Source: a bacterium (GTDB taxonomy: Bacteria > Pseudomonadota > Alphaproteobacteria > Acetobacterales > Acetobacteraceae). Taken from it: a DNA stretch of 64,000 nt. Below the pieces are notes generated by a model. It did not search any database and was not told the origin of the DNA. It was given only the letters and a program-made list of their open reading frames with translations. The position numbers and the translations under genes were made by a program. Shown here one piece after another: positions 1 through 64,000 of the stretch; the stretch's first letter is position 1; the number at the start of each line of letters is the position of its first letter. Location: positions 186,001-250,000 of the forward strand of contig JAMFRO010000002.1 in NCBI GenBank assembly GCA_026224825.1, given 5' to 3'.

Positions 1-804
1 GGCGGTGGCGACGGTTTCCCCTTGCCCGGCAAAGGCGCGGTACAAAGCGGCGCGCGAGCAGCCCAGGCTGGTGGCGAGGTGCTGCGGCGTCAGTTCGGGG
101 TTGATGCAGTCACGCGCGATGAGGGCGAGGGCGGCGTGGTAGGTGCCGGTGGTGAACTGGCCCGCATCGAGCCCGCCCCCGGCCTGCATCTGCAGGATGG
201 ACAGCGCCATATCCGCGGCGGCGCCGATGGCCATGGCGCGCTGCGCCGGGAACAGATGAGCGGCCTGTTCCATGGTGGTGAGCATATGCTGGCGCAGCAG
301 TGCCGCCAGCCCTTGCCGGGGCAATAACCGCCCCGCCAGTGCCGCCGGATTGCCAACGGCATTGCGCACACGGGCGCGCGGGATGAACAGGCTGATGACT
401 TTATGTTTCGCGCGGTTAAGTTCGAGCGGCTGGGCGCAATCCACCACCACCATATCACCGGTGTGCAGGCGTTTCGTGCCGGCATGGGTCAGGCTGGCGC
501 GTGTGGAGGCGGCGATGAAATCGATGGCGATGGCGTCGTAATCATCGCGCCGGCAGCGCTGGGCGTCACGCGTGGCCAGGAGGGAATCGGCGCTGTGCTG
601 CAGCAGCTCCGCCCCATCGCCGCTCAGGCGTATCAACCGGGCCTGGAAGGGTTTTTTATCCTCATGCCGCTGTTTGGCATCGAGCCGGCGCAGCACGGAT
701 TCAGTCCAATATGCGGCGCGCTGACCAGGCGGCACGGCATCGGTGGAGAACACGCTCACCACCTCGGCTGCTGGCGGCGCCGAAGTCTCGTTAAGCGGCG
801 CCAT
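1..804 (-). CDS. AraC-family transcriptional regulator (C-terminus cut by window edge)
   Basis: Reading the minus strand from ATG at 804 gives 268 codons without a stop to base 1, so the gene is open at the window edge. The N-terminal ~190 residues look like the AraC-binding-like sensor domain of FeaR/OruR-type regulators (VPPGQRAAYWTESV near residues 22-35, then HTGDMVVVDCAQPLEL). The end enters an AraC helix-turn-helix (LTPQHLATSLGCSRAALYRAF). An AAAGGA ribosome site lies about 9 bases before the ATG. Its neighbours handle amines, and FeaR-type proteins often control amine use, so it may regulate the cassette to its right; that is inference. The second HTH is outside the window. Confidence 0.8.
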   Translation of the reverse strand, partial: MAPLNETSAPPAAEVVSVFSTDAVPPGQRAAYWTESVLRRLDAKQRHEDKKPFQARLIRLSGDGAELLQHSADSLLATRDAQRCRRDDYDAIAIDFIAASTRASLTHAGTKRLHTGDMVVVDCAQPLELNRAKHKVISLFIPRARVRNAVGNPAALAGRLLPRQGLAALLRQHMLTTMEQAAHLFPAQRAMAIGAAADMALSILQMQAGGGLDAGQFTTGTYHAALALIARDCINPELTPQHLATSLGCSRAALYRAFAGQGETVATA

Positions 805-940
805 CCTTGTGTATCCTTTATCCACGCCAGCCCGGCCCCAAAACCGCGCCTGGCGCACGGCAATGTACATTCGCGTGTAATGAGACTTACGGTCAATACA
901 TTAACCATCTCCTGAAACGCAGGGCCCAATCACATCAGCC

Positions 941-1172
941 CAGCCGAGGTGAAGGGAAGAAGGCCAGGGGCTTTGCCCCCTGGCCCCCCCACTGGGCCTG
1001 AGGCCCAGACCCCATTAGTTGAAGACTTAAAAAAGAGGCCTGCTACCTCGCTGTTTCAAACAGCACGGAAGCAGGCCTCTTTTTTAAGTCTTAAGTAGCG
1101 GGGGTCTGGGGCCTCAGGCCCCAGCGGGGTCCAGGGGCAGAGCCCCTGGTCTTTTTCCCTTCATCTCGCCAG
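941..1172. repeat. Composite palindromic element A (probable terminator)
   Basis: A near-palindrome about 230 bp long sits at the 3-prime end of the permease gene. The core is a perfect 22-bp stem, 1022-1043 with 1071-1092, whose loop holds a smaller GCTGTTT/AAACAGC stem. Outside it lie family modules of the GGGGCCTCAGGCCCC and CCAGGGGCAGAGCCCCTGG type. The outermost arms, 941-970 and 1143-1172, match at 25 of 30 positions, and the right arm contains the permease stop codon and its last three codons. The stretch 805-940, upstream of the AraC gene, shows nothing else. A transcription-terminator role is inferred from position and strong stems. Confidence 0.85.
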
Positions 1173-2711
1173 CGCATGTTCCTCGGCCGCGATCTCGGCG
1201 GTGCGGGCGGCGATGGCGGCGGCGCCGATGGGCGGGCCGGGGAAGTGCTTGCGGGCGACGGCAAACCAAAAGACCGCCAGCAGCACGAGCAGGCCGATGA
1301 AGTAGCTATCGAGGATGTCGTTAGGCGGGCGGGTGCCGATATAGATGATCACCACACCGCCCAGCACGGAGATGACGGCGAACAGCTTGGAGAAAGCCCC
1401 CAGGCGGAACGGCCCAAATTCCGTCCAGCTTTTCCCTTCCGCCAGCAGCCCGGCCAGAACCGGCATGGCGTAGGAGATGTACAGGAACATCGCGCAGCCT
1501 GCCGCCAGCGCCGCGAAGGCCGGGGAGTACAGCGTGGCGGCGATGGAGAGGGCCACCGTGAACCAGATGGCGTAAACGGGTGAGCGGTGTTTATGGTCAA
1601 CCTGTTTCAGCCATTTGCTGCCCGGCAGGCCGCCATCGCGCGAGAAGGCATAGACCATGCGCGAGGTGGAGGTGACACCGGCCAAAGCGCAGAGGAAATT
1701 GGCCAGCACGATGCCGACGTAAAGCAAATCCTTGAACCAGGCCGGGATGGTCAGAGCGGCCATCAGGTTGAAGATCACGTTACCGCCGGCGGCGGCCGCC
1801 TTCGTCTCATCGGGCATGGCCAGGATAAAGGCCCCCGCCATGGCCAGGCCAAACACAGCCGACCAGAAAATGGAGTTGAGAATGCCGCGCGGCACGTTGC
1901 GGCGGGCATCCACGGTTTCTTCCGAGGTATGGGCGGAACCATCGAACCCGGTGATGGTATAGAGCGGGTAGAGCAGCGCCAGCAGGAAGAGGTAGAAATG
2001 GCTGTTGCTCTGCGGCACGATGCCGCCGCCGGGATCGCCTGAGAAATTGGTGAAGGCGACCAGCCGGGTCAGATCGAAATGGTGTATGCCCACAAGCATA
2101 GCCCCGGTGAGCAGCACGGCCACCACGAGGATCAGTATGCCCGAAAAATCGATCAGCTTGGTGGTGGTGCGAATGCCGAAATGGTTCAACAGCCCCTGCA
2201 GCACGGTGATCACCACCACGGCGATGGTCTGCTGCTCGTAACCCCAGGCCGCGGTGTTCCAGCCCAGAATATTGTCCAGCACCAGGCCAACGGCGAGGTT
2301 ATACACACCGACATTGACCGAGGCGATCACGAAGATGAGCCCCAGCAGGTTGAACCATGCCGTCACCCAGCCCCATGCCCGCCCGCCGAGAATGGACGAC
2401 CAATGGTACAGCCCGCCCGCCGTGGGGTAGGCCGAGGCGATCTGCGCCATGGAGGAGCCGACGATGAGAGCGAAAATGGACCCGGCGATCCAGCCCACGA
2501 TGGTGGTAAAGCCGCCGCCGGTGCTGAAACCCACCTGGAACGAGGTAATACCGCCGGCCAGGATGCAGATGATCGAAAATGACACGGCAAAGTTGGAAAA
2601 CCCATGCATTCGCCGGGAAAGTTCCTGCGCGTAACCCATTTTATGCAGCGTGGCGGCATCCGCTGCCAGAATATCGCGTTCAAGAGTCGCTTTTTCGCTT
2701 TCTATCGACAT
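1161..2711 (-). CDS. APC-superfamily amino acid/amine permease
   Basis: A 516-residue polytopic protein with about 12 hydrophobic segments. The N-terminal stretch LSRRMHGFSNFAVSFSII, followed by GG and SAYPTAGGLYHWSS, is characteristic of the APC amino-acid/choline transporter group that includes fungal BAT1/UGA4-like and bacterial ethanolamine/GABA permeases. The reading frame extends 43 codons further upstream, but that extension would run through the operator at 2793-2813. The ATG at 2711 has a GAGGGG site about 8 bases ahead and begins MSIESEKATL, so it is preferred. It diverges from the gamma-glutamyl ligase gene, which suggests import of the amine that the ligase uses. The substrate cannot be told from sequence. 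Confidence 0.85.
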   Translation of the reverse strand: MSIESEKATLERDILAADAATLHKMGYAQELSRRMHGFSNFAVSFSIICILAGGITSFQVGFSTGGGFTTIVGWIAGSIFALIVGSSMAQIASAYPTAGGLYHWSSILGGRAWGWVTAWFNLLGLIFVIASVNVGVYNLAVGLVLDNILGWNTAAWGYEQQTIAVVVITVLQGLLNHFGIRTTTKLIDFSGILILVVAVLLTGAMLVGIHHFDLTRLVAFTNFSGDPGGGIVPQSNSHFYLFLLALLYPLYTITGFDGSAHTSEETVDARRNVPRGILNSIFWSAVFGLAMAGAFILAMPDETKAAAAGGNVIFNLMAALTIPAWFKDLLYVGIVLANFLCALAGVTSTSRMVYAFSRDGGLPGSKWLKQVDHKHRSPVYAIWFTVALSIAATLYSPAFAALAAGCAMFLYISYAMPVLAGLLAEGKSWTEFGPFRLGAFSKLFAVISVLGGVVIIYIGTRPPNDILDSYFIGLLVLLAVFWFAVARKHFPGPPIGAAAIAARTAEIAAEEHALAR

Positions 2712-2792
2712 TTTTTTCAGCCCCTCGTTGATTGTGTTTGATTTTATAAACGAAGACGATACCTCGGCATGTTGATCCGCCAACACAAACTT

Positions 2793-2813
2793 ACACCAAA
2801 GTGGATTTGGTGT
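2793..2813. promoter_or_regulatory. Perfect inverted repeat, candidate operator
   Basis: ACACCAAA and TTTGGTGT (8-bp arms) flank the spacer GTGGA, midway between the divergent permease and ligase starts. The site is placed to control both promoters. The regulator is unknown; the AraC protein at the left edge, or a PuuR-like regulator elsewhere, are candidates. Confidence 0.6.
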
Positions 2814-2862
2814 GACACAAAATATGATTATAATCGACAAATAAACCTATCGGGAGATACCA

Positions 2863-4224
2863 ATGTCCGAGACCCCGCAGCTCACTTTGGCCGAATTGAA
2901 GGCGCTGACCGATCGCGGCGAAATCGACACCATCATCGTCGCCGCCTGCGACATGCAGGGAAGGCTCCAGGGCAAACGGGTGATGCCCAAATTCTTCTTC
3001 GAGTCTGTCACCTCCGAGGCCGCCGAGGGCTGTTCCTATCTCCTGGCCACGGACATCGAATGCGGCACCGTGCCTGGCTATGAGCTGACAAGCTGGGACA
3101 AGGGCTATGGCGATTTCGTGTTCGCGCCAGACCTCGCCACTTTGCGCCTGGCCCCCTGGCAGGACAAAACCGCCATCATCCTGTGCGACATCGAGCTGCA
3201 CGGCCACAAGCCCGCGGATGTTTCCCCCCGCACAATGCTGAAAAAACAACTGGATAGGCTTAAATCCCACGGGCTGACCGCCTGGGCGGCGACCGAGCTG
3301 GAATTCATCCTGTTCCGCAACACCTACGAAGACGCCTGGAACAAGGCCTATCGCGGCCTCACCCCCGCCAACCAGTACAATAACGACTATTCCATCCTCG
3401 GCACCGCGCGTGTGGAGCCGATCATCCGCCGCATCCGCAACGCCATGGAAGCGGCCGGCATCCAGGTCGAAAATTCCAAAGGCGAGTGCAATCTCGGCCA
3501 GCACGAAATCAATTTCCGCTACGGCCCCGCTGTAAGCACCTGCGATAAGCATGTGATATATAAGGAAGCCGCCAAGGAAATCGCGGCACAGGAAAACGTG
3601 GCCCTGACCTTTATGGCCAAGTTCAACGAGCGCGAGGGCAACTCCTGCCACACCCATCTCTCGCTCCGCAACGAGGCCGGGGACGCGGTGTTCCTCGATG
3701 CCGATGGCCACAGCCCCTCCAAACTCTTCAAGCAATTCATGGCCGGGCTCCTGCACCGCGCGCCGGAAATCGCACTTTTCTTCGCCCCCAACATCAACAG
3801 CTACAAGCGCTTCGCCCTCGGCAGTTTCGCCCCCACGGCGCTGGCCTGGGGCATGGACAACCGCACCTGCGCCTTCCGTGTGCTGGGCCACGGCAAATCC
3901 ATCCGCGTGGAAAACCGCCTGCCCGGCGGCGATGTGAACCCCTATCTCGTGCTCGCCGCCATGATCGCGGCCGGGCTGGACGGCATCGAAAGCGATCTCG
4001 CCCCCGTGCCGCTCTTCACCGGCAATGCCTACACCGCCAACCTTCCCCGCGTCCCCAGCACCATGGCGGAAGCCGCCAAGCTCTTCAGCGAGAGCGAGTT
4101 CACCCACACCGTGTTCGGCGCCGATGTCGTAAAACACTACACCAACATGGCCAAAGTGGAGATGGACGCGTTCAACGCGACCGTGACCGACTGGGAACGC
4201 TTCAGATCTTTCGAGAGGATGTAA
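2863..4224 (+). CDS. Glutamine-synthetase-family gamma-glutamyl-amine ligase
   Basis: A 453-residue class I glutamine-synthetase fold. The catalytic signatures are present: TELEF (144-148, metal-binding Glu pair), ECNLGQHE (208-215), NSCHTHLSL (260-268, the conserved His), NSYKRF (312-317), the NR at 333-334 and RVENRLPGG (348-356). The length and the CHTH rather than GMHTH motif fit the PuuA/GlnA4/IpuC-like branch that glutamylates amines (putrescine, ethanolamine, alkylamines) rather than ammonia. GGGAGA precedes the ATG. Its position beside a permease and an alcohol dehydrogenase supports amine catabolism. The true amine is not shown. Biosynthetic ammonia ligation is less likely but not excluded. 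Confidence 0.85.
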   Translation: MSETPQLTLAELKALTDRGEIDTIIVAACDMQGRLQGKRVMPKFFFESVTSEAAEGCSYLLATDIECGTVPGYELTSWDKGYGDFVFAPDLATLRLAPWQDKTAIILCDIELHGHKPADVSPRTMLKKQLDRLKSHGLTAWAATELEFILFRNTYEDAWNKAYRGLTPANQYNNDYSILGTARVEPIIRRIRNAMEAAGIQVENSKGECNLGQHEINFRYGPAVSTCDKHVIYKEAAKEIAAQENVALTFMAKFNEREGNSCHTHLSLRNEAGDAVFLDADGHSPSKLFKQFMAGLLHRAPEIALFFAPNINSYKRFALGSFAPTALAWGMDNRTCAFRVLGHGKSIRVENRLPGGDVNPYLVLAAMIAAGLDGIESDLAPVPLFTGNAYTANLPRVPSTMAEAAKLFSESEFTHTVFGADVVKHYTNMAKVEMDAFNATVTDWERFRSFERM

Positions 4225-4228
4225 GACA

Positions 4229-5395
4229 ATGGAATTGCGTGGAAACTGGCGTATCCCGACGGATATTCTGGCGGGTGCCGGCCGCATCGCGGAGCTGCCC
4301 GAACGGGTAACCGCCCTCGGCCTCAAACGCGCCCTCGTGGTTACAGACCCCGGCGTCGCCGGCCTGCCCTTCTTCGCCGGCATCCTGGCATCGCTGGAAG
4401 CCGCCGGCATCGCCACCGCCGTATTCAAGGACCTGCACCCAGACCCGCAGTACCAGGACATACTGGCCGGTGCCGCCGCCTATAAAGCCCACAACGCGGA
4501 CAGCATCATCGCCATCGGCGGCGGCTCCGGGCTGGATTGCGGCAAAAGCATCGGCCTCGCCGTCTCTACCTCCCGCCCGCTATGGGATTTCGAGATCACC
4601 CTCACCGGCCCGGCGCTGGACCGCCCCATCCCGCCCATCTTCGCCGTGCCCACCACCGCCGGCACCGGCTCGGAGGTCGGCCGCGCCACGGTGGTCATCG
4701 ACACCGAAAAGCGCCGCAAATACATCCTCTTACACGCACAGATGCTGCCCCGCCTGGTCATCCTCGACCCCGAGTTGACCTATGGCCTGCCGCCCTTCAT
4801 CACCGCCTGGACAGGCATGGACGCCCTCGCCCATTGCCTGGAAGCCTTCTACGGGCCCTTTTACCACCCCATCGCCGACGGCATCGCCATCGAAGGCATG
4901 CGGCTTGTAAAGAATAACCTGCAACTGGCTGTAAATGAACCAAAAAATACCGCCGCCCGGATGAACATGCAGGCCGCGGCCAGCATGGGCGCCACCGCCT
5001 TCCAGAAAGCACTGGGTGCCATCCACTCCCTCTCCCACCCCATCGGTGCCCGCTTCCACGCCCATCACGGCCTCACCAACGCCGTGCTCATGCCCTATGT
5101 GCTGGCATACAACCGCCCCTTCATCGAAGACAAAATCGCCTACGCCGCCCAGGCCCTGGGCATCGAAGGCGGCTTCGACGGTTTCCTGAATTGGATCCTG
5201 GAGCTGCGCACGGCCCTTAAAATCCCCCACACCATCGACGCACTGAAGGTAACGCCAGACGCCCTGGAAGACCTCGCCGCCGAAGCCGTGGCCGACCCCA
5301 ACACTCCGGACAACCCCCGCCCCGCCACCCAGGCCGACATGCTCCGCATCCTCCAGGCCGCCATGGCCGGTACGCTCACGGGCTTAGGCGATTGA
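4229..5395 (+). CDS. Iron-containing alcohol dehydrogenase
   Basis: A 388-residue group III (FucO/EutG-like) dehydrogenase. The NAD site GGGSGLDCGKS spans 97-107, and FAVPTTAGTGSEVG follows at 138-151. The expected metal ligands are visible: D198 and H202 in GMDALAH, H266, and H280 in HAHHG. It starts four bases after the ligase stop and the two genes almost certainly form one transcript. In the gamma-glutamylated ethanolamine route described for Streptomyces, an alcohol dehydrogenase of this kind oxidises the ligase product. That role here is inference; no aldehyde dehydrogenase or gamma-glutamyl hydrolase gene lies in the window. Confidence 0.9.
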   Translation: MELRGNWRIPTDILAGAGRIAELPERVTALGLKRALVVTDPGVAGLPFFAGILASLEAAGIATAVFKDLHPDPQYQDILAGAAAYKAHNADSIIAIGGGSGLDCGKSIGLAVSTSRPLWDFEITLTGPALDRPIPPIFAVPTTAGTGSEVGRATVVIDTEKRRKYILLHAQMLPRLVILDPELTYGLPPFITAWTGMDALAHCLEAFYGPFYHPIADGIAIEGMRLVKNNLQLAVNEPKNTAARMNMQAAASMGATAFQKALGAIHSLSHPIGARFHAHHGLTNAVLMPYVLAYNRPFIEDKIAYAAQALGIEGGFDGFLNWILELRTALKIPHTIDALKVTPDALEDLAAEAVADPNTPDNPRPATQADMLRILQAAMAGTLTGLGD

Positions 5396-5405
5396 GCATC
5401 TCCCC

Positions 5406-5428
5406 GCGCGCGCCTTTCCGGCGCGCGC
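5406..5428 (+). terminator. GC-rich hairpin after the alcohol dehydrogenase gene
   Basis: A 9-bp perfect stem, GCGCGCGCC/GGCGCGCGC with loop TTTCC, starts 10 bases after the stop codon. There is no U tract, so termination is likely but not certain. Confidence 0.5.
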
Positions 5429-5450
5429 AACGGGCTGTTACTGCTTTGCC

Positions 5451-6569
5451 ATGGCGCGCTGGGCACAAAAACTAGAGGCATGGGTCGATGGACTGCCGCC
5501 ACGCCTGACCGCCCTCCTGTTTCTGACACCTTTTCTGTTCGAGGCATTGCATCAACTGCTTCGGCCAAAGCCTTGGTTTACCGATTTTTATGCGGTGGCC
5601 TGCGCCGGCGATGCGCTGGTGCACCAGATGCCGATCTACCCGCCGAAACCCGCCTGCCCGGATTTCGGCACGGCGTTCGTTTACGCCCCCATCGTGGCCC
5701 AGACCTGCGCCTGGGCACAGCGCCTGCTCGGCCTGCGCGGCGAAACCGCCCTCTACGCCGTGGTCTATATAACCACTTTGCTCGGCGTGCTGGCCCTGCT
5801 GCTGCGTGCCCCCGGCCTCCGGGCCCGCGCCCCATTCCTCGCAGGGCTGACGGTCAGCGGGGTACGGCCAGGCAATCTCTCCGTTCTGCTGCACGCCGGC
5901 ATCCTGTTCACCGCCTGGCGCTTCGCCGCCAAGCCGTGGCTGTTATTGCCGCCCATCGCTTTGGCCTGCGTGCTCAAACCCACCTTCGCCGTCTACGCCG
6001 CCCTCTTCCTGTTCACCACCGGCCCCTGGTGGCGCCGCCTCGCCTACGCCGCCGCCTCACTCCTGCCCGCCGCCGGCTATTTCATCTATTTTCACAGCAC
6101 CACCCCCCACCTCTTCACCGACTTCCTCACCGTCACCCGTCTCTGGGGCTTCCGGCTGGCCCATGGCCACGGCTTCCTCAACCTCATCGCCTTCGCCGGC
6201 CTGACCAATCTCACTGCCATCTACCTGCTCTACGCCGCCTACGCCGCCCTGCTCCTGGCCTGCGGCCTCACCATCGCCAAAACCACAAACGCCCCCACCC
6301 AACGCCTGATCCTCGGCATCGCCGTCTGCATCCTGCTCTACCCCCGCCTCATGCCCTACGAGCAACTAACCCTACCTCTCGGCATGGGCCTGCTGGCCCA
6401 GAACACCAGCAAGCCAGTCCAGCACCTCACTTTGCTTCTCGGCCTTGCCTGCCTGGCCACCGGCGGCAACACCGGCGGCCAGATCCTCTACCTGGGCAGC
6501 CTGGCCTTGTTGGTAGGGCGCGCGGCGATTTTACTTAAACCTCAATCCACTACAGCCCCTTCTGCATGA
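5451..6569 (+). CDS. Polytopic membrane protein, GT87-like
   Basis: A 372-residue protein with roughly nine to ten hydrophobic helices. It has a short loop after the first helix (PWFTDFYAVACAGDALVHQ) and the pattern ACVLKPTFAVYA in the middle, which recalls the lysine-proline motif of GT87 (DUF2029) polyprenol-phosphate-mannose-dependent transferases. The first helix begins about 18 residues in and the start ATG at 5451 fits. It overlaps the convergent acetyltransferase by 20 bases. The transferase assignment rests on overall pattern only. A plain integral membrane protein of unknown function is the alternative. It shares its style with the GT87-like gene at 34646-35965. Confidence 0.6.
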   Translation: MARWAQKLEAWVDGLPPRLTALLFLTPFLFEALHQLLRPKPWFTDFYAVACAGDALVHQMPIYPPKPACPDFGTAFVYAPIVAQTCAWAQRLLGLRGETALYAVVYITTLLGVLALLLRAPGLRARAPFLAGLTVSGVRPGNLSVLLHAGILFTAWRFAAKPWLLLPPIALACVLKPTFAVYAALFLFTTGPWWRRLAYAAASLLPAAGYFIYFHSTTPHLFTDFLTVTRLWGFRLAHGHGFLNLIAFAGLTNLTAIYLLYAAYAALLLACGLTIAKTTNAPTQRLILGIAVCILLYPRLMPYEQLTLPLGMGLLAQNTSKPVQHLTLLLGLACLATGGNTGGQILYLGSLALLVGRAAILLKPQSTTAPSA

Positions 6570-7041
6570 TCACCACATCAAGCCAGCGGTCGAATTTATA
6601 GCCGGTTTTGCGCATGGTTCCTGAGTGCTGGAACCCCAGTGAGGCATGCATGCCGATCGAGGCGGTATTTTCTGAATCGCCGATAAGGGCCAGCATCTGT
6701 TTGAAACCTGCCTCTTTGGCGCGCTCCAGCAGTGCCGCGACCAAAGCCTTGCCCACCCCCTGCCCACGCACACCGTCGCGCACATACACGCTGTCTTCCA
6801 CGGTGAAGCGATAGGCGGAGCGGTCGCGGAACGGGCCGTAATAACCGAAGCCGAGCACGCCGGAGGCATCGCGCGCGACGAGCCAGGCGAACCCGGCCTG
6901 GCGTTTAGCGGTGAAGCGGGCCTCTATTTCCTCGAGCGAGGGCGGCACATCTTCAAAGGTGCCGGTACCGGTGAGCACGTGATGGGCGTAGATGGATTGG
7001 ATGCTCGGCAGGTCGGCCTCTTGCGCGTCCATGATGTCCAT
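6550..7041 (-). CDS. GNAT acetyltransferase, phosphinothricin-acetyltransferase-like
   Basis: A 163-residue protein starting at ATG 7041 (MDIMDAQEADLPSIQSIYAH). GAGGA lies 8 bases upstream; the frame is open further but has no support there. The acetyl-CoA loop is VRGQGVGKAL. The pattern GTFEDVPPSLEEIEARF and the ending GYKFDRWLDVVIMQK are typical of the Pat/Bar/YncA group, which acetylates amino-acid-like amines such as phosphinothricin or methionine sulfoximine. The substrate in this organism is not known. It stands alone and ends convergently inside the tail of the membrane protein gene. Confidence 0.85.
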   Translation of the reverse strand: MDIMDAQEADLPSIQSIYAHHVLTGTGTFEDVPPSLEEIEARFTAKRQAGFAWLVARDASGVLGFGYYGPFRDRSAYRFTVEDSVYVRDGVRGQGVGKALVAALLERAKEAGFKQMLALIGDSENTASIGMHASLGFQHSGTMRKTGYKFDRWLDVVIMQKGL

Positions 7042-7346
7042 GGCGGGAATCCTCATTGTTCGCTGCAACATGACAAATTGCGGCGGGCCGGGGAAGTGGG
7101 CGGAAAGATACCGCATGAACGGCGTGGAACTTCATAATTTTGTATCATTTTTCTGCTACCAGGATCGTGTCCGGCGGGCCGGAGGATTGGCGTTGTGCTT
7201 GGGCGCGGTTTTCAGGCATAAGGCGGGGAGCCCTGGCCGGGAGACCGGGCGGGGCTGTCGATACGCCTTGTGCCGCTATCAGAATGGTGCGTTATCCGCG
7301 CGCGCTTATAGGCAGGGGTACAGCTTGTGAAGAGGGTTGAGACTGT

Positions 7347-9632
7347 ATGAACGACACGCCGCACAGCCCCGGTCCGGGCGAGACCTCCGGCCAAAGTGCC
7401 GCGAATCCGGACATTGCCGCGCTGAACGATTCCGGCATCGGCACCAGCCCGCAGGTGCAGGCCAGGCTGGCCTCGGTGATGTTCACGGCGCGCTATCATG
7501 GCGTGGAGCTGAATGTGGAGAGCCTGCGGCTGCGCCCGGACGAGCCCGCCCCCTCCCCGCCGGTGCTGGTGGAGTGGCTGCGCGAGGCCGGGCTCTGGGC
7601 CCGCGGCACGCCGATGAATTTCCGCCAGTTGATGCGGATCGACGATCCGGCGCCCATCGTGCTGCTGCTGGATGACGGCGGCGCCGCCATGGTGGTGGGC
7701 CGCAACCGCGAGAAACAGATTTTGCTGCTGCGCGACCCGCGTGGCAGTGCCAGCGACCCCATGGTGGCGGTGGATGAGCTGCGGCTGAAGCAGGTATGGA
7801 GCGGCGGGGCGATCCTGATCCGCGCCAGCCGGGCAGGTGTCGAGGGCGACCCGCCGATGAACATCGCACTGCTGGCCAAGCTGATCTGGAGCGACAAGGC
7901 GATCCTGCGCGACATCGCCATCTCCTCCATCACCATCACCATGTTGTCGCTCGTGCCGATCCTGCTGGTGATGCGCGAGATTTCCGCCGTGCTGCAGTAC
8001 AAGAGTACGGCGACGCTCGACATGATCATCGTGATCCTGATCACCGTCGTCACCTTCGAGGCATTGCTGACCTGGGGGCGCAAGATGATGGAGGTGATTC
8101 TCGCCGCCAAGCTTGATTCGCGCCTCAATCTGATCATCTTCGACCGGCTGATGGCGCTGCCCATCGAGTTTTTCGAACGCCAGCGCGCGGGTGAGCTGAC
8201 CTACAAGATACAGCAGGTGAATCTGGTCCGCGAATTCCTCACCGGCAAATTGATGAACACCTTCATCGATGTGATGATGCTCACCATCCTGCTGCCCATC
8301 GTGTTCTTCATCAACGCCACCCTGGCCTGGACCGTGCTGATCGCGGCCGCGCTGATCGCCGTCATCATCGCCATCTTCCTGCGCCCGCTCGGCACGCTCA
8401 CCGGCAGGGTCATCTCAGCGGAATCCGGCAAGGGTTCGGTGCTGGTGGAATCCATCCAGGGCATCAAAACGGTAAAGGCGCTGGCGCTGGAATCCAGCCG
8501 TTCAGCCGATTGGGACCGGCGCGTGGCCGAGGTGGCGGAGCTGAACATCGAGCTGGGCAGCATGGCCAACTGGCCGACAGCGCTCACTTTGCCGCTGCAG
8601 CGCTATTGCACCTATGGCGCGGTCACGCTGGGCGCCTTTATCGCACTGCACAGCAGCAATGCGGCTTTCGATGCCGGCAGCATCACCGGCTTCCTGATGC
8701 TGGGCGGGCGCGTGGCCGGGCCGCTGGTCAGCCTGGCCAGCGTGATGGAGGATGTGCAGAAGGCCCAGGCGGCGATCGGCCAGGTGGGCTGGGTGCTGAA
8801 CCGCCCGAATGAGCGGCATGCGCTGACGCATGGGCTGCGGCCGCGCTTCGAGGGCAATATCGAGTTCGACGATGTGACCTTCAAATATGAGGGCACGAAA
8901 TCCCCGGCGCTGGACAAGATGAGCTTCAAGATCCCGGCCGGCACCATGCTCGGGCTGGTGGGGCGCTCGGGCTCGGGCAAATCCACCGTCACCCGGCTGC
9001 TGCAGGGCATCAACCGCGACTATAGCGGCGCCATCAAGGTCGACGGCACGGATATGCGCGAGATCAACCTGCGCCATCTGCGCAAGAATTTCGGCATGGT
9101 GCTGCAGGACAATTTCCTGTTCCGCGGTTCGGTGCGCGACAATATCCTCTCCGGCCGGCCCGGCCTGTCCTTCGAGGATGCGGTGCGGGCGGCGCGTCTG
9201 GCGGGGGCGGAAGAGTTCATCGAGCGCCTGCCCAATGGCTATGACACCTTCATCCAGGAAGGCTCGCCCAACCTCTCGGGCGGCCAGAAACAGCGCCTCG
9301 CCATTGCCCGCGCGCTGGTGTCCGACCCGAAGGTGCTGATCCTGGACGAGGCGACCTCGGCGCTCGATCCGGAATCGGAAGCGCTGGTGAATGCCAATAT
9401 TCAGCGCATCGCCAAGGGGCGGACGATGGTCATCGTCTCGCACCGCTTGTCCTCGCTGCTGGATTGCGACCTGATCATGGTGCTCGAACGCGGCCGCACG
9501 GTCGATATCGGCACGCATCACGAGCTCGTCGAACGCTGCGCCATCTACCGCCACCTCTGGTTCCAGCAGAACCGCCACCTCGATCCCGAAGGCTATGCTA
9601 ATAATGCTAAAATTGCGGCAGATCTTACCTAA
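7347..9632 (+). CDS. Type I secretion ABC transporter with C39-like domain
   Basis: A 761-residue inner-membrane ATPase of the HlyB family. Residues ~40-150 form a C39-like domain (ARYHGVELNVESLRL, then LLLRDPRG). The catalytic Cys and His of a true bacteriocin peptidase are absent, so it should bind its substrate rather than cut it. Membrane helices occupy ~190-450. The ATPase has Walker A GRSGSGKST near 537, signature LSGGQKQR near 642 and Walker B VLILDEATSALD near 663. The downstream HlyD gene overlaps its end by 38 bases. No outer-membrane TolC partner is in the window. The Hint protein at 18453 is the likely cargo, by position. Confidence 0.92.
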   Translation: MNDTPHSPGPGETSGQSAANPDIAALNDSGIGTSPQVQARLASVMFTARYHGVELNVESLRLRPDEPAPSPPVLVEWLREAGLWARGTPMNFRQLMRIDDPAPIVLLLDDGGAAMVVGRNREKQILLLRDPRGSASDPMVAVDELRLKQVWSGGAILIRASRAGVEGDPPMNIALLAKLIWSDKAILRDIAISSITITMLSLVPILLVMREISAVLQYKSTATLDMIIVILITVVTFEALLTWGRKMMEVILAAKLDSRLNLIIFDRLMALPIEFFERQRAGELTYKIQQVNLVREFLTGKLMNTFIDVMMLTILLPIVFFINATLAWTVLIAAALIAVIIAIFLRPLGTLTGRVISAESGKGSVLVESIQGIKTVKALALESSRSADWDRRVAEVAELNIELGSMANWPTALTLPLQRYCTYGAVTLGAFIALHSSNAAFDAGSITGFLMLGGRVAGPLVSLASVMEDVQKAQAAIGQVGWVLNRPNERHALTHGLRPRFEGNIEFDDVTFKYEGTKSPALDKMSFKIPAGTMLGLVGRSGSGKSTVTRLLQGINRDYSGAIKVDGTDMREINLRHLRKNFGMVLQDNFLFRGSVRDNILSGRPGLSFEDAVRAARLAGAEEFIERLPNGYDTFIQEGSPNLSGGQKQRLAIARALVSDPKVLILDEATSALDPESEALVNANIQRIAKGRTMVIVSHRLSSLLDCDLIMVLERGRTVDIGTHHELVERCAIYRHLWFQQNRHLDPEGYANNAKIAADLT

Positions 9633-11025
9633 GGCCAACAGCCAAGGCAGCCTGGCGGCAGCAGCGGACGAGCCTATGCCGCTCGCGGTGCTGGAATTCC
9701 AGTCGCCGACTGCTGCCGTCATCGCCACACCGCTGCCGCCCATCGCGCGTTCCACCAGCCATGTGCTGGCATTGATGGTGGCGGTTATTGTGGTCATCGC
9801 ATCGACGATGAAGTTCGACAGGCATGTGATCGGCACGGCCGTGCTCAATTCGAGCAGTCCGGATTTCGGCATCCAGGCCTTCAACAGCAGCTCGATCCTG
9901 CGCAGCGTGCCGGTGCACCCCGGCCAGCTCGTGCATAAGGGCGATGTGGTGGCCGTGCTGGACCCGACCTATGCCAGCGCCGACCTGACCAGCACGGTGC
10001 AGCAGGAGCAGAATTACGCCGCCCAGGTGGCGCAATTGCAGGCCCAGGAAGCCGACCAGCCCTACACGCCGGACCCGAGCAATCCCTACGGCGCCCTGCT
10101 GTTGCAGACCTATACCCAGCAGATGGGCCAGTATAATTTCACGATGCAGAACTACCAGCAGCAGATCAACCAGTTGCAGACCCAGATCAACGGCTATAAC
10201 GAGCAGGCCGTCGATGCCCGGCAGCATATCACCATCGCGAACAAAGAACTCGCCATGTACCAGAAGCTCAGGGATCTTCAGGTCGGCAACATGGTGGATC
10301 TGAACAGCGCCCAGGATAATCTCGTCACCCAGCAGGCCGCCCTGTCCTCGGCCGTCTCTTCATCCCTGGCGAATGAGAAGCAGCTCGCCGCGGTAACGGC
10401 GCAGATGAACAGCTTCTCGCAGCAGTTCAAGGCGCAGGCCTCGACCCAGCTCGCCACCGCGCTGGCCTCGCTGTCGCAGGCACAGCAGAATCTGACCAAG
10501 GCCAGGCTGAACAGCACGCAGATCGATCTCACCGCACCGCAGGATGCGGTGGTGGCCTCCACCGCGCAGGCCGTCATCGGGGCTGTGCTGCAGCCGGGCC
10601 AGTCTTTGCTCACCCTCTCGCCGGTCAACGCGCCGTTCACGGTCGATGCCGAGATCGACGCCACGGAATCCGGCTATGTGCGGATCGGCGACAGGGTGGA
10701 TATCGAATTCCAGACCCTGCCGCAGACCACGTATGGCGGGGCCACCGGCACGGTCACGGCGATCAGCGCCAACAGCTTCAACCCTCAGGACCAGCAGGCC
10801 AGCGCCAGCATCGGCACGCCGTTGCCGGGCACATCGCAGATTAGCCTTTACTACAAGGCCAGCATCTCGCTGGACCAGCTCAACCTGCATAACGTGCCGG
10901 ATGGTTTCCGGCTGATGCCGGGCATGCCGGTCAACGCCTATATCATCGTCGGCCACCAGACCTTCATGCAATGGCTGTTCTCACGCTATTCATCGATCGT
11001 GTCGAACGCGTTCCACGAGCCCTGA
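9595..11025 (+). CDS. HlyD-family membrane fusion protein
   Basis: A 476-residue periplasmic adaptor. One membrane helix lies at ~55-74 (VLALMVAVIVVIAS). It is followed by a half lipoyl domain (SSSILRSVPVHPGQLVHKGDVVAVLDP), a long coiled coil rich in Gln (~130-305: QQEQNYAAQVAQLQAQ, NYQQQINQLQTQING), the second lipoyl half (LTAPQDAVVASTAQAVIGAVLQPGQ) and a beta-barrel. Its start sits 38 bases inside the ABC gene in another frame, so expression is probably translationally coupled. It links the ABC exporter to an outer-membrane channel encoded elsewhere. M4 is an equally possible start. Confidence 0.92.
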   Translation: MLIMLKLRQILPKANSQGSLAAAADEPMPLAVLEFQSPTAAVIATPLPPIARSTSHVLALMVAVIVVIASTMKFDRHVIGTAVLNSSSPDFGIQAFNSSSILRSVPVHPGQLVHKGDVVAVLDPTYASADLTSTVQQEQNYAAQVAQLQAQEADQPYTPDPSNPYGALLLQTYTQQMGQYNFTMQNYQQQINQLQTQINGYNEQAVDARQHITIANKELAMYQKLRDLQVGNMVDLNSAQDNLVTQQAALSSAVSSSLANEKQLAAVTAQMNSFSQQFKAQASTQLATALASLSQAQQNLTKARLNSTQIDLTAPQDAVVASTAQAVIGAVLQPGQSLLTLSPVNAPFTVDAEIDATESGYVRIGDRVDIEFQTLPQTTYGGATGTVTAISANSFNPQDQQASASIGTPLPGTSQISLYYKASISLDQLNLHNVPDGFRLMPGMPVNAYIIVGHQTFMQWLFSRYSSIVSNAFHEP

Positions 11026-11030
11026 GCCCT

Positions 11031-12803
11031 ATGAGTACGAAACCTACGCTAAAAGCGAGCATCGCCGATAATCTTGCGGCGCGGAGCCCGAAAAAGGCGC
11101 TGACGCGCGCCGTGGCACTGAAGGAGGAGGAGGCGCACCCGCGCGCCTTCAAACTCTTCGTGGTGGCGGCGCAGGCCGGGCTGACCGAGGCGGAGCGCGA
11201 GCTCGGGTATTATTACTTGAACGGCAAGGGCAACGGGCTGTTCAACCCGGCCGAGGCCGTTCGCTGGCTGACCCGGGCCGGCGAGAAAGACGATGTACTG
11301 GCCCAGACCACCCTGGCCGGGCTGTATCTGGGCGGGTTCCAGAAGAAGCAACTGGAAGCCGGGCTGTTCGCCGAGAACGGGCTGACGTTCATCGATTTCG
11401 ACACGGCACTGCACTGGACCATGCGCGCGGCGGCGGCGGGAAGTTCCGAGGCGCAGGCGCTGGCCGGCTTCATATACACCTCCGGCCCGCCGCAGTTGCG
11501 CGATGAGGCCAAGGCCATGCATTGGTACAAGCTAGCGGCGGACGCCGGCTCGCCCCAGGCGCATCTTGGCCTCGGCATCGCCATCCTCAAAACCGCCACC
11601 ACCGAGGAGCTGACCTGGGCCGGGGTGGACCATATCCGCAAAGCGGCCGAGGGCGAGCTGCCGGATGCGCATTATTATATGGCGAGCATTTATGAGCTGG
11701 GCATCGGCACCTACCAGGATCTCCCCAAGGCAGTCGAGTTCTATGGCAAGTCGGCCCAGGGCGGGGTGAACAACGCGCGCGCCAAATATGGCTTCATGCT
11801 GCTGCACGGCATCGGCACCAGGCAGAACAAGGTGGAGGGCGAAACCTGGCTGCGCCGCGCCGCTCTGGCCGGCGATGGCGAGGCGGCAGCGGTTGTCGCC
11901 GATATCTATGCCACTGGCGAGAGCGAGCTGCCGCCGAATTTTTCCGAGGCCGCGCAATGGTACACACTGGCCGCCGAGGCCGGCAACAAGGCCGCCGCGC
12001 GGGCGCTGGCGGTTTTGCATCTAACCGGCGCCGGCGTGCCGCGCGATGCCGATGAGGCGGCGAAATGGTTCCGCAAGGCCGCCGAGGCGGGTGATACCCA
12101 GGCGGCGGCGGATCTGGCCGAGCTGATCCGGGGCGGGCGCACCAACCCGCGCTTTACCGAGGCCGCACCGGTGCATGACTGGTTCGAGAAGGCCGCCGAG
12201 GCAGGCGATGCCCTGTCCGCCTATAATTTTGCCGTGTGCCTGGCCGAGGGTGTGAACCTGGAAAAGGACGACGCGCGCGCCGCCATCTGGTTCGCCAAGG
12301 CGGCCGAGACGCTGGTGGATGCCGCCTATGCCTACGCACTGGTGCTGGAACAAGGGCGCGGCGTGGCGCGGGACGAGGCCGCCGCGCGCGAATGGATGGC
12401 CAAGGCGGCGGGGGCCAAACTGCCGCTGGCGCTACTGAATTACGGCCGGATGCTGAACCACGGCGTCGGCGGTCTGCGCGATGACGCGCAGGCACGGGAC
12501 TGCTTCGAGCAAGCCGCGAACGCCGGGCTGACGCAGGCGATGTTCGCGCTCGGTGCGCTGTATGGCGGCGGGCACGAAATCCCGACCGATCGCGCCGCCT
12601 CGCTGGGCTGGTACCGCAAGGCGGCCGAGGCCGGCCATGCCGGGGGGGCGCTGATGCTGGGCAAATATCTGCGCCATGGCATCGCCACGCCGGTGGATAG
12701 CGATGAAGCGCGGCACTGGCTGGGGCTGGCGGCAAAAGCCGGCGTGCAGGAGGCGGCGGACGAGCTGGCCAGCCTGCAATCCCCGCCGGAAGCCGCGGCC
12801 TGA
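11031..12803 (+). CDS. SEL1-repeat protein
   Basis: A 590-residue all-helical protein made of about a dozen SEL1/TPR-like repeats. Recurring signs are AxxWxxxAAEAGxxxA and LGxxYxxGxG, for example EAVRWLTRAGEKDDVLAQTTLAGLYLGG and DEAAKWFRKAAEAGDTQAAADLAELIRGG. The frame opens 20 codons earlier inside hlyD, but ATG 11031 follows the hlyD stop by five bases and begins MSTKPTLKAS. It has no signal peptide or membrane helix. SEL1 proteins scaffold protein complexes; lying between the exporter and the glycosyltransferases, it may organise secretion or modification of the cargo, which is inference. Confidence 0.85.
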   Translation: MSTKPTLKASIADNLAARSPKKALTRAVALKEEEAHPRAFKLFVVAAQAGLTEAERELGYYYLNGKGNGLFNPAEAVRWLTRAGEKDDVLAQTTLAGLYLGGFQKKQLEAGLFAENGLTFIDFDTALHWTMRAAAAGSSEAQALAGFIYTSGPPQLRDEAKAMHWYKLAADAGSPQAHLGLGIAILKTATTEELTWAGVDHIRKAAEGELPDAHYYMASIYELGIGTYQDLPKAVEFYGKSAQGGVNNARAKYGFMLLHGIGTRQNKVEGETWLRRAALAGDGEAAAVVADIYATGESELPPNFSEAAQWYTLAAEAGNKAAARALAVLHLTGAGVPRDADEAAKWFRKAAEAGDTQAAADLAELIRGGRTNPRFTEAAPVHDWFEKAAEAGDALSAYNFAVCLAEGVNLEKDDARAAIWFAKAAETLVDAAYAYALVLEQGRGVARDEAAAREWMAKAAGAKLPLALLNYGRMLNHGVGGLRDDAQARDCFEQAANAGLTQAMFALGALYGGGHEIPTDRAASLGWYRKAAEAGHAGGALMLGKYLRHGIATPVDSDEARHWLGLAAKAGVQEAADELASLQSPPEAAA

Positions 12804-12838
12804 CGCAGCAACAGCATGACGAGGCCGCCGCCGCCTGG

Positions 12839-15544
12839 GTGAAAGCCCGGGAGGGCGCCGACAGCCTGCTCTGGCTGATGCGGGCGGCGCGGCTGGCGCC
12901 GGAGGATCCGCGCATCGCGCTGGAGCTGGCCCAGGAGCAGCTACTACGGCAGAATGACGTCCAAGCGGCCGCCGAGGGGTTTGCCCGGCTGGCGCAACGC
13001 CATGAATTAGCACCGGCCTGGATGGGGCTGGCCCTGGCCCGCGCGCAACTGGGCGATATGCCGGGGGCAGCACGGGCGCTGGAGGTGCTGCTGACGCGGC
13101 ATTGTCTCATCGATGACCCCGGCTTTGCCGCCTTTGCGCTGCATACCGCCAAGGCGACCGGTTACGGCGGATTTCAGCGGGTGGCACCGGATGGCGGCAT
13201 TTGTCGCCTGGGGGCGCAAAAATTTCTGGGCGCGAAGCCGGACCCCGCCGCGCTGGCACGGGTGGAAGGGCTGGTGGCCTGGGAGGCCGAGGGCCTGACC
13301 GGCTGGGCAGCGCGGCCGGCAGCACCCGAGGCACCGCCGATACTGTGGTTAACGGATGCGGCGGGCGTGCGGCGGCAGGTTAAATTCGGCAAGCCGTTGG
13401 CACCCGATGATACCGCCCCGTTCCTGCCGCGCTACCGTTTCCGCCTCGGCCCCGCGCAATTGCGCGGGCTGACGCCGCCTTTCACTCTGGGCGGCGAAGC
13501 AAGCCCGCAAATATTCGGCAGCCCGGTGAACCCTGAGGTACTGCGGCAGAAACCCGTGCCCGCGAAAAAGCGCGGCAAGCCCCCTGCCCGCCCACCCCGG
13601 CGGGCCAAGCTGGCGCTGGTGATGCCGGTGTACCGGGGCCTGGCCCAGACCAAGGCGGCGCTGATCTCCGTGCTGGCGGCGGCACCAAACGGCGCATCCG
13701 TAATCGTGGTGGATGACTGCACGCCCGAGCCGGCACTGGCGCGCTGGCTGGACGGGCTGGCGGCGGCTGGCCGTATTCAGCTCCTCCGCCACGAGCAAAA
13801 TCTCGGCTTCTGCGCGGCCGTGAATACTGGGCTGAAAGCCGCCAAAAACCGCGATATCCTGCTCCTCAATGCCGATATTCTGCTCCCCCCCGGCGCCATG
13901 GAGACGCTGGCCGCCGTGGCATATACCAATGCCGCGACGGGCACGGTGACGCCGCTGTCCAATGAGGCCTCGATCTGCAGCTACCCCGATGTGAACGGCA
14001 ACCCGATGCCCGATGCCCGCGAGACCGCGCGGCTGAACAAATTGGCGCATGCCGCAAATGGGCTGGCAGCCGTGGAAATCCCAAGCGCCGTCGGCTTCTG
14101 CATGTTCATCCGCCATGACTGCCTGCGCTTAACCGGCGGGCTGCGGGGCGAGATTTTCGCGCAAGGCTATGGCGAGGAAAACGATTTTTCGCTCCGCGCC
14201 CGGCATCTCGGCTTCCGGCATATGGCCGCTACCGGGGCCTTCGTGGCGCATGAGGGCGGGGTCTCCTTCCGGGCTGCCGCGCGCGGGCTGATGGCGCGCA
14301 ACCTGCGCATTTTGAACGACCTGTTCCCCGGCTACCACGAGATGGTGCTGGCGCATGGCGCGGCAGACCCGCTGGCACCGCACCGCACCCGGCTGGATGA
14401 GGCCAGGCTGCTGGCCGGGGCAAAACGCGCCGGTGCGGTGCTGCTGATTTCGCATGCCCATGGCGGGGGCGTCGCGCGGCAGGTGGCGGCGGATATGGCG
14501 CAACTACGGGCGCAAGGGCTGCAACCGCTGCTGCTGACCACGCAATTCCCCGCCAACCCGCGTAAAACCCCCTACCCCTGGCCAGCCCTGCTCTGCGAGG
14601 GAGACGCAAAAACCTATCCCAACCTCGCCTTTCCTCTGCCGGGGGCATTGCCAAAACTGCTGGCGCTGCTGCGGCGCTTGCGGGTGGAAAGGGTGGTGCT
14701 GCACCACACGCTCGGGCATCATGAGGCGGTGCGCGGCCTGGCCGCAGCGCTTGGCGTGCCGCAGGATATCGTTGTGCATGATTATGCCAGTTTCTGTCCA
14801 AGAGTTAATCTGCTCAACCGGCCGGACAGAATTTCGCCCTTGCGCTATTGCGGCGAGCCAGCCGAGGCCGGCTGCATCGCCTGCTGCAAGATCCGCGACG
14901 GCGGGGTGCATGAACGCCTGCCCGTGCCGCAATTGCGGGCCCGTTCGGCGGCTGAATTCGTCGCCGCCGCGCGCGTCATCGTACCCTCGGCGGATATGGC
15001 GCGGCGCCTGCGCCGGCATTTTCCCACGCTCCAGCCGGAGATCCGCCCGTGGGAGGATGATGCGCTGCTGCCACCCCTTAGCCCCCCCCGGCACGGCCAG
15101 CGGCAACGCGTGGCGGTGAAACGCGTGGCGGTAATCGGCGGTATCGGCCCGGCGAAAGGGTTCGACCTGCTGCTGGACTGCGCCGCCGATGCCAAAGCCC
15201 GTAATCTGCCCCTGGAGTTCATCGTCATCGGCGGGAGTGCCGATGATAAAACCCTGCTGGATGCCGGGATTTTCGTGACCGGCCCGTATCGTGAGGGCGA
15301 GGTGGCCGGGCTCATCGCCACACTACAGCCGGATTTTGCCTTCCTGCCCTCAATCTGGCCGGAGACCTGGTGCTTTGCCTTGGGCGAGGCCTGGCAAGCG
15401 GGATTGCGGGCCGTGGTGTTCGGGCTTGGCGCACAGGGAGAACGCATGCAGGCGGTTGGGCGCGGGCTGGCGCTGCCACTCGGTCTGCCGCCGCAACGTA
15501 TAAACGATTTGTTATCCAAACCGCCCTGGCCTGACGTTTTTTGA
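12839..15544 (+). CDS. Two-domain glycosyltransferase (GT2 + GT4-like) with TPR-like N-terminus
   Basis: A 901-residue protein from GTG 12839. Residues ~1-90 are helical and TPR-like. ~139-230 carry a GW-rich beta domain (EGLTGWAARPAAPEAPPILWL) resembling the C-terminus of the Hint protein. ~258-505 are a GT2 transferase with VIVVDDCTPEP, LLLNADILLP and GEENDFSLRARHLGF. ~530-901 are a GT4-like fold (HAHGGGVARQVAADM, then IGGIGPAKGFDLLLDCA and LPSIWPETWCFALGEAW). The frame stays open upstream to CTG within the SEL1 gene end, so the exact start is unsure. It probably builds a glycan on a surface or secreted product; donor and acceptor are unknown. Confidence 0.85.
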   Translation: MKAREGADSLLWLMRAARLAPEDPRIALELAQEQLLRQNDVQAAAEGFARLAQRHELAPAWMGLALARAQLGDMPGAARALEVLLTRHCLIDDPGFAAFALHTAKATGYGGFQRVAPDGGICRLGAQKFLGAKPDPAALARVEGLVAWEAEGLTGWAARPAAPEAPPILWLTDAAGVRRQVKFGKPLAPDDTAPFLPRYRFRLGPAQLRGLTPPFTLGGEASPQIFGSPVNPEVLRQKPVPAKKRGKPPARPPRRAKLALVMPVYRGLAQTKAALISVLAAAPNGASVIVVDDCTPEPALARWLDGLAAAGRIQLLRHEQNLGFCAAVNTGLKAAKNRDILLLNADILLPPGAMETLAAVAYTNAATGTVTPLSNEASICSYPDVNGNPMPDARETARLNKLAHAANGLAAVEIPSAVGFCMFIRHDCLRLTGGLRGEIFAQGYGEENDFSLRARHLGFRHMAATGAFVAHEGGVSFRAAARGLMARNLRILNDLFPGYHEMVLAHGAADPLAPHRTRLDEARLLAGAKRAGAVLLISHAHGGGVARQVAADMAQLRAQGLQPLLLTTQFPANPRKTPYPWPALLCEGDAKTYPNLAFPLPGALPKLLALLRRLRVERVVLHHTLGHHEAVRGLAAALGVPQDIVVHDYASFCPRVNLLNRPDRISPLRYCGEPAEAGCIACCKIRDGGVHERLPVPQLRARSAAEFVAAARVIVPSADMARRLRRHFPTLQPEIRPWEDDALLPPLSPPRHGQRQRVAVKRVAVIGGIGPAKGFDLLLDCAADAKARNLPLEFIVIGGSADDKTLLDAGIFVTGPYREGEVAGLIATLQPDFAFLPSIWPETWCFALGEAWQAGLRAVVFGLGAQGERMQAVGRGLALPLGLPPQRINDLLSKPPWPDVF

Positions 15545-15692
15545 TACGAACGAGATGAATTTACTGCCCAAGGGGCTGGATAAATACCCGGCTTTAAACT
15601 AACCCTGTTACAGATTTTTCGTCCCGGAAGTGACGCGTTTGCGCCCGGATACTGCGTGATAACAGCTTACTAACAGCTTATTAGGAATTGAC

Positions 15693-16583
15693 ATGGCCGC
15701 ACCCGTACCTGCCCCCGCCTCCGTTCAGCCCGGGCCGCAAGCCGGCTCCGGAGCCGGACAAGGCGGCAACGGCGGGGCGCAGGTCGACGAGCTGAAGGTC
15801 ACCGGCCATCTGATGACCCTGCCGCCGGGGCTGTTCTGCATCATCAACGAGACCAACCCGGGGGCCGCGCGCAATAACGGCATGCCCGGCGTGCGCATCT
15901 CGCCACCGCCGGCGGGCTCGGCCAATGTCGAGATCTCGGGCTTCCGCGGCGATGGCTGGCTGAGCGCCGATGGCGATGCCACGCTGGTGCGCATCCGCAA
16001 AAAGCCGAGCCAGATCCTGGTGACCATCTACCAACTGCCGCACGAGGCCGATGCAGCGCCGCGCCTGCAGGTGCGCCAACTATTGGGCGCCAATGAATTG
16101 CCGGCGGATAACGCCCCGGCCGCAGCCGCCGCACCGGCCACGCCCGCACCGGCGCAGGTCAACCTGATGGCGCATATCCAGTCGCGCGGCGATGTGGGGG
16201 CGGCGTTCGGCGAATATCTCGGCGAGCGTGGCAGCAACAACTGGATCGAGGGCTTCGCCGTCAACCCGCCGGAAGGTGTTTCGCCTGCCAACTTCACCTA
16301 CCAGGCCGTGCTGGGCCGCGGCTGGCTCTCGCCTTGGGTGGAAGCCGGGCAGTATTGCGGCTCGCGCGGCATGGCGCTGCCCTTGCTGGGCCTGCGCATC
16401 CGCTTAGGCGGCGAGGCTGCCGAGCAATATGAGATTTCCTATTCCGCCAGCTTCGTGGGTGGTGCCACGGCCGGGCCCGTGGGCAATGACGAGACCTGCG
16501 AGGCCGATACGCTGGCACCGCTGGAAGCGATCCAGATCGTCCTCACCCCGCGCGGGCGCAAGGGTGCGCGGGGCAGGAAGTAA
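15693..16583 (+). CDS. Uncharacterised protein with ChW-like repeats
   Basis: A 296-residue protein from ATG 15693 with AGGA six bases upstream. A Pro/Ala/Gly-rich head (1-30) and linker (~134-155) separate two beta-rich parts. The second contains FTYQAVLGRGWLSPWVEAGQ, then GLRIRL, and later YSASFVGGATAGPVGN, then LEAIQIVL. This recalls the hydrophobic-W (ChW) repeat pattern in which a Trp-Gly turn is followed by LEAIxIxL. The first part has a similar GFRGDGWLS turn. ChW repeats are linked to surface or carbohydrate binding, but the match is by eye only. It has no signal peptide. It lies between two glycosyltransferases. Confidence 0.7.
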   Translation: MAAPVPAPASVQPGPQAGSGAGQGGNGGAQVDELKVTGHLMTLPPGLFCIINETNPGAARNNGMPGVRISPPPAGSANVEISGFRGDGWLSADGDATLVRIRKKPSQILVTIYQLPHEADAAPRLQVRQLLGANELPADNAPAAAAAPATPAPAQVNLMAHIQSRGDVGAAFGEYLGERGSNNWIEGFAVNPPEGVSPANFTYQAVLGRGWLSPWVEAGQYCGSRGMALPLLGLRIRLGGEAAEQYEISYSASFVGGATAGPVGNDETCEADTLAPLEAIQIVLTPRGRKGARGRK

Positions 16584-16601
16584 GCGGGAGCTGGACCAGA
16601 C

Positions 16602-18053
16602 GTGAACTTCCTCTTCGTCCACCAGAACTTCCCCGGCCAGTATCTGCATATCGTGCGCAGCCTGCTGGCTGATAACGAGGTGCGGCCGGGCACGCATCAA
16701 ATCGTTTTCATGACGGAGCCGAACCAGAACCAGATAGACGGCGTGCGCAAGGTAACCTACGCCAAGCCGCCGGCATTATCGCCCACCCTGGCCTGGGATA
16801 CGCGCGAGTACGAGACCTCCTCCAGGCGGGCCCAGGCGGCGTATCGCGGCGCGCTACAGATCAAGGCGCTCGGCTTCCAGCCGGATGTCATCATCGGCCA
16901 TCACGGCTGGGGCGAGTTGCTCAACCTGGTCGATGCCTTTCCCGGCGTGCCGGTGATCGGCTATTTCGAATTCTTCTACCGCATCCTCGGCACCGATGTG
17001 AATTTCGACCCGGAATTCCCGATGGATACGGCGACGTTCGGCGGTGTGCGCGGCAAGAATTCCACCAATCTGCTGGCGCTGAACCTAGAACAATACGGCC
17101 AGACACCGACGAAATGGCAGCACAGCACCTATCCGGAATGGGCCAAAAAGCAGATCACCATCATCGAGGAAGGGGTGGATCTGGAGATCTGCAAACCCGA
17201 CCCCGCGGCGCGCAAAAAAACCCTCACTGTGGGCAAGCTCACCGTGACGCCGAAGCAGAAACTCATCACCTATGTGGCGCGCAATCTGGAGCCGTATCGC
17301 GGCTTCCATACAATCATGCGGGCCCTCCCGCGCATATTGCGCGAGCGGCCGGATGTGGTGGTCTCGCTGGTGGGCGGCGATGGCGTGAGTTACGGCGTGC
17401 TGCCGCGCCAGGGCGGCAACTGGCGCAACCTGCTGATGAAGGAGGTGGGTGACGGCATCGACGTCAGCCGCGTGCATTTCATGGGCAAGGTGACATATGA
17501 GGAGCATCTGGCGCTGCTGCAGCGCTCCGATGCCCATGTGTATCTCACCTACCCGTTCGTGGCCTCCTGGAGCCTGCGCGAGGCGCTGGCATGCGGCTGC
17601 GTGGTGGTGGGGGCGGACACGCCGACGGTAACGGAATTCGTGCAGCATGAGGTGACCGGGCTGACCACCCCGACGCTCGACCCTAGCGCACTGGCGGACT
17701 CCGTGCTGCGGGCGCTGGGCGATACCAGGCTGGCAGCGAAGTTACGGGTGAATGCCAGGGAGTTTGCCGAGAAGAAGCTCGGCATGCCCGATTATATCAA
17801 CCGCTACCGCGCCTATATCGAGGAGGTGACCGGCAAGAAACTGCTGCCGCCCGGCCCACCGCCCGAGGTAAAGACCGCGAAGGCCAAAGCGCCCGCGAAG
17901 CCGGTGCCAGCGGCAAAAGCGGCGAAGCCCGCAGCGAAGCCCCCAACAAAAACGGCAACAAAACCCGCGAAGTCCAAGGCGCCCGTGAAAACGGCGGCGA
18001 AGCCCGTGAAGACTGCGAAGAAATCCGCTCCCACGAAGGCTGCGAAACGCTAA
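16602..18053 (+). CDS. GT4-family glycosyltransferase with Lys/Ala/Pro-rich tail
   Basis: A 483-residue protein from GTG 16602, with GGGAG about ten bases before. The N-terminal Rossmann half begins MNFLFVHQNFPGQYLHI. The C-terminal half has KLITYVARNLEPYRGFHTIM and the donor-binding SLREALACGCVVVGADTPTVTEFV. The last ~65 residues are a low-complexity basic tail of KAPAK, AAKPA and KTAT units, similar in style to histone-H1-like bacterial tails and unusual on a glycosyltransferase. The gene follows the ChW-like gene by 18 bases and is likely in the same transcript. It probably modifies an envelope or secreted product together with the 12839 gene. Confidence 0.88.
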   Translation: MNFLFVHQNFPGQYLHIVRSLLADNEVRPGTHQIVFMTEPNQNQIDGVRKVTYAKPPALSPTLAWDTREYETSSRRAQAAYRGALQIKALGFQPDVIIGHHGWGELLNLVDAFPGVPVIGYFEFFYRILGTDVNFDPEFPMDTATFGGVRGKNSTNLLALNLEQYGQTPTKWQHSTYPEWAKKQITIIEEGVDLEICKPDPAARKKTLTVGKLTVTPKQKLITYVARNLEPYRGFHTIMRALPRILRERPDVVVSLVGGDGVSYGVLPRQGGNWRNLLMKEVGDGIDVSRVHFMGKVTYEEHLALLQRSDAHVYLTYPFVASWSLREALACGCVVVGADTPTVTEFVQHEVTGLTTPTLDPSALADSVLRALGDTRLAAKLRVNAREFAEKKLGMPDYINRYRAYIEEVTGKKLLPPGPPPEVKTAKAKAPAKPVPAAKAAKPAAKPPTKTATKPAKSKAPVKTAAKPVKTAKKSAPTKAAKR

Positions 18054-18115
18054 ACCTAACCGGTTGCACCTAGGCTGTTAACCACTTATCCCGCTACCTA
18101 AGCGGGATCGGTGTA

Positions 18116-18325
18116 ATGACGATTGCCGCCATAAGCGGTACTTTAACCAGCCAGGTGGCCGCGCGCACCGGCCTGCGCATCGGCCGGGTGCTGGCCAACC
18201 GCTACCGCGCGGATCTACGGAGCGCCGAGCGCGGCTCCGGCTGCCATGCGTTCCGGTTTCCGCTCCCGCCCGGCGAGGGAGAAATTACGATGACGCGCAT
18301 CGCGATGACACGGTTCTACCACTGA
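18116..18325 (+). pseudogene. Orphan fragment of the Hint-protein C-terminal domain
   Basis: A 69-codon frame contains IGRVLANRYRADLRSAERG and then SGCHAFRFPLPPG. This closely matches IGTLIANHYRPDLRKAGLG and SGCHAFNLQLPPLPG at the C-terminus of the 18453 protein. The first half of that domain (the RGWA... part) is missing, and the sequence before it (18054-18160) shows no trace of it in any frame. It is best read as a remnant left by duplication or deletion, though a small translated protein cannot be ruled out. An 8-bp inverted repeat, ATCCCGCT/AGCGGGAT (18088-18108), lies just before it. The stretch 18326-18452 shows no gene. Confidence 0.6.
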
Positions 18326-18452
18326 CGGATTCCGCGACGAAGGTGGCGTGAGACTTATTTGCCGCCCAGGCCGAGGCAGCCAACATAGCTGTTTCACATT
18401 CAAAAAAGCAGGCCTATGCTACATCGCAATCAAGTAGCCTGGGGGCTCGTCC

Positions 18453-21125
18453 GTGGTCACAACAACCATCAGCACGGCCATCACGGCCGGCGTCACCATC
18501 GGCACCGGCGCCTATGCCGGCACCGGCACGCTCATCATCACCAGCAACGGCGCCATCAGCACCACCGGCTCCGGGGTTTATGGCGTCTCCACGCCGCTGG
18601 ATCAGGGGGACATCTACATCAGCAATGCCGGTTTCATCACGGCGAGCTTTGGCGGCGTTCATCTCGAAAACGCCACCGATACATTCAGCAACAGCGGCAG
18701 CATCATCGCCGCATTCCAGCCCCTCGAGCTGGACGGCGGGGTAGTAACAAACAGCGGCTATATCGAGGCCACCAATGATGCCGCCTACGGCGTGTCGGTC
18801 GTGCAGGGCGTGTTGACGAACACCGGCAGCATCGCCGGATTTTTCGGCGCCGGGCTGTCATCGAGTGCTACAACACTCGACAATCTCGGCAACATCACCG
18901 GCAAATATGAAGGGGTCTTTGTCTACAACGAAGCGACACTGATCAATGCCGGGGTTCTGCGCGCCACCGGGAGTTACAGCGAGGGCGTGTTTCTGAGAAC
19001 CGGGCTGGTGGACAACAGCGGCGACATCACCGGCGTCTACGGCATCGCCTTCGGCGACACGCGCAGCATCGTCACCGCCACACTCATCACCAGCGGCACC
19101 ATCGAGGGCACCAGCGGAACAGCCGTCAACGCCTATGGCCAGTTGCTGCTCACCGTGCTGCCAGGTGCCGTGTTCGACGGCAGCGTCAAAAACAGTGACA
19201 ACGACACCACGCTGGCGCTGGGCGGCACCGGCCAGAGCAGCCTGGATATCTCTGGTTTTACGGGGCTAGCCGGGATCGATTTCACCCCCGGCGCGGCGTG
19301 GACGCTGGAGGGTGGCACCAACCAGCTCGCGGCGGGCGAAAGCATCGGTGGTTTCACGCTGGGCGATACGCTTGTGCTGGACGGGTTTTCCGCCACCGGC
19401 AGCAGCTACATCTCCGGCACCGGACTGGTGCTGAGCAATGCCACGGCAGCCGAGACGCTGAACATTACCGGCAGCTTTGGCACAAACGCCTTCACCGCGA
19501 CCGAGGCTAATGGCGACACCACCATCACGGCGCTGATCTCGACGATTTCCACCTATGTTTACCTTGGCGATCGCTATCTCACACTGGGTAGCGGCGGCTA
19601 CGATACCAACCTTACCATCACGAATACGGGCTCGCTTGTGACCCATGATCTGTTTGGGGCAGGAATCCGGGGCAATAACGGTACTGTCACCAATGCTGGG
19701 ACGATCGATGGCGGGGTGGGGCTGGGCATCGGCACGGTCATCAATACGGGCTTCATCGATAAGCCCGTATACCTGGGTAGCGGCGTGGTGGTGGATGCGG
19801 GCCAGATATCGGCGGCTCCCGATCTTTCGAATGCCATCAGCGCCCAATCCAGCCTGACCGTGATCCTGGAGCCTGGCGCGGCCATTTTAGGCGCAATCGA
19901 TGATGCTGGCGGCGACGGCACTTTGGTTCTGGACGGGAACGACCCCAATACGATCTTTTTTGGCGGGCCAGCCGACCGCGGGCTTGTGGGGATCAGCCAG
20001 ATCAGCTTCGCGAGTGGCCAGCATGACCTCTCCGTATCGCTCGGCGATGTCAGCAATGGGGTGACGCTGGATGGTTTTGGCAGCGGCGATACGCTGCGCC
20101 TGAGCAGCAACCTGTCCGGCAGCTATCTCATTTTTTCAAGCGCCAGTTACGTGACCGGCACAGGAATCGTGGCCACCACCACGGATGATGTGAGCACCAC
20201 GCTGGCCATTAACGGTGGGCCACCCGCAGGTGGCTTCGCATTTGCGATCCAGGATTCAGGAGATGAAATCGAGATCACCGCCGCCTGTTTCTGCCGGGGT
20301 ACGCGCATTGCCACGCCGAGGGGCAAGCTGGCGGTGGAGAGGCTGTCCATTGGCGATGTGGTGGTCACTGATTTAGGCCCCGCCACGATAAAATGGATCG
20401 GGCGGCGGGCCTACCAGGGTAATTTTATCGCCGGCAATCATCTGGCCTTGCCCATCCGCATCCGCCGCCATGCGCTGTCGTTCAATGTGCCCTCGCGCGA
20501 TGTGTTTTTATCCCCCGACCATGGTGTATGCGAGGGCCGTGTGTTCGTCCCCGCATGGCGGCTGGTGAATGGCGTGTCCATAACCCAGGCGGCGAGCGTC
20601 GAGCGGGTCGAATATTTCCATATCGAACTGGAAAAACCGGCGGTAATTTTTGCCGAAAACATGCCGGTGGAAAGCTTTGTCGATGCGGATTGCCGCCAGC
20701 GGTTTCAGAATGCATCTGAATATGACTTGCTCTATCCGGAGCCGACGCCCCCACAACAACACGCGCGCCCGCGCATTGAAGACGGTTTTCTACTCCAGCG
20801 CATAGGTGAGCGCATCAACGCCCGCGCCGGCCTGCCCCCCGCCACGCAAACATTCGGCCCATTACGCGGATGTATCGATGAAACCTCCCCCCGCCTGCGC
20901 GGCTGGGCGCAGGATGCAACCGCGCCCGAAACCCCCGTACTACTGGAAATCCTGCACAACGGCACAAGCATCGGCACGCTCATCGCCAACCACTACCGCC
21001 CAGACCTACGCAAAGCCGGGCTAGGCTCCGGCTGCCACGCCTTCAACCTGCAACTCCCACCCCTGCCAGGCACCATCACACTGCGCCGCCTGGGCGACGC
21101 CGCGGCACAGACGCTGGCGGCTTAA
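18453..21125 (+). CDS. Beta-helix/Hint-domain protein, probable type I secretion substrate
   Basis: An 890-residue protein from GTG 18453 (GGGGGCT upstream). Residues ~1-600 are Gly/Thr/Ser/Asn-rich repeats (NSGSI, NAGFI, NTGSI, GNITG units) typical of a right-handed beta-helix adhesin. A Hint domain spans ~610-763: CFCRGTRIATPRGKLAVERL, IGDVVVTD, LSPDHGV, ENMPVESF. The last ~85 residues form a GW-type domain (RGWAQDATAPETPVLLEIL). There is no Sec signal peptide, which agrees with export by the type I system at 7347-11025. Hint domains cleave or ligate the protein at their N-terminal Cys; here that would release the beta-helix. Its exact cargo role is inference. Confidence 0.85.
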   Translation: MVTTTISTAITAGVTIGTGAYAGTGTLIITSNGAISTTGSGVYGVSTPLDQGDIYISNAGFITASFGGVHLENATDTFSNSGSIIAAFQPLELDGGVVTNSGYIEATNDAAYGVSVVQGVLTNTGSIAGFFGAGLSSSATTLDNLGNITGKYEGVFVYNEATLINAGVLRATGSYSEGVFLRTGLVDNSGDITGVYGIAFGDTRSIVTATLITSGTIEGTSGTAVNAYGQLLLTVLPGAVFDGSVKNSDNDTTLALGGTGQSSLDISGFTGLAGIDFTPGAAWTLEGGTNQLAAGESIGGFTLGDTLVLDGFSATGSSYISGTGLVLSNATAAETLNITGSFGTNAFTATEANGDTTITALISTISTYVYLGDRYLTLGSGGYDTNLTITNTGSLVTHDLFGAGIRGNNGTVTNAGTIDGGVGLGIGTVINTGFIDKPVYLGSGVVVDAGQISAAPDLSNAISAQSSLTVILEPGAAILGAIDDAGGDGTLVLDGNDPNTIFFGGPADRGLVGISQISFASGQHDLSVSLGDVSNGVTLDGFGSGDTLRLSSNLSGSYLIFSSASYVTGTGIVATTTDDVSTTLAINGGPPAGGFAFAIQDSGDEIEITAACFCRGTRIATPRGKLAVERLSIGDVVVTDLGPATIKWIGRRAYQGNFIAGNHLALPIRIRRHALSFNVPSRDVFLSPDHGVCEGRVFVPAWRLVNGVSITQAASVERVEYFHIELEKPAVIFAENMPVESFVDADCRQRFQNASEYDLLYPEPTPPQQHARPRIEDGFLLQRIGERINARAGLPPATQTFGPLRGCIDETSPRLRGWAQDATAPETPVLLEILHNGTSIGTLIANHYRPDLRKAGLGSGCHAFNLQLPPLPGTITLRRLGDAAAQTLAA

Positions 21126-21357
21126 AAAGGCCAGGGCTCTGCCGCCGTGCGCAGCACGCCTCCGGCGTGACGACCCGCCAAGGGCCGAAAGGCCCTTGGA
21201 TCCCATAACTTAAGAAATAAAAAGGGCCTGCCACCTAGCTGTTTCAACAGCGTGGAGGCAGGCCCTTTTTATTTCTTAAAGCTAATGGGGGTCTGGGGCC
21301 TCAGGCCCCAGCGGGGTCGAGGGGCAGCGCCCCTCGCCTTTTTCAGCCCTCAGCGTC
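21110..21357. repeat. Composite palindromic element B (probable bidirectional terminator)
   Basis: Lies between the convergent Hint and pnp genes. The core is a perfect 23-bp stem, 21210-21232 with 21257-21279, with GCTGTTTCAACAGC in the loop as in element A. Outer modules are CCAAGGGCC/GGCCCTTGG and GGGGCCTCAGGCCCC. The ends, 21110-21136 and 21331-21357, match at 23 of 27 positions and contain the last codons and stops of both genes. Confidence 0.85.
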
Positions 21358-23493
21358 TTCGCGCGCGCGGCTCTTGCCGCCGACCTGGTCGGAGATGTCG
21401 GCGCCGGTTTCCTGGTCCACAACGCGCATGGAGAGCTTCACCTTGCCGCGGTCATCGAAGCCGATGACTTTGACTTTCACGGAGTCGCCCTGCTTGACCA
21501 CATCGGTGGTTTTGGCAACGCGGCCCTGCGCCAGCTCGGAGATGTGAACGAGGCCGTCCTTGGCGCCGAGGAAGTTCACGAAGGCGCCGAAATCGGCGGT
21601 CTTCACGACCTTGCCATTGTAGATCGCGCCGATTTCCGCCTCGGAGGTGATGCCCTTGATCATCTCGATCGCGGCCTGGATCTTCTTGTCGTCGGAAGCA
21701 GACACCTTCACGGCGCCGCTGTCGTCGATGTCGATCTTCGCACCGGTCTTCTCGACAATGTCACGGATCACCTTGCCGCCGGTGCCGATCACGTCGCGGA
21801 TCTTATCCTTCGGCACCTGGATGGTGACGATCTTCGGCGCGTTGGCGGACACGCCTTCACGGTTACCGGTCAGCGCCTTGGCCATTTCGCCGAGAATGTG
21901 CAAACGCCCATCCTTGGCCTGCTCCAAAGCAATCTTCATGATCTCCGGCGTGATGGACGTGATCTTGATGTCCATCTGCAGCGAGGTCACGCCGTTTTCA
22001 GTGCCGGCGACCTTGAAATCCATGTCGCCAAGGCTGTCTTCGTCGCCGAGAATATCGGAGAGCACGGCGAAGCCCTTGTCCTCTTTGATGAGGCCCATGG
22101 CGATGCCGGCCACCGGGTGCTTCAACGGCACGCCGGCATCCATCAGCGCCAGCGAAGTGCCGCAAACGGTCGCCATCGAGGACGAACCATTGGACTCGGT
22201 GATCTCGGAGACAACACGCAGCGTGTACGGGAACTGCTCCTTGGTCGGCAGCAGCGGGTGCACGGCGCGCCAGGCGAGCTTGCCATGGCCGATTTCGCGG
22301 CGGCCGGGTGAGCCTGAACGGCCGGTCTCACCAACCGAGAAGTGCGGGAAGTTGTAATGGAGCATGAAATGCTCCTTGAACTCGCCCTCAATGGCGTCGA
22401 TCAACTGCTCATCCTGAGCGGTGCCCAAGGTGGCAACAACCAGCGCCTGGGTCTCACCACGCGTGAACAGCGCGGACCCATGGGTACGCGGCAACACGCC
22501 GACTTCGGCCACAATCGGGCGAACCGTCTTGGTGTCGCGGCCGTCGATGCGCAGGCCGGTGTCGAGGATGTTGTTGCGGACGATGTTAGCTTCCAGCTCC
22601 TTGAACAGGCCCTTGGATGCTTCCACGTTCAGGCCTTCAGCAGCCAGCACAGCCTGAGCGGCCTTCTTGGCAGCGGAAATCTTCTCGTGACGGATCTGCT
22701 TCACGGTATGCGTGTAAGCCTCACGCAGGGGCTCACGGGCCAGCGCGTCAACGCGGGCGGTGAGCACCTTGGTCTCTTCGGATTCTTCCGGAAGGTTCCA
22801 CGGCTCCTTGGCGGCGGCTTCGGCAAGTTCGATAATCGCCTGGATCACCGGCTGGAAGCCAGCATGCCCAAACGTCACGGCGCCAAGCATAACCTCTTCC
22901 GAGAGCTCGGAGGCTTCGGACTCGACCATCAACACGCCTTCGGTGGTGCCGGCGAGAACGAGGTCCAGCACGCTGCCTTCACGCTCGCTGGTGGTGGGGT
23001 TCAGCACATAAGCGCCATCCACCATGCCGACGCGGGCAGCGCCCACGGGGCCGAAGAAGGGGATGCCGGACAGGGTAAGAGCAGCGGAGGCGGCGATGAG
23101 GCCAACCACATCCGGGTCGTTCTCAAGGTCATGGCTCAGCACGTTCACGGTCACCTGGACCTCATTGCGGAACCCATGCGGGAACAGCGGGCGAATCGGG
23201 CGGTCGATCAGGCGGGAGACCAATGTCTCCTTCTCGGTCGGGCGGCCTTCACGCTTGAAGAAGCCACCGGGGATACGCCCGGCAGCGTAGAATTTTTCCT
23301 GATAATTCACGGTAAGCGGGAAGAAATCCTGCCCCGGCTTGGCGGATTTCGCACCCACAACGGCGGCAAGCACCACGGTATCGCCATAGGACACCACCAC
23401 GGCGCCATCGGCCTGACGGGCAACCTTGCCGGTCTCGATGATGAGGGTTTTGCCACCCCATTCCAGCTCTTTACGGAAGAATTTGTCGAACAT
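21343..23493 (-). CDS. pnp: Polyribonucleotide nucleotidyltransferase (PNPase)
   Basis: A 716-residue protein that degrades RNA phosphorolytically from the 3-prime end. Two RNase PH domains (about 1-230 and 320-545) are followed by a KH domain ([20 protein letters not shown]) and an S1 domain ([20 protein letters not shown]), then an acidic/basic tail. ATG 23493 ([10 protein letters not shown]) is chosen because GGAG lies seven bases ahead and the length then fits the family; the frame itself is open 49 codons further. The usual partner rpsO is not upstream: 23494-23786 shows no gene, and the next gene is a DUF962 protein. Confidence 0.97.
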
Positions 23494-23786
23494 AAGCATA
23501 CTCCTGCGGCGCGCGCGGAGCGGATAAAGCAGGGGATGAAGCGCTGGTGCCGGGGTCGGGGCGGCGCCTCGGGCGGCATGGGTCTGGAGATGGGTCACCC
23601 CACCACCACGGACCATGTGGCCGGAAACGCCGCGGGACAAAAACCGGCGGCGGCGCGGATCATCCGGTTGCTCTACGCCCCGGTTTGCCGCTTTGTTACA
23701 TGCGCCATTTTTGTAGCGGCATGCTGGTTATAACACGCGCCGACATGGCGCGCTGGCGGCTATGTAGCCGATTTGGGGTTGCATGG

Positions 23787-24266
23787 CTAGCACGGGGGCT
23801 GGAGCGCCTGTTTCAGGTCCGGGCGCAGCCGGAGCAGGAGCAAAACCTCAGCGGCGATGAAGAGCGGGCCAATGAGCAAGCTCCCCAGGTCATCGAAAAA
23901 GGCAGGTTTGCGGCCCTCAAAACCATGGCCGATGAACTGAATGACCCAGCCGATAACGAAGAGCCCAATGCCGCTGGCGAGCCAGAGGGCAATGGGCAGA
24001 TGGCCGAGCACCAGCCCGGCCCAGGCGGCAAGCCCCATGAACACAGCCAGCGCCAGGCCAAGCCCGGTATCGAGCGTGAAATAATAAATTACCGCCAGAA
24101 CAGACGCCAGCATGGCCGGGGTCAACACGCCCGCGATGACGGGGCGGGAAAGCAGCACTTCCACGGCGACGACGATGAGGGGAATGCCCAGCAAATGCGC
24201 GGAGACATTGCGCGGGTTGCGGTGATAGGCGGCATAGGCGGTGAGCTTTTGGACCAATGGGGACAT
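23787..24266 (-). CDS. DUF962 (Mpo1/YGL010w-like) membrane protein
   Basis: A 159-residue protein with about four membrane helices. The N-terminal AYHRNPRNVSAHLLGIPLIV and the later GWVIQFIGHGFEGRKPAF carry the histidines conserved in the Mpo1-like family, whose yeast member is an iron-dependent dioxygenase acting on 2-hydroxy fatty acids. AGGAAA precedes the ATG by six bases. Bacterial members are uncharacterised, so only lipid-related membrane oxygenation can be suggested. It is transcribed toward pnp with a 293-base gap. Confidence 0.85.
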   Translation of the reverse strand: MSPLVQKLTAYAAYHRNPRNVSAHLLGIPLIVVAVEVLLSRPVIAGVLTPAMLASVLAVIYYFTLDTGLGLALAVFMGLAAWAGLVLGHLPIALWLASGIGLFVIGWVIQFIGHGFEGRKPAFFDDLGSLLIGPLFIAAEVLLLLRLRPDLKQALQPPC

Positions 24267-24356
24267 GGGCGGTTTCCTGGTTGCGGCGGGCCAACCGGCG
24301 CCCCATGACTTACCGCCGCCCTAGTGCTGCCGGGCCAGCGGCATTATGAACTCTGG

Positions 24357-24445
24357 CGCGCCAAAGACATTACAAACCTTGACGCGCCAAAGGCATTACA
24401 AACCTTGACGCGTCAAAGGCATTACAAACCTTGACGCGCCAAAGG
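24357..24445. repeat. 26-bp tandem repeat spanning the gpt stop codon
   Basis: Three full 26-bp units (24357-24382, 24383-24408, 24409-24434) and a partial fourth, each like CGCGCCAAAGGCATTACAAA plus CCTTGA. Read on the minus strand, each unit repeats the last codons and TAA of the gpt gene. The copies nearest gpt differ at one base and the distal one at one other. Confidence 0.9.
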
Positions 24446-24895
24446 CGCGATGAACTGCGGCTCAGTATCCCACGGAAACAATATCCACGTATCCTGGCTC
24501 ACCTCAGTAATAAACGTATCCACCACCGGCTTGCCGGCCTCCTTGGCATACACGGTAGCAAAATGCGCTTTCGGCATCAGCCCGCGCACCACTTTCGCCG
24601 TGGTCCCCGTATCCACCAGATCATCGATAATCAACCAGCCGGTGCCATCCCCGGCGGCGGGAGCAGGTTTAGTCACCTGCGGCTCGCCGCGCCGCTCGTC
24701 GTCATAGGTGGCAACGCACACGCTCTCGATCAACCGGCATTCCAGCTCACGCGCAACAATAGCGGCCGGGATCAGCCCGCCGCGCGTGATGGCGACAATG
24801 CCCGTCCACGGGCCCAGCGCATGCAGCCGCCAGGCCAGCGCTTTGGCATCACGGTGCAACTGGTCCCAGGTAACGGTGAAATAGCGTTGGGTCAT
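24422..24895 (-). CDS. gpt: Xanthine phosphoribosyltransferase
   Basis: A 157-residue purine-salvage enzyme that converts xanthine/guanine and PRPP to nucleotides. The PRPP-binding loop is [12 protein letters not shown] and [17 protein letters not shown] is the typical Gpt N-terminal motif; [12 protein letters not shown] near the end matches the Gpt C-terminus. ATG 24895 ([13 protein letters not shown]) fits the E. coli enzyme better than the 22-codon longer frame, which would run into the transporter region. The stop lies inside a 26-bp tandem repeat. The gene follows atoE by about 37 bases on the same strand. Confidence 0.92.
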
Positions 24896-24932
24896 GGAAA
24901 ACGCATAACGAACGCGCCACGGCCCCGCAATC

Positions 24933-26303
24933 CTAAACCAGCAGCAGCAACGAAGCCCCAAACACCACTAAAGTTACAAAGAAGGTGATCACCGTAAACC
25001 CCATCACCCGGCGCATACCGATGCCGGCGATAGCCAGCAGCGGCAACGCCCAGAACGGCTGGATCATATTGGCCACGGCCTCACCATAACCCACACCCTG
25101 CGCCGCTGCCGCGAGGTTAACGTGCAAAGCCACCGCCGCCGGCACAATAAACGGCCCCTGCACCGCCCAATGCCCGCCGCCGGAGGGCACGAACAGGCTG
25201 ATGATGATCGACGAGATATAGCCCCAGAACGGCAGCGTGCGCGTGGTGGAGAAGGCAATGAACCATTTGGCGATGACCCCCGCCAGCCCCGTCGCCGTCA
25301 TCATCCCCATGATGCCGCCATAGATGGGATATTGCAGCAGCAGCGAGCCGGTAATGCGCGCCGCACCATTAACCGCTTCCACATAGGCAATCGGCGTCCA
25401 ATGCAGCAGCAGCCCGAGCGCCAGGAAAATCAGAATCAGCGAATTAACATCAAGGCTGAATTTATGCGCCGCGATCTGCATGCCGATATAGCCGAACGCA
25501 GCCGCCACCAGGAGCAAATTAAGAATCCAGGCATTGTCCAGCAGCCCAGCCAGGCCGCTGGCTTTTACGCGCGGTTTCACCTCATCTTCCGCGATCAACC
25601 GTGCCTGGTCGGCCGGCTGCATATCGGCCTCGGGCGGCTCCATGCGGCTGAACAGCCAGGGCAGCACGATGAACAGGATCAACACAGGGATGTAGTTGAA
25701 CGGCACCAGCAGGCTCTGGCCCAGCGGAATAATCTGCCCGGTAAGCTTCTGCACAATATTCAAAGCCGAGCCCGGCGTCGCCTGGGCCAGAGCGATGGAG
25801 CTGGACAGGCCCGGCGGGAACATCACGAATCCGGAATAGGCCCCGGCCAGCAGCCAGGCGAAGTCCAGCCGGTGGCGCTTGGCAATCTCACGCGCGAACA
25901 TGGCCGAGGCGATGAGGCCAAAACCCCAGTTGAGCGTAACCGTAGCCAGCGCCACCAACACCGTGAGCGCCACCGCCTGGCGCGGGGTTTTCGGCACCGC
26001 GGCCAAAGCGCGCAGGGCGGCTGAGACCGGTTTGGAGCTGGTCAGCGCATAGCCTGTGACCAGGATTAAAACCATCTGGAAGGCAAAGGGGAAAATCTGG
26101 AAAATACCGCCGTACCAGCCGGTGAGCACCTCCGGCGCCGTGTTTTTCGGCGCAAAAATAAGCGCCAGCACGGCGGTAAGGATGGTGAGCAGCACCGCGA
26201 AAACAAAGGGCTCCGGCAGGAGCCGCTCGAACATGTACACGAACGCGCCGGTGATGCGCGCCAATGGCGAGATTTTTACCCGCGCCGGCAATTGCTCTGA
26301 CAT
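24933..26303 (-). CDS. atoE: AtoE-type short-chain fatty acid transporter
   Basis: A 456-residue polytopic protein with some 12 helices. Characteristic stretches are [22 protein letters not shown] at the N-terminus, [20 protein letters not shown], and [20 protein letters not shown], which is typical of the short-chain fatty acid (butyrate/acetoacetate) transporter family. ATG 26303 has GGGGGAG six bases ahead, so the longer frame to 26351 is not used. No ketone-body or butyrate genes flank it; the next gene downstream is gpt. The substrate is inferred from family membership. Confidence 0.9.
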
Positions 26304-26386
26304 TTTTGCTCCCCCGTTCCGCTCGGGCAAAACCTCGCACAGAGCTAACAAGGCAGACAGGCCGGGATTTGCAAGGGAGACGCGCG

Positions 26387-27145
26387 TTAGACGGTAAACT
26401 GCTCCGTGATGATCCGCTCACTCAACGCCCGGTCGGGGTCGAACAGCACGGTAGCGCCGAGGCTCCGGTCCTCACTCACCGCCACGGACACAACATCGCG
26501 CACTTCCGTAAAATCCGCCACCGCCGCCACCGGGCGCTTCTCGGGTTCCAGCACTTCAAACAGCACTTCCACGGTGGAGGGCAGCAGTGCGCCACGCCAG
26601 CGCCGGGGGCGAAAGGCGGAGATGGGGGTGAGCGGCAGGAGGTTTGCCGACAACGGGATGATCGGCCCATGCGCCGAGAGATTATAGGCGGTGGAGCCGG
26701 CGGGCGTAGAAATCAGCACACCGTCGCAGCTCAGCTCGGCGAGGCGTTCGGTGTGGTCGATCGAGATGCGGATCTTGGCGGCCTGGCGGCCCTGGCGCAG
26801 GAGCGAAACCTCGTTAAGGGCCATGGCCTCCTCCACCACGCCCGAGGCGGTGATGGCATGCATGCGCAACGGATGCAGCATGGAGGACTGGGCACGGGCG
26901 ATACGGCCGGGCAGATCATCCTCATTATATTCGTTCATCATGAAGCCGACCGAGCCGCAGTTCATGCCATACACCGGCATGTCCGTGCCGAGCACGCGGT
27001 GCAGCGCTTCCAGCATCAGCCCATCGCCGCCGAGTGCCACGATAACATCGGCCTCCTTGGCGGGCACGTCGCCGTAAAGGGCAACCAGGCGGGCCAGCGC
27101 CTCTTCCGGCCCCTGCGCGCGGGCGGCGGTGAAAGCCAGTTTCAT
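26387..27145 (-). CDS. nadK: NAD kinase
   Basis: A 252-residue enzyme phosphorylating NAD to NADP. It has the GGDG motif (39-42), [12 protein letters not shown] (61-72), ALNEVSLLR with the NE pair near 113, and the glycine-rich [20 protein letters not shown]. The length is typical for the short alphaproteobacterial form. Its ATG overlaps the stop of the upstream nitrilase-family gene by four bases, so the two are co-translated. Confidence 0.95.
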
Positions 27146-28014
27146 GTGAGCTTTCTATGCTCCAGCACCCTATGCTCCAGCACTGGCATATTGGCACGCA
27201 GCCGGGCCATATAGGTCTTATCCACGCTCGCCACGGCCCAGCCCGGCCCATCCGAGGCTTTGGCCACCACATGGCCCCAGGGGTCGGCGATGAGCGAATG
27301 CCCATAGGTGTAACGGGTCTCCCCGCTCACCCCCTCATGATGCGACCCGGTGCAGGCCGGGGCTGCGACCCAGCATTGCGTCTCGATGGCGCGGGCGCGC
27401 AGCAGCACCTCCCAATGGTCCTTGCCGGTTTGCAGCGTAAAGGCGGCGGGAAGTATGATCAGCTCCGCGCCGGCGCGGCGCAAGGCCAGGAACAATTCGG
27501 GGAAGCGCAGATCGTAGCATATAGCCAAGCCGATGCGGGTCTCACCGATCAGGCAGGTGACGACCTGATCCCCCGCGCCATAGGTAGCACTCTCCTTATA
27601 GCCCGTGCCGTCCGGTGTGGTGATGTCGAACAGATGGATTTTGCGGTACCGCGCCAGCTCTTCCCCGGCCGGCGAAAACACCAGCGAGGTGTTGTAGAGT
27701 TTTTCGCCATCCAGCTCGCCGATGCTGCCGCCATGCACGTGAATATTGTGCTTCATGGCGATGCCGCGCAGGAACTCATAAGCCTCCCCGCCCTGCCCTC
27801 CCGGCGCCAGAGGCGCCTTGCCATTAGGTTTCGGCAGCACCTCGGCCTGCGCAAACTTCTGCGCCCGCGTACCGCCCAGGCAGGTCCATATCTCCGGCAG
27901 CGCGATCAGGTCGAGCTTCTGCGCCGCCACCAGACTCTCGATGAGCCCGCGCGCCTGCGCGATGTTTTGCGCCTTCTCGGCATTGGGGGACATCTGGATA
28001 ACGGCGACGCGCAT
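27142..28014 (-). CDS. Nitrilase-superfamily amidohydrolase (Nit2-like)
   Basis: A 290-residue carbon-nitrogen hydrolase. The catalytic triad is visible as E41 (LPEIW), K125 (YRKIHLFD) and C166 ([10 protein letters not shown]). [12 protein letters not shown] and the RFPE context point to the Nit1/Nit2 branch, which hydrolyses deaminated glutathione or omega-amides such as alpha-ketoglutaramate. The extreme C-terminus holds a 15-bp tandem duplication (27155-27184) that repeats VLEHR. It overlaps nadK by four bases. The precise amide substrate is not decided by the sequence. Confidence 0.9.
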
Positions 28015-28060
28015 ATAAATTCCTTGAAGCCGGGAAGCGGGCTACCGGCGCAGCATAACG

Positions 28061-28795
28061 TCAATCATCCGCCCTGGCCAAGGCCAGCAACGACAGGCCG
28101 AACGGCAGGTCCATATACGGCAGGAGCAAAGCCTCAGCCCCGAAGATACCGGCGAAAACGGCATTGAGCGGGCCCGGCGGCAAAGCCGTACCGGTGGCGT
28201 GCGGGCGGCGCAGGGCCTTGTCCAGCATGCGCAGGGCCCAGGCCAGAGGCAGCAGGACCGCATTGATGAAACTGAGTTTGTCGATTTTGAACCCGGCGGC
28301 GCTGAGTTTTGCCCGTAATTCATCCCGCTCATAGCGGCGCTTATGGTGCAACTCCTCATCATGCGGGCCGAACAACGCCTTGTAAGCCGGCACGGTGATG
28401 AGCAAAGCCCCGCCGGGTGCGAGATGCGCGCGCGCCGCCGCCAAAGCCCCGGCATCATTCTCGACATGCTCCAGCACATCGAACATGCACACCAGATCGA
28501 ATGTTTGCCCCTCCAGCGGCAGATCATGCGGCAACATGCCGGGGCGCACATCCGCCCCCGCATGCCGGGCCAGCGCGATGTCCCGCGCTTCCTGGTTCAT
28601 CTCCACAGCCGTAACAATACCAAAACTTTGCAGCAGCGGCAGATTACCGCCGGTGCCCGAGCCCAGTTCCAAAATCCTGGCACCCGGCTTGAGCTTAAGC
28701 CGGCCAATGCAATAAGCCAGCACACGCCTACGCCCCTCGAACCACCAATGCCTCTCTTCCACCGCCGCCATGTCGAGATAAGCACTAGGTTGCAT
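28061..28795 (-). CDS. Class I SAM-dependent methyltransferase
   Basis: A 244-residue protein starting MQPSAYLDMAAVEERHWWFEG. Motif I is ILELGSGTGGNLPLL and the post-I acidic residue lies in TAVEMN. CMFDVLEHVENDAGALAAA and GGALLITVPAYKALFGPHDE follow, typical of methyltransferases in polysaccharide clusters. ATG 28795 lies within the last codons of the glycosyltransferase gene, an 11-base overlap; the longer frame would cover that gene and is rejected. It is the last gene of the minus-strand string that begins with lepB. The substrate may be a lipid-linked sugar or an isoprenoid; this is inference. Confidence 0.88.
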   Translation of the reverse strand: MQPSAYLDMAAVEERHWWFEGRRRVLAYCIGRLKLKPGARILELGSGTGGNLPLLQSFGIVTAVEMNQEARDIALARHAGADVRPGMLPHDLPLEGQTFDLVCMFDVLEHVENDAGALAAARAHLAPGGALLITVPAYKALFGPHDEELHHKRRYERDELRAKLSAAGFKIDKLSFINAVLLPLAWALRMLDKALRRPHATGTALPPGPLNAVFAGIFGAEALLLPYMDLPFGLSLLALARADD

Positions 28796-29729
28796 CGGTA
28801 CCGCCATAGGTTTTACGGATGAGGTAGGACGGGCGCTGTTTCGTCTCCAAATAAATGCGCCCAATATATTCGCCAAGCAGGCCGATGGAGATGAGCTGCA
28901 CCGAGCCGAAAAACGTAATGGCGACAAACAGCGAGGCATAACCTGGAACTTTATTGCCGTACATCGCCGTCAGCACGACAATATAAATCGCATAGAGCAC
29001 CGTCCCCAAAGCGCAGAGCGCGCCTACATAAGTCCAGATTTTCAAAGGTGCTGTGGAAAATCCCGTAACCCCTTCCAACGCGAAATTCCAAAGCGCAAAA
29101 CCGGAGAATTTCGTGTTCCCCGCCAAACGCGGCGCGCGCACATAATCCAGCGTTACGGTACGAAAACCAACCCAGGCGAACAGGCCTTTCATAAAGCGCT
29201 GGCGCTCCGGCAATTGCTTCAACGCGTCCACCACAATGCGATCCATCAGCCGGAAATCCCCGACATTCTCCGGTATCTTGGTGTTGGAAAGCCTGTTGTG
29301 CAATTTATAGAACCAAGCCGCCGTCTGGCGTTTCATCATCCCGTCAGAGGACCGGTCGGAACGCCGCGCCAGCACCACCTCCGCCCCATCGCGCCACGCC
29401 TGCACCATCCGGCCGATCAACGCCGGCGGGTCCTGCAAATCGGCATCGATAGGGATAACAGCCTCCCCACGCGCGACATCAATGGCCGCGGTCAACGCCG
29501 CCTCTTTCCCAAAATTCCGCGAAAATTCCAGCACCCGGAAACGCGGGTCAGCCTGCGCCAAAGCCACGAGTTTCAACAGCGTACCATCGCTGCTGCCATC
29601 ATCCACACACACAATCTCCCATTGCGTATCAGGAACGGCATCAAGCACCGGCAGAATCGCATCCGCAAAAGCCTGAATCGTGGCCGCCTCGTTATAAAAC
29701 GGCACGGCAAGGGTGAGGAGCTGGCTCAT
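28785..29729 (-). CDS. GtrB/ArnC-like polyprenyl-phosphate glycosyltransferase (GT2)
   Basis: A 314-residue GT2 enzyme. It begins LTLAVPFYNEAATIQAFADA and has IVCVDDGSSDGT and the metal site IPIDADLQDPP. Two C-terminal membrane helices and the family ending LGEYIGRIYLETKQRPSYLI follow. Such enzymes load a sugar from a nucleotide onto undecaprenyl phosphate, which GT-C membrane transferases then use. The genes encoding GT-C-like proteins lie directly upstream with a four-base overlap, which supports that pairing. Confidence 0.93.
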   Translation of the reverse strand: MSQLLTLAVPFYNEAATIQAFADAILPVLDAVPDTQWEIVCVDDGSSDGTLLKLVALAQADPRFRVLEFSRNFGKEAALTAAIDVARGEAVIPIDADLQDPPALIGRMVQAWRDGAEVVLARRSDRSSDGMMKRQTAAWFYKLHNRLSNTKIPENVGDFRLMDRIVVDALKQLPERQRFMKGLFAWVGFRTVTLDYVRAPRLAGNTKFSGFALWNFALEGVTGFSTAPLKIWTYVGALCALGTVLYAIYIVVLTAMYGNKVPGYASLFVAITFFGSVQLISIGLLGEYIGRIYLETKQRPSYLIRKTYGGTDAT

Positions 29730-31369
29730 TGAGTCCCGGCTACGGGTGGGGGCACGGTATAGATAATCACATCATCGATTTTCTGCGCGCTCCAGCCCAG
29801 GCTGGCAAGGGCGGCGAAATCCTCGGGTCGGGTGCCAGGCCCGGCCACCACATATTGCGCCCCGCGCAAGGCGCAGAGCCGGGCCAGATCCGCCGCCAGC
29901 CCTGACCAGTGTTCACCGAGGTACATATGCATCAAGCCCGGATCATGCTGCGCCCAGCCGGGCGGGTAACCGAGATAACCTCCGACCGTGTTGAAACCAA
30001 ACTCGTTTTCCACCTGCCAGAAGGTGGAATGACCCGTGATGCTGAAGGGCAGGATGAGCAGTCTTGGGTTAGGCCCGAGGATTTGTTGTACCCGGCCGGG
30101 GCGGAAGAAGACGGCATAGGGCACCGGCGGGGCCGGATGGAAAGCCGGCAGCAAGGAAAGGCAAATGCAATATGCCCGCAAATACCGTCCCGGCCTTGCC
30201 GCCAGCCACAGGCTAACGATGATCGCCAAGGTCAGAAACACATAAAGCATAAAGCGCGCTGGCAGCGCCGCCGCCAGCAGCGGCAAGCGCGCGATAAGCG
30301 CCCCGGGCAGGAGGAGGCCGGTTTTATGCCCGCCGTATTGCAGCACGGGCCCCAGGGCGGCGAGGAGCGCCAGCCCCAGCATGGTCAGCGGCAGCCACAG
30401 CCTGCGCCGCATCTGCGCATCGCATAAAACCACAATGAGAAGCAGCAAGGCTGGCAGGCCGAGATAGCCCCCCTGCTCGTCCAGCGCACCGGTGAAATGC
30501 TGCGAGAGCGGGGCGAAAAACCGCCCGCCGATCAGGCTGCTTTCCGTGGGGACCAGAATATTCAGCACATCGATCGAGAAAAATATAGACCAGCCATGCG
30601 GATGCGCCAGATCCTGCAAGTCCCTTAGCATGGGCAGCAGTATGGGCGAAGCCAACAACAGCGCCAACGGGGCGGCGAGCGCAATATCAAGCGCCAGGGC
30701 ACGTAAAACCGGGCGGCTTCGGCGCTCCACGGCATAGGCCAACACAAAAGCAATGGCACCGAAGAAGCAAAGCGTTGCCAATATCTCCACCGAGATGAGG
30801 AATTCGCCGCCCAGCAACAGGCCAAGCCATAATGCAGTTGCACCCCGCTTCGCCCGGCCCCGCACACGGCGCATCACCACCAGCAGTATCAATGGCACCA
30901 ATGCTGTAAAATCGAGATTGAGATGGTCAAAACTCTCCGCCGCCTCGTAGGATGAGAAGCCGTAGATGAAACCGCCCACTGCCGCCGCCAGTGGCAACTC
31001 GCATAATTCCAGGCAGAGGAAATACGCCGCCCAGCCGCCCAATGCCGGCGCTGCCAAGGTGAGCAGGTTGAAACTGAGCACCGGTCCGGCAGCCAAGGTA
31101 ACCGGGGTCATAAGCAGGCCGAGCAATGGCACGAGCGTCTCCCAGGCCAGGTTCACCCCATGGGGCTGCCAGAGCAGATGCGTGACCGGCGCCAATTGGT
31201 GATGCTCAATGGCCCAGGGCACATAGTACAGGAACCAGATGAACTGATCCGGATCGGCCTGCATGCCGAGTATATCGCCGGTGAGTGAGGCGCCATGGGC
31301 AAGCAGCAGCCACGCGGTGACACTGTAAAGCGCCAGCGCGGCGGCAGCCCAGAGCGGACGGCGGGTCAT
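29726..31369 (-). CDS. GT-C-like polytopic membrane protein (paralogue 1 of 3)
   Basis: A 547-residue protein with about 11-13 helices. The first extracytoplasmic loop carries LAHGASLTGDILGMQADPDQFIWFLYYVPWA, with the acidic pair and Trp expected in GT-C transferases. The C-terminal soluble part contains FGFNTVGGYLGYPPGW and AQYVVAGPGTRPEDFAALASLGW, shared with the two genes upstream. It is the most diverged of the three. Four-base overlaps join it to both neighbours. It probably transfers sugar from a polyprenyl-phosphate donor made by the adjacent GT2; no family name can be given with confidence. Confidence 0.75.
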   Translation of the reverse strand: MTRRPLWAAAALALYSVTAWLLLAHGASLTGDILGMQADPDQFIWFLYYVPWAIEHHQLAPVTHLLWQPHGVNLAWETLVPLLGLLMTPVTLAAGPVLSFNLLTLAAPALGGWAAYFLCLELCELPLAAAVGGFIYGFSSYEAAESFDHLNLDFTALVPLILLVVMRRVRGRAKRGATALWLGLLLGGEFLISVEILATLCFFGAIAFVLAYAVERRSRPVLRALALDIALAAPLALLLASPILLPMLRDLQDLAHPHGWSIFFSIDVLNILVPTESSLIGGRFFAPLSQHFTGALDEQGGYLGLPALLLLIVVLCDAQMRRRLWLPLTMLGLALLAALGPVLQYGGHKTGLLLPGALIARLPLLAAALPARFMLYVFLTLAIIVSLWLAARPGRYLRAYCICLSLLPAFHPAPPVPYAVFFRPGRVQQILGPNPRLLILPFSITGHSTFWQVENEFGFNTVGGYLGYPPGWAQHDPGLMHMYLGEHWSGLAADLARLCALRGAQYVVAGPGTRPEDFAALASLGWSAQKIDDVIIYTVPPPVAGTQ

Positions 31370-32997
31370 TGCGGCGGCACCGTAAATATCGTCACATCAT
31401 CCACCTGGCGCACCGGCCAGCCCAATGTGCCGATGACAGCCAGCTCCACGGGATCCGCACCCGGCCCAGCCACGACATATTGCGTTCCGGCAGCGCGCGC
31501 ATAGGCGGCAAAATCCTCGGGCTTGAGCGACAGCCCCATTTTATCGCCGAACAACTCCATCACCGCCTTATAGCCCTGCGCCGGCTTGGGCGGAAAACCG
31601 AGATAACCGCCCACCTGGGTAAAGCCGAATTGATTCTGCATCTGCCAGTAGGAGGAGGGACCATTGATGGCGAAAGGCAGCAGCAACAGGCGCGGGTTAG
31701 GCCCCAGCACCTGCTCCACCCGGCCGGGTGCGAAGAATTTTGCGTCCGGCAGCTTCCGCCACGGGTGCGGCTGCGGCAGGAGTGCCACGCAAGCGAGCAG
31801 GCCAAGTGCCAGCCGCGCTACCCGGCGCCCCGGCTGCGCCAGCCAGAACGCCGTGATGACGGCGGCGGCAAGCGAGGCGAACATGGTGAAGCGTGCCGGC
31901 AAGGCGCCTGCCAGCAGCGGCAGATGCACCATGGCCATCCAGGGCATCACGATGCCGGTACAACGCCCCGCCACCCAGAGATACGGCCCGAGGCTGCACA
32001 CCAGGCACAGCAGGAACACCACGCTGCAATAACGCCCGCGCGGGGTGTGGCGCTGGCCCCAAACGAACATGGCCAGAATGAGCAGCAGCGGCAGGCCGAG
32101 ATAGGCGCCATTCTCCTGCGAACCACCACGGTGATCGTTAAAAAATCCAAACATATAGCTGAACAGGTTGCGCTGCGAGGGGAGCACTATGCTCGTCAGA
32201 TCCGTGACCCAGATATAGGGCCAGATGCCAGGGTGGTTGATGAGCGCGTAATAGGGCACCATGGCGATGAAGAGCGGTAGCAGCGGCAGCGCTACGAAAG
32301 GGGCGGTATACAGCCCATCGGCAAACAGCCGCCGCAAAACCAGCCGGCGCGCCGGCAGACAGGCCCAGGCCAGCGCCCAGGCGAGACCACCAAAGACGAA
32401 GAGCGTGGCAAAAATTTCGATGCAGATGAGGAACTGCGCCAGCAGTAGCAAAGCGGCCAGCGCCACTGCCTGGGCGCGGGAGAGTTCATCATCGAGCCGT
32501 TTGAGTATGACCAGCAACAGCAAGGGCACCAGATAGACAGCAGCGAGATTGAGCGCGCCAAAACTCTGCGAGGTCTCATAGGTGGAAAAGCCGAAGACGA
32601 AACCGCCGATCAGTGCCGCGGCAAAATTGCGTGTCATGTGGCGGCAGAGAAAATAGGCGGACCAGGCGCAAAACACAGGAGACGTAACAATAAGAAGGTT
32701 GTAGGTGAGTACCGGACCAAACGCAGATGTAAGCGGCCAGCCCAGCAGGGCCAGCAGCGGCACGGAGGTGACCCAGAGTAGCGACGCGCCGATGGGGTAC
32801 CAGATCAGCCTCGTGAAGAACGGATCAATATGATGCGTCAGCGCATAAGGCCACCAGGCCAGGAACCAGGCGGATTCATACGGGTCCGAACCGGCACCGG
32901 AGAGCTCATGCGTCAGCGAGGCGCCATGCAGCATCAGCACGGAAGCGAGCAGGCTATAGAGCAGCAAAGCGGCCAGGGCATGTGCGCGTAGCGTCAT
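31366..32997 (-). CDS. GT-C-like polytopic membrane protein (paralogue 2 of 3)
   Basis: A 543-residue protein, closely related to the gene before it. Shared stretches include LTHELSGAGSDPYESAWFLA, HHIDPFFTRLIWYP and QMQNQFGFTQVGGYLGF, and the DNA of the two is almost identical over long runs near their 3-prime ends. The D/E-rich first loop suggests a GT-C catalytic site facing the periplasm. It overlaps the genes on both sides by four bases (ATGA). The function is presumed to be addition of a sugar to a lipid-linked or protein acceptor. Confidence 0.75.
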   Translation of the reverse strand: MTLRAHALAALLLYSLLASVLMLHGASLTHELSGAGSDPYESAWFLAWWPYALTHHIDPFFTRLIWYPIGASLLWVTSVPLLALLGWPLTSAFGPVLTYNLLIVTSPVFCAWSAYFLCRHMTRNFAAALIGGFVFGFSTYETSQSFGALNLAAVYLVPLLLLVILKRLDDELSRAQAVALAALLLLAQFLICIEIFATLFVFGGLAWALAWACLPARRLVLRRLFADGLYTAPFVALPLLPLFIAMVPYYALINHPGIWPYIWVTDLTSIVLPSQRNLFSYMFGFFNDHRGGSQENGAYLGLPLLLILAMFVWGQRHTPRGRYCSVVFLLCLVCSLGPYLWVAGRCTGIVMPWMAMVHLPLLAGALPARFTMFASLAAAVITAFWLAQPGRRVARLALGLLACVALLPQPHPWRKLPDAKFFAPGRVEQVLGPNPRLLLLPFAINGPSSYWQMQNQFGFTQVGGYLGFPPKPAQGYKAVMELFGDKMGLSLKPEDFAAYARAAGTQYVVAGPGADPVELAVIGTLGWPVRQVDDVTIFTVPPQ

Positions 32998-34646
32998 GGC
33001 GCCGCCCCGGGTACGGTGAATATGACCACATCATCCACCTGCCGCGTGGGCCAGCCCAACGTGCCGATGACGGCAAGCTCCACCGGATCCGCGCCCGGCC
33101 CGGCCACGACATATTGCGCTCCCGCAGCGCGCGCATAGGCGACAAAATCCTGGGGCTTGAGCGACAGCCCCATTTTATCGCCGAACAACTCCATCACCGC
33201 CTTATAGTCCTGCGCCGGCTTAGGCGGAAAACCGAGATAGCCGCCCACCTGGGTAAAGCCGAATTGATTCTGCATCTGCCAGTAGGAGGAAGGGCCGTTG
33301 ATGGCGAAGGGCAGCAGCAGCAGACGCGGATTTGGCCCCAGTACCTGCTCCACCCGGCCGGGTGCGAAGAATTTTGTTTCGGGTATGGGCTGCCACGGAT
33401 GCGGATGCGGCAAGAGCGCAATACAGGCCAGCAGGCCGAGCCCCAGACGCAGCCCCCGGCGCCCAGGCTGCGCCAGCCAGAGGGCGGCGATGATGGCAGC
33501 GGCCAGCGAGGCAAACATGGTGAAGCGCGCCGGCAAGGCGCTGCTCAGCAAAGGCAGATGCACCGCCGCCACCCAGGGCATGGTGATGCCGGTGCAACGC
33601 CCCGCCACCCAGAGATACGGCCCGAGGCTGCACACCAGGTACAGCAGGAACACCACACTGCAATAACGCCCGCGCTGGGTGTGGCGCTGGCCCCAGGCAA
33701 ACAAAGCCAGAATGAGCAGCAGCGGCAGGCCGAAATAGGCGCCATTCTCCTGCGAGCTGCCACTGATGGAACGCGCCAGCCAGTGGAACGGATGACCGAA
33801 CAGATTGAGCTGCGAAGGGAGCAAAACACTCGTCAGATCCGTCACCCAAAAATACGGCCAGACGGCGGGGTGGTTGATGAGCGCGTAATGCGGCGCCATG
33901 GCAACAAACAGCGGAACCAGCGGCAGCGCCACGAAAGGGGCGGTATACAACCCATCGGCCAGCAGCCGCTGCAATACCGGCCGGCGCGCCGGCAGATAGG
34001 CCAAGGCCAGCGCCCAGGCGAGCCCGCCGAAGACAAAGATGGTGGCAAAAATTTCGATGCAAATCAGAAACTGCGCCAGCAGCAGCACGGCCGCCAGCGC
34101 CACGGCCTGCGCACGGGATAATTCATCATCGAGCCGCTTCAGCACCACCAGCAGCAACAAAGGTACCAGATAGACAATGGTGAGGTTGAGCGCGCCAAAA
34201 CTCTGCGAGGTCTCGTATGTGGAAAAACCGAAAATGAAACCGCCGATGAGTGCCGCGGCAAAATTGCACGTGAAATTGCGCGTGACATGGCGGCAGAGGA
34301 AAAAAGCGGACCATGCGCAGAATACCGGGGACGTAACGATGAGCAAATTGTAGGTCAGCGCCGGGCCATAAGCGGCGGTGATGGGCCAGCCGAGCAGCGA
34401 GAGCAGCGGCACGGCAGTGACCCAGAGTAGCGACGCGCCGCTGGGATACCAGATCAGCCGGGTGAAAAACGGATCGATATGATGCGTCAGCGCATAGGGC
34501 CACCAGGCCAGGAACCAGGGGGAATCATACGGGTCGGAACCAGCACCGGAGAGCTCATGCGTCAGCGAGGCGCCATGCACCATCACGATGGCGGCGATGA
34601 CCGCGTAAAGGACGAGTGCCGCACCACTCTGGAGCGGATGCCGCAC
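32994..34646 (-). CDS. GT-C-like polytopic membrane protein (paralogue 3 of 3)
   Basis: A 550-residue protein when started at GTG 34646, whose G is shared with the TAG stop of the upstream gene. The frame is open to 34913, but that extension lies inside the upstream gene and has no counterpart in the paralogues (543 and 547 residues), so it is rejected. It begins VRHPLQSGAALVLYAVIAAI and then follows paralogue 2 closely (LTHELSGAGSDPYDSPWFLA). Relative to paralogue 2 it has a few extra residues (CNF after RNFT). It looks like a recent tandem duplicate. Confidence 0.75.
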   Translation of the reverse strand: MRHPLQSGAALVLYAVIAAIVMVHGASLTHELSGAGSDPYDSPWFLAWWPYALTHHIDPFFTRLIWYPSGASLLWVTAVPLLSLLGWPITAAYGPALTYNLLIVTSPVFCAWSAFFLCRHVTRNFTCNFAAALIGGFIFGFSTYETSQSFGALNLTIVYLVPLLLLVVLKRLDDELSRAQAVALAAVLLLAQFLICIEIFATIFVFGGLAWALALAYLPARRPVLQRLLADGLYTAPFVALPLVPLFVAMAPHYALINHPAVWPYFWVTDLTSVLLPSQLNLFGHPFHWLARSISGSSQENGAYFGLPLLLILALFAWGQRHTQRGRYCSVVFLLYLVCSLGPYLWVAGRCTGITMPWVAAVHLPLLSSALPARFTMFASLAAAIIAALWLAQPGRRGLRLGLGLLACIALLPHPHPWQPIPETKFFAPGRVEQVLGPNPRLLLLPFAINGPSSYWQMQNQFGFTQVGGYLGFPPKPAQDYKAVMELFGDKMGLSLKPQDFVAYARAAGAQYVVAGPGADPVELAVIGTLGWPTRQVDDVVIFTVPGAAP

Positions 34647-35965
34647 TATGCCCCGGCCATCGCGGGTTGGCGCCACGCCCGTAGCTGCAGTTTCAGGAAA
34701 CAAACGATCATGCTCATGAGCAGAAATACACAGCCCCACCAGATGAGCTGGTTCATAAACCATAACAGGAAGTTGGCCGCCACTGCCAAATGGGCCGGCC
34801 AGGCTGACGTCAGGCTGCGCAAGCCCCCCTGAAAGGCGTCCTGCCAGAGCAGGTACAATATGGCGGCACAGGCACTGCGCATCCAAGGCGCGCCGGCGGC
34901 GGCCATGCGGCACAGGCCGGGGAGCACCAGCAACAGGAAAATGGCGCGATGCGAAAGATTCTGCGCCAGGAAAAAACAGATCAGCATGACCGCAGCCCCG
35001 CCGGTTAAAAACAGGCGGTGCTCCTCCTCCAGCTCGGCGAAGGCACGGTCCCAGCGCGGCGCCATGCGCAGCGCCACGATCAGCAGAACGAGTGCCGACA
35101 GCTCAACGAAGATCTGTATCCCAATCCCCAGGCTGGGGTGTGAAATCGCCGCCGTGTACTGGGCCAGATTGGGCGACAGCGTATGCGTGGCAACCAGCAG
35201 CCAGGTGCCGAAAGGCAGATTCAACGCACCGAACAGATCCGCATACGGCAGGCCGCACGGCAGAATGCGCAGGGCCACCAATGACCCGCCGCCAAATTTC
35301 GAGATATAGATTGTCAGCGCCAGCAGCCCCGGCACGGCCAGCAGCAGCAGCCGGCGCGGCCGCTCCCGCCAGACCAGCAGTAGCAGCGCCACGGGATAGA
35401 ATTTGCAGGCGGCGCCAAACGCAAACACCGCGTAGCCAACAACGCCGATGACAGTGTTGATGCGGATCAGCATGATGCCCAGCACGGCCAGAACGAACAT
35501 CGCCGCATCGATATTGGCTGGCTCCAGCACGAACAGCATGCTGCTAGAACAGATGGCGGCGATGCGCAGGAGAAGCTCGGCACGTGTTTGCGCCGGCGGC
35601 AGCCAGCAGAGCGAGGCAATGAACAATATGTCCAGCACAGCTCCCACCGTGAAGCCATTGCGCGGCAGCGGAAACAGCACGCCTAAATGCAGCAGAAACG
35701 GCGAATAATTATACACCCCGCCCCCCATACAGGGGCTCGGCGCATAAACATTCACCCCCGCCTGCCAGCAGGATATCGCCTGGATCACGCTATACGTATC
35801 AGCCATGGGCGGCGACAACAGCGGGAAACCGAAGTGCGACATCACGGCGAAATAAATGGCCGGCGCCTCGATCCAGAGCAGCGCAAAACCAAGAAAGCCC
35901 ACCGCCGCCACGGCGCTGGGCGCGACACGGTAAAGCCAACCGCCCGGCGTAACCATGCGCCGCAT
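34646..35965 (-). CDS. GT87-like polytopic membrane protein
   Basis: A 439-residue protein with about ten helices. FGAACKFYPVALLLLVWRERP matches the lysine-tyrosine-proline motif of GT87 (DUF2029) transferases, and an acidic residue sits in the first large loop (PPMADTYSVIQAI). Its ATG directly follows the era stop (TGAATG), with no spacing. The next gene starts on its stop codon. It is the first envelope gene behind the lepB-rnc-era block. The donor would be a polyprenyl-phosphate hexose; this rests on motif and context only. Confidence 0.75.
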   Translation of the reverse strand: MRRMVTPGGWLYRVAPSAVAAVGFLGFALLWIEAPAIYFAVMSHFGFPLLSPPMADTYSVIQAISCWQAGVNVYAPSPCMGGGVYNYSPFLLHLGVLFPLPRNGFTVGAVLDILFIASLCWLPPAQTRAELLLRIAAICSSSMLFVLEPANIDAAMFVLAVLGIMLIRINTVIGVVGYAVFAFGAACKFYPVALLLLVWRERPRRLLLLAVPGLLALTIYISKFGGGSLVALRILPCGLPYADLFGALNLPFGTWLLVATHTLSPNLAQYTAAISHPSLGIGIQIFVELSALVLLIVALRMAPRWDRAFAELEEEHRLFLTGGAAVMLICFFLAQNLSHRAIFLLLVLPGLCRMAAAGAPWMRSACAAILYLLWQDAFQGGLRSLTSAWPAHLAVAANFLLWFMNQLIWWGCVFLLMSMIVCFLKLQLRAWRQPAMAGA

Positions 35966-36856
35966 TCAGACCTTCGGGTCCGTCAGCCCGGTGGCGCGGA
36001 TGCGGGCGGCCTCTTCATCCCATCCAGCGCGCTCGACCACGCGCAGGAACAAATCAACCTTCTTCTCCAGCAACTTACTCAGCTCGGCCCGCGCCCTGGC
36101 GCCAATCTCACGGATGCGCGCCCCCTTCGCCCCGATGAGAATCCCCTTATGCCCGGCCCGCGAAACATAGATCACCGCATCGATACGGATCTTCTTCCCC
36201 TGCTCCTTGAAACTTTCCGTCTCCACCGTGGCGCCATACGGCACCTCATCGCGCGTCTGCAAAAAAATCTGCTCCCGCACAATCTCAGCGGCGAGCAGCC
36301 GGTCCGGCAGATCGGTAAGGTCGTCCTCCGGGTAGAGGTATGGGCTTTCGGGCAGTTTGGCGGTGCAGAAATCCAGCAGCACCTCGATGCCATCGCCCTT
36401 GTTGGCGGAGATCATGAAGACCTGTTCGAAATCCGCCAGCGTCGCCAGCTCCTGCGTCAGCGGCAGCAGTTTCTGCCGGTCGATGAGGTCGATCTTGTTC
36501 AGCACCAGCCCCAATTTGCGTCCCGCAGTGGCAACCTGGGCGATGATCTCGCGCACCGCATTGGTCAGCCCGGCCTTGGCATCCACCAGCAGCAGCACGT
36601 AATCCGCCTCACTTGCGCCATCCCAAGCCGCCGCCACCATGGCGCGGTCCAGCCGGCGCTTGGGCGCAAAAATACCCGGCGTATCCACAAATATAATCTG
36701 CGCCTCGCCACGCACCAGCAGCCCCAGCACCCGGGCGCGGGTGGTCTGGGCCTTGGGCGTGACAATGGAGATTTTCGCCCCCGTCAGCCGGTTGAGCAAA
36801 GTGGATTTACCCGCATTCGGGGCGCCAATGAGAGCAATAAAACCGCAACGGGTCAT
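35966..36856 (-). CDS. era: GTPase Era
   Basis: A 296-residue 16S rRNA maturation GTPase. It shows G1 GAPNAGKST (11-19), G3 DTPG, G4 NKID and a C-terminal KH domain with GHKGILIGAKGARIREIG. The order rnc-era and the four-base overlap with rnc are standard. It ends flush against a membrane-protein gene, so essential and envelope genes appear to share a transcript here. Confidence 0.97.
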   Translation of the reverse strand: MTRCGFIALIGAPNAGKSTLLNRLTGAKISIVTPKAQTTRARVLGLLVRGEAQIIFVDTPGIFAPKRRLDRAMVAAAWDGASEADYVLLLVDAKAGLTNAVREIIAQVATAGRKLGLVLNKIDLIDRQKLLPLTQELATLADFEQVFMISANKGDGIEVLLDFCTAKLPESPYLYPEDDLTDLPDRLLAAEIVREQIFLQTRDEVPYGATVETESFKEQGKKIRIDAVIYVSRAGHKGILIGAKGARIREIGARARAELSKLLEKKVDLFLRVVERAGWDEEAARIRATGLTDPKV

Positions 36857-37557
36857 GGTGGTAACATTCCTAAAAGCATTCTGGCCGCCTCTTGTTCGGC
36901 GGCGCGTTTGGCCCCAGCTCTGGCCTCGGCGGTATTCTTACCTACGGCAACACGTATCACGAAAGACGGCGCGTGTGAGGGGCCTGATTGTTCAACCACC
37001 GTATAGGCCGGCAGCGCCAGCGCGCGTTTCAGCGCCCATTCCTGCAACGCCGTCTTCGGGTCCTTCGGCGGTGCAGCTTGCGCGCCCACCACGCTCTCCA
37101 TCATGCGCCGGACAAAATCCCGCGCCGCCGGCAGCCCGGCATCCAGATATAGCGCCCCGATCAGCGCCTCCAGCGCATCGGCCAGCACATTGGCCTGGCC
37201 CGAAACCCCGCGCCTGGCCTCGCCCGGCGCCACGCTGATCATCTCCGCCAACCCATGCGCCTCGGCCACCGCCGCAAGTGCTGGTTTGGACACGAGTGCG
37301 GCCAGCCGCGGGCCCAATTTGCCCTCCTGCTCATTGGGAAACCGCTCGATCAGCCATTCCGCGATGATCAGCCCCAGCACCCGGTCGCCGATAAACTCCA
37401 ACCGCTCGTTGGAGCCCACGCCCTTGGCCCCGGCGGCGGAGCGATGCGTCAGCGCCTCATTAAGCAGCTCTGCTTGCGCGAATTCATGGCCCAGCAGCGC
37501 CTGCGCCTGCGCCTGCACCTCCGCGCTGGCAACCGGGGCCGGGGCCTTGCGGCTCAT
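36853..37557 (-). CDS. rnc: Ribonuclease III
   Basis: A 234-residue double-stranded-RNA endonuclease. The signature NERLEFIGDRVLGLIIAEW replaces the common GDSVL with GDRVL. The second catalytic acidic cluster is ADALEALIGALYLDAG. A double-stranded RNA-binding domain fills ~160-234 (DPKTALQEWALKRALALPAY). It sits between lepB (seven-base gap) and era (four-base overlap), the usual arrangement in alphaproteobacteria. Confidence 0.96.
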   Translation of the reverse strand: MSRKAPAPVASAEVQAQAQALLGHEFAQAELLNEALTHRSAAGAKGVGSNERLEFIGDRVLGLIIAEWLIERFPNEQEGKLGPRLAALVSKPALAAVAEAHGLAEMISVAPGEARRGVSGQANVLADALEALIGALYLDAGLPAARDFVRRMMESVVGAQAAPPKDPKTALQEWALKRALALPAYTVVEQSGPSHAPSFVIRVAVGKNTAEARAGAKRAAEQEAARMLLGMLPP

Positions 37558-37564
37558 GAACCGC

Positions 37565-38371
37565 TCACGAAATTTCCTTGAACATCCGGCCCCAGCGGAT
37601 CTCGAACGGCCAGTACCAGATTTCCCAGAACGGGTGCGTCAGATCGATGGAGAAGAAGATCATGCTGGCCGGGCCGACGAGATTTTCAAACGGCACATAG
37701 CCGACCGGCCCGTCGAGAAAGCGCGAATCCTCGGAATCATCGCGGTTGTCGCCCATCATGAACAGATCGCCCGCCGGCACTGTGTACACGGGCGTGTTGT
37801 TCTGGTCGAAAACACCATCCTGGCCCGGGCCGTCGGTACGCTTGAGGATGGAATGCACACGCCCATTGGGCAGGGTCTCGGCATAATCGCGCGCCAGCAC
37901 CGGGCCGGTATAATAGCTCGCACCATCGCCGAACCTGTCGCTATCGTCGCTATAAGTACCCTGGTCCTGGCGCGGCACGATCGCACCGTTGATGTAGAGC
38001 TGCCCGGCCGTCACCTGGATGGTATCACCCGGCAGGCCGATGACGCGCTTGATGAAATCCACATCCAGCGCGCCGGGCGGGCGGAACACCACCACATCGC
38101 CGCGCTTGGGCCCGCGCGCGGGCCAGCGGCCAGAGAACAAATCCGGCGAAAAGGGGAAGGAGAAATGCGAATAACCATAGGCGAATTTGTTCACCACCAG
38201 ATAATCGCCCACCAGCAGCGTCGGCACCATGGAACCGGAGGGGATATAGAAGGGCTCAAACCAGAAAGTATGGATCAGCACCGCGATCAGCCCGGCCGAG
38301 AGGATGGTCTTTACAAATTCGACAAAGGACCCGCCGAGCCCGTCATCCTGTTTCCGGTTGTTACGCGCCAT
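37565..38371 (-). CDS. lepB: Signal peptidase I (second copy)
   Basis: A 268-residue type I signal peptidase that removes Sec/Tat signal peptides at the periplasmic face. It has one membrane anchor (~19-38), the catalytic Ser47 in IPSGSMVPT and Lys108 in FIKRVIGLPGD, then GDNRDDSEDSRF. It is longer than its upstream twin because of an insert around 140-195 (DRFGDGASYYTGPVLARDY). Together with rnc and era it forms the normal lepB-rnc-era order. Confidence 0.95.
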   Translation of the reverse strand: MARNNRKQDDGLGGSFVEFVKTILSAGLIAVLIHTFWFEPFYIPSGSMVPTLLVGDYLVVNKFAYGYSHFSFPFSPDLFSGRWPARGPKRGDVVVFRPPGALDVDFIKRVIGLPGDTIQVTAGQLYINGAIVPRQDQGTYSDDSDRFGDGASYYTGPVLARDYAETLPNGRVHSILKRTDGPGQDGVFDQNNTPVYTVPAGDLFMMGDNRDDSEDSRFLDGPVGYVPFENLVGPASMIFFSIDLTHPFWEIWYWPFEIRWGRMFKEIS

Positions 38372-38440
38372 ATAGACTTAACCTCATTATAGAGTGCCGC
38401 ATCAAACGCCGCCGCATCAGCTTGTCAAGGAAACGGCCGC

Positions 38441-38516
38441 TAGAGCAAGATCGCTTCAAGGGCGATTCACGGTTGCGGCCGCTCAAGATGAGCGGACCTC
38501 AACCGATCGCGCTCTA
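38441..38516. repeat. TAGAGC...GCTCTA dispersed inverted repeat
   Basis: Arms TAGAGCAAGATCG (38441) and CGATCGCGCTCTA (ending 38516) pair at 11 of 13 positions. A second stem, GCGGCCGC-like, lies within. Repeats bounded by TAGAGC/GCTCTA are common between genes in alphaproteobacteria. The right arm supplies the TAG stop of the upstream lepB copy. Confidence 0.6.
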
Positions 38517-39245
38517 ATGCACCAAGTGGAAGAACCGCCCCCAGCGCAATTCGCCGGGCCATTGCCAGAATTCCCAACCTGGCGCCCGCAAATCCGCCGA
38601 ACCCAGGATGAACACCGCCGGCCCAAGCAGATTCGCCGCCGGCACATAGCCCACCGGCCCGTCCAAAAAGCGCGAATCCTCGGAATTGTCGCGGTTATCG
38701 CCCATCAGGAAGTAATCCCCGGCCGGCACGGTATACACCTGGGTATTATTGGCAAACCCCTGGTCGGTGAGCTTCAAAATGGCATGCACCTTGCCGCCCG
38801 GCAGGGTCTCGGAGAATTTCTCCGCCACCACCGGCCCGCCGCCGCTATCATCCACATAAGTGCCCTGCTCCACCCGCGGCACCTGCTGGCCGTTGATATA
38901 AAGCTGCCCGCCGGTCACCTGGAGCGTGTCGCCCGGCAGGCCGATCAGGCGTTTGACGTAGACCTCACTGCGATCATTGGGCGGCACGAACACCACCACA
39001 TCACCCCGCCTGGGCGCGTGGCCCAGAATCCGCCCCGCGAACAAATCCGGGGCGAACGGCAGCGAATAGCGCGAAAACCCATAGGCAAACTTGTTCACAA
39101 ACAGATAATCACCCACCAGCAGGCTCGGCACCATGGAGCCGGAGGGAATCCAGAACGGCTCGAACAGAAAACTATGGATGCCCATAGCCACCACCAGCGC
39201 CACCACAATTGTTTTCACGGTCTCGATAACGCTCTGTTTCATCAA
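38514..39245 (-). CDS. lepB: Signal peptidase I (first copy)
   Basis: A 243-residue paralogue of the next gene. It has the anchor at ~9-27, catalytic Ser37 (IPSGSMVPS), Lys98 (YVKRLIGLPGD) and GDNRDNSEDSRF. Both copies keep every catalytic residue, so both are probably active; two enzymes may share substrates of different kinds. A 142-base gap with a dispersed repeat separates them. It diverges from the D,D-carboxypeptidase gene at 39356. Confidence 0.95.
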   Translation of the reverse strand: MMKQSVIETVKTIVVALVVAMGIHSFLFEPFWIPSGSMVPSLLVGDYLFVNKFAYGFSRYSLPFAPDLFAGRILGHAPRRGDVVVFVPPNDRSEVYVKRLIGLPGDTLQVTGGQLYINGQQVPRVEQGTYVDDSGGGPVVAEKFSETLPGGKVHAILKLTDQGFANNTQVYTVPAGDYFLMGDNRDNSEDSRFLDGPVGYVPAANLLGPAVFILGSADLRAPGWEFWQWPGELRWGRFFHLVH

Positions 39246-39355
39246 TATTGCCCGTCCTTAATGTCGGGGTTACTACGCGCGGCTTGCGGCTTGTCAATAA
39301 ATGGGTGCAGAGAGAGCCCGATTTGCCCGACCTGCCAGGGAGACCGATTCGGCAC

Positions 39356-40612
39356 ATGTTCAACCATTCCACCGCGTCATGCTTGGCGCTGGCCGCAGCC
39401 CTAACCTGCTCCGCCCCGGCTTTAGCCAAAACGCACCACCATGCCGCCGGCCCCGCCCCCAGCGCCGGTGCCACCGATAAAATCGGTGCCACAGCAGCAC
39501 CCACCGGCCCCGCCCCGGTGCCCGACAGCCCGGCCGGTGACAAATCCACCCCCGTCCCGCCCACCCTGCCGGACATGACAGCCTACGTGCTGATGGATTC
39601 CGCCACCGGCGCCATCCTGGCCGAGGCCGCCCCGCATCTCTCGCTCCCCCCCGCCAGCCTGACCAAGCTGATGACCGCCCATCTCGTCTACCAGGCCCTA
39701 CACACCGGCGGCCTAAAACCTGACCAGACCGTAACCGTCTCGGTCAACGCCTGGCACCAGCAAGGCTCATTCATGTCCATCGACACCACCTCCGTGGTGA
39801 ACGTGGACCAGCTCCTGCACGGGCTGATCATCGATTCCGGCAACGACGCCGCCGTGGCCCTGGCCGAACAGGTCGCGGGCAGCACCGACGCCTTCGTGCA
39901 AATAATGAACAAAACCGCCGCCCAGCTCGGGCTGACGGACACCAACTACGTCAACGTCACCGGCCTGCCGGACCCAGCTTTGCATACCTCGGCCATGGAC
40001 GTGGCCCTGCTCAGCCGCGCCATATTGCAGGACGAGCCCGAGATCCTCGACATCTCCAAACAGCCCAGCTTCACCTGGAACAACATCACCCAACAGAGCT
40101 GGAACCCGGTTCTCAAGGTGGACCCCACCGTGGACGGGCTGAAAACCGGCCTCACCAAGGAAAGCGGCCATTGCATCGATGCCACAGCCCTGCGCGGCAA
40201 TCTGCGCATGATCGCCGTGGTAACCGGCGGCCCCACCTGGCATGAGAGCACAGCGGCCATCGAAACCCTGCTCGCCTACGGCCAGAAATTCTTCACCGAT
40301 ACCACCATCGCCACGGCAGGCGCTACGATCGATACGCTGAAGAGCAACGATCTGGACGGCGGTTCAGTACAAGTGGGTGCAGCCCAGGACGTATCCCTGA
40401 CGCTGCCGGTGGATGCGGCAAGTGGCATCACCCACAGCATCGCCTATAATGCCGACCTCACCCAAGGTGTCACCAAAGGCGAAGTCCTGGGCAGCGTGAG
40501 CTACAGCGCCGGCGGCAAAATCATCACCACCGTCCCGGTGGTAGCACTGGCGGACGCCCCCCCCGCCAGCTTTACAACAAAACTAAAAGCAAAACTGCGG
40601 AGCTGGCTATGA
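39356..40612 (+). CDS. D-alanyl-D-alanine carboxypeptidase (PBP5/DacA type)
   Basis: A 418-residue S11 penicillin-binding protein that trims the terminal D-Ala of peptidoglycan stem peptides. The start at 39356 gives a signal peptide (MFNHSTASCLALAAALTCSA, cut after ALA); the 36-codon longer frame has none. A His/Pro/Ala-rich spacer (25-70) precedes the catalytic domain with SLTK (101-104), SGN (161-163) and KTG (263-265). A beta-rich C-terminal domain and an amphipathic end (TKLKAKLRSWL) should anchor it to the membrane. Its stop overlaps the DUF3297 start. Confidence 0.93.
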   Translation: MFNHSTASCLALAAALTCSAPALAKTHHHAAGPAPSAGATDKIGATAAPTGPAPVPDSPAGDKSTPVPPTLPDMTAYVLMDSATGAILAEAAPHLSLPPASLTKLMTAHLVYQALHTGGLKPDQTVTVSVNAWHQQGSFMSIDTTSVVNVDQLLHGLIIDSGNDAAVALAEQVAGSTDAFVQIMNKTAAQLGLTDTNYVNVTGLPDPALHTSAMDVALLSRAILQDEPEILDISKQPSFTWNNITQQSWNPVLKVDPTVDGLKTGLTKESGHCIDATALRGNLRMIAVVTGGPTWHESTAAIETLLAYGQKFFTDTTIATAGATIDTLKSNDLDGGSVQVGAAQDVSLTLPVDAASGITHSIAYNADLTQGVTKGEVLGSVSYSAGGKIITTVPVVALADAPPASFTTKLKAKLRSWL

Positions 40613-40857
40613 GCGACACCCCCCCGGACCACCTGTCCATCGACCCCGACAGCAAATTCTTCAACGAGGAAATTTTGAATCGCGGCATCGGCATCCGATT
40701 CAACGGCGTCGAGAAAACAAATATCGAAGAATACTCCGTCACCGAAGGCTGGGTAAAAGTCTCCCTCGGCAAAACGGTGGACCGCCACGGCAAGCCCCTG
40801 ACGATGAAGCTCAAGGGCAAGGTCGAGCCCTATTTCAAGGGTGACGCGGAGGCGTAA
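40609..40857 (+). CDS. DUF3297 family protein
   Basis: An 82-residue protein, MSDTPPDHLSIDPDSKFFNE, matching the small DUF3297 family found across proteobacteria. It has a central beta-rich part (GIGIRFNGVEKTNIEEYSV) and ends GKVEPYFKGDAEA. The function is unknown. It overlaps the carboxypeptidase stop by four bases and is probably co-expressed with it. Confidence 0.85.
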   Translation: MSDTPPDHLSIDPDSKFFNEEILNRGIGIRFNGVEKTNIEEYSVTEGWVKVSLGKTVDRHGKPLTMKLKGKVEPYFKGDAEA

Positions 40858-40896
40858 TCAGCATGGTTTCGCGGCACGGCTGAAACGGTTGGCAGC

Positions 40897-41466
40897 ATGG
40901 GATTGTTCCTCTCAGCAGCAAAACCCTTGCTCCTGGACCTCGCCTCCACCCTGGTTTTTCTGGGCGTGTTTCTGCTCACCGGCAATCTGCCCCTGGCGGT
41001 CGTTCTGGGAATGCTTCTGGGCGCCGCGCAGATCGCCCTAACCTATGTGCAAAAGCAACCCGCCGGCGCATTGCAATGGCTCAGCTTTTTTACCGTGCTC
41101 GGCTCGGGTGCCGCCACCCTCATAACGCACGATCCCCGGTTCGTGATGCTCAAGCCCAGCCTGATCTACCTGGTGGCCGGGACTGTGATGTTGAAGCCAG
41201 GTTGGATGATCCGCTATCTGCCACCGTCTGGGAAACAATCGGTGCCGGACATCGCAACCATCTTCGGCTTCATCTGGGCCGGGCTGATGTTCACCAGCGC
41301 CATACTCAATGTCTATGTGGCCTGGAATTTTGGCCTGCGCGAATGGTCACATATCATGCCGGCCTTCGCCCTCATCACAAAAGCCAGCCTGTTTGTAATT
41401 TCCTTCGCCACGATGCGCACCATCGGCAAACGGCGCCACCCGCAAACGCCGCTCGCCACGGCCTGA
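40897..41466 (+). CDS. yciB: YciB/IspA-type inner-membrane septation protein
   Basis: A 189-residue protein with five to six helices. GLFLSAAKPLLLDLASTLVF, the central PSLIYLVAGTVMLKPGWMIR and WAGLMFTSAILNVYVAWNF match the intracellular septation protein A (YciB) family involved in envelope integrity and division. The ATG at 40897 follows the DUF3297 stop by 39 bases. The stretch to 41574 shows no gene. Confidence 0.9.
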   Translation: MGLFLSAAKPLLLDLASTLVFLGVFLLTGNLPLAVVLGMLLGAAQIALTYVQKQPAGALQWLSFFTVLGSGAATLITHDPRFVMLKPSLIYLVAGTVMLKPGWMIRYLPPSGKQSVPDIATIFGFIWAGLMFTSAILNVYVAWNFGLREWSHIMPAFALITKASLFVISFATMRTIGKRRHPQTPLATA

Positions 41467-41574
41467 CAGCCCTGGCTTAGAGATCCATGTGCGATCCGCA
41501 TGCTAAAAGCCTATCGGCCACCGCCGGGCTAATCGCCGCTGGACGGCCGCCAGAGTGGCTTCTCAAACGGTCTC

Positions 41575-41846
41575 TCAATCCTCCGGCGTTTCGCTATGCC
41601 ACACATCGATTAACCCCGCCTAGTAGCAGCCCGCCGAAAACGCATTGAGCAATCCTCCATTTCGCTCACCACATTGTCCTCGACGCTGGCACCCACCATA
41701 CGCCAAAAGAACCGCGCCAGAATCCGGGCCTGATCCTCGTTGCCGATCACACCAGTCTCGATAATCGCGACCGCGGCGGCATCCCCCAGCTCCTGCGCGT
41801 ATGCCAGCGCCAGTGCGCGGTCAGCCTTGAGTCTGAACGGGATCAA
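41575..41846 (-). pseudogene. Decayed paralogue of the 41911-42183 small gene
   Basis: The first ~65 codons (MIPFRLKADRALALAYAQEL, later ILARFFWRMVGASVEDNVVSEME) parallel the 41911-42183 product. After SEMED the frame breaks: relative to the intact copy one base is missing in GAGAATTTGC versus GAGGATTGC. In the restored frame a CAG codon has become TAG (GCYQAG to GCY-stop), after which WH..(T)PED still matches to the final TGA at 41575. One frameshift plus one nonsense mutation mark it as a pseudogene, leaving at most a 78-residue truncated product. Confidence 0.8.
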
Positions 41847-41910
41847 AGCGTAACCCGTGCGCCCTTAATCACGGCCAGACGCTCCCCACCGGCTAACCCT
41901 CCTGCTTTGC

Positions 41911-42183
41911 TCAATCCTCAGGGATTGCGTCATGCCACATTTTTATAAACCCCGCCTGGTAGCAGGCAGCCGAAAAAGCATTATGCAAATTCTCCATCTC
42001 ACTCTCGACATCTTCCGCAACGCTGGCATCCACCATGCGCCAGTAGAACCGGGCCAAAATCCGGGCCTGATCCACGCTGCCGATCACACCACTTTCGATA
42101 ATGGCCGCCGCTTCCACCTCACCCAGCTCCTGCGCGTAATCCAGCGCCAACTGCCGGTCGGCCTTGAACCTGAATGGGATCAA
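41911..42183 (-). CDS. Small acidic protein, candidate immunity/antitoxin
   Basis: A 90-residue, largely helical and acidic protein: MIPFRFKADRQLALDYAQEL, then ILARFYWRMVDASVAEDVES and MWHDAIPED. I do not recognise a family. Its ATG overlaps the stop of the 155-residue upstream gene by four bases, a coupling common in toxin/antitoxin and effector/immunity pairs, and its size is close to that of the P. aeruginosa Tse2 inhibitor Tsi2 (77 residues). A decayed duplicate follows it. Role as an inhibitor of the upstream product is inference. Confidence 0.65.
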   Translation of the reverse strand: MIPFRFKADRQLALDYAQELGEVEAAAIIESGVIGSVDQARILARFYWRMVDASVAEDVESEMENLHNAFSAACYQAGFIKMWHDAIPED

Positions 42184-42647
42184 AATGCGACCTGCGCATC
42201 TTTAATCACGGACATTCTATCCGCCACCCATTGCAGTTTCGCCCGCAAATCCTGCACCTTCATCCCGGTCACGGCGCACAGCAGATAATGCTGCGGATCC
42301 TTGGGGTCGGCCACGAATTCCAGCCCCGGCGGAATATCAGCGGCGGATAGTATCCAATAAACCTGGATCTGCTTGCCCAGATTGCGCTTGGATTTCATCT
42401 TATGGATTCCCTTCAGATGCTGCCAATGCGCCGAGAAGGACAGGCCATGCACACGTGACGGTAATATCCAATTGCCATCGGCCGAAAACATATAATCGTC
42501 ACGCTGAATGCCACAAATAAGCAGCTTGCTGTTCGAAGCTTCGGTATAAAGCGTGGGGTGCTCACCTTGCGCGATCGGCCGGGCAAACCATTTCTCCAGC
42601 GTGGCCAGATAATCGCGCAGATCCTGCAATGTCTTGAACTGTTCCAA
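42180..42647 (-). CDS. Tse2-like ADP-ribosyltransferase-fold protein (putative toxin)
   Basis: A 155-residue protein. Its C-terminal half has HGLSFSAHWQHLKG, then ADIPPGLEFVADPKDPQHY and TGMKVQDLRAKL. From memory this follows the pattern of Tse2-type toxins: a G-x-S-(F/V) element, then (D/E)IPxxLxxxxD, a His-Tyr pair and a helical end after Met. The N-terminal LYTEAS would correspond to LYR in Tse2, so the Arg is not conserved. There is no signal peptide, which is normal for Tse2. The four-base overlap with a small acidic gene supports a toxin/immunity reading. An unrelated hypothetical protein is the alternative. Confidence 0.5.
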   Translation of the reverse strand: MEQFKTLQDLRDYLATLEKWFARPIAQGEHPTLYTEASNSKLLICGIQRDDYMFSADGNWILPSRVHGLSFSAHWQHLKGIHKMKSKRNLGKQIQVYWILSAADIPPGLEFVADPKDPQHYLLCAVTGMKVQDLRAKLQWVADRMSVIKDAQVAF

Positions 42648-42746
42648 GTCCGTTTCCCTCCATCCCTGGTCCCGCCGGGCTGTTCAGCCCATGGCCGTTC
42701 CTGTGGTGATGCTTCCAGCATAGCATTATTGGAGAAAGCGTATATC

Positions 42747-43361
42747 CTACCCCGGCCGCCGCATATCCAGCCTATTCTCCGGCCGCACCTCGGCATAAGC
42801 ACTCGGCCCCCCAGCGCGGAGCAAAATCCCCGCCCCGAACGTATCGAACACCCCATCCTTCAGCAGTTCAGGCGCAATATGCACGCCCACCACCTCGCCC
42901 AGCACCAGCCAGGCGCTCGCCAACACACCGGCGGCGGATTTCAACTGCACGATGTCCGCCACCTTGCACTCGAAATTAACCTTTGCTGCCGCCACACGCG
43001 GCGGAGCCACAAGCCGCGAAGGGACTTTTTCCAGCCCGGCCAGCACAAACTCATCCACCCCATAAGCCGCCGGCGCAGATGTCTCATTCATCGCCGCCCC
43101 CAACTCCCGCGTCACCAGATTCCACACGAACTCGCCCGTCTCCCGCACATTGCGCAGAGAATTTTTGGCACCATTCGATGAAAACCCAATAATCGGCGGC
43201 GTATAATTGAACGCATTAAAAAAACTATACGGCGCCAGATTAACGCTCCCGTCACTGCCACGCGTAGACACCCAACCAATCGGCCGCGGCCCCACAATGG
43301 CGTTGAACGGATCGTGCCTCAGCCCATGCCCGCGCGCGGGTTCGTAAAAATACGGCTCCAT
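42747..43361 (-). CDS. Flavin reductase family protein (FMN-binding split barrel)
   Basis: A 204-residue protein: RHDPFNAIVGPRPIGWVSTR, NLAPYSFFNAFNYTPPIIGF and GAKNSLRNVRETGEFVWNLV are the conserved FMN-binding features of the flavin-reductase-like domain. Members supply reduced flavin or are standalone FMN proteins. ATG 43361 lies 146 bases from the diguanylate-cyclase-like gene upstream, with a strong inverted repeat between. The partner oxygenase, if any, is not in the window. Confidence 0.9.
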   Translation of the reverse strand: MEPYFYEPARGHGLRHDPFNAIVGPRPIGWVSTRGSDGSVNLAPYSFFNAFNYTPPIIGFSSNGAKNSLRNVRETGEFVWNLVTRELGAAMNETSAPAAYGVDEFVLAGLEKVPSRLVAPPRVAAAKVNFECKVADIVQLKSAAGVLASAWLVLGEVVGVHIAPELLKDGVFDTFGAGILLRAGGPSAYAEVRPENRLDMRRPG

Positions 43362-43391
43362 CCCACCAACATAGGCAGCTTAACCCTCTTG

Positions 43392-43510
43392 TAAACTCAT
43401 TCTGGTGAGTCAGTTGGCGGTGTTTTTCGAGCACCGGAGCGGAGCGTGCTGAAGCACGTGAGCACCGGAGCGAATAAAAACGCCGCCAAATGGCCGCCAG
43501 AATGAGTTTA
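43392..43510. repeat. 119-bp imperfect palindrome between two minus-strand genes
   Basis: Outer arms TAAACTCATTCTGG (43392-43405) and CCAGAATGAGTTTA (43497-43510) pair perfectly. TGGCGGTGTTTTT and AAAAACGCCGCCA pair inside, and two GCACCGGAGCG copies flank the centre around GAGCGTGCTGAAGCACGTGAG. The right arm includes the TAA stop of the GGDEF gene. Probably a terminator or mobile REP-like element. Confidence 0.75.
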
Positions 43511-44803
43511 CTCCCGCGTTGCCAGCGCCTCAGCAAACTCGGGCTCCCGATACCCCACCACACGGTCCCCGCCATACAGCCGCGCATCAGCCAGCGCGCG
43601 TGTGGCCCGCCTGCTCAACTCCAGCGGGTTATACAAATCATCCATGGTAAAGGCCGCCACCCCAGCACTCACCGACAGCACGCCATCATCGCGCCCGGCA
43701 TCAATCAGCCCCAAAGCGCGCACCGCCTCCATAATCTGCGAGGCCACGCGCAGCGCCCCGGCGCCATCGGCCAAAGGCAGCAGCACGGCAATCTCGGTCT
43801 CGCCATAGCGCGCCACAATGTCCCCCGTACGGCGCGGCACGCCCTGCACGGCCTGCGCCACGTTGCGCAGGCATATATCCGCCTGGCGCGCGCCATAATG
43901 CGCGGCGTATCGGTAAAACTGGTCAATCTCTATCAGCACCAGCCCGAGCGGCTTCTTGCTCCGCACCGCGCGCTTGAATTCATAGCCCAGGCTGGCGTCG
44001 AACTGCAGCCGGTCGGCCAGGCCCGTCAGCGGGTCTTCCGTGGCCGTGCCGTCCAGCGCCCCGGCATGCGCCGGCGGGCGGCTCTCCAGCCGCTTGGGCT
44101 CGGTCACATCCACCATCACCCCATTCACCAGCTCCACCGTGCCAATCCAATTCTGCACCGCCTGGCCACGCATAATCACCTGGCGGATCTCGCCATCCGG
44201 CCGGCGCAACTTCACCGCCACATCAAAATCCCCGCCATTCCCCGCCGCATCCTGCAACAGCCCCGCCAAACGCTTACCATCCAGCGGATGAAACGCGGCC
44301 AAAGCCGTCTCCACATTCGGGCTGTAATGCTCCTTCCACAGCCCGTGGATGCGAAACATCTCATCCGACCAGATAAGCCGGTTATCCGGCACGGTAAGCT
44401 GCCAATGCCCCACATGCCCCGCCTGCTCCGCCATATTAAGCCAGTTCCGCGCCGCCCGCACCGCCTCCTCCGCCCGCCGCGCCCGGGTAAGCAGCCGCCG
44501 GCTGACAATTTTCATATGCCCCTGCTTAATGCGCCGGATACTCGGCCAGAACAGCGCGGGCAGTGCCAAAAACGACAGCATGGACACAACACCCAACGCC
44601 TGATCCAGCGCCGCGATATTATACGGCGCCACCACCATCAACGCGGTTTGCGTCAGCGCACCCGTCAGCGCCACCAGCATCAACCCGCCGCGCCGGTGCC
44701 GCAACACGCTGGTCTCCGTCGCGGCAAACAAATCATTCACCGCAAACGCAATGGCCAAAAAGCCAATCGCCATCAAAGCATTGGTAATCATCTCGCCCCA
44801 CAC
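43508..44803 (-). CDS. Membrane PAS-GGDEF protein with degenerate active site
   Basis: A 431-residue protein. Three or four helices fill residues 5-90 (MITNALMAIGFLAIAFAVND; LMLVALTGALTQTALMVVAP). A PAS-like domain spans ~115-235 (LNMAEQAGHVGHWQLTV). A GGDEF fold fills ~255-420, starting DPLTGLADRLQFDASLGYEF. Where active cyclases have RYGGDEF this has RYGETEI near 331-337, and the first metal Asp is Glu (LIEIDQFY). It is therefore probably not a c-di-GMP synthase and may act as a sensor or binding protein. It is transcribed alone. Confidence 0.85.
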   Translation of the reverse strand: MWGEMITNALMAIGFLAIAFAVNDLFAATETSVLRHRRGGLMLVALTGALTQTALMVVAPYNIAALDQALGVVSMLSFLALPALFWPSIRRIKQGHMKIVSRRLLTRARRAEEAVRAARNWLNMAEQAGHVGHWQLTVPDNRLIWSDEMFRIHGLWKEHYSPNVETALAAFHPLDGKRLAGLLQDAAGNGGDFDVAVKLRRPDGEIRQVIMRGQAVQNWIGTVELVNGVMVDVTEPKRLESRPPAHAGALDGTATEDPLTGLADRLQFDASLGYEFKRAVRSKKPLGLVLIEIDQFYRYAAHYGARQADICLRNVAQAVQGVPRRTGDIVARYGETEIAVLLPLADGAGALRVASQIMEAVRALGLIDAGRDDGVLSVSAGVAAFTMDDLYNPLELSRRATRALADARLYGGDRVVGYREPEFAEALATRE

Positions 44804-44868
44804 ACAGAAGAAAATTTAACAGGCGAAAACTTAACCGCCGGTTTCCTTCTTATGATGCGGGAACAAAG

Positions 44869-45279
44869 TTAAGTCTGGCTTAACGGCTCCGCGGAAATGA
44901 TCACCTGCGCATAAGCATACGGATATTCATCAGTCAGCGATAAAAACACCCGCGCCACATGCCCCGCAGGCGTAATGGCCTCCAACCGCGCCAACGCCCC
45001 CCCATGCAGAGACAACGTCGGCTGCCCGCTGGGCAAATTCGTCACCCGCAAATCCGACAAAAACACCCCATCCCGAAACCCCGTGCCCAACGCCTTCGCA
45101 CAAGCCTCCTTAGCCGCAAAACGCTTGGCATAACTGGAAGCCTCCTGCCCCACCCTACGCTCCGCCCGCGCCCGCTCCCCCTCCGAAAACACCCGCTCCG
45201 TAAACCGCCCCCCATGCCGCGCCAACACCGCCTCAACACGGCGAATATCGCAAATGTCGGAACCGAGCCCAAGGATCAT
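44869..45279 (-). CDS. acpS: Holo-[acyl-carrier-protein] synthase
   Basis: A 136-residue phosphopantetheinyl transferase that activates acyl carrier protein. The motifs [15 protein letters not shown] (Asp8) and [16 protein letters not shown] (Glu58) hold the Mg and CoA-binding residues. In many alphaproteobacteria it lies in a pdxJ-acpS-lepB run; here it stands apart from lepB, downstream of relA/spoT and just after palindromic element C, whose edge touches its start codon. Confidence 0.95.
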
Positions 45280-45499
45280 GATGGGGCCTGAAAAAAGGCC
45301 AGGGCTCTGCCCTGGACCCGCTGGGGCCTGAGACCCCAGACCCCCACTACCTTCGGGTCTTGGAAAGGGATGCCCTCGAGATCACGTAGTGGGAAAGCCC
45401 GCGCAGGGCATCCCTTTCCAAGACCCGGGTGGGATCCAAGGGCCTTTCGGCCCTTGGCGGGTCCAGGGCAGAGCCCTGGCCTTTTTTCAGGCCCCATCA
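45279..45499. repeat. Composite palindromic element C (probable terminator)
   Basis: A palindrome reaching exactly from the relA/spoT stop codon to the acpS start. The outer arms, 45279-45321 and 45457-45499, pair perfectly over 43 bp. The core is a perfect 22-bp stem, 45355-45376 with 45405-45426, of a sequence unlike cores A, B and D. Between lie GGGGCCTGAGACCCC (left) and CCAAGGGCC..GGCCCTTGG (right). Confidence 0.88.
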
Positions 45500-47761
45500 C
45501 GTCTTGGCCCGTTCGACCTGCGCGATATTCGCCGCACCGCGCAGGCCGGCGATGACTTGGTTTAGGTGTCGGGTGTCGCGGATTTCTATGTCGACGATGG
45601 CTTCGAAAAAATCTTGTTGGCGGTGGGTGATTTTCAAATTGGCGATGGCGCCGCCTTGTTGCGAGATGGCGTTGGTGAGGCTGGCCAGCGCCTGCGGGCT
45701 GTTGTTGGCGATGACGCTGACACGGCCTGTAAATTTCGCGTTCTTAGGGTCCATCCGGCCAATGGCACCTATGTCCCAATCCACATCGATAAAGCGTTCC
45801 GGCGTTGCCGCGAAAGTATCGAGCGTGGTGCAGTCTTTTATGTGAATCGTCACACCCTTGCCGGTGGTGACGATGCCGACGATCTTATCGCCCGGCAGCG
45901 GATGGCAGCAGCCGGCGTAATGCACATCCATCCCGGCAACGAGCCCGGTAACGGGCATATTGCTCTCAGCCCGCAATATGGTGCTACGCGGCGAGCGCGC
46001 GGTAGTGCCAGCCCCCATAAAAGCCGGCATCATGCGCGGCGCACCACCACCACGCAGCTCCGGGTAAGCCGCGTACACCACGTCCTTCGGCCCGATGATA
46101 CCGGTGGCAACAGCGACGTAGAGATCCTCCACGCTCGCCTGTTTCAAGGTTTTAGCAACAGGCTCCAGCACTTTTTCAGAACCATCCACACCATCCTGGC
46201 GGAAGGCCTTCGCCAGTAACGACTTGCCGGCGTCACGATGCTGGTCGCGCATCTGCTGCGCCAGAAAGCGGCGAATTCTTGCCCGCGCTTTCCCCGTAAC
46301 AACAAAACGTTCCCAGGCGGGGGAAGGCGTACCGCCACGCGCGGTCAAAATTTCCACCTGGTCGCCGTTCTGCAACTCGTAACGCAGCGGCATCAACCGC
46401 CCATTGATGCGCGCGCCCACACAGGTATCGCCAATCTGGCTATGCACAGCATAGGCAAAATCCACCGAGGTAGCCCCACGCGGCAACTGAATAAGCTGCC
46501 CCTTGGGCGTGAAGCAGAACACCTGGTCCTGATAAAGCTCAAGCTTGGTATTTTCCAAAAACTCATCGGGCGCCGCCGAGTTTTCAAGAATCTCCAGCAA
46601 ATCCTGCACCCAGCGGAATTTCTGCACATCGGATGAGGAAGCATCACCCTGCTTATAAAACCAATGCGCCGCCACACCGTTTTCCGCCACCGCCTGCATC
46701 TCCGGCGTGCGTATCTGAATTTCAATCTTCTGATTGCGCGGCTGCCGTAACGTCACACCCGTATGCAACGACTGATAACCGTTAGCCTTAGGCGTAGAAA
46801 TATAATCCTTAAACCGCCCCGCAATCACCGGATAGGCGGCATGAATCCCCCCCAGCGCCACATAGCAATCCGCCCGCGTCGGCACGAGGATCCGAAACGC
46901 CATAATGTCAGAAAGCTGCTCGAAAGCAACGTTCCGTCTTTGCATCTTCTGCCAGATGGAATAAGGCGATTTCTCGCGCCCCACGATATCCACCGAAGAC
47001 ACCCCAGCCTCAATACAAACCCGCGTCAGCTCCTGACGCACCTCCTCGATGACATCAGCCCCCTGCCCGCGCAAAAAGTTCAACCGCGCCTGGATAGATT
47101 CATAAGCCTCAGGATCAATCTCCGCGAAAGACCTGGTCTGCAGCTCAGTCTTCACCGACTCCATGCCAATGCGCTCAGCCAGAGGCGCATAAATATCCAT
47201 CGTTTCGCGCGCGATACGCTGGCGCTTATGCGCCGCGGAAATCGCCCCAATGGTACGCATATTATGCGTTCGGTCAGCGAGCTTCACGATGAGCACGCGA
47301 ATATCCTTGCTCATCGCCAGCACGAGCTTACGGAAATTCTCCGCCTGCTTGGTACGGTCAGATTGCAGCTCCAGCCGCGTCAGCTTGGTAACGCCATCCA
47401 CCAGCCCGGCCACCTCAGGGCCAAACCGCGCACGCACCTCATTCAGCGTTATCGAGGTATCCTCGACCGTATCATGTAATATGGCGGTAATGATGCTAGC
47501 CGCATCCAACCGGTAGCCAGCCAATATATTGGCCACCTCCAGCGGATGCGTAATATAAGGCTCGCCATTATCCCGCTTCTGCCCCTCATGCGCCTGCAAC
47601 GCAGCGGCATAGGCATCGTCGATAACGGCCAAGTCGGCTTTGGGGTCGTAGCTGGCGATGCGGCTCAGCAGCGGGGCCAGCTCAGGGTGGAACTTAGCAG
47701 CACCCGTGCCCACCCCTTCGGGTGCGTAGGACAGGCTCAACCCACGGCCGCCTGTCCACAT
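45497..47761 (-). CDS. spoT: Bifunctional (p)ppGpp synthetase/hydrolase
   Basis: A 754-residue Rel/Spo homologue governing the stringent response. The HD hydrolase has THPLEVANIL (His72) and ILHDTVEDT (His96-Asp97). The synthetase has VGREKSPYSIWQKM near 262 and FKDYISTPKANGYQSLHTG. TGS (~420-480: VFCFTPKGQLIQLPRGATSV) and a C-terminal ACT domain follow. Both enzymatic halves look intact, as in the single Rel enzyme of alphaproteobacteria. It starts five bases after rpoZ ends, so the two form one operon; the start ATG 47761 is supported by that spacing. Confidence 0.96.
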   Translation of the reverse strand: MWTGGRGLSLSYAPEGVGTGAAKFHPELAPLLSRIASYDPKADLAVIDDAYAAALQAHEGQKRDNGEPYITHPLEVANILAGYRLDAASIITAILHDTVEDTSITLNEVRARFGPEVAGLVDGVTKLTRLELQSDRTKQAENFRKLVLAMSKDIRVLIVKLADRTHNMRTIGAISAAHKRQRIARETMDIYAPLAERIGMESVKTELQTRSFAEIDPEAYESIQARLNFLRGQGADVIEEVRQELTRVCIEAGVSSVDIVGREKSPYSIWQKMQRRNVAFEQLSDIMAFRILVPTRADCYVALGGIHAAYPVIAGRFKDYISTPKANGYQSLHTGVTLRQPRNQKIEIQIRTPEMQAVAENGVAAHWFYKQGDASSSDVQKFRWVQDLLEILENSAAPDEFLENTKLELYQDQVFCFTPKGQLIQLPRGATSVDFAYAVHSQIGDTCVGARINGRLMPLRYELQNGDQVEILTARGGTPSPAWERFVVTGKARARIRRFLAQQMRDQHRDAGKSLLAKAFRQDGVDGSEKVLEPVAKTLKQASVEDLYVAVATGIIGPKDVVYAAYPELRGGGAPRMMPAFMGAGTTARSPRSTILRAESNMPVTGLVAGMDVHYAGCCHPLPGDKIVGIVTTGKGVTIHIKDCTTLDTFAATPERFIDVDWDIGAIGRMDPKNAKFTGRVSVIANNSPQALASLTNAISQQGGAIANLKITHRQQDFFEAIVDIEIRDTRHLNQVIAGLRGAANIAQVERAKT

Positions 47762-47766
47762 GTTAT

Positions 47767-48174
47767 TTACCTGCGGGACTTGCCGCCGAGCTCAGCCTCG
47801 ATCGCCGCCTGGATATCCTCAGGCGACATTTCCTCGGCCTCGGCGGCCATGGCAGCAGCTTCCTCCTCGGCGGAGACATCCTGCAGCCCAAAAATATTCT
47901 GCTCGGTCGGGATCAAATCGATCACTTCCTCGTCGATCGGCTCCGGCTCCGGCACGCGCGAGAGGGATTTAACCAGATCAGCTTCCAGCTCCGGCAGGCC
48001 CACGGTCTCATCGGCAATCTCACGCAGCGCCACGACAGGATTCTTGTCATTGTCGCGGTCAATGGTCAGTTGCTCACCACGGCTGATGTTCCGGGCGCGC
48101 TGAGCGGCCAACAGAACCAGCTCAAAGCGGTTCGGCACCTTCAAAACGCAGTCTTCAACGGTAACGCGAGCCAT
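47767..48174 (-). CDS. rpoZ: RNA polymerase omega subunit
   Basis: A 135-residue protein beginning [20 protein letters not shown], followed by [13 protein letters not shown] and [14 protein letters not shown], the conserved omega core. The C-terminal ~55 residues are an acidic extension ([20 protein letters not shown]) typical of alphaproteobacterial omegas. It precedes relA/spoT, the widespread rpoZ-spoT arrangement. Confidence 0.96.
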
Positions 48175-48248
48175 ACGGCATGCTCCAGAGGCAAAAATTG
48201 AAGGGTTGGCTTACCCCGCGGGCTGGCCAGATGCAAGCCCAGACATGA

Positions 48249-48379
48249 GCGGAGGAGGGTTGAAAAAGGCTGGGGCTCCGCCCCTGACCCCGCTGGGGCC
48301 GTCACGCCTAAGGCGTGCTGCGCACGACGGCCCCGGCGGGTCCAGGGCAGAGCCCTGGCCTTTTTCAACCTTCCTCGGC
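48249..48379. repeat. Composite palindromic element E (no separate core)
   Basis: The shortest member of the family, between folK and rpoZ. The outer arms 48249-48270 and 48358-48379 match at 20 of 22 positions; the right arm holds the folK stop and last codons (GAGGAAGGTTGA), the left an inverted copy. The centre is the hairpin GGGGCCGTCACGCCTAAGGC with its partner, a module also seen in elements B and D. Confidence 0.82.
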
Positions 48380-48865
48380 CCAAGGCTGGAGCGCCTGGGG
48401 CGGCAGTTCGGCCAGGATGGTGGCAACGCTTTGGCGCAGCACAGGGTGGCGCCAGGCCGGGGCCACATCCAGCAGCGGGCGCAACACAAAGGCGCGCAGA
48501 TGCGCCCTCGGGTGCGGCAATATCGGGTCCGGCACGGCGCGGATGGCACCATTAAGGTCAATGATATCAAGGTCCAGCGTCCGCGCGGCATTGCGCGCGC
48601 CGCGCACCCGGCCAAACGCCCGCTCTATCGCCTGCAGCGCGGTCAGCAGCGCCTCGGGCGAAATCTCGCCCTCCAGCCGGATCATGCCGTTGCAGTAATC
48701 GGGCTGGCCGTCACGCGGTATGGGGGCGGTGCGGTACCAGGGCGAGAGGGCCACAAACGCCAGCCCGGCAATGCCGCGTACAGCCTCGGCCGCCGCCACG
48801 CAGGAGTCGAGCGCGGTGGCACCCTCCACCCGCGGCAAATTGGCACCAATGGCAACAAGGATCAT
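48365..48865 (-). CDS. folK: 2-amino-4-hydroxy-6-hydroxymethyldihydropteridine pyrophosphokinase
   Basis: A 166-residue folate enzyme transferring pyrophosphate from ATP to hydroxymethyldihydropterin. SPWYRTAPIPRDGQPDYCNG, then ARTLDLDIIDLNG (metal-binding Asp pair) and LPHPRAHLRAFVLRPL are the HPPK signatures. No folP or folB gene lies beside it. It points toward rpoZ with element E in between. Confidence 0.95.
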   Translation of the reverse strand: MILVAIGANLPRVEGATALDSCVAAAEAVRGIAGLAFVALSPWYRTAPIPRDGQPDYCNGMIRLEGEISPEALLTALQAIERAFGRVRGARNAARTLDLDIIDLNGAIRAVPDPILPHPRAHLRAFVLRPLLDVAPAWRHPVLRQSVATILAELPPQALQPWAEEG

Positions 48866-48991
48866 TTACTGCTACGCCTAACCACAATTCCTCGTCTCAA
48901 TTCGCTTCAGGATACCGCATCGCAAGCTTCTAACATTTTGTCCATTCTTGTATATCATTATTAACTTTTTGAATAGCGGGAACCAACCCCC

Positions 48992-49570
48992 ATGATCCGT
49001 CTTTCAACCCAGGAACGCACCGCCTTATTCATCGATGGCGCCAATCTCTACGCCGCCACACGCAGTCTTTCCTTCGATATAGACTACCGCAGGTTGCTTG
49101 AATTCTTCGGCGCCAAAACAAACCTGCTGCGCGCTTACTATTATTCCGCGCTGCTCGAAACCGAAGACTATTCGCCCCTGAAACCACTAACAGACTGGCT
49201 CGCCTATAACGGTTATTCCCTTGTAACAAAGCCAGCCAAGGAATTTACAGATGCGATGGGCCGCCGCCGTATTAAGGGTAATATGGATATTGAGCTGGCC
49301 ATCGATATGCTGGAACTCGCCCCGCACATGGACCATGCCATATTGTTCTCGGGCGATTCCGATTTCCGCCGGCTGGCGGAGGCCGTACAACGCAAGGGTG
49401 TACGCGTTTCCGTTGTCTCGACAATTAAGACAAGCCCACCGATGATCGCCGATGAATTGCGCCGCCAGGCCGATCAATTCATCGAACTGGCGGACATAGC
49501 GGTGGAATTCACCCGCAAACCCACCGAATCGCGCCCGCGCAGCCCGAATCGTGACGACGATTTCGCATGA
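48992..49570 (+). CDS. NYN-domain (LabA/DUF88) nuclease-fold protein
   Basis: A 192-residue protein of the PIN-like NYN family. Acidic residues for metal binding are seen at ALFIDGANLYAA (Asp15), KGNMDIELAIDML and ILFSGDSDFRRLAEAV. Such proteins are predicted or shown ribonucleases acting on RNA. An Arg/Asp-rich tail ends SPNRDDDFA. Its stop overlaps the start of the uracil-DNA glycosylase by four bases. It is divergent from folK. Confidence 0.9.
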   Translation: MIRLSTQERTALFIDGANLYAATRSLSFDIDYRRLLEFFGAKTNLLRAYYYSALLETEDYSPLKPLTDWLAYNGYSLVTKPAKEFTDAMGRRRIKGNMDIELAIDMLELAPHMDHAILFSGDSDFRRLAEAVQRKGVRVSVVSTIKTSPPMIADELRRQADQFIELADIAVEFTRKPTESRPRSPNRDDDFA

Positions 49571-50211
49571 TGCCGGCGTCCGACTGCCCGCTCTGCCCCC
49601 GCCTGGTGGCCTACCGCCAGGCCAACCGCATCGCCATCCCGCACGGCTTCAACAACCCCGTCCCCAGCTTCGGCCCAATCACCGCCCGGCTGCTGGTCGT
49701 CGGCCAGGCCCCCGGGGTAAACGGCGCCAACACCACCGGCCGCCCCTTCACGGGCGACGTCGCCGGCCGCCTGCTCTACCCCACCCTCATCGCCACCGGC
49801 TTCGCCAAGGGTGTCTTCGATGAACGCGCCGATGACGGCCTAAAACTCATCGACTGCCGCGTAACCAACGCCGTCCGCTGCGCCCCGCCCCAGCACAAGC
49901 TCGAAACATCCGAAATCCGTAACTGCCGCCCCTACCTCGCCGAAGAAATCGCCGCCATGAAAAAACTGCGCATCCTCCTCTCCATCGGCCAAAAACCGCA
50001 TGAAGAGATTCTCCGCGTCTTCAGCCTGAAATCCACCACCCACAAATTCGCCCACGGCGCCCTGCACACCCTCCCCAACGGCCTTGTACTGGCGGACAGC
50101 TTCCACACCTCCCAATACAACGTAAACACCGGCCGGATCACGGCCGCGATGTTTACTGAAGTGGTGGAGCGGATCCGCGATCTCTTGCCGTCATCGCGAC
50201 TGCTGCCATAG
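49567..50211 (+). CDS. Family 5 (UDGb-type) uracil-DNA glycosylase
   Basis: A 214-residue iron-sulfur glycosylase. Cys7, Cys10, Cys105 and Cys120 can hold a 4Fe-4S cluster. Motif A reads GQAPGVNGANTTGRPFTGD (family 5 usually GLAPA...GANRTGRPFTGD), lacking the Asp of family 1 as expected. The second motif is FHTSQYNVNTGRIT. It removes uracil or other deaminated bases from DNA. It is co-translated with the NYN gene and its 3-prime end overlaps the convergent small gene by 59 bases. Confidence 0.9.
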   Translation: MMPASDCPLCPRLVAYRQANRIAIPHGFNNPVPSFGPITARLLVVGQAPGVNGANTTGRPFTGDVAGRLLYPTLIATGFAKGVFDERADDGLKLIDCRVTNAVRCAPPQHKLETSEIRNCRPYLAEEIAAMKKLRILLSIGQKPHEEILRVFSLKSTTHKFAHGALHTLPNGLVLADSFHTSQYNVNTGRITAAMFTEVVERIRDLLPSSRLLP

Positions 50212-50410
50212 CCAGCTTACGCATGGCGTCATCGCCTACCGTATGGCTCTGTAGGCGCTCCAGAACATCATCATCACCAATACCTTGGGCGCCCCACGCG
50301 CTGAGCCAATGGATCAGCCGGAATATCTTTGTATCCCACCAATCCGTACCTTGAGCGTCGGGGTCGCGCTGTATGACCGTCAGCGCGTGGATCAATTGGC
50401 ACACCAGCAT
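50153..50410 (-). CDS. Small hypothetical protein after smpB
   Basis: An 85-residue protein, MLVCQLIHALTVIQRDPDAQ then DTKIFRLIHWLSAWGAQGIG, helical by composition. AGGG lies six bases before its ATG, eight bases after the smpB stop, so it is likely the last gene of dapA-smpB. I do not recognise a family. It overlaps the uracil-DNA glycosylase gene on the other strand by 59 bases, which leaves some doubt. Confidence 0.5.
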   Translation of the reverse strand: MLVCQLIHALTVIQRDPDAQGTDWWDTKIFRLIHWLSAWGAQGIGDDDVLERLQSHTVGDDAMRKLAMAAVAMTARDRGSAPPLQ

Positions 50411-50418
50411 TGTCGGCC

Positions 50419-50901
50419 CTACCTATTCTTCAACAACCGCGCCTTATCCCGCTGCCAATCCCGCGCCGCCACAGCCTGCCTCTTATCCGCCTTCTGCTTG
50501 CCCTCAGCGATGCCCAGAGTCACCTTCGCCAACCCACGCTCATTGAAATGAATATCCAGCGGCACCACCGTATTGCGGTCCCGCCCGATCGCGGAAAACA
50601 ACTGCTCGCGCTGCTTCTTCTTCACCAGCAATTTGCGCAACCCGCGCGTATCAAACCGAGACAGCACCCCGCCCTGATATTCAGGAATATACATATTGAA
50701 CAGGCACAACTCGCCATGGCGCTCACCAGCCCAGGCCTCATTAATCGTGGCGCGCCCAAGGCGGAGAGATTTCACCTCCACCCCCTTCAGCACAATCCCG
50801 GCCTCGATGGTCTCAAGTATCTTATAATCAAACCGCGCCTTACGGTTCTGCGCCGCAATGCCGTGCGAGATCATCGTCGCTTTTTTGGGCTCCTTGCTCA
50901 A
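50419..50901 (-). CDS. smpB: SsrA-binding protein
   Basis: A 160-residue tmRNA-binding protein for rescue of stalled ribosomes. QNRKARFDYKILETIEAGIV, GVEVKSLRLGRATINEAWA and LFNMYIPEYQGG are the SmpB core, and the basic tail (GKQKADKRQAVAARDWQRDK) is typical. Its start overlaps the dapA stop by four bases, a common alphaproteobacterial pairing. The tmRNA gene itself was not found nearby. Confidence 0.97.
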   Translation of the reverse strand: MSKEPKKATMISHGIAAQNRKARFDYKILETIEAGIVLKGVEVKSLRLGRATINEAWAGERHGELCLFNMYIPEYQGGVLSRFDTRGLRKLLVKKKQREQLFSAIGRDRNTVVPLDIHFNERGLAKVTLGIAEGKQKADKRQAVAARDWQRDKARLLKNR

Positions 50902-51776
50902 TGCAGCAAACCAGCTTCCAACATCGCCGCCTTCACCCGCGCCGCACCGGCCTCCGCCACGGTCACCAGCGGCAGCCGCACGGCATTCGCCCCAAAGCCG
51001 AGCAAGGACGCCGCATATTTAACCGGCCCCGGATTGCTCTCGCAGAACATCGCATCATGCAACGGCAGCAGCCGCATCTGAATCGCCATCGCCACCTGCA
51101 CATCGCCACGCCCCCAGGCCGCATGCATCTCCGCACACAAGCGCGGCGCCACATTGGCACTCACGGAAATACAGCCATGCCCGCCGGCCGCGAGATAAGA
51201 CAGCACCGTATGATCCTCACCCGAAAGCTGGATAAAATCCGCCCCGCAAGCCCGCAGCGTATGCAGCGGGCGCGTCAAATTCGCCGTCGCATCCTTCACC
51301 CCCGCGATATTCGGCAACTGCGCCAGCCGCGCCATCGTCTCCACGCTCATATCAATCACCGAGCGCCCCGGAATATTATAGATGAAAATCGGCAGCTTCA
51401 CCGCCTCGGCAATCGCCTTGTAATGGCGGAACAGCCCTTCCTGCGACGGCTTATTATAATAAGGCGTCACCACCAGCACCGCATCCGCCCCAGCAGCTTG
51501 CGCATGCTGCGCCAGATGTATCGCCTCGGCGGTCGAGTTCGACCCCGCCCCCGCCATCACCGGCACACGGCCCCGCGCGGCAGCCACGGCAGCTTCCACC
51601 ACGGCCTTATGCTCCTCATGGCTCAACACCGGCGACTCGCCCGTGGTCCCCACCGGCACCAGTCCAGACGTGCCCTCAGCAATCTGCCAATCGATAAACC
51701 GCGCATAAGCACCAAAATCGACACTGCCATCCTCAGCCATCGGGGTGATCAGCGCGGTAAGCGAGCCGTGAAACAT
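50898..51776 (-). CDS. dapA: 4-hydroxy-tetrahydrodipicolinate synthase
   Basis: A 292-residue lysine/diaminopimelate pathway enzyme joining pyruvate and aspartate semialdehyde. LVPVGTTGESPVLSHEEH, the catalytic Tyr in IFIYNIPGRS and the Schiff-base Lys in NIAGVKDATAN are all present. It heads a dapA-smpB transcript. Confidence 0.97.
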   Translation of the reverse strand: MFHGSLTALITPMAEDGSVDFGAYARFIDWQIAEGTSGLVPVGTTGESPVLSHEEHKAVVEAAVAAARGRVPVMAGAGSNSTAEAIHLAQHAQAAGADAVLVVTPYYNKPSQEGLFRHYKAIAEAVKLPIFIYNIPGRSVIDMSVETMARLAQLPNIAGVKDATANLTRPLHTLRACGADFIQLSGEDHTVLSYLAAGGHGCISVSANVAPRLCAEMHAAWGRGDVQVAMAIQMRLLPLHDAMFCESNPGPVKYAASLLGFGANAVRLPLVTVAEAGAARVKAAMLEAGLLH

Positions 51777-51883
51777 TTTGCGTCCTAAAGTTCAGATATC
51801 CGGCCCTCCACCTAATCCGCCGAGGCCCCAGAAGCAAGTTAGGGAAGCAAGTTAGAGACCGTTCCAAAACGCATGTACGCTCC

Positions 51884-51961
51884 CGTCATCCCCGCGAAAG
51901 CGGGGATCTCTTCCTCCCAAGGCCATGGGTGTCACAGATTCCCGCCTGCGCGGGGATGACG
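51884..51961. repeat. REP-like palindrome (CGTCATCCCCGCG type)
   Basis: CGTCATCCCCGCG (51884-51896) and CGCGGGGATGACG (51949-51961) pair perfectly, with an inner CCCCGC/GCGGGG stem. This repeat form is widespread in proteobacterial intergenic regions. It lies upstream of dapA and downstream of the membrane-protein gene at 51996. A related, more diverged copy is at 61634-61710. Confidence 0.8.
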
Positions 51962-51995
51962 AATAAATCGACGGCTCCCCTTCTGAAACAGACTC

Positions 51996-52955
51996 TTAGG
52001 ACGGTTTTGGAATGGCACTATTTTCCGCCCGCACCGGCCGGAAGAACGCGGCCAGCAACAGCATATGCGCCACACTCGCCGCCAGCATCAACGGCAGGAT
52101 ACCGCTAATCCCCGCAACAACCGCGCTCACAATATCAAACAGGTGCCACAGCCCCGGAATGGCGAAAAATGGCCAATCCTCGGCCCAGTCCAGCCCCGCC
52201 CCCTCACGCCGCCGCCAAGCCCAGATAATCAGCACGAGCGACAGCGCGACCCAGAATCCCAGCATCACCCATTCGCTGTCATGCCCCTTGTCGAAAAATG
52301 GCCAGAGCCAGAGCGCGAATGTTGAAAGCGGGGTGTGAATCAGCACCACCGCCGCCAATGCCGCCAGAAACGGATAAACCAGCCCCGTACAGCGGGCATA
52401 ACCGGAGCGCCGGTAAACCGCGCGGCCCACAAGCAGGCAAAGCCCGCCATAGGTCATGATCATCTGCCAGCCGGAAAAATTATACACCGGTATGTGCAGT
52501 ATGTTCACCGGGCCACCATCCGGCAGCCAGGTCCAGCGCCCGCTCGTCAGCCCGTTCACCGTGAATACCTGCCGTGTGGCGATGGGATCGAGGGTGAAAT
52601 CCTGCAAAATCCCGAACAGCCCGGTCACCAGCGGCCGCGTCCACACCGGCATGCCGGCCTTGCCCAGCATCGCGAGCCCCATCACCAGGATTATGATCTC
52701 CTCGAACGGCACCGAAGCCGGCACATCGCCGAACATGAAGAGCGAGCGGCCATAAATATAATTGCCGCGTGCCACCGCCGCATTCTCGAATACCGCCGCG
52801 TAGAGCAGCGTCAACGCCGCCACCTCCAGCAGCAGCGGCACAGGCCGGTCGCTGCGGGCAACAAGGAACAGCAGCCCCCAAAGGGCCAGGGCATTGATGA
52901 CCAGATCCGAGACCAGCCAGGGCATCGGGATGGAAGTCAGCAGCAAATGAGACAT
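51996..52955 (-). CDS. CruF-like/carotenoid-biosynthesis-type membrane protein
   Basis: A 319-residue protein with about eight to nine helices. VFENAAVARGNYIYGRSLFM, then GDVPASVPFEEIIILVMGLA, GILQDFTLDPIATRQ and SGRWTWLPDG resemble the pattern of the CruF/DUF422 carotenoid-hydratase-like family (an E...G.Y.Y motif, VP....., D...DP...., W.W). The match is by eye and no carotenoid gene lies nearby, so an uncharacterised membrane protein remains possible. It is divergent from a TetR gene, with an operator between them, and is the likely regulated target. Confidence 0.55.
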   Translation of the reverse strand: MSHLLLTSIPMPWLVSDLVINALALWGLLFLVARSDRPVPLLLEVAALTLLYAAVFENAAVARGNYIYGRSLFMFGDVPASVPFEEIIILVMGLAMLGKAGMPVWTRPLVTGLFGILQDFTLDPIATRQVFTVNGLTSGRWTWLPDGGPVNILHIPVYNFSGWQMIMTYGGLCLLVGRAVYRRSGYARCTGLVYPFLAALAAVVLIHTPLSTFALWLWPFFDKGHDSEWVMLGFWVALSLVLIIWAWRRREGAGLDWAEDWPFFAIPGLWHLFDIVSAVVAGISGILPLMLAASVAHMLLLAAFFRPVRAENSAIPKPS

Positions 52956-52980
52956 CGTCCCTTCTCCTTCTCGCCCTTGT

Positions 52981-53001
52981 AACCGGACAGTATGTCCGGT
53001 T
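52981..53001. promoter_or_regulatory. TetR-type operator
   Basis: AACCGGACA-GTA-TGTCCGGTT is a perfect 9-bp inverted repeat 25 bases before the membrane-protein start and 54 bases before the TetR start. Its form is common for TetR-family operators, suggesting that the adjacent regulator represses both divergent genes. Confidence 0.75.
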
Positions 53002-53055
53002 TAGCGCCGCCGTCGCCTTTCCACAAGTCCGCACCACCTGTAGGCTGGGCATGTC

Positions 53056-53625
53056 ATGCAGCCCCCACCCCAGCGCCAGATGCGCCGTGACGCCCTCCAG
53101 CGCCGTACCGCGCTGCTCCAGGCCGCGGCCGAATGTTTCCACGACTCCGGCTACTGGGTGCCGTTGGAGGAGGTCGCCCGGCGCGCCAATGTCGGGCGCG
53201 GCACGCTGTACCGCTGCTTCGCGGATCGCACCGCGCTCATCATCGCCGTCATTGAACGCGAAATGGACCAGGTCGGAGAAACCATTGCCACCCTCGAGGC
53301 ATCGGCGGACATCCTCCCCATCGTCATCACGCAGGCGGCGCGCATGACGGCATTCTACAGCCGCGCCGCCACAGAGCTGGCCGGCGGCGAAACCGTCGCT
53401 CCTGGTTTCATCGCCCTCAGCAACCGCGCCGAAGCCTTTCTGGCGCCCATCGTGGCGCAGGCGCATCGCCAGGGGCGCTTGCGGCATAATATCGGCCCGC
53501 GCGATCTGCTCATGGTGGTGCGGATGATCGGCAGCCTGCTTGCCCCCGCAATGAGCGATGAGGAGGTGCGGCTGCACTCCCAACAGGCATTATCGCTCAT
53601 CATGGATGGGCTCCGTCCGTCTTAG
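53056..53625 (+). CDS. TetR-family transcriptional regulator
   Basis: A 189-residue protein. The helix-turn-helix lies at ~17-62 (LLQAAAECFHDSGYWVPLEE, VARRANVGRGTLYRCFADRT), followed by an all-helical ligand domain. ATG 53051, five bases earlier, is in another frame, so 53056 is used. It is divergent from the 51996 membrane-protein gene, with a palindromic operator between. The inducing ligand is unknown. Confidence 0.92.
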   Translation: MQPPPQRQMRRDALQRRTALLQAAAECFHDSGYWVPLEEVARRANVGRGTLYRCFADRTALIIAVIEREMDQVGETIATLEASADILPIVITQAARMTAFYSRAATELAGGETVAPGFIALSNRAEAFLAPIVAQAHRQGRLRHNIGPRDLLMVVRMIGSLLAPAMSDEEVRLHSQQALSLIMDGLRPS

Positions 53626-53672
53626 CTTCCCCCGGTTTTGCCCAACGGCTCCCCGCTGCTAATAAACCATTC

Positions 53673-55280
53673 ATGAAGTTCCGCGCCGCCGCCCTGCCGC
53701 TCCTGCTCGCCCCCACCCTCGCCGCCGCGCAAACCCCCGCGCCGCCGCAAATCATGGTGGACATCCACAACAATAATTTCTCAGACGCCGCCATCCTGGC
53801 CGCCCAAACCAACGACCCCCTGGTCGAAAAACTGGTCACCTTCTTCCGCCTCACCGCCGGCGCCGGCTCAGCCGACGAACTCCAGGCCTTCATCACCAAC
53901 AACCCCGACTGGCCGCAACAAAAACTCCTCGCCCTACGCCTGGCCCAAGCCAACGGCATCAGCAGCGGGTCGTCCCCCACCATCACCCCAGACTTCCTCA
54001 CCCAACCAGACTTCCTCACCCAAATCGCCACCCTGCACGCTTCCGGCCAGGACACCGCCGCCGCCGCCCTCTACACCACCCAAGGCCCCGCCGCCTTCGC
54101 CGCCGCCAGCCCGGACCAGCAGCAGCTCTTCTGGCCCTCGCAAAGCACCCTCGCCCGCGCCCTGCTCGCAGCCAACGACCCCCAAAACGCCTACAACGTC
54201 GTGACAGCGGTAGACCCCAGCCTCGGCAGCCAGCTCGCCCCCGAGCAGGTCACAGACCGCGACTTCCTCGCCGGCTTCATCGCCCTGCGCTACCTCAACC
54301 ACCCGTCCCAGGCAGCCCAACGCTTCCGCGACCTCGCCGCCGCCTCCCCCGCCGTCATCACCCAGGCCCGCGCCTATTACTGGCTCGCCCGCTCGGAGAA
54401 CGGCCCCGCCGCCACCGCCGATTACCAGCGCGCCGCCGCCTACCCCACCACCTATTACGGCCAGCTCGCCTCGGTAGCTTTAGGCGAGCCCCCCCAAACC
54501 CTCGCCGCCCGCATCAACGCCGCATCGGAGCCCGCCTACTCCTCCACCGACGCCCTGTATTTCGCCCTCACCGAACTCCCCCATGCCGCCGTACTCCTGG
54601 TGCAGATGAACGACCCCAAGGACGCCGCCAATTTCCTCAACCGCGCCGCCCAGGAAGCCATAGACGGCCGCACCCGCGTCATGGACGCCAAACTCGCCCT
54701 CGGCCTGGGCCTCCCCCAAGCCGCCGTCGCCATCGCCCGCAGCGCCGGCACCGCCGGGCAGATGCTCCCGGTAGAAGGCTGGCCCATCCCCTACAACCCG
54801 CCCGCAGCCTCCCTGGACCCCGCGGCGGCCGACGGCATCATGCGCCAGGAAAGCAGCTTCGACCCCACCGCCACCTCCCCCTCCAACGCCCTCGGCCTGA
54901 TGCAGCTCCTCCCCGCCACCGCCCGCATGACCGCCCGCAAAGCCGGCCTTCCCGACACCAACCTCTTCGACCCAGACCAAAACATGGCCCTCGGCACCAC
55001 CTACCTCGCCACCGAGCTGCAAAACTTCGGCAACTGCCTTCCCCTCGCCATCGCCGCCTACAACGCCGGCCCCAGCGCCGTCGCCCGCTGGCTCGGCCAA
55101 TACGGCGACCCCGAGCTGGGCCACCAGGCCGGCGGCGCGGACATCATCGACTGGGTAGAGCTGATCCCCTACTCGGAAACGCGCAATTACGTGCAGCGGG
55201 TGAGCGAAAACATCACCATCTACAGCGCCAAACTCAACGGCACCGCCAACTCCCCCATCACCCCCTGGCTGAACAAATGA
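53673..55280 (+). CDS. slt: Soluble lytic murein transglycosylase
   Basis: A 535-residue periplasmic enzyme that cleaves peptidoglycan glycan strands with anhydro-sugar formation. A signal peptide (MKFRAAALPLLLAPTLAAAQ) precedes a long helical superhelix domain. The catalytic domain has GIMRQESSFDPTATSPSNAL with Glu393, LGLMQLLPATA, and IAAYNAGPSAVARWL. An exact 18-bp tandem duplication (53988-54023) repeats PDFLTQ. It is followed closely by pgpA. Confidence 0.93.
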   Translation: MKFRAAALPLLLAPTLAAAQTPAPPQIMVDIHNNNFSDAAILAAQTNDPLVEKLVTFFRLTAGAGSADELQAFITNNPDWPQQKLLALRLAQANGISSGSSPTITPDFLTQPDFLTQIATLHASGQDTAAAALYTTQGPAAFAAASPDQQQLFWPSQSTLARALLAANDPQNAYNVVTAVDPSLGSQLAPEQVTDRDFLAGFIALRYLNHPSQAAQRFRDLAAASPAVITQARAYYWLARSENGPAATADYQRAAAYPTTYYGQLASVALGEPPQTLAARINAASEPAYSSTDALYFALTELPHAAVLLVQMNDPKDAANFLNRAAQEAIDGRTRVMDAKLALGLGLPQAAVAIARSAGTAGQMLPVEGWPIPYNPPAASLDPAAADGIMRQESSFDPTATSPSNALGLMQLLPATARMTARKAGLPDTNLFDPDQNMALGTTYLATELQNFGNCLPLAIAAYNAGPSAVARWLGQYGDPELGHQAGGADIIDWVELIPYSETRNYVQRVSENITIYSAKLNGTANSPITPWLNK

Positions 55281-55290
55281 GCCTTCATAA

Positions 55291-55740
55291 ATGAATTTTT
55301 ACGCCCTCCTGGCCAGCGGCTTCGGCGTCGGCTACGCGCCCAAAGCCCCCGGCACCTTCGGCTCAATCCTCGGCCTGGCCCTCGGCGCCGCCCTACTGGC
55401 CATCGGCCACCTGCCGCTGCTGTTCGGCATCGTCCTGGTCTCCGGCATCGGCATCTTCGCCATCTCCCGCCTGCCCGCCCACGCCGCGGCCGACCCCGGC
55501 TGGATCGTCATCGACGAGGTCGCCGGCCAGATGATCCCCCTCCTCGCCCTCACCCAGCTCAGCCTCACCGGCGCGCTACTGTCCTTCGCTTTGTTCCGCC
55601 TCTTCGATATCTGGAAACCCTGGCCCGTAAGCTGGGCCGACAAACGCCACGACGAATACGGCGTCATGGGCGACGACCTCATCGCAGGCGCGCTCGCCTG
55701 GATCATCGTCCTGGCCCTGCACCTGGTCTCCCCCCTATGA
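55291..55740 (+). CDS. pgpA: Phosphatidylglycerophosphatase A
   Basis: A 149-residue membrane enzyme that dephosphorylates phosphatidylglycerophosphate. GFGVGYAPKAPGTFGSILGL and DPGWIVIDEVAGQMIPLLAL are the PgpA signature motifs, and DDLIAGALAWIIV closes the protein. It starts ten bases after slt and overlaps pncC by four bases. Confidence 0.96.
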   Translation: MNFYALLASGFGVGYAPKAPGTFGSILGLALGAALLAIGHLPLLFGIVLVSGIGIFAISRLPAHAAADPGWIVIDEVAGQMIPLLALTQLSLTGALLSFALFRLFDIWKPWPVSWADKRHDEYGVMGDDLIAGALAWIIVLALHLVSPL

Positions 55741-56222
55741 GTGCCGCCGCCCTCGTCGCTCTCTGCAAAGCACGGTCCTTACGCGTCGCCACGGCCGAAA
55801 GCTGCACCGGCGGCCTCATCGCCGCCGCCCTCACCGCCATCCCCGGCAGCTCCGCCGTCTTCACCCACGGCTTCGTCACCTATGCCAACGAAGCCAAAAC
55901 CCAGATGCTCGGCGTAGCCGAAGCGCTGCTGGCCGAACACGGCGCCGTATCCTGCGAAGTTGCCGCCGCCATGGCGTCAGGTGCGAAACAAATTTCCGGC
56001 GCCGACCTCGCCATCTCCACCACCGGAATCGCCGGCCCGGATGGCGGCACGGCCCAAAAACCCGTCGGCACCGTATGGTTCGGCCTCGCCACACCCCACA
56101 GCGTCACCACATATCACCGCATCTTCCCCGGCAACCGGGACGACATACGCAATGCCAGCGTCGATTACGCCCTGGCTCTGCTACAGGAACTGGCTCTGCT
56201 ACAGGAAGGAGCAAAACCATGA
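55737..56222 (+). CDS. pncC: Nicotinamide-nucleotide amidohydrolase (CinA C-terminal family)
   Basis: A 161-residue protein covering only the amidohydrolase domain of CinA. The motifs ATAESCTGGLIAA (Ser22 nucleophile), TYANEAKTQMLGV and STTGIAGPDGGTAQKPVG are present. It deamidates NMN for pyridine-nucleotide recycling. The last residues include an exact 18-bp tandem duplication (56172-56207, LALLQE twice). It overlaps both pgpA and panB by four bases. Confidence 0.95.
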   Translation: MSAAALVALCKARSLRVATAESCTGGLIAAALTAIPGSSAVFTHGFVTYANEAKTQMLGVAEALLAEHGAVSCEVAAAMASGAKQISGADLAISTTGIAGPDGGTAQKPVGTVWFGLATPHSVTTYHRIFPGNRDDIRNASVDYALALLQELALLQEGAKP

Positions 56223-56995
56223 GCAAAAACCTAGCCGTCTGGGAAAAAGCCAAGCGCGAAGGACGCCGTATGACCGTCCTCACCGCCTACGACTTCTGCT
56301 CCGCCACCCTCGCCGAACAAGCAGGGCTGGACTGCCTCCTCGTAGGTGATTCCCTCGGCATGGTCATCGCCGGCGATGCCGATACTTTGCGCGTAAGCCT
56401 GGAACAAATGGAATACCACACCAGCCTCGTCGCCAAAGCCACCACAAAACCCCTCATCATGGCCGACCTGCCCTTCGGCAGCTTCGAGGAATCCCCCGAA
56501 CAAGCCTTCGCCTCATCCGCCCGCCTCCTCAAAGCCGGCGCCGATATCGTCAAACTGGAAGGCGGCGCCATCATGGCCGAAACCATCGCCTTCCTCTCCA
56601 AACGCGCCATCCCCGTCTGCGCCCATATCGGCCTCACCCCCCAACACGTCCGCCAATTCGGCGGCTTCAAACGCCAAGGCAAAACCCAGGAAGCCGCCCA
56701 AATCATCTTCGACGACGCCATCACCCTCCAGGCCGCCGGCGCCCGCATCGTCCTCATGGAAGCCGTCCCATCAGACCTCGCCACCCAAATCACCAAACGC
56801 CTGGAAATCCCCACCATAGGCATAGGCGCCGGACCCAACACAGACGCCCAAGTCCTAGTCTTCCACGACGTCCTAGGCCTCTACCCCAACAAAGCCCCAG
56901 GCTTCGCCAAACAATACCTCAACGGCGCCTCCCTCATCACCACCGCCCTAACCCAATACGCCACCGACATCCGCGAGGGGCACTTCCCGACATAG
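56219..56995 (+). CDS. panB: 3-methyl-2-oxobutanoate hydroxymethyltransferase
   Basis: A 258-residue pantothenate-pathway enzyme. MTVLTAYDFCSATLAEQAGL, LVGDSLGMVIAGDADTLRVS, FGSFEESPEQAFASSARLLK and IGIGAGPNTDAQVLVFHDVL match PanB. ATG 56219 overlaps the pncC stop (ATGA); the longer frame is inside pncC and is rejected. Its TAG stop lies at the edge of palindromic element D. Confidence 0.96.
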   Translation: MSKNLAVWEKAKREGRRMTVLTAYDFCSATLAEQAGLDCLLVGDSLGMVIAGDADTLRVSLEQMEYHTSLVAKATTKPLIMADLPFGSFEESPEQAFASSARLLKAGADIVKLEGGAIMAETIAFLSKRAIPVCAHIGLTPQHVRQFGGFKRQGKTQEAAQIIFDDAITLQAAGARIVLMEAVPSDLATQITKRLEIPTIGIGAGPNTDAQVLVFHDVLGLYPNKAPGFAKQYLNGASLITTALTQYATDIREGHFPT

Positions 56996-57275
56996 GGTTC
57001 GGGGTGGGGTTAGGAAAAAGGCCAAGGCTCCGCCCTGGACCCGCCGGGGCCGTCGTGCGCAGCACGCCTTAGGCGTGACGGCCCCGGACCCCCATTAGCT
57101 TTTAAAGGAAATGAGAGAGGGGGGCATTCGCCTCATGGACCGGTGGGTTTTTCCACGGTCCATGAGGCGAATGCCCCCCTCTCTCATTTCCTTAAGTCTA
57201 GGGGTCTGGGGCCTGTGGCCCCAGCGGGTCCAGGGCAGAGCCCTGGCCTTTTTCCTAACCCCACCCCGAACCCTA
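56993..57275. repeat. Composite palindromic element D (probable bidirectional terminator)
   Basis: A 283-bp palindrome between the convergent panB and ftsH genes, reaching from one TAG stop to the other. The outer arms 56993-57023 and 57245-57275 pair perfectly over 31 bp. The core is a perfect 38-bp stem, 57105-57142 with 57156-57193, of locus-specific sequence (AAGGAAATGAGAGAGGGGGG onward). Between are family modules (GGACCCGCCGGGGCCGTCGT and relatives). Confidence 0.9.
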
Positions 57276-59180
57276 AGCCGGAAGTGCTGCCCCCGGGAAG
57301 TCCGGTTTGGGCGTAGAGGTGGGCACTGACGAGCGGCGGTTGTCGCGCATGGGTTCGTCCACGACTTTGCGGATGATGCGTTCGCCGCGCAGGACCTGGT
57401 TGATTTCGTCGCCCGATAGGGTTTCGTATTCCAGCAGGCCTTGCGCCAGGGCTTCCAAATCGTCGCGGCGCTCGGTGAGTATACGCTTGGCCTCGGCATA
57501 GGCGTGGTCGACGAAGGCGCGAACCTCGTTGTCGATCTCGCGTGCCGTGGCTTCGGAGACGCTCTTGTTCTGCGTCACCGAGTGGCCGAGGAACACTTCC
57601 TGCCCATTATCGCCATAGGAGACCATCCCGAGTTTCTCGGACATACCCCATTCGGTGATCATACGGCGGGCCGAGTCGGTGGCCATTTTAATATCGCCGG
57701 AGGCACCGTTGGAGACCTTATCGGCCCCGAACACCAGCTCCTCGGCGGCGCGCCCGCCCATGGCCATCACCAACTGCTGCAGCAGTTTGATCTTGCTCAC
57801 GGAGTAACGGTCGCCCTCAGGCAAGCTCATCACCATACCCAGCGCCCGGCCACGCGGGATAATGGTGGCCTTATGCACCGGATCGCACTCAGGCAGCGTG
57901 ATCGAGCAGAGCGCATGCCCACCTTCATGGTAAGCCGTCATACGCTTCTCATCATCGGACATAACGAGCGAGCGGCGTTCCGCCCCCATCATCACCTTAT
58001 CCTTAGCGTGTTCGAATTCCGCCATGGCAACCACACGCTTGCCAATCCGCGCGGCAAGCAAAGCGGCCTCGTTAACAAGGTTCGACAAATCCGCACCAGA
58101 GAAGCCAGGCGTACCGCGCGCGATAACCTTCGGATCCACATCGGAAGCCAAAGGCACCTTACGCATATGCACCTTAAGGATTTTCTCACGCCCAACCACA
58201 TCCGGGTTCGGCACCACCACCTGACGGTCAAACCGGCCCGGCCGCAGCAGCGCCGGATCCAGCACATCCGGCCGGTTGGTCGCGGCGATCAGGATGACCC
58301 CCTCATTGGACTCAAACCCGTCCATCTCAACGAGCATCTGGTTCAACGTCTGCTCACGCTCATCATTACCACCGCCAAGCCCAGCACCACGATGCCGCCC
58401 AACCGCGTCAATTTCATCGATGAAGATGATGCAAGGCGCATTCTTCTTGCCCTGCTCAAACATATCACGCACGCGGCTCGCACCAACGCCCACGAACATC
58501 TCCACAAAATCCGAACCGGAAATCGTAAAGAACGGCACATTGGCCTCACCCGCGATGGCACGCGCCAGCAGCGTCTTACCCGTACCCGGCGGCCCAACCA
58601 GCAAGCAGCCCTTGGGGATCTTACCGCCCAGGCGCTGAAACTTCTGCGGATCGCGCAAAAATTCCACAATCTCCTGCAGCTCGCTCTTGGCCTCGTCAAT
58701 CCCGGCGACATCCTCAAACGTCACCCGCCCAGACTTCTCGGTCAGCAACCGCGCCCGGCTCTTGCCAAAGCCCATGGCGCGCCCGCCGCCGCCCTGCATC
58801 TGGCGCATAAAGAAGATCCACACACCCAGAATAAGCAGCATCGGCGCCCATGAGATCAGCGCGCGCACGAAGGGGTTCATCGTATCCCCTTCCGGCTTAG
58901 CCGTCACATTCACATCCGCCGCTTCCAGCTTGGACACGAGATTCGGGTCCTCCGGCGCGTAGGTTTCAAAGCTCTTGCCATCCTTGGTGCTACCGGTGAT
59001 GTCCTGCCCCGTGATGGTAACATTCTGCACCTGGTTGTTGTTCACCTGGTCCAGGAAGCTCGAATAGGCGATCTGCGACGCCCCGGCCGGTGAGCTGGTA
59101 GGCTGGAACACATTGAACAGCAGCACCAGGAACAAGGCTACCACGACCCAAAGTGCGATGTTTCGACCCAGATTATTCAT
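57273..59180 (-). CDS. ftsH: ATP-dependent zinc metalloprotease FtsH
   Basis: A 635-residue membrane AAA+ protease for quality control and regulator turnover. Membrane helices lie at ~7-25 and ~107-125. The Walker A is GPPGTGKT (196-203), with [20 protein letters not shown] and the zinc site AYHEGGHAL near 417. ATG 59180 has GGA seven bases before. The next gene downstream on this strand is 16 kb away past element D; upstream is tilS with a 114-base gap. Confidence 0.97.
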
Positions 59181-59294
59181 CTAGCTATCCAATTCCTCGT
59201 TTTTAGCATTCTTTCGCCCCGCATTAGGCAGCGACGAAGCTTGCATGTGGCCATTCTGCACCGATTTCCCAGATCAGCACAAATATTTTGCGGC

Positions 59295-60410
59295 TCAAAC
59301 CACGAATGGGTGGGATGTGGCGGGAGCAGCCGGGGTAAATCGGGCATTAACGGGGAAACTAAGCGCGCCATCAGCGCCGCGAAGTGCGGGCAGACCACGC
59401 AGCACGATGCTCGGCAGCCCCTTGAATTTCCTGAACTTCTGCGCATCCACCCCAAGCGCGCCAAAGCTCTGCGCCGGGGCCGCGCCCTCCAGCCGAAACC
59501 GCCCATCCCAGCGCACACCGGGCAAAGCGGGAATGGGCGCGGCACAGGCGGCGGGCTCGCGCACCAGCAGCCAGCCCGGCCCCAGCCTGCCCGCCGGCAA
59601 TAATCTCACCCCGCCCAACGTCGCCGGCCGCAATTTTACCCCCAGCCGCGCCAGCGCCTCCTGGCGCGGCTTGTAGGCAGCCCCCCCGATCGTGCGGATA
59701 AGCACCCCCAACGCAGCCGGCGGCACTGTCGCGGCATCGAGCAGCGCAAACCCCTCGGCGCAAAACTGAGCATGGGCAGCGAGAAACGCCGCCACCTCCA
59801 ACTCCCGCGCCACACGCTCAGCCGCACCCACAGGCCCCGCCGACACACCCGCAAGCCGCCACCGCACCCGCTCGAATTTCGGCGCCTGATTAGACGGATC
59901 CTCGACCCATTCCATGCCCCGCCCGCGCAAATAATCACGCAACACCTCAGGCCTCGCCCCCAGCAACGGCCGCAGCAGCAAAATTTTACCCCGCGCGCTC
60001 CAGGCAGCAATCCCCTCCGCCCCGCCAGGACCACGCGCAGCCCGCATCGCCACCGTCTCCGCCTGATCAGCGGCATGATGCCCAAGCAGCAAATGCAAAA
60101 ACCCATCCGTCGCCACCGCCTCGGCCAAAGCCTCGTAACGGGCATCCCGCGCCGCCTCCTGCAACCCCGCACCACGCGGCAGCCCCCGCAAGGTCAGCAC
60201 CCGCGCCGCAATCCCCCGCTCGCCCAGCCGCCGCGCCGTAAGTTCCGCCTCACCATCCGAGCCGTCACGCAGCCCATGATCCACGATATAAGCCCGCACC
60301 ATCCCGCCACGCGCCGCGCAATATTCCCGCGCCAGCAAAACCAGCGCAGTGCTATCCGCCCCCCCCGAAGCCGCCACCGCCAATCGCGGCGTTGCCCCAA
60401 ATGGCCCCAA
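59295..60410 (-). CDS. tilS: tRNA(Ile)-lysidine synthase
   Basis: A 371-residue enzyme converting the wobble C of tRNA-Ile(CAU) to lysidine. The PP-loop SGGADS lies at 15-20, with YIVDHGLRDGS, LLGHHAADQAETVAMRAARG and GRGMEWVEDPSN following. The frame is open upstream of TTG 60410 through ATA GAG TTT TTT...GCG CTG GAG CGG, which would give an IEFFAPALERLG extension resembling usual TilS N-termini, but no ATG, GTG or further TTG is available there. The start is therefore uncertain; CTG or ATA within the cpoB end is possible. Confidence 0.9.
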   Translation of the reverse strand: MGPFGATPRLAVAASGGADSTALVLLAREYCAARGGMVRAYIVDHGLRDGSDGEAELTARRLGERGIAARVLTLRGLPRGAGLQEAARDARYEALAEAVATDGFLHLLLGHHAADQAETVAMRAARGPGGAEGIAAWSARGKILLLRPLLGARPEVLRDYLRGRGMEWVEDPSNQAPKFERVRWRLAGVSAGPVGAAERVARELEVAAFLAAHAQFCAEGFALLDAATVPPAALGVLIRTIGGAAYKPRQEALARLGVKLRPATLGGVRLLPAGRLGPGWLLVREPAACAAPIPALPGVRWDGRFRLEGAAPAQSFGALGVDAQKFRKFKGLPSIVLRGLPALRGADGALSFPVNARFTPAAPATSHPFVV

Positions 60411-60436
60411 CCGCTCCAGCGCGGGCGCAAAAAACT

Positions 60437-61375
60437 CTATTTGCAGCTCGCCCGCTTGCTCAGCGCATCAATACGCGGCTGCAACCCAGCCGGCGGCGTG
60501 GGAAACTGGCTATCGAGCGAGCTCAGCGTCGAGCAAGCCTCATCATTAGCCCCGATGGCCTGCAACGAACTGGCCAGCCCCAGCAGTGATTGCGGCGCAT
60601 AAGCCCCGCTACGGTTCATATTATACGTATTGTCATAAGCAATCGCCGCATCCTGGCTGCGCCCCGAGGCAGCATAGGATTGCGCCACAAGATATTGCGC
60701 CCGGTAAGCCTCCGGCGCCCGCGGATTGCCCTTCACCAGCGCCGCGGCCAGAGCGGCGGAGGTCGTATAATTTTTGGCGCCATAAGCCGCCACCGCATTA
60801 TGCAATTGCGTCTTGGCATCCCCGCTGTCAGCCACGGGAGGTGCTGCCGGCGGGGCGGCCGTTGGCGGCGTCAAAGGCGGTTGCGTCAAAGGCGGCTGAG
60901 TCAAAGCTTGGGGCTGGCCGGGCGCGCCAGCAGGCGCGGCACCCGGCGGCGGCGCAGCACCAGGCGTAGCCGACCCAGTCACCCGGAAATTCAAATCCCC
61001 GATCTGCTTCTGTGTCTGCGCATTCTGCGTGTCCACCTGGTTTTGCAGCTCATCCACCTTGCCGTTGAGCGCCTGCACCTGGCTCTGCAACTGCTGCACC
61101 TGGGTCAACAGCCCAGCCACCACGCCACCCGCCACAGGCGTACCATCGCCCCCGGAAGGCGGCTGCACCGGCGGCGGCGCGGATCCGCCCAGCGACGAGC
61201 CGCCACTATTCTGCCCCCCGCTCTGCAACTGCTGCACCTGCTGCTGCAGTTGGTCTATCTGATTCTGCAGCGCGATCCCCTCCTGGCTCTGCACCAGAGG
61301 CTGGGCAAACGCTGTTACAGGCATCACGAACAAAGCGGCTAAAAACACGGCTGATATAAACAGGCTTTTACGCAT
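60437..61375 (-). CDS. cpoB: Tol-Pal system protein CpoB (YbgF)
   Basis: A 312-residue periplasmic protein linking the Tol-Pal complex to peptidoglycan synthesis. ATG 61375 gives the signal peptide MRKSLFISAVFLAALFVMPV cut after AFA; an ATG five codons earlier is possible. A coiled coil (IALQNQIDQLQQQVQQLQ; LTQVQQLQSQVQALNGKVDE) is followed by a Pro/Ala-rich linker and TPR repeats (~185-310: AVAAYGAKNYTTSAALAAAL). It lies between pal and tilS, as usual for the tol-pal end. Confidence 0.93.
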   Translation of the reverse strand: MRKSLFISAVFLAALFVMPVTAFAQPLVQSQEGIALQNQIDQLQQQVQQLQSGGQNSGGSSLGGSAPPPVQPPSGGDGTPVAGGVVAGLLTQVQQLQSQVQALNGKVDELQNQVDTQNAQTQKQIGDLNFRVTGSATPGAAPPPGAAPAGAPGQPQALTQPPLTQPPLTPPTAAPPAAPPVADSGDAKTQLHNAVAAYGAKNYTTSAALAAALVKGNPRAPEAYRAQYLVAQSYAASGRSQDAAIAYDNTYNMNRSGAYAPQSLLGLASSLQAIGANDEACSTLSSLDSQFPTPPAGLQPRIDALSKRASCK

Positions 61376-61633
61376 CACGAATCCGGTCATGGCTGGAAGC
61401 GGGGCAGGAACTAACTCCCGCTATAATCACCTCCCCGCGTAAAGACAAAACATGGCGAGATTACGAAGTTTTTAGCCCCACCCGCCACTTCTGACAGGTT
61501 TTTTAGTAAGGCTTCGTCAACAAAATCTGCCGGGCAATCCGCCCGCCCCACACCGTCATCCCCCGTGCAGGCCGCCTAACCCCACCCCGCCTAACACCGT
61601 CACGCCCCGCCTAACCCACGCCCTCACCAACAC

Positions 61634-61710
61634 CGTCATACCCGCGAAAGCGGGCATCTCTCACTCCCGCGTCCCAGGCGCAGAGACGCCCGCCTTCGCG
61701 AGCATAACGG
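61634..61710. repeat. REP-like palindrome, diverged copy
   Basis: CGTCATACCCGCGAAAGCGG (from 61634), later CGCCTTCGCGAGCATAACGG, forms an imperfect version of the repeat at 51884. It sits in the 425-base gene-free stretch between cpoB and pal, which also holds three ACACCGTCA/AACACCGTCA copies (about 61550-61640) and no visible gene. Confidence 0.65.
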
Positions 61711-61734
61711 CAACAACAAGCCCCCAAAACAAAA

Positions 61735-61760
61735 CCGGCGGCAGTTCACACTGCCGCCGG
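61735..61760 (-). terminator. Rho-independent terminator of pal
   Basis: CCGGCGGCAG and CTGCCGCCGG pair perfectly around a 6-base loop. On the minus strand the stem is followed by TTTTGTTTTGGGG, a U-rich tract, about 40 bases after the pal stop. Confidence 0.8.
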
Positions 61761-61800
61761 CTCAATCACTCAACCTGCCCAGCCCTCAGGCCGGAACAAA

Positions 61801-62289
61801 TTAGTTACCCTGAGGGTTGAACCCAACCACGGAGGTGATCGCGTTACGGTTCTGCTGCCAGGAGGCTTCGTCATGCCCCGGGGCAATCGGCTTGTCTTTG
61901 CCGTAGGAGATGGTGGAGACGCGGCTGGCGGCAACGCCCTGGGCAACCAGGTAGTCACGGGCAGCGTCCGCACGGCTGTTGCCGAGCGCCAGGTTGTAGG
62001 TCTCGGTGCCGCGCTCGTCGGCGTTACCCGCCACCAGCACGTTCACGGAGGGGTACTTGGCCAGCCAGGAGGCCTGCTTGCCCAGCGTCGCATCGGCGTC
62101 GCTGCTCAGGTTGGACTTGGCGAGGTCGTAGAACACGCGGTCGCCGACGTTGGCCAGATCCTGCTCGGTGCCGCCGGTGCTGGCTTCCGTGCCAGTGCCG
62201 CCAGTGTTGCCGGTGGAAGCCGTCGGGGTGTTGGAGCAAGCTGCCAGCAGGGCAAGGCCGGCGAAAGCGCCCAGAGCTTTGAATTTCAT
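61801..62289 (-). CDS. pal: Peptidoglycan-associated lipoprotein Pal
   Basis: A 162-residue outer-membrane lipoprotein. The lipobox LLAAC places the lipidated Cys at 18. A Gly/Thr/Ser linker is followed by the OmpA-like peptidoglycan-binding domain (VFYDLAKSNLSSDADATLGK, GNADERGTETYNLALGNSRA, STISYGKDKPIAPGHDEASW). It works with TolB and CpoB in outer-membrane constriction. tolB is expected beside pal but is not present; the divergent pheS gene is there instead. Confidence 0.96.
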   Translation of the reverse strand: MKFKALGAFAGLALLAACSNTPTASTGNTGGTGTEASTGGTEQDLANVGDRVFYDLAKSNLSSDADATLGKQASWLAKYPSVNVLVAGNADERGTETYNLALGNSRADAARDYLVAQGVAASRVSTISYGKDKPIAPGHDEASWQQNRNAITSVVGFNPQGN

Positions 62290-62605
62290 GATTAAACCGA
62301 TCCCTGTCCTATAAAAATGGGTAAGCGTAAAAGTCTTGGTTGCACAATCACGATGATTATGCCCACATATCGGGCTCTACTCTTCCGTATGGCCGAGGGT
62401 CAAGCGCCTGATATATACAAATTGTGCAATACCATACGCTTTTCCAGCATGGCGCGATTTTCTTTTTGCATGTTGATAATTTGTAACACCCCCAAGCATA
62501 AACGGTCATAAAACCGACACCTTAAGCTTGGCCACAGCCGCTTGACATTTGGCCCCAGGCCATGTCTGCCCTGGCCGCTCGAAACAAGGCTGAATCAGGG
62601 ACACC
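62290..62605. other. Divergent intergenic region pal/pheS
   Basis: This 316-base stretch is notably A+T-richer than its surroundings (for example GCCTGATATATACAAATTGT). It should hold both promoters. A TTGACA at about 62543 lies 63 bases before pheS, but no convincing -10 partner was seen. No leader peptide, tRNA or terminator was recognised. Confidence 0.4.
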
Positions 62606-63673
62606 ATGCTGGACAATGAGCTGAATAATCTTCGGCAAACCGCGCTGCCCGCCATAAAGGTCGCGGATGCGGCGGCGTTAGAGGAACTGCGCGTCGCCCT
62701 CATGGGCAAATCCGGCAGTGTGACAGCATTGTTAAAATCGCTCGGCGGCATGGAGGCGGAAGCCCGCAAGGCCGCCGGCGCCGAAATCAACCTGCTCAAA
62801 ACCGAGATCACCGAGGCCCTCACCGCCCGCCGCACCCTACTGGACGCCGCCGCCCTGGAAGCAAAACTCGCCGCCGAGCGACTCGACGTGACCCAGCCGC
62901 CCCGCCCCGACCCCACCGGCGCCATCCACCCGCTCTCGCGCACCACGGAAGAGATCGCCGCGATTTTCTCCGCCATGGGTTTTTCCATCAAGGACGGCCC
63001 GGACATCGAAAACGACTGGAATAATTTCTCAGCCCTGAACATCCCCGAACACCATCCGGCCCGCGCCATGATGGACACATTCTATCTCAACGCCACCTTC
63101 GGCAACCGCCCGGCCGTGCTGCGCACCCACACCTCCCCCGTGCAGATCCGCACCATGCTCAACCAGACCCCGCCCATCCGCATCATCGTCCCCGGCCGCA
63201 CCTTCCGCTCAGACCACGACGCCACCCACTCCCCCATGTTCCACCAATGCGAAGGCCTGGTCATCGGCGAAGGCATCACCTTGGGCCATCTCAAAGGCTG
63301 CCTCATCGATTTCCTCTCCGCCTTCTTCGAAATCCCCAACCTCCCCGTCCGCCTGCGCTCGTCCTACTTCCCCTTCACCGAACCCTCGATGGAGGTCGAT
63401 ATCGGCTGGAACCGCAAAACCGGCGAGATCGGCGGCGGCACGGACTGGCTGGAAATCGGCGGCTCCGGCATGGTCCACCCCAACGTGCTGGCCAATTGCG
63501 GCATAGACCCGCGCAAATACCAGGGCTTCGCCTTCGGCGTCGGGCTGGAGCGCATCACCATGCTCAAACACGGCATGCCGGACCTGCGCCCCTTCTACGA
63601 GAGCGACATCCGCTGGCTGCGCCATTACGGCACCTCCCCCCTCACCCCCGCCTCCCTGCACGAGGGCCTCTAA
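62606..63673 (+). CDS. pheS: Phenylalanyl-tRNA synthetase alpha subunit
   Basis: A 355-residue class II synthetase subunit. The N-terminal coiled coil (~1-90) is followed by HPLSRTTEEIAAIFSAMGFS, motif 2 RPAVLRTHTSPVQIR, FRSDHDATHSPMFHQCEGLV and motif 3 GFAFGVGLERITMLKHGMPD. AGGGA precedes the ATG by six bases. pheT follows three bases after its stop. Confidence 0.97.
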   Translation: MLDNELNNLRQTALPAIKVADAAALEELRVALMGKSGSVTALLKSLGGMEAEARKAAGAEINLLKTEITEALTARRTLLDAAALEAKLAAERLDVTQPPRPDPTGAIHPLSRTTEEIAAIFSAMGFSIKDGPDIENDWNNFSALNIPEHHPARAMMDTFYLNATFGNRPAVLRTHTSPVQIRTMLNQTPPIRIIVPGRTFRSDHDATHSPMFHQCEGLVIGEGITLGHLKGCLIDFLSAFFEIPNLPVRLRSSYFPFTEPSMEVDIGWNRKTGEIGGGTDWLEIGGSGMVHPNVLANCGIDPRKYQGFAFGVGLERITMLKHGMPDLRPFYESDIRWLRHYGTSPLTPASLHEGL

Positions 63674-63676
63674 CAC

Positions 63677-64000
63677 ATGAAATTCTCCCTCTCCTGGCTG
63701 CACACCTGGCTGCAAACCGATGCCTCACTGAATGAAATCCTTAACACCCTCTCCGCCATCGGGCTGGAGGTAGAAAGCGTCACCAACCAGGCCGACACAC
63801 TGCGCCCCTTCGTCATCGCCGAAATCCTGGAAGCCACCCGCCACCCCAATGCCGACAAGCTGCAATCCTGCCGCGTCTCAGCCGGGGGTGAGGAGCTGTC
63901 AGTCGTCTGCGGCGCCCCCAACGCCCGCACCGGCCTAAAAGTCGTCCTCGCCCCCGTCGGCGCGCTCATCCCCACCAGCGGGCTGGTGCTCAAAGCCGGC
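63677..64000 (+). CDS. pheT: Phenylalanyl-tRNA synthetase beta subunit (3-prime end outside window)
   Basis: The first 108 codons of pheT: MKFSLSWLHTWLQTDASLNE, then LSAIGLEVESV and an EMAP-type tRNA-binding domain (PFVIAEILEATRHPNADKLQ, VVCGAPNARTGLKVVLAPVG). The frame is open to base 64000. It pairs with pheS to form the heterotetrameric synthetase. Confidence 0.95.
   Translation, partial: MKFSLSWLHTWLQTDASLNEILNTLSAIGLEVESVTNQADTLRPFVIAEILEATRHPNADKLQSCRVSAGGEELSVVCGAPNARTGLKVVLAPVGALIPTSGLVLKAG

Follow-up and report, generated by a model that had tools for sequence, protein, structure and literature searches.

A dispersed multi-hairpin palindrome at the spoT-acpS junction of an Acetobacteraceae genome and reverse-complementary flanks at most of its copies

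Layout of the palindrome between spoT and acpS

The window, as we call the whole 64,000-nucleotide stretch of DNA analysed here, carries a spoT/relA-family gene and the holo-ACP synthase gene acpS on its minus strand, and the space between the stop codon of the former and the start codon of the latter is occupied by a large palindrome. The genes and the parts of the palindrome are listed below, with a strand given for genes and coding stretches.

44869-45279, minus strand: acpS, holo-ACP synthase; ATG start at 45279-45277; TIGR00516 at 92.6 bits (cut-off 59.8)
45239-45259, minus strand: 5' coding stretch of acpS, a mirror of the end of spoT with 13 nt exact
45279-45321: left 43-bp arm, acpS side; 45279-45290 locus-specific, the rest family sequence
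45297-45481: core (~185 bp) of a dispersed multi-hairpin element
45299-45315: small hairpin CCAGGGCTCTGCCCTGG, followed by CCTTTTTT on the minus strand
45321-45339: side hairpin CTGGGGCCTGAGACCCCAG, from a reading of the sequence and the predicted fold
45354-45427: central hairpin, with 23-bp perfect arms at 45354-45376 and 45405-45427
45436-45457: side hairpin CCAAGGGCCTTTCGGCCCTTGG, from a reading of the sequence and the predicted fold
45457-45499: right 43-bp arm, spoT side; 45488-45499 locus-specific
45463-45479: small hairpin CCAGGGCAGAGCCCTGG, followed by CCTTTTTT on the plus strand
45497-47761, minus strand: spoT/relA-family gene; TGA stop at 45499-45497; TIGR00691 at 692.6 bits (cut-off 499.2)
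45514-45534, minus strand: 3' coding stretch of spoT that is mirrored in acpS; AAT codon at 45529-45527, which is GGC in the sister species

A repeat search placed the arms at 45279-45321 and 45457-45499, complementary over 43/43 nt (100%) and separated by a spacer of 135 nt, which bears out the 43-bp perfect arms claimed in the initial annotation. The folding energies were -201.4 kcal/mol for the plus strand (z -16.7) and -206.4 kcal/mol for the transcribed minus strand (z -15.6), and for either strand none of 200 shuffled sequences was as stable. Small GC hairpins close the core on either side (CCAGGGCTCTGCCCTGG and its mirror), with two side hairpins and a central one between them, and because the two halves of the element are mutually complementary, the whole also folds as a single large branched stem. 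Approximately 31 bp of each 43-bp arm are family sequence, while the outer 12 bp (TGATGGGGCCTG) are specific to this locus. The initial annotation had described the TGATGGGGCCTGAAAAAA part as unique. This holds for TGATGGGGCCTG (45279-45290 and its mirror), which was not seen in the flanks of other copies among those listed (60 of 77 flank pairs), but the A-run beside GG, with its mirror, is family sequence that is common to 45 of the 49 own-genome copies.

A family of dispersed elements

The palindrome between spoT and acpS belongs to a family of multi-hairpin palindromic elements that is dispersed in the genome. With a 236-bp query, at least 87 matches were obtained in the genome of the window (G000) from the 40 of 191 candidates that were scored, a number in which many palindromic copies are counted both ways; the longest same-orientation matches to the core were 78-89% identical. 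With no more than 3 mismatches allowed, a 21-bp arm core was matched 60 times in forward and 59 times in reverse orientation in the same genome, and the reversed pattern used as a control gave 0. Part of these 119 arm matches provided 30 loci, which 40 further stretches extended to L001-L070. From these, 48 paired copies were retained, and together with the spoT/acpS copy (L071) they make up the 49 copies considered below; arms without a partner or with over 8 mismatches were excluded, as were copies lying too close to a contig end. When at most 2 mismatches were allowed, the arm core was matched in 11 of 61 genomes, all from the same genus, with 55+52 matches in G000, 33+29 in a second genome (G014) and 1 to 6 in the other nine. 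An exact 29-mer occurred in at least 56 stretches of public genomes, and the matches listed were from Acetobacteraceae or Rhodospirillales, including Acidocella, Acidiphilium, Rhodopila and Acidisphaera; the element family occurs in acidophilic Acetobacteraceae. A plasmid collection yielded one partial match, on a Rhodovastum plasmid (25% of the query, 83.6% identity). No Rfam family scored above its gathering threshold in the 64-kb window. At the element, 12 sub-threshold matches were seen with E up to 1, the lowest E being 3.1e-05 (Dictyoglomi-1, 30.9 bits for a threshold of 150), and since no Rfam score reached threshold, a known RNA family was ruled out as the identity of the element.

Across copies, the inverted ends of the core are constant (GGCCAGGG) and the outer arms are locus-specific. 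The central hairpin varies, and a comparison of 69 rows (copies from G000, G014, G045 and G033, two of them entered twice) showed that in 62 of them the stem is perfect over 20 bp or more (median 23 bp). The central stems differ between species but are perfect in each: at one site with a copy in both G000 (L005) and G014 (L337), the perfect central stems are 35 and 33 bp long and have different sequences. The window contains two further copies:

48239-48389: second, shorter copy, flanked by folK and rpoZ, with a right arm that extends into the folK end
56987-57281: third copy, with 65-bp arms (92% complementary); its neighbours are an FtsH-type (peptidase M41) gene and a gene convergent to it

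The folK/rpoZ copy has a single inner hairpin, of the type GGGGCCGTCACGCC..., that is also present within the copy at 56987-57281, and from this recurrence modules seem to have been exchanged between element copies. In the copy at 56987-57281 the arms extend to both stop codons, and its 38-bp perfect central hairpin is unlike that of the spoT/acpS copy. At an insertion site shared by G000 (L045) and G014 (L323) the order of the core modules is reversed between the two genomes, as though the segment enclosed by the arms had been flipped. In other species of the genus, by-eye reading also found multi-hairpin palindromes of similar layout and different sequence at the ends of argJ, aroB and ftsH (L215, L254, L266, L267 and L269), which suggests a wider superfamily. 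The names of the argJ, aroB, FtsH-type, serA-type and nitronate monooxygenase genes are from Pfam.

A lineage-specific insertion at a compact junction

The spoT and acpS genes overlap or are separated by at most 21 nt in 31 of 33 relatives from the same genus. All 17 members of a first set had the ATGA overlap or a gap of at most 14 nt, as counted from the last aligned spoT codon. Among 16 further relatives, 14 had an overlap or at most 21 nt, G040 had 91 nt of other sequence, and G045 had an element (232 nt). The G040 junction (L301) contains a small hairpin of its own and is a second palindromic case at this site. The insertion is lineage-specific, in that G045, the sister species, was the only one of the 33 relatives with the element at spoT/acpS, and it was located at the same point. 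G045 is also the closest relative by SpoT identity (94%), and G033 (90%) has a junction without the element. Most simply, there would have been a single insertion before the window species and G045 diverged from each other, so that we take the two insertions to be of probable shared ancestry. The G000 and G045 elements are, on the other hand, identical at only 161 of 244 columns and have different outer arms, so that one element may since have been replaced, or elements may have inserted here twice. At this one locus a possible duplication of 4-5 bp (TGAT/ATGAT) was seen. A regulatory palindrome dedicated to spoT and acpS was ruled out: the palindrome is one of many copies in the genome, most relatives are without the element, and the junction is compact in nearly all relatives compared.

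Gene context and terminator-like features

Both neighbours were called for 46 of the own-genome copies (the other 3 of the 49 were without one called neighbour), and the genes on either side of these are convergent in 27, tandem in 19 and divergent in 0. The background of gene pairs in the window was 5 convergent, 43 tandem and 6 divergent. Neighbours were taken from a simple codon-usage caller in which acpS was uncalled, so that the downstream neighbour of the window copy is the next gene, still in tandem. In 17 of the 27 convergent copies, the distances from the two stop codons to the element agree within 2 nt, compared to a mean of 4.6 when the distances were re-paired (0/10000 reached 17). 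At spoT/acpS, each strand has a terminator-like GC hairpin followed by T6, giving 2 terminator-like sites versus 0.8 (sd 0.9) in shuffled sequences. Since CCT6 follows each end hairpin on the outward strand, there is a terminator-like site in both directions, and the element looks like a bidirectional intrinsic terminator, a putative function read from these sequence features.

Flanks that mirror each other

Past the A-run common to the copies, flank sequences vary between copies, yet each flank matches its own partner in reverse complement. The anchored flank score for the 46 copies was 20.0 for true pairs versus 5.9 for mixed pairs, and 0 of 5000 permutations reached the true mean. The score was above the 95% null in 34 of the 46 copies, and 12 showed no excess; two doubtful pairings (L017 and L053) were retained among the 46. 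A similar result was obtained with G014, where loci were drawn from 30 of 58 matches and 14 different paired copies had complete flanks (18.8 versus 4.9, 0/5000, with 8 of 14 above the 95% null). Many outer arms share a loose G-rich family consensus (like TGAGGGCGGGGGTGTTCCACGG), and part of the flank pairing is therefore not local copying.

The mirroring often takes in the last codons and the stop of the upstream gene. When only coding sequence was scored, the 27 convergent copies gave 3.41 versus 0.63 (0/5000), with 12 of them above the 95% null. For tandem copies, coding sequence beyond the upstream stop was compared with its mirror on the start side, in 18 of the 19 copies (L053 was dropped, as its gene call overlaps the element). 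Here the score was 8.53 versus 0.70 for mixed pairs (largest 6.5; 0/5000), and 16 of 18 copies were above the 95th percentile of 3.0, in a test that takes the far-side position from the self alignment and so favours true pairs. Ten convergent pairs free of the element had no excess of coding mirroring (0.50 versus 0.73). The clearest mirrored case is L049, with 26/26 coding bases and, along the arm in full, 60/64 columns. The G000 coding mirror scores at aroB (9.5) and ftsH (9.0) were no higher than the relatives' own (up to 10.0 and 10.5; cross-genome 95th percentiles 10.2 and 10.5), and the comparison at argJ covered the 2 genomes with both neighbours. At L318/L112, two nitronate-monooxygenase-like gene ends face each other across an element, and an inverted self-match that includes the element spans 505 alignment columns at 82% and reaches the contig end. 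We set this match aside because it stops at the contig end; it may be an assembly artefact.

Polarised changes at single loci

Alignments of single loci (gene ends of relatives, spoT/acpS, serA and L030) were read by eye. In spoT, a codon that is GGC in G045 is AAT in G000 (Gly to Asn), which amounts to three adjacent changes, and all but one of the other codons among the last eleven are identical between the two. The AAT codon gives G000 spoT a 13-nt exact inverted match to GATATTCGC in acpS, a sequence that is also present in the acpS of G045; the longest inverted match between spoT and acpS in 17 relatives was 7 nt. Downstream of serA, G033 reads CTTGCC-TTGTCC-GTGGCC and G000 reads CTTGCC-AGGTTA-GTGGCC. 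The AGGTTA stretch mirrors the serA end of G000 itself with one mismatch in 15, as read by eye and polarised against G033 only, and the inverted score at serA was 17.5 in G000 versus at most 11.0 in relatives (28 of 29 scorable). At both spoT and serA, clustered changes copy a nearby source in reverse complement, which is the pattern by which template-switch mutation is recognised. At L030, 15 nt behind the stop of the left-hand gene are an exact mirror of the final codons of the right-hand gene, which can be recognised in G014; the same site in G014 has a different terminator-like hairpin, without the element or the mirrored codons. G000 spoT also fits the acpS of other genomes (up to 17.0) better than its own acpS (14.5), so some of the complementarity between spoT and acpS is older than the insertion.

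A possible origin of the mirrored flanks, and alternatives

We consider it probable that an element of nested palindromes inserted at the compact spoT/acpS junction and that its flanks were rewritten by hairpin-primed template switching. The element would have entered an overlapping (ATGA) or near-touching stop and start in the ancestor of G000 and G045, as a string of hairpins whose halves can pair as a large stem and whose A-runs and T-runs give it the look of a two-way terminator. This large hairpin would join the flanks and prime template switching in replication, and one flank would be copied onto the other as its reverse complement. Such copying could perfect the arms, make them locus-specific and overwrite gene ends. 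At spoT/acpS, the two arms do match over their outer 12 bp, and one spoT codon now mirrors acpS. Template switching as the cause of the mirrored flanks is what we infer from the sequence comparisons.

Selection on RNA structure, for termination or for the stability of mRNA ends, could also pair the flanks through ordinary compensatory mutations and with no special mutational process. The distribution of 27 convergent, 19 tandem and 0 divergent copies, as for 3'-end elements, would agree with this, as would the terminator-like hairpins on both strands. We nevertheless regard it as unlikely, because tandem copies mirror the upstream coding end and its stop on the far side, for which a terminator has no need (26/26 in L049; 16/18 above the 95% null), because the changes at spoT and serA are clustered, and because length differences are mirrored across both arms in L005/L337 and L045/L323, as read by eye. 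A preference of the element for pre-existing hairpins, such as old terminators, would make the outer locus-specific stem a target rather than a product. It fits the stop distances that agree within 2 nt in 17/27 convergent copies, the other hairpins seen by eye at the same gene ends in several relatives, and the small hairpin within the 91-nt G040 junction. It is quite improbable given that the mirrored segments contain coding sequence and that in 31/33 relatives the spoT/acpS junction could not accommodate a hairpin beyond 21 nt; this lack of room rules out insertion into an old hairpin as the sole cause.

An element moved in trans by some transposase, as MITEs are, with outer ends that merely vary, would account for the many copies, the species-specific abundance, the constant inverted core ends (GGCCAGGG) and the possible TGAT/ATGAT duplication at spoT/acpS. 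It would leave the mirrored coding sequence unexplained, however, and the one transposase family searched for, Y1 (PF01797), had no match in G000, so that we consider such an origin very improbable. That the mirrored flanks are inverted chimeras from assembly or amplification seems extremely improbable. Many copies do lie at contig ends, and the inverted self-match at L318/L112 reaches one, but many mirrored flanks are imperfect (e.g. 60/64 and 64/78) and continue into different genes on either side, mirrored flanks are also present in G014, and the sister species G045 has the element at the same spoT/acpS site.

Expected consequences for acpS

In the predicted minimum-energy RNA the acpS AUG is paired, with probabilities of 0.999, 0.998 and 0.994. 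The partner of its A is the U of the spoT stop UGA, a register that is predicted for G045 as well, although its arms differ from those of G000. No alternative ATG, GTG or TTG start for acpS was present upstream in frame, and the sole Shine-Dalgarno-like bases that we saw on reading the sequence are AGG at 45287-45289, within the arm. A scan for sigma-70 promoter-like sites, which misses other promoter types, found none in 45150-45650. With the AUG paired, the AGG within the arm and no promoter-like site, the insertion should either separate acpS from spoT or re-couple it, and acpS initiation would be altered. The acpS gene is essential in bacteria, and as two species carry the element at this site, acpS must somehow be expressed. 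The initial annotation had suggested that the palindrome terminates spoT and sequesters acpS. The terminator-like hairpins with T6 and the in silico pairing of the AUG (>0.97) are in line with that suggestion, and a regulatory role over acpS is structurally plausible, but the notion of a dedicated device does not hold. One could also imagine that the palindrome bridges translation: the stem base would set the spoT stop against the acpS start, ribosomes would restart across the 220-nt folded insert in replacement of the ATGA overlap, and template switching would maintain the register. We judge this model, which builds on the predicted fold, to be distinctly unlikely.

Relation to known systems

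MITEs are short, non-coding and multi-copy, with inverted ends. The element is likewise short, non-coding and present in many copies; the ends of its core are constant and inverted, its outer arms are locus-specific, and the duplication at spoT/acpS is a candidate target-site duplication. Clusters of hairpins are reportedly intrinsic terminators, and the element likewise has several neighbouring hairpins past a stop codon; unlike in such clusters, these hairpins are parts of one repeated element that is palindromic overall. Another comparison is with REP, BIME and REPIN sequences and GTAG- or CGTC-tagged repeats, which PMC3733652 describes as units of 20-40 bp that are often accompanied by RAYT transposases; CGTC repeats are reported there to be missing in Acetobacteraceae. 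The elements share with these repeats a dispersed, intergenic and palindromic nature and a location near gene 3' ends, for the most part where the neighbouring genes are convergent or co-directional (PMC3733652), but they differ in being about 180-230 bp long and multi-hairpin. By eye, no constant GTAG or CGTC tag was found beside the A-run among the flank pairs listed (60 of 77). Y1 transposases (RAYT, PF01797) had no match in G000, an incomplete draft assembly (94%), or in G014; one of 12 genomes has such a gene, and controls were found in 5 of 14. On the lack of a Y1 transposase match in these assemblies, a RAYT/REP origin was ruled out.

The proposed rewriting of flanks has its closest parallel in template switching during DNA replication, for which PMC8794818 gives clustered changes that copy nearby sequence in reverse complement as the pattern. 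As in template-switch or quasipalindrome correction, such copying would make or perfect hairpin stems by clustered changes (PMC8794818). In contrast to the template switching described there, it would here go with a repeat that is dispersed over many loci and, bridging a hairpin of ~220 nt, would extend tens of bases into the adjoining genes. We file the element as a REP-like dispersed palindrome coupled with template-switch mutation. A word-matched search of the open PMC literature returned no recognised description of the element or of mirrored gene ends at such repeats.

If the proposed mechanism is correct, an ordinary-looking intergenic repeat would be a hotspot at which neighbouring gene ends are turned into mirror images of each other, with an amino-acid replacement in SpoT among the results. 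The copies would then offer natural, replicated cases for the study of template switching and of the origin of perfect hairpins, and covariation at such elements need not imply selection on RNA structure. It would also raise the question of how acpS is expressed downstream of a predicted terminator. Apart from these considerations, copies of the element are located at or near the ends of G000 contigs C3, C18, C22, C24, C26, C33, C36, C39, C42, C58, C98 and C99 (starts), and given this location the element is probably a major cause of the fragmentation of the G000 assembly.
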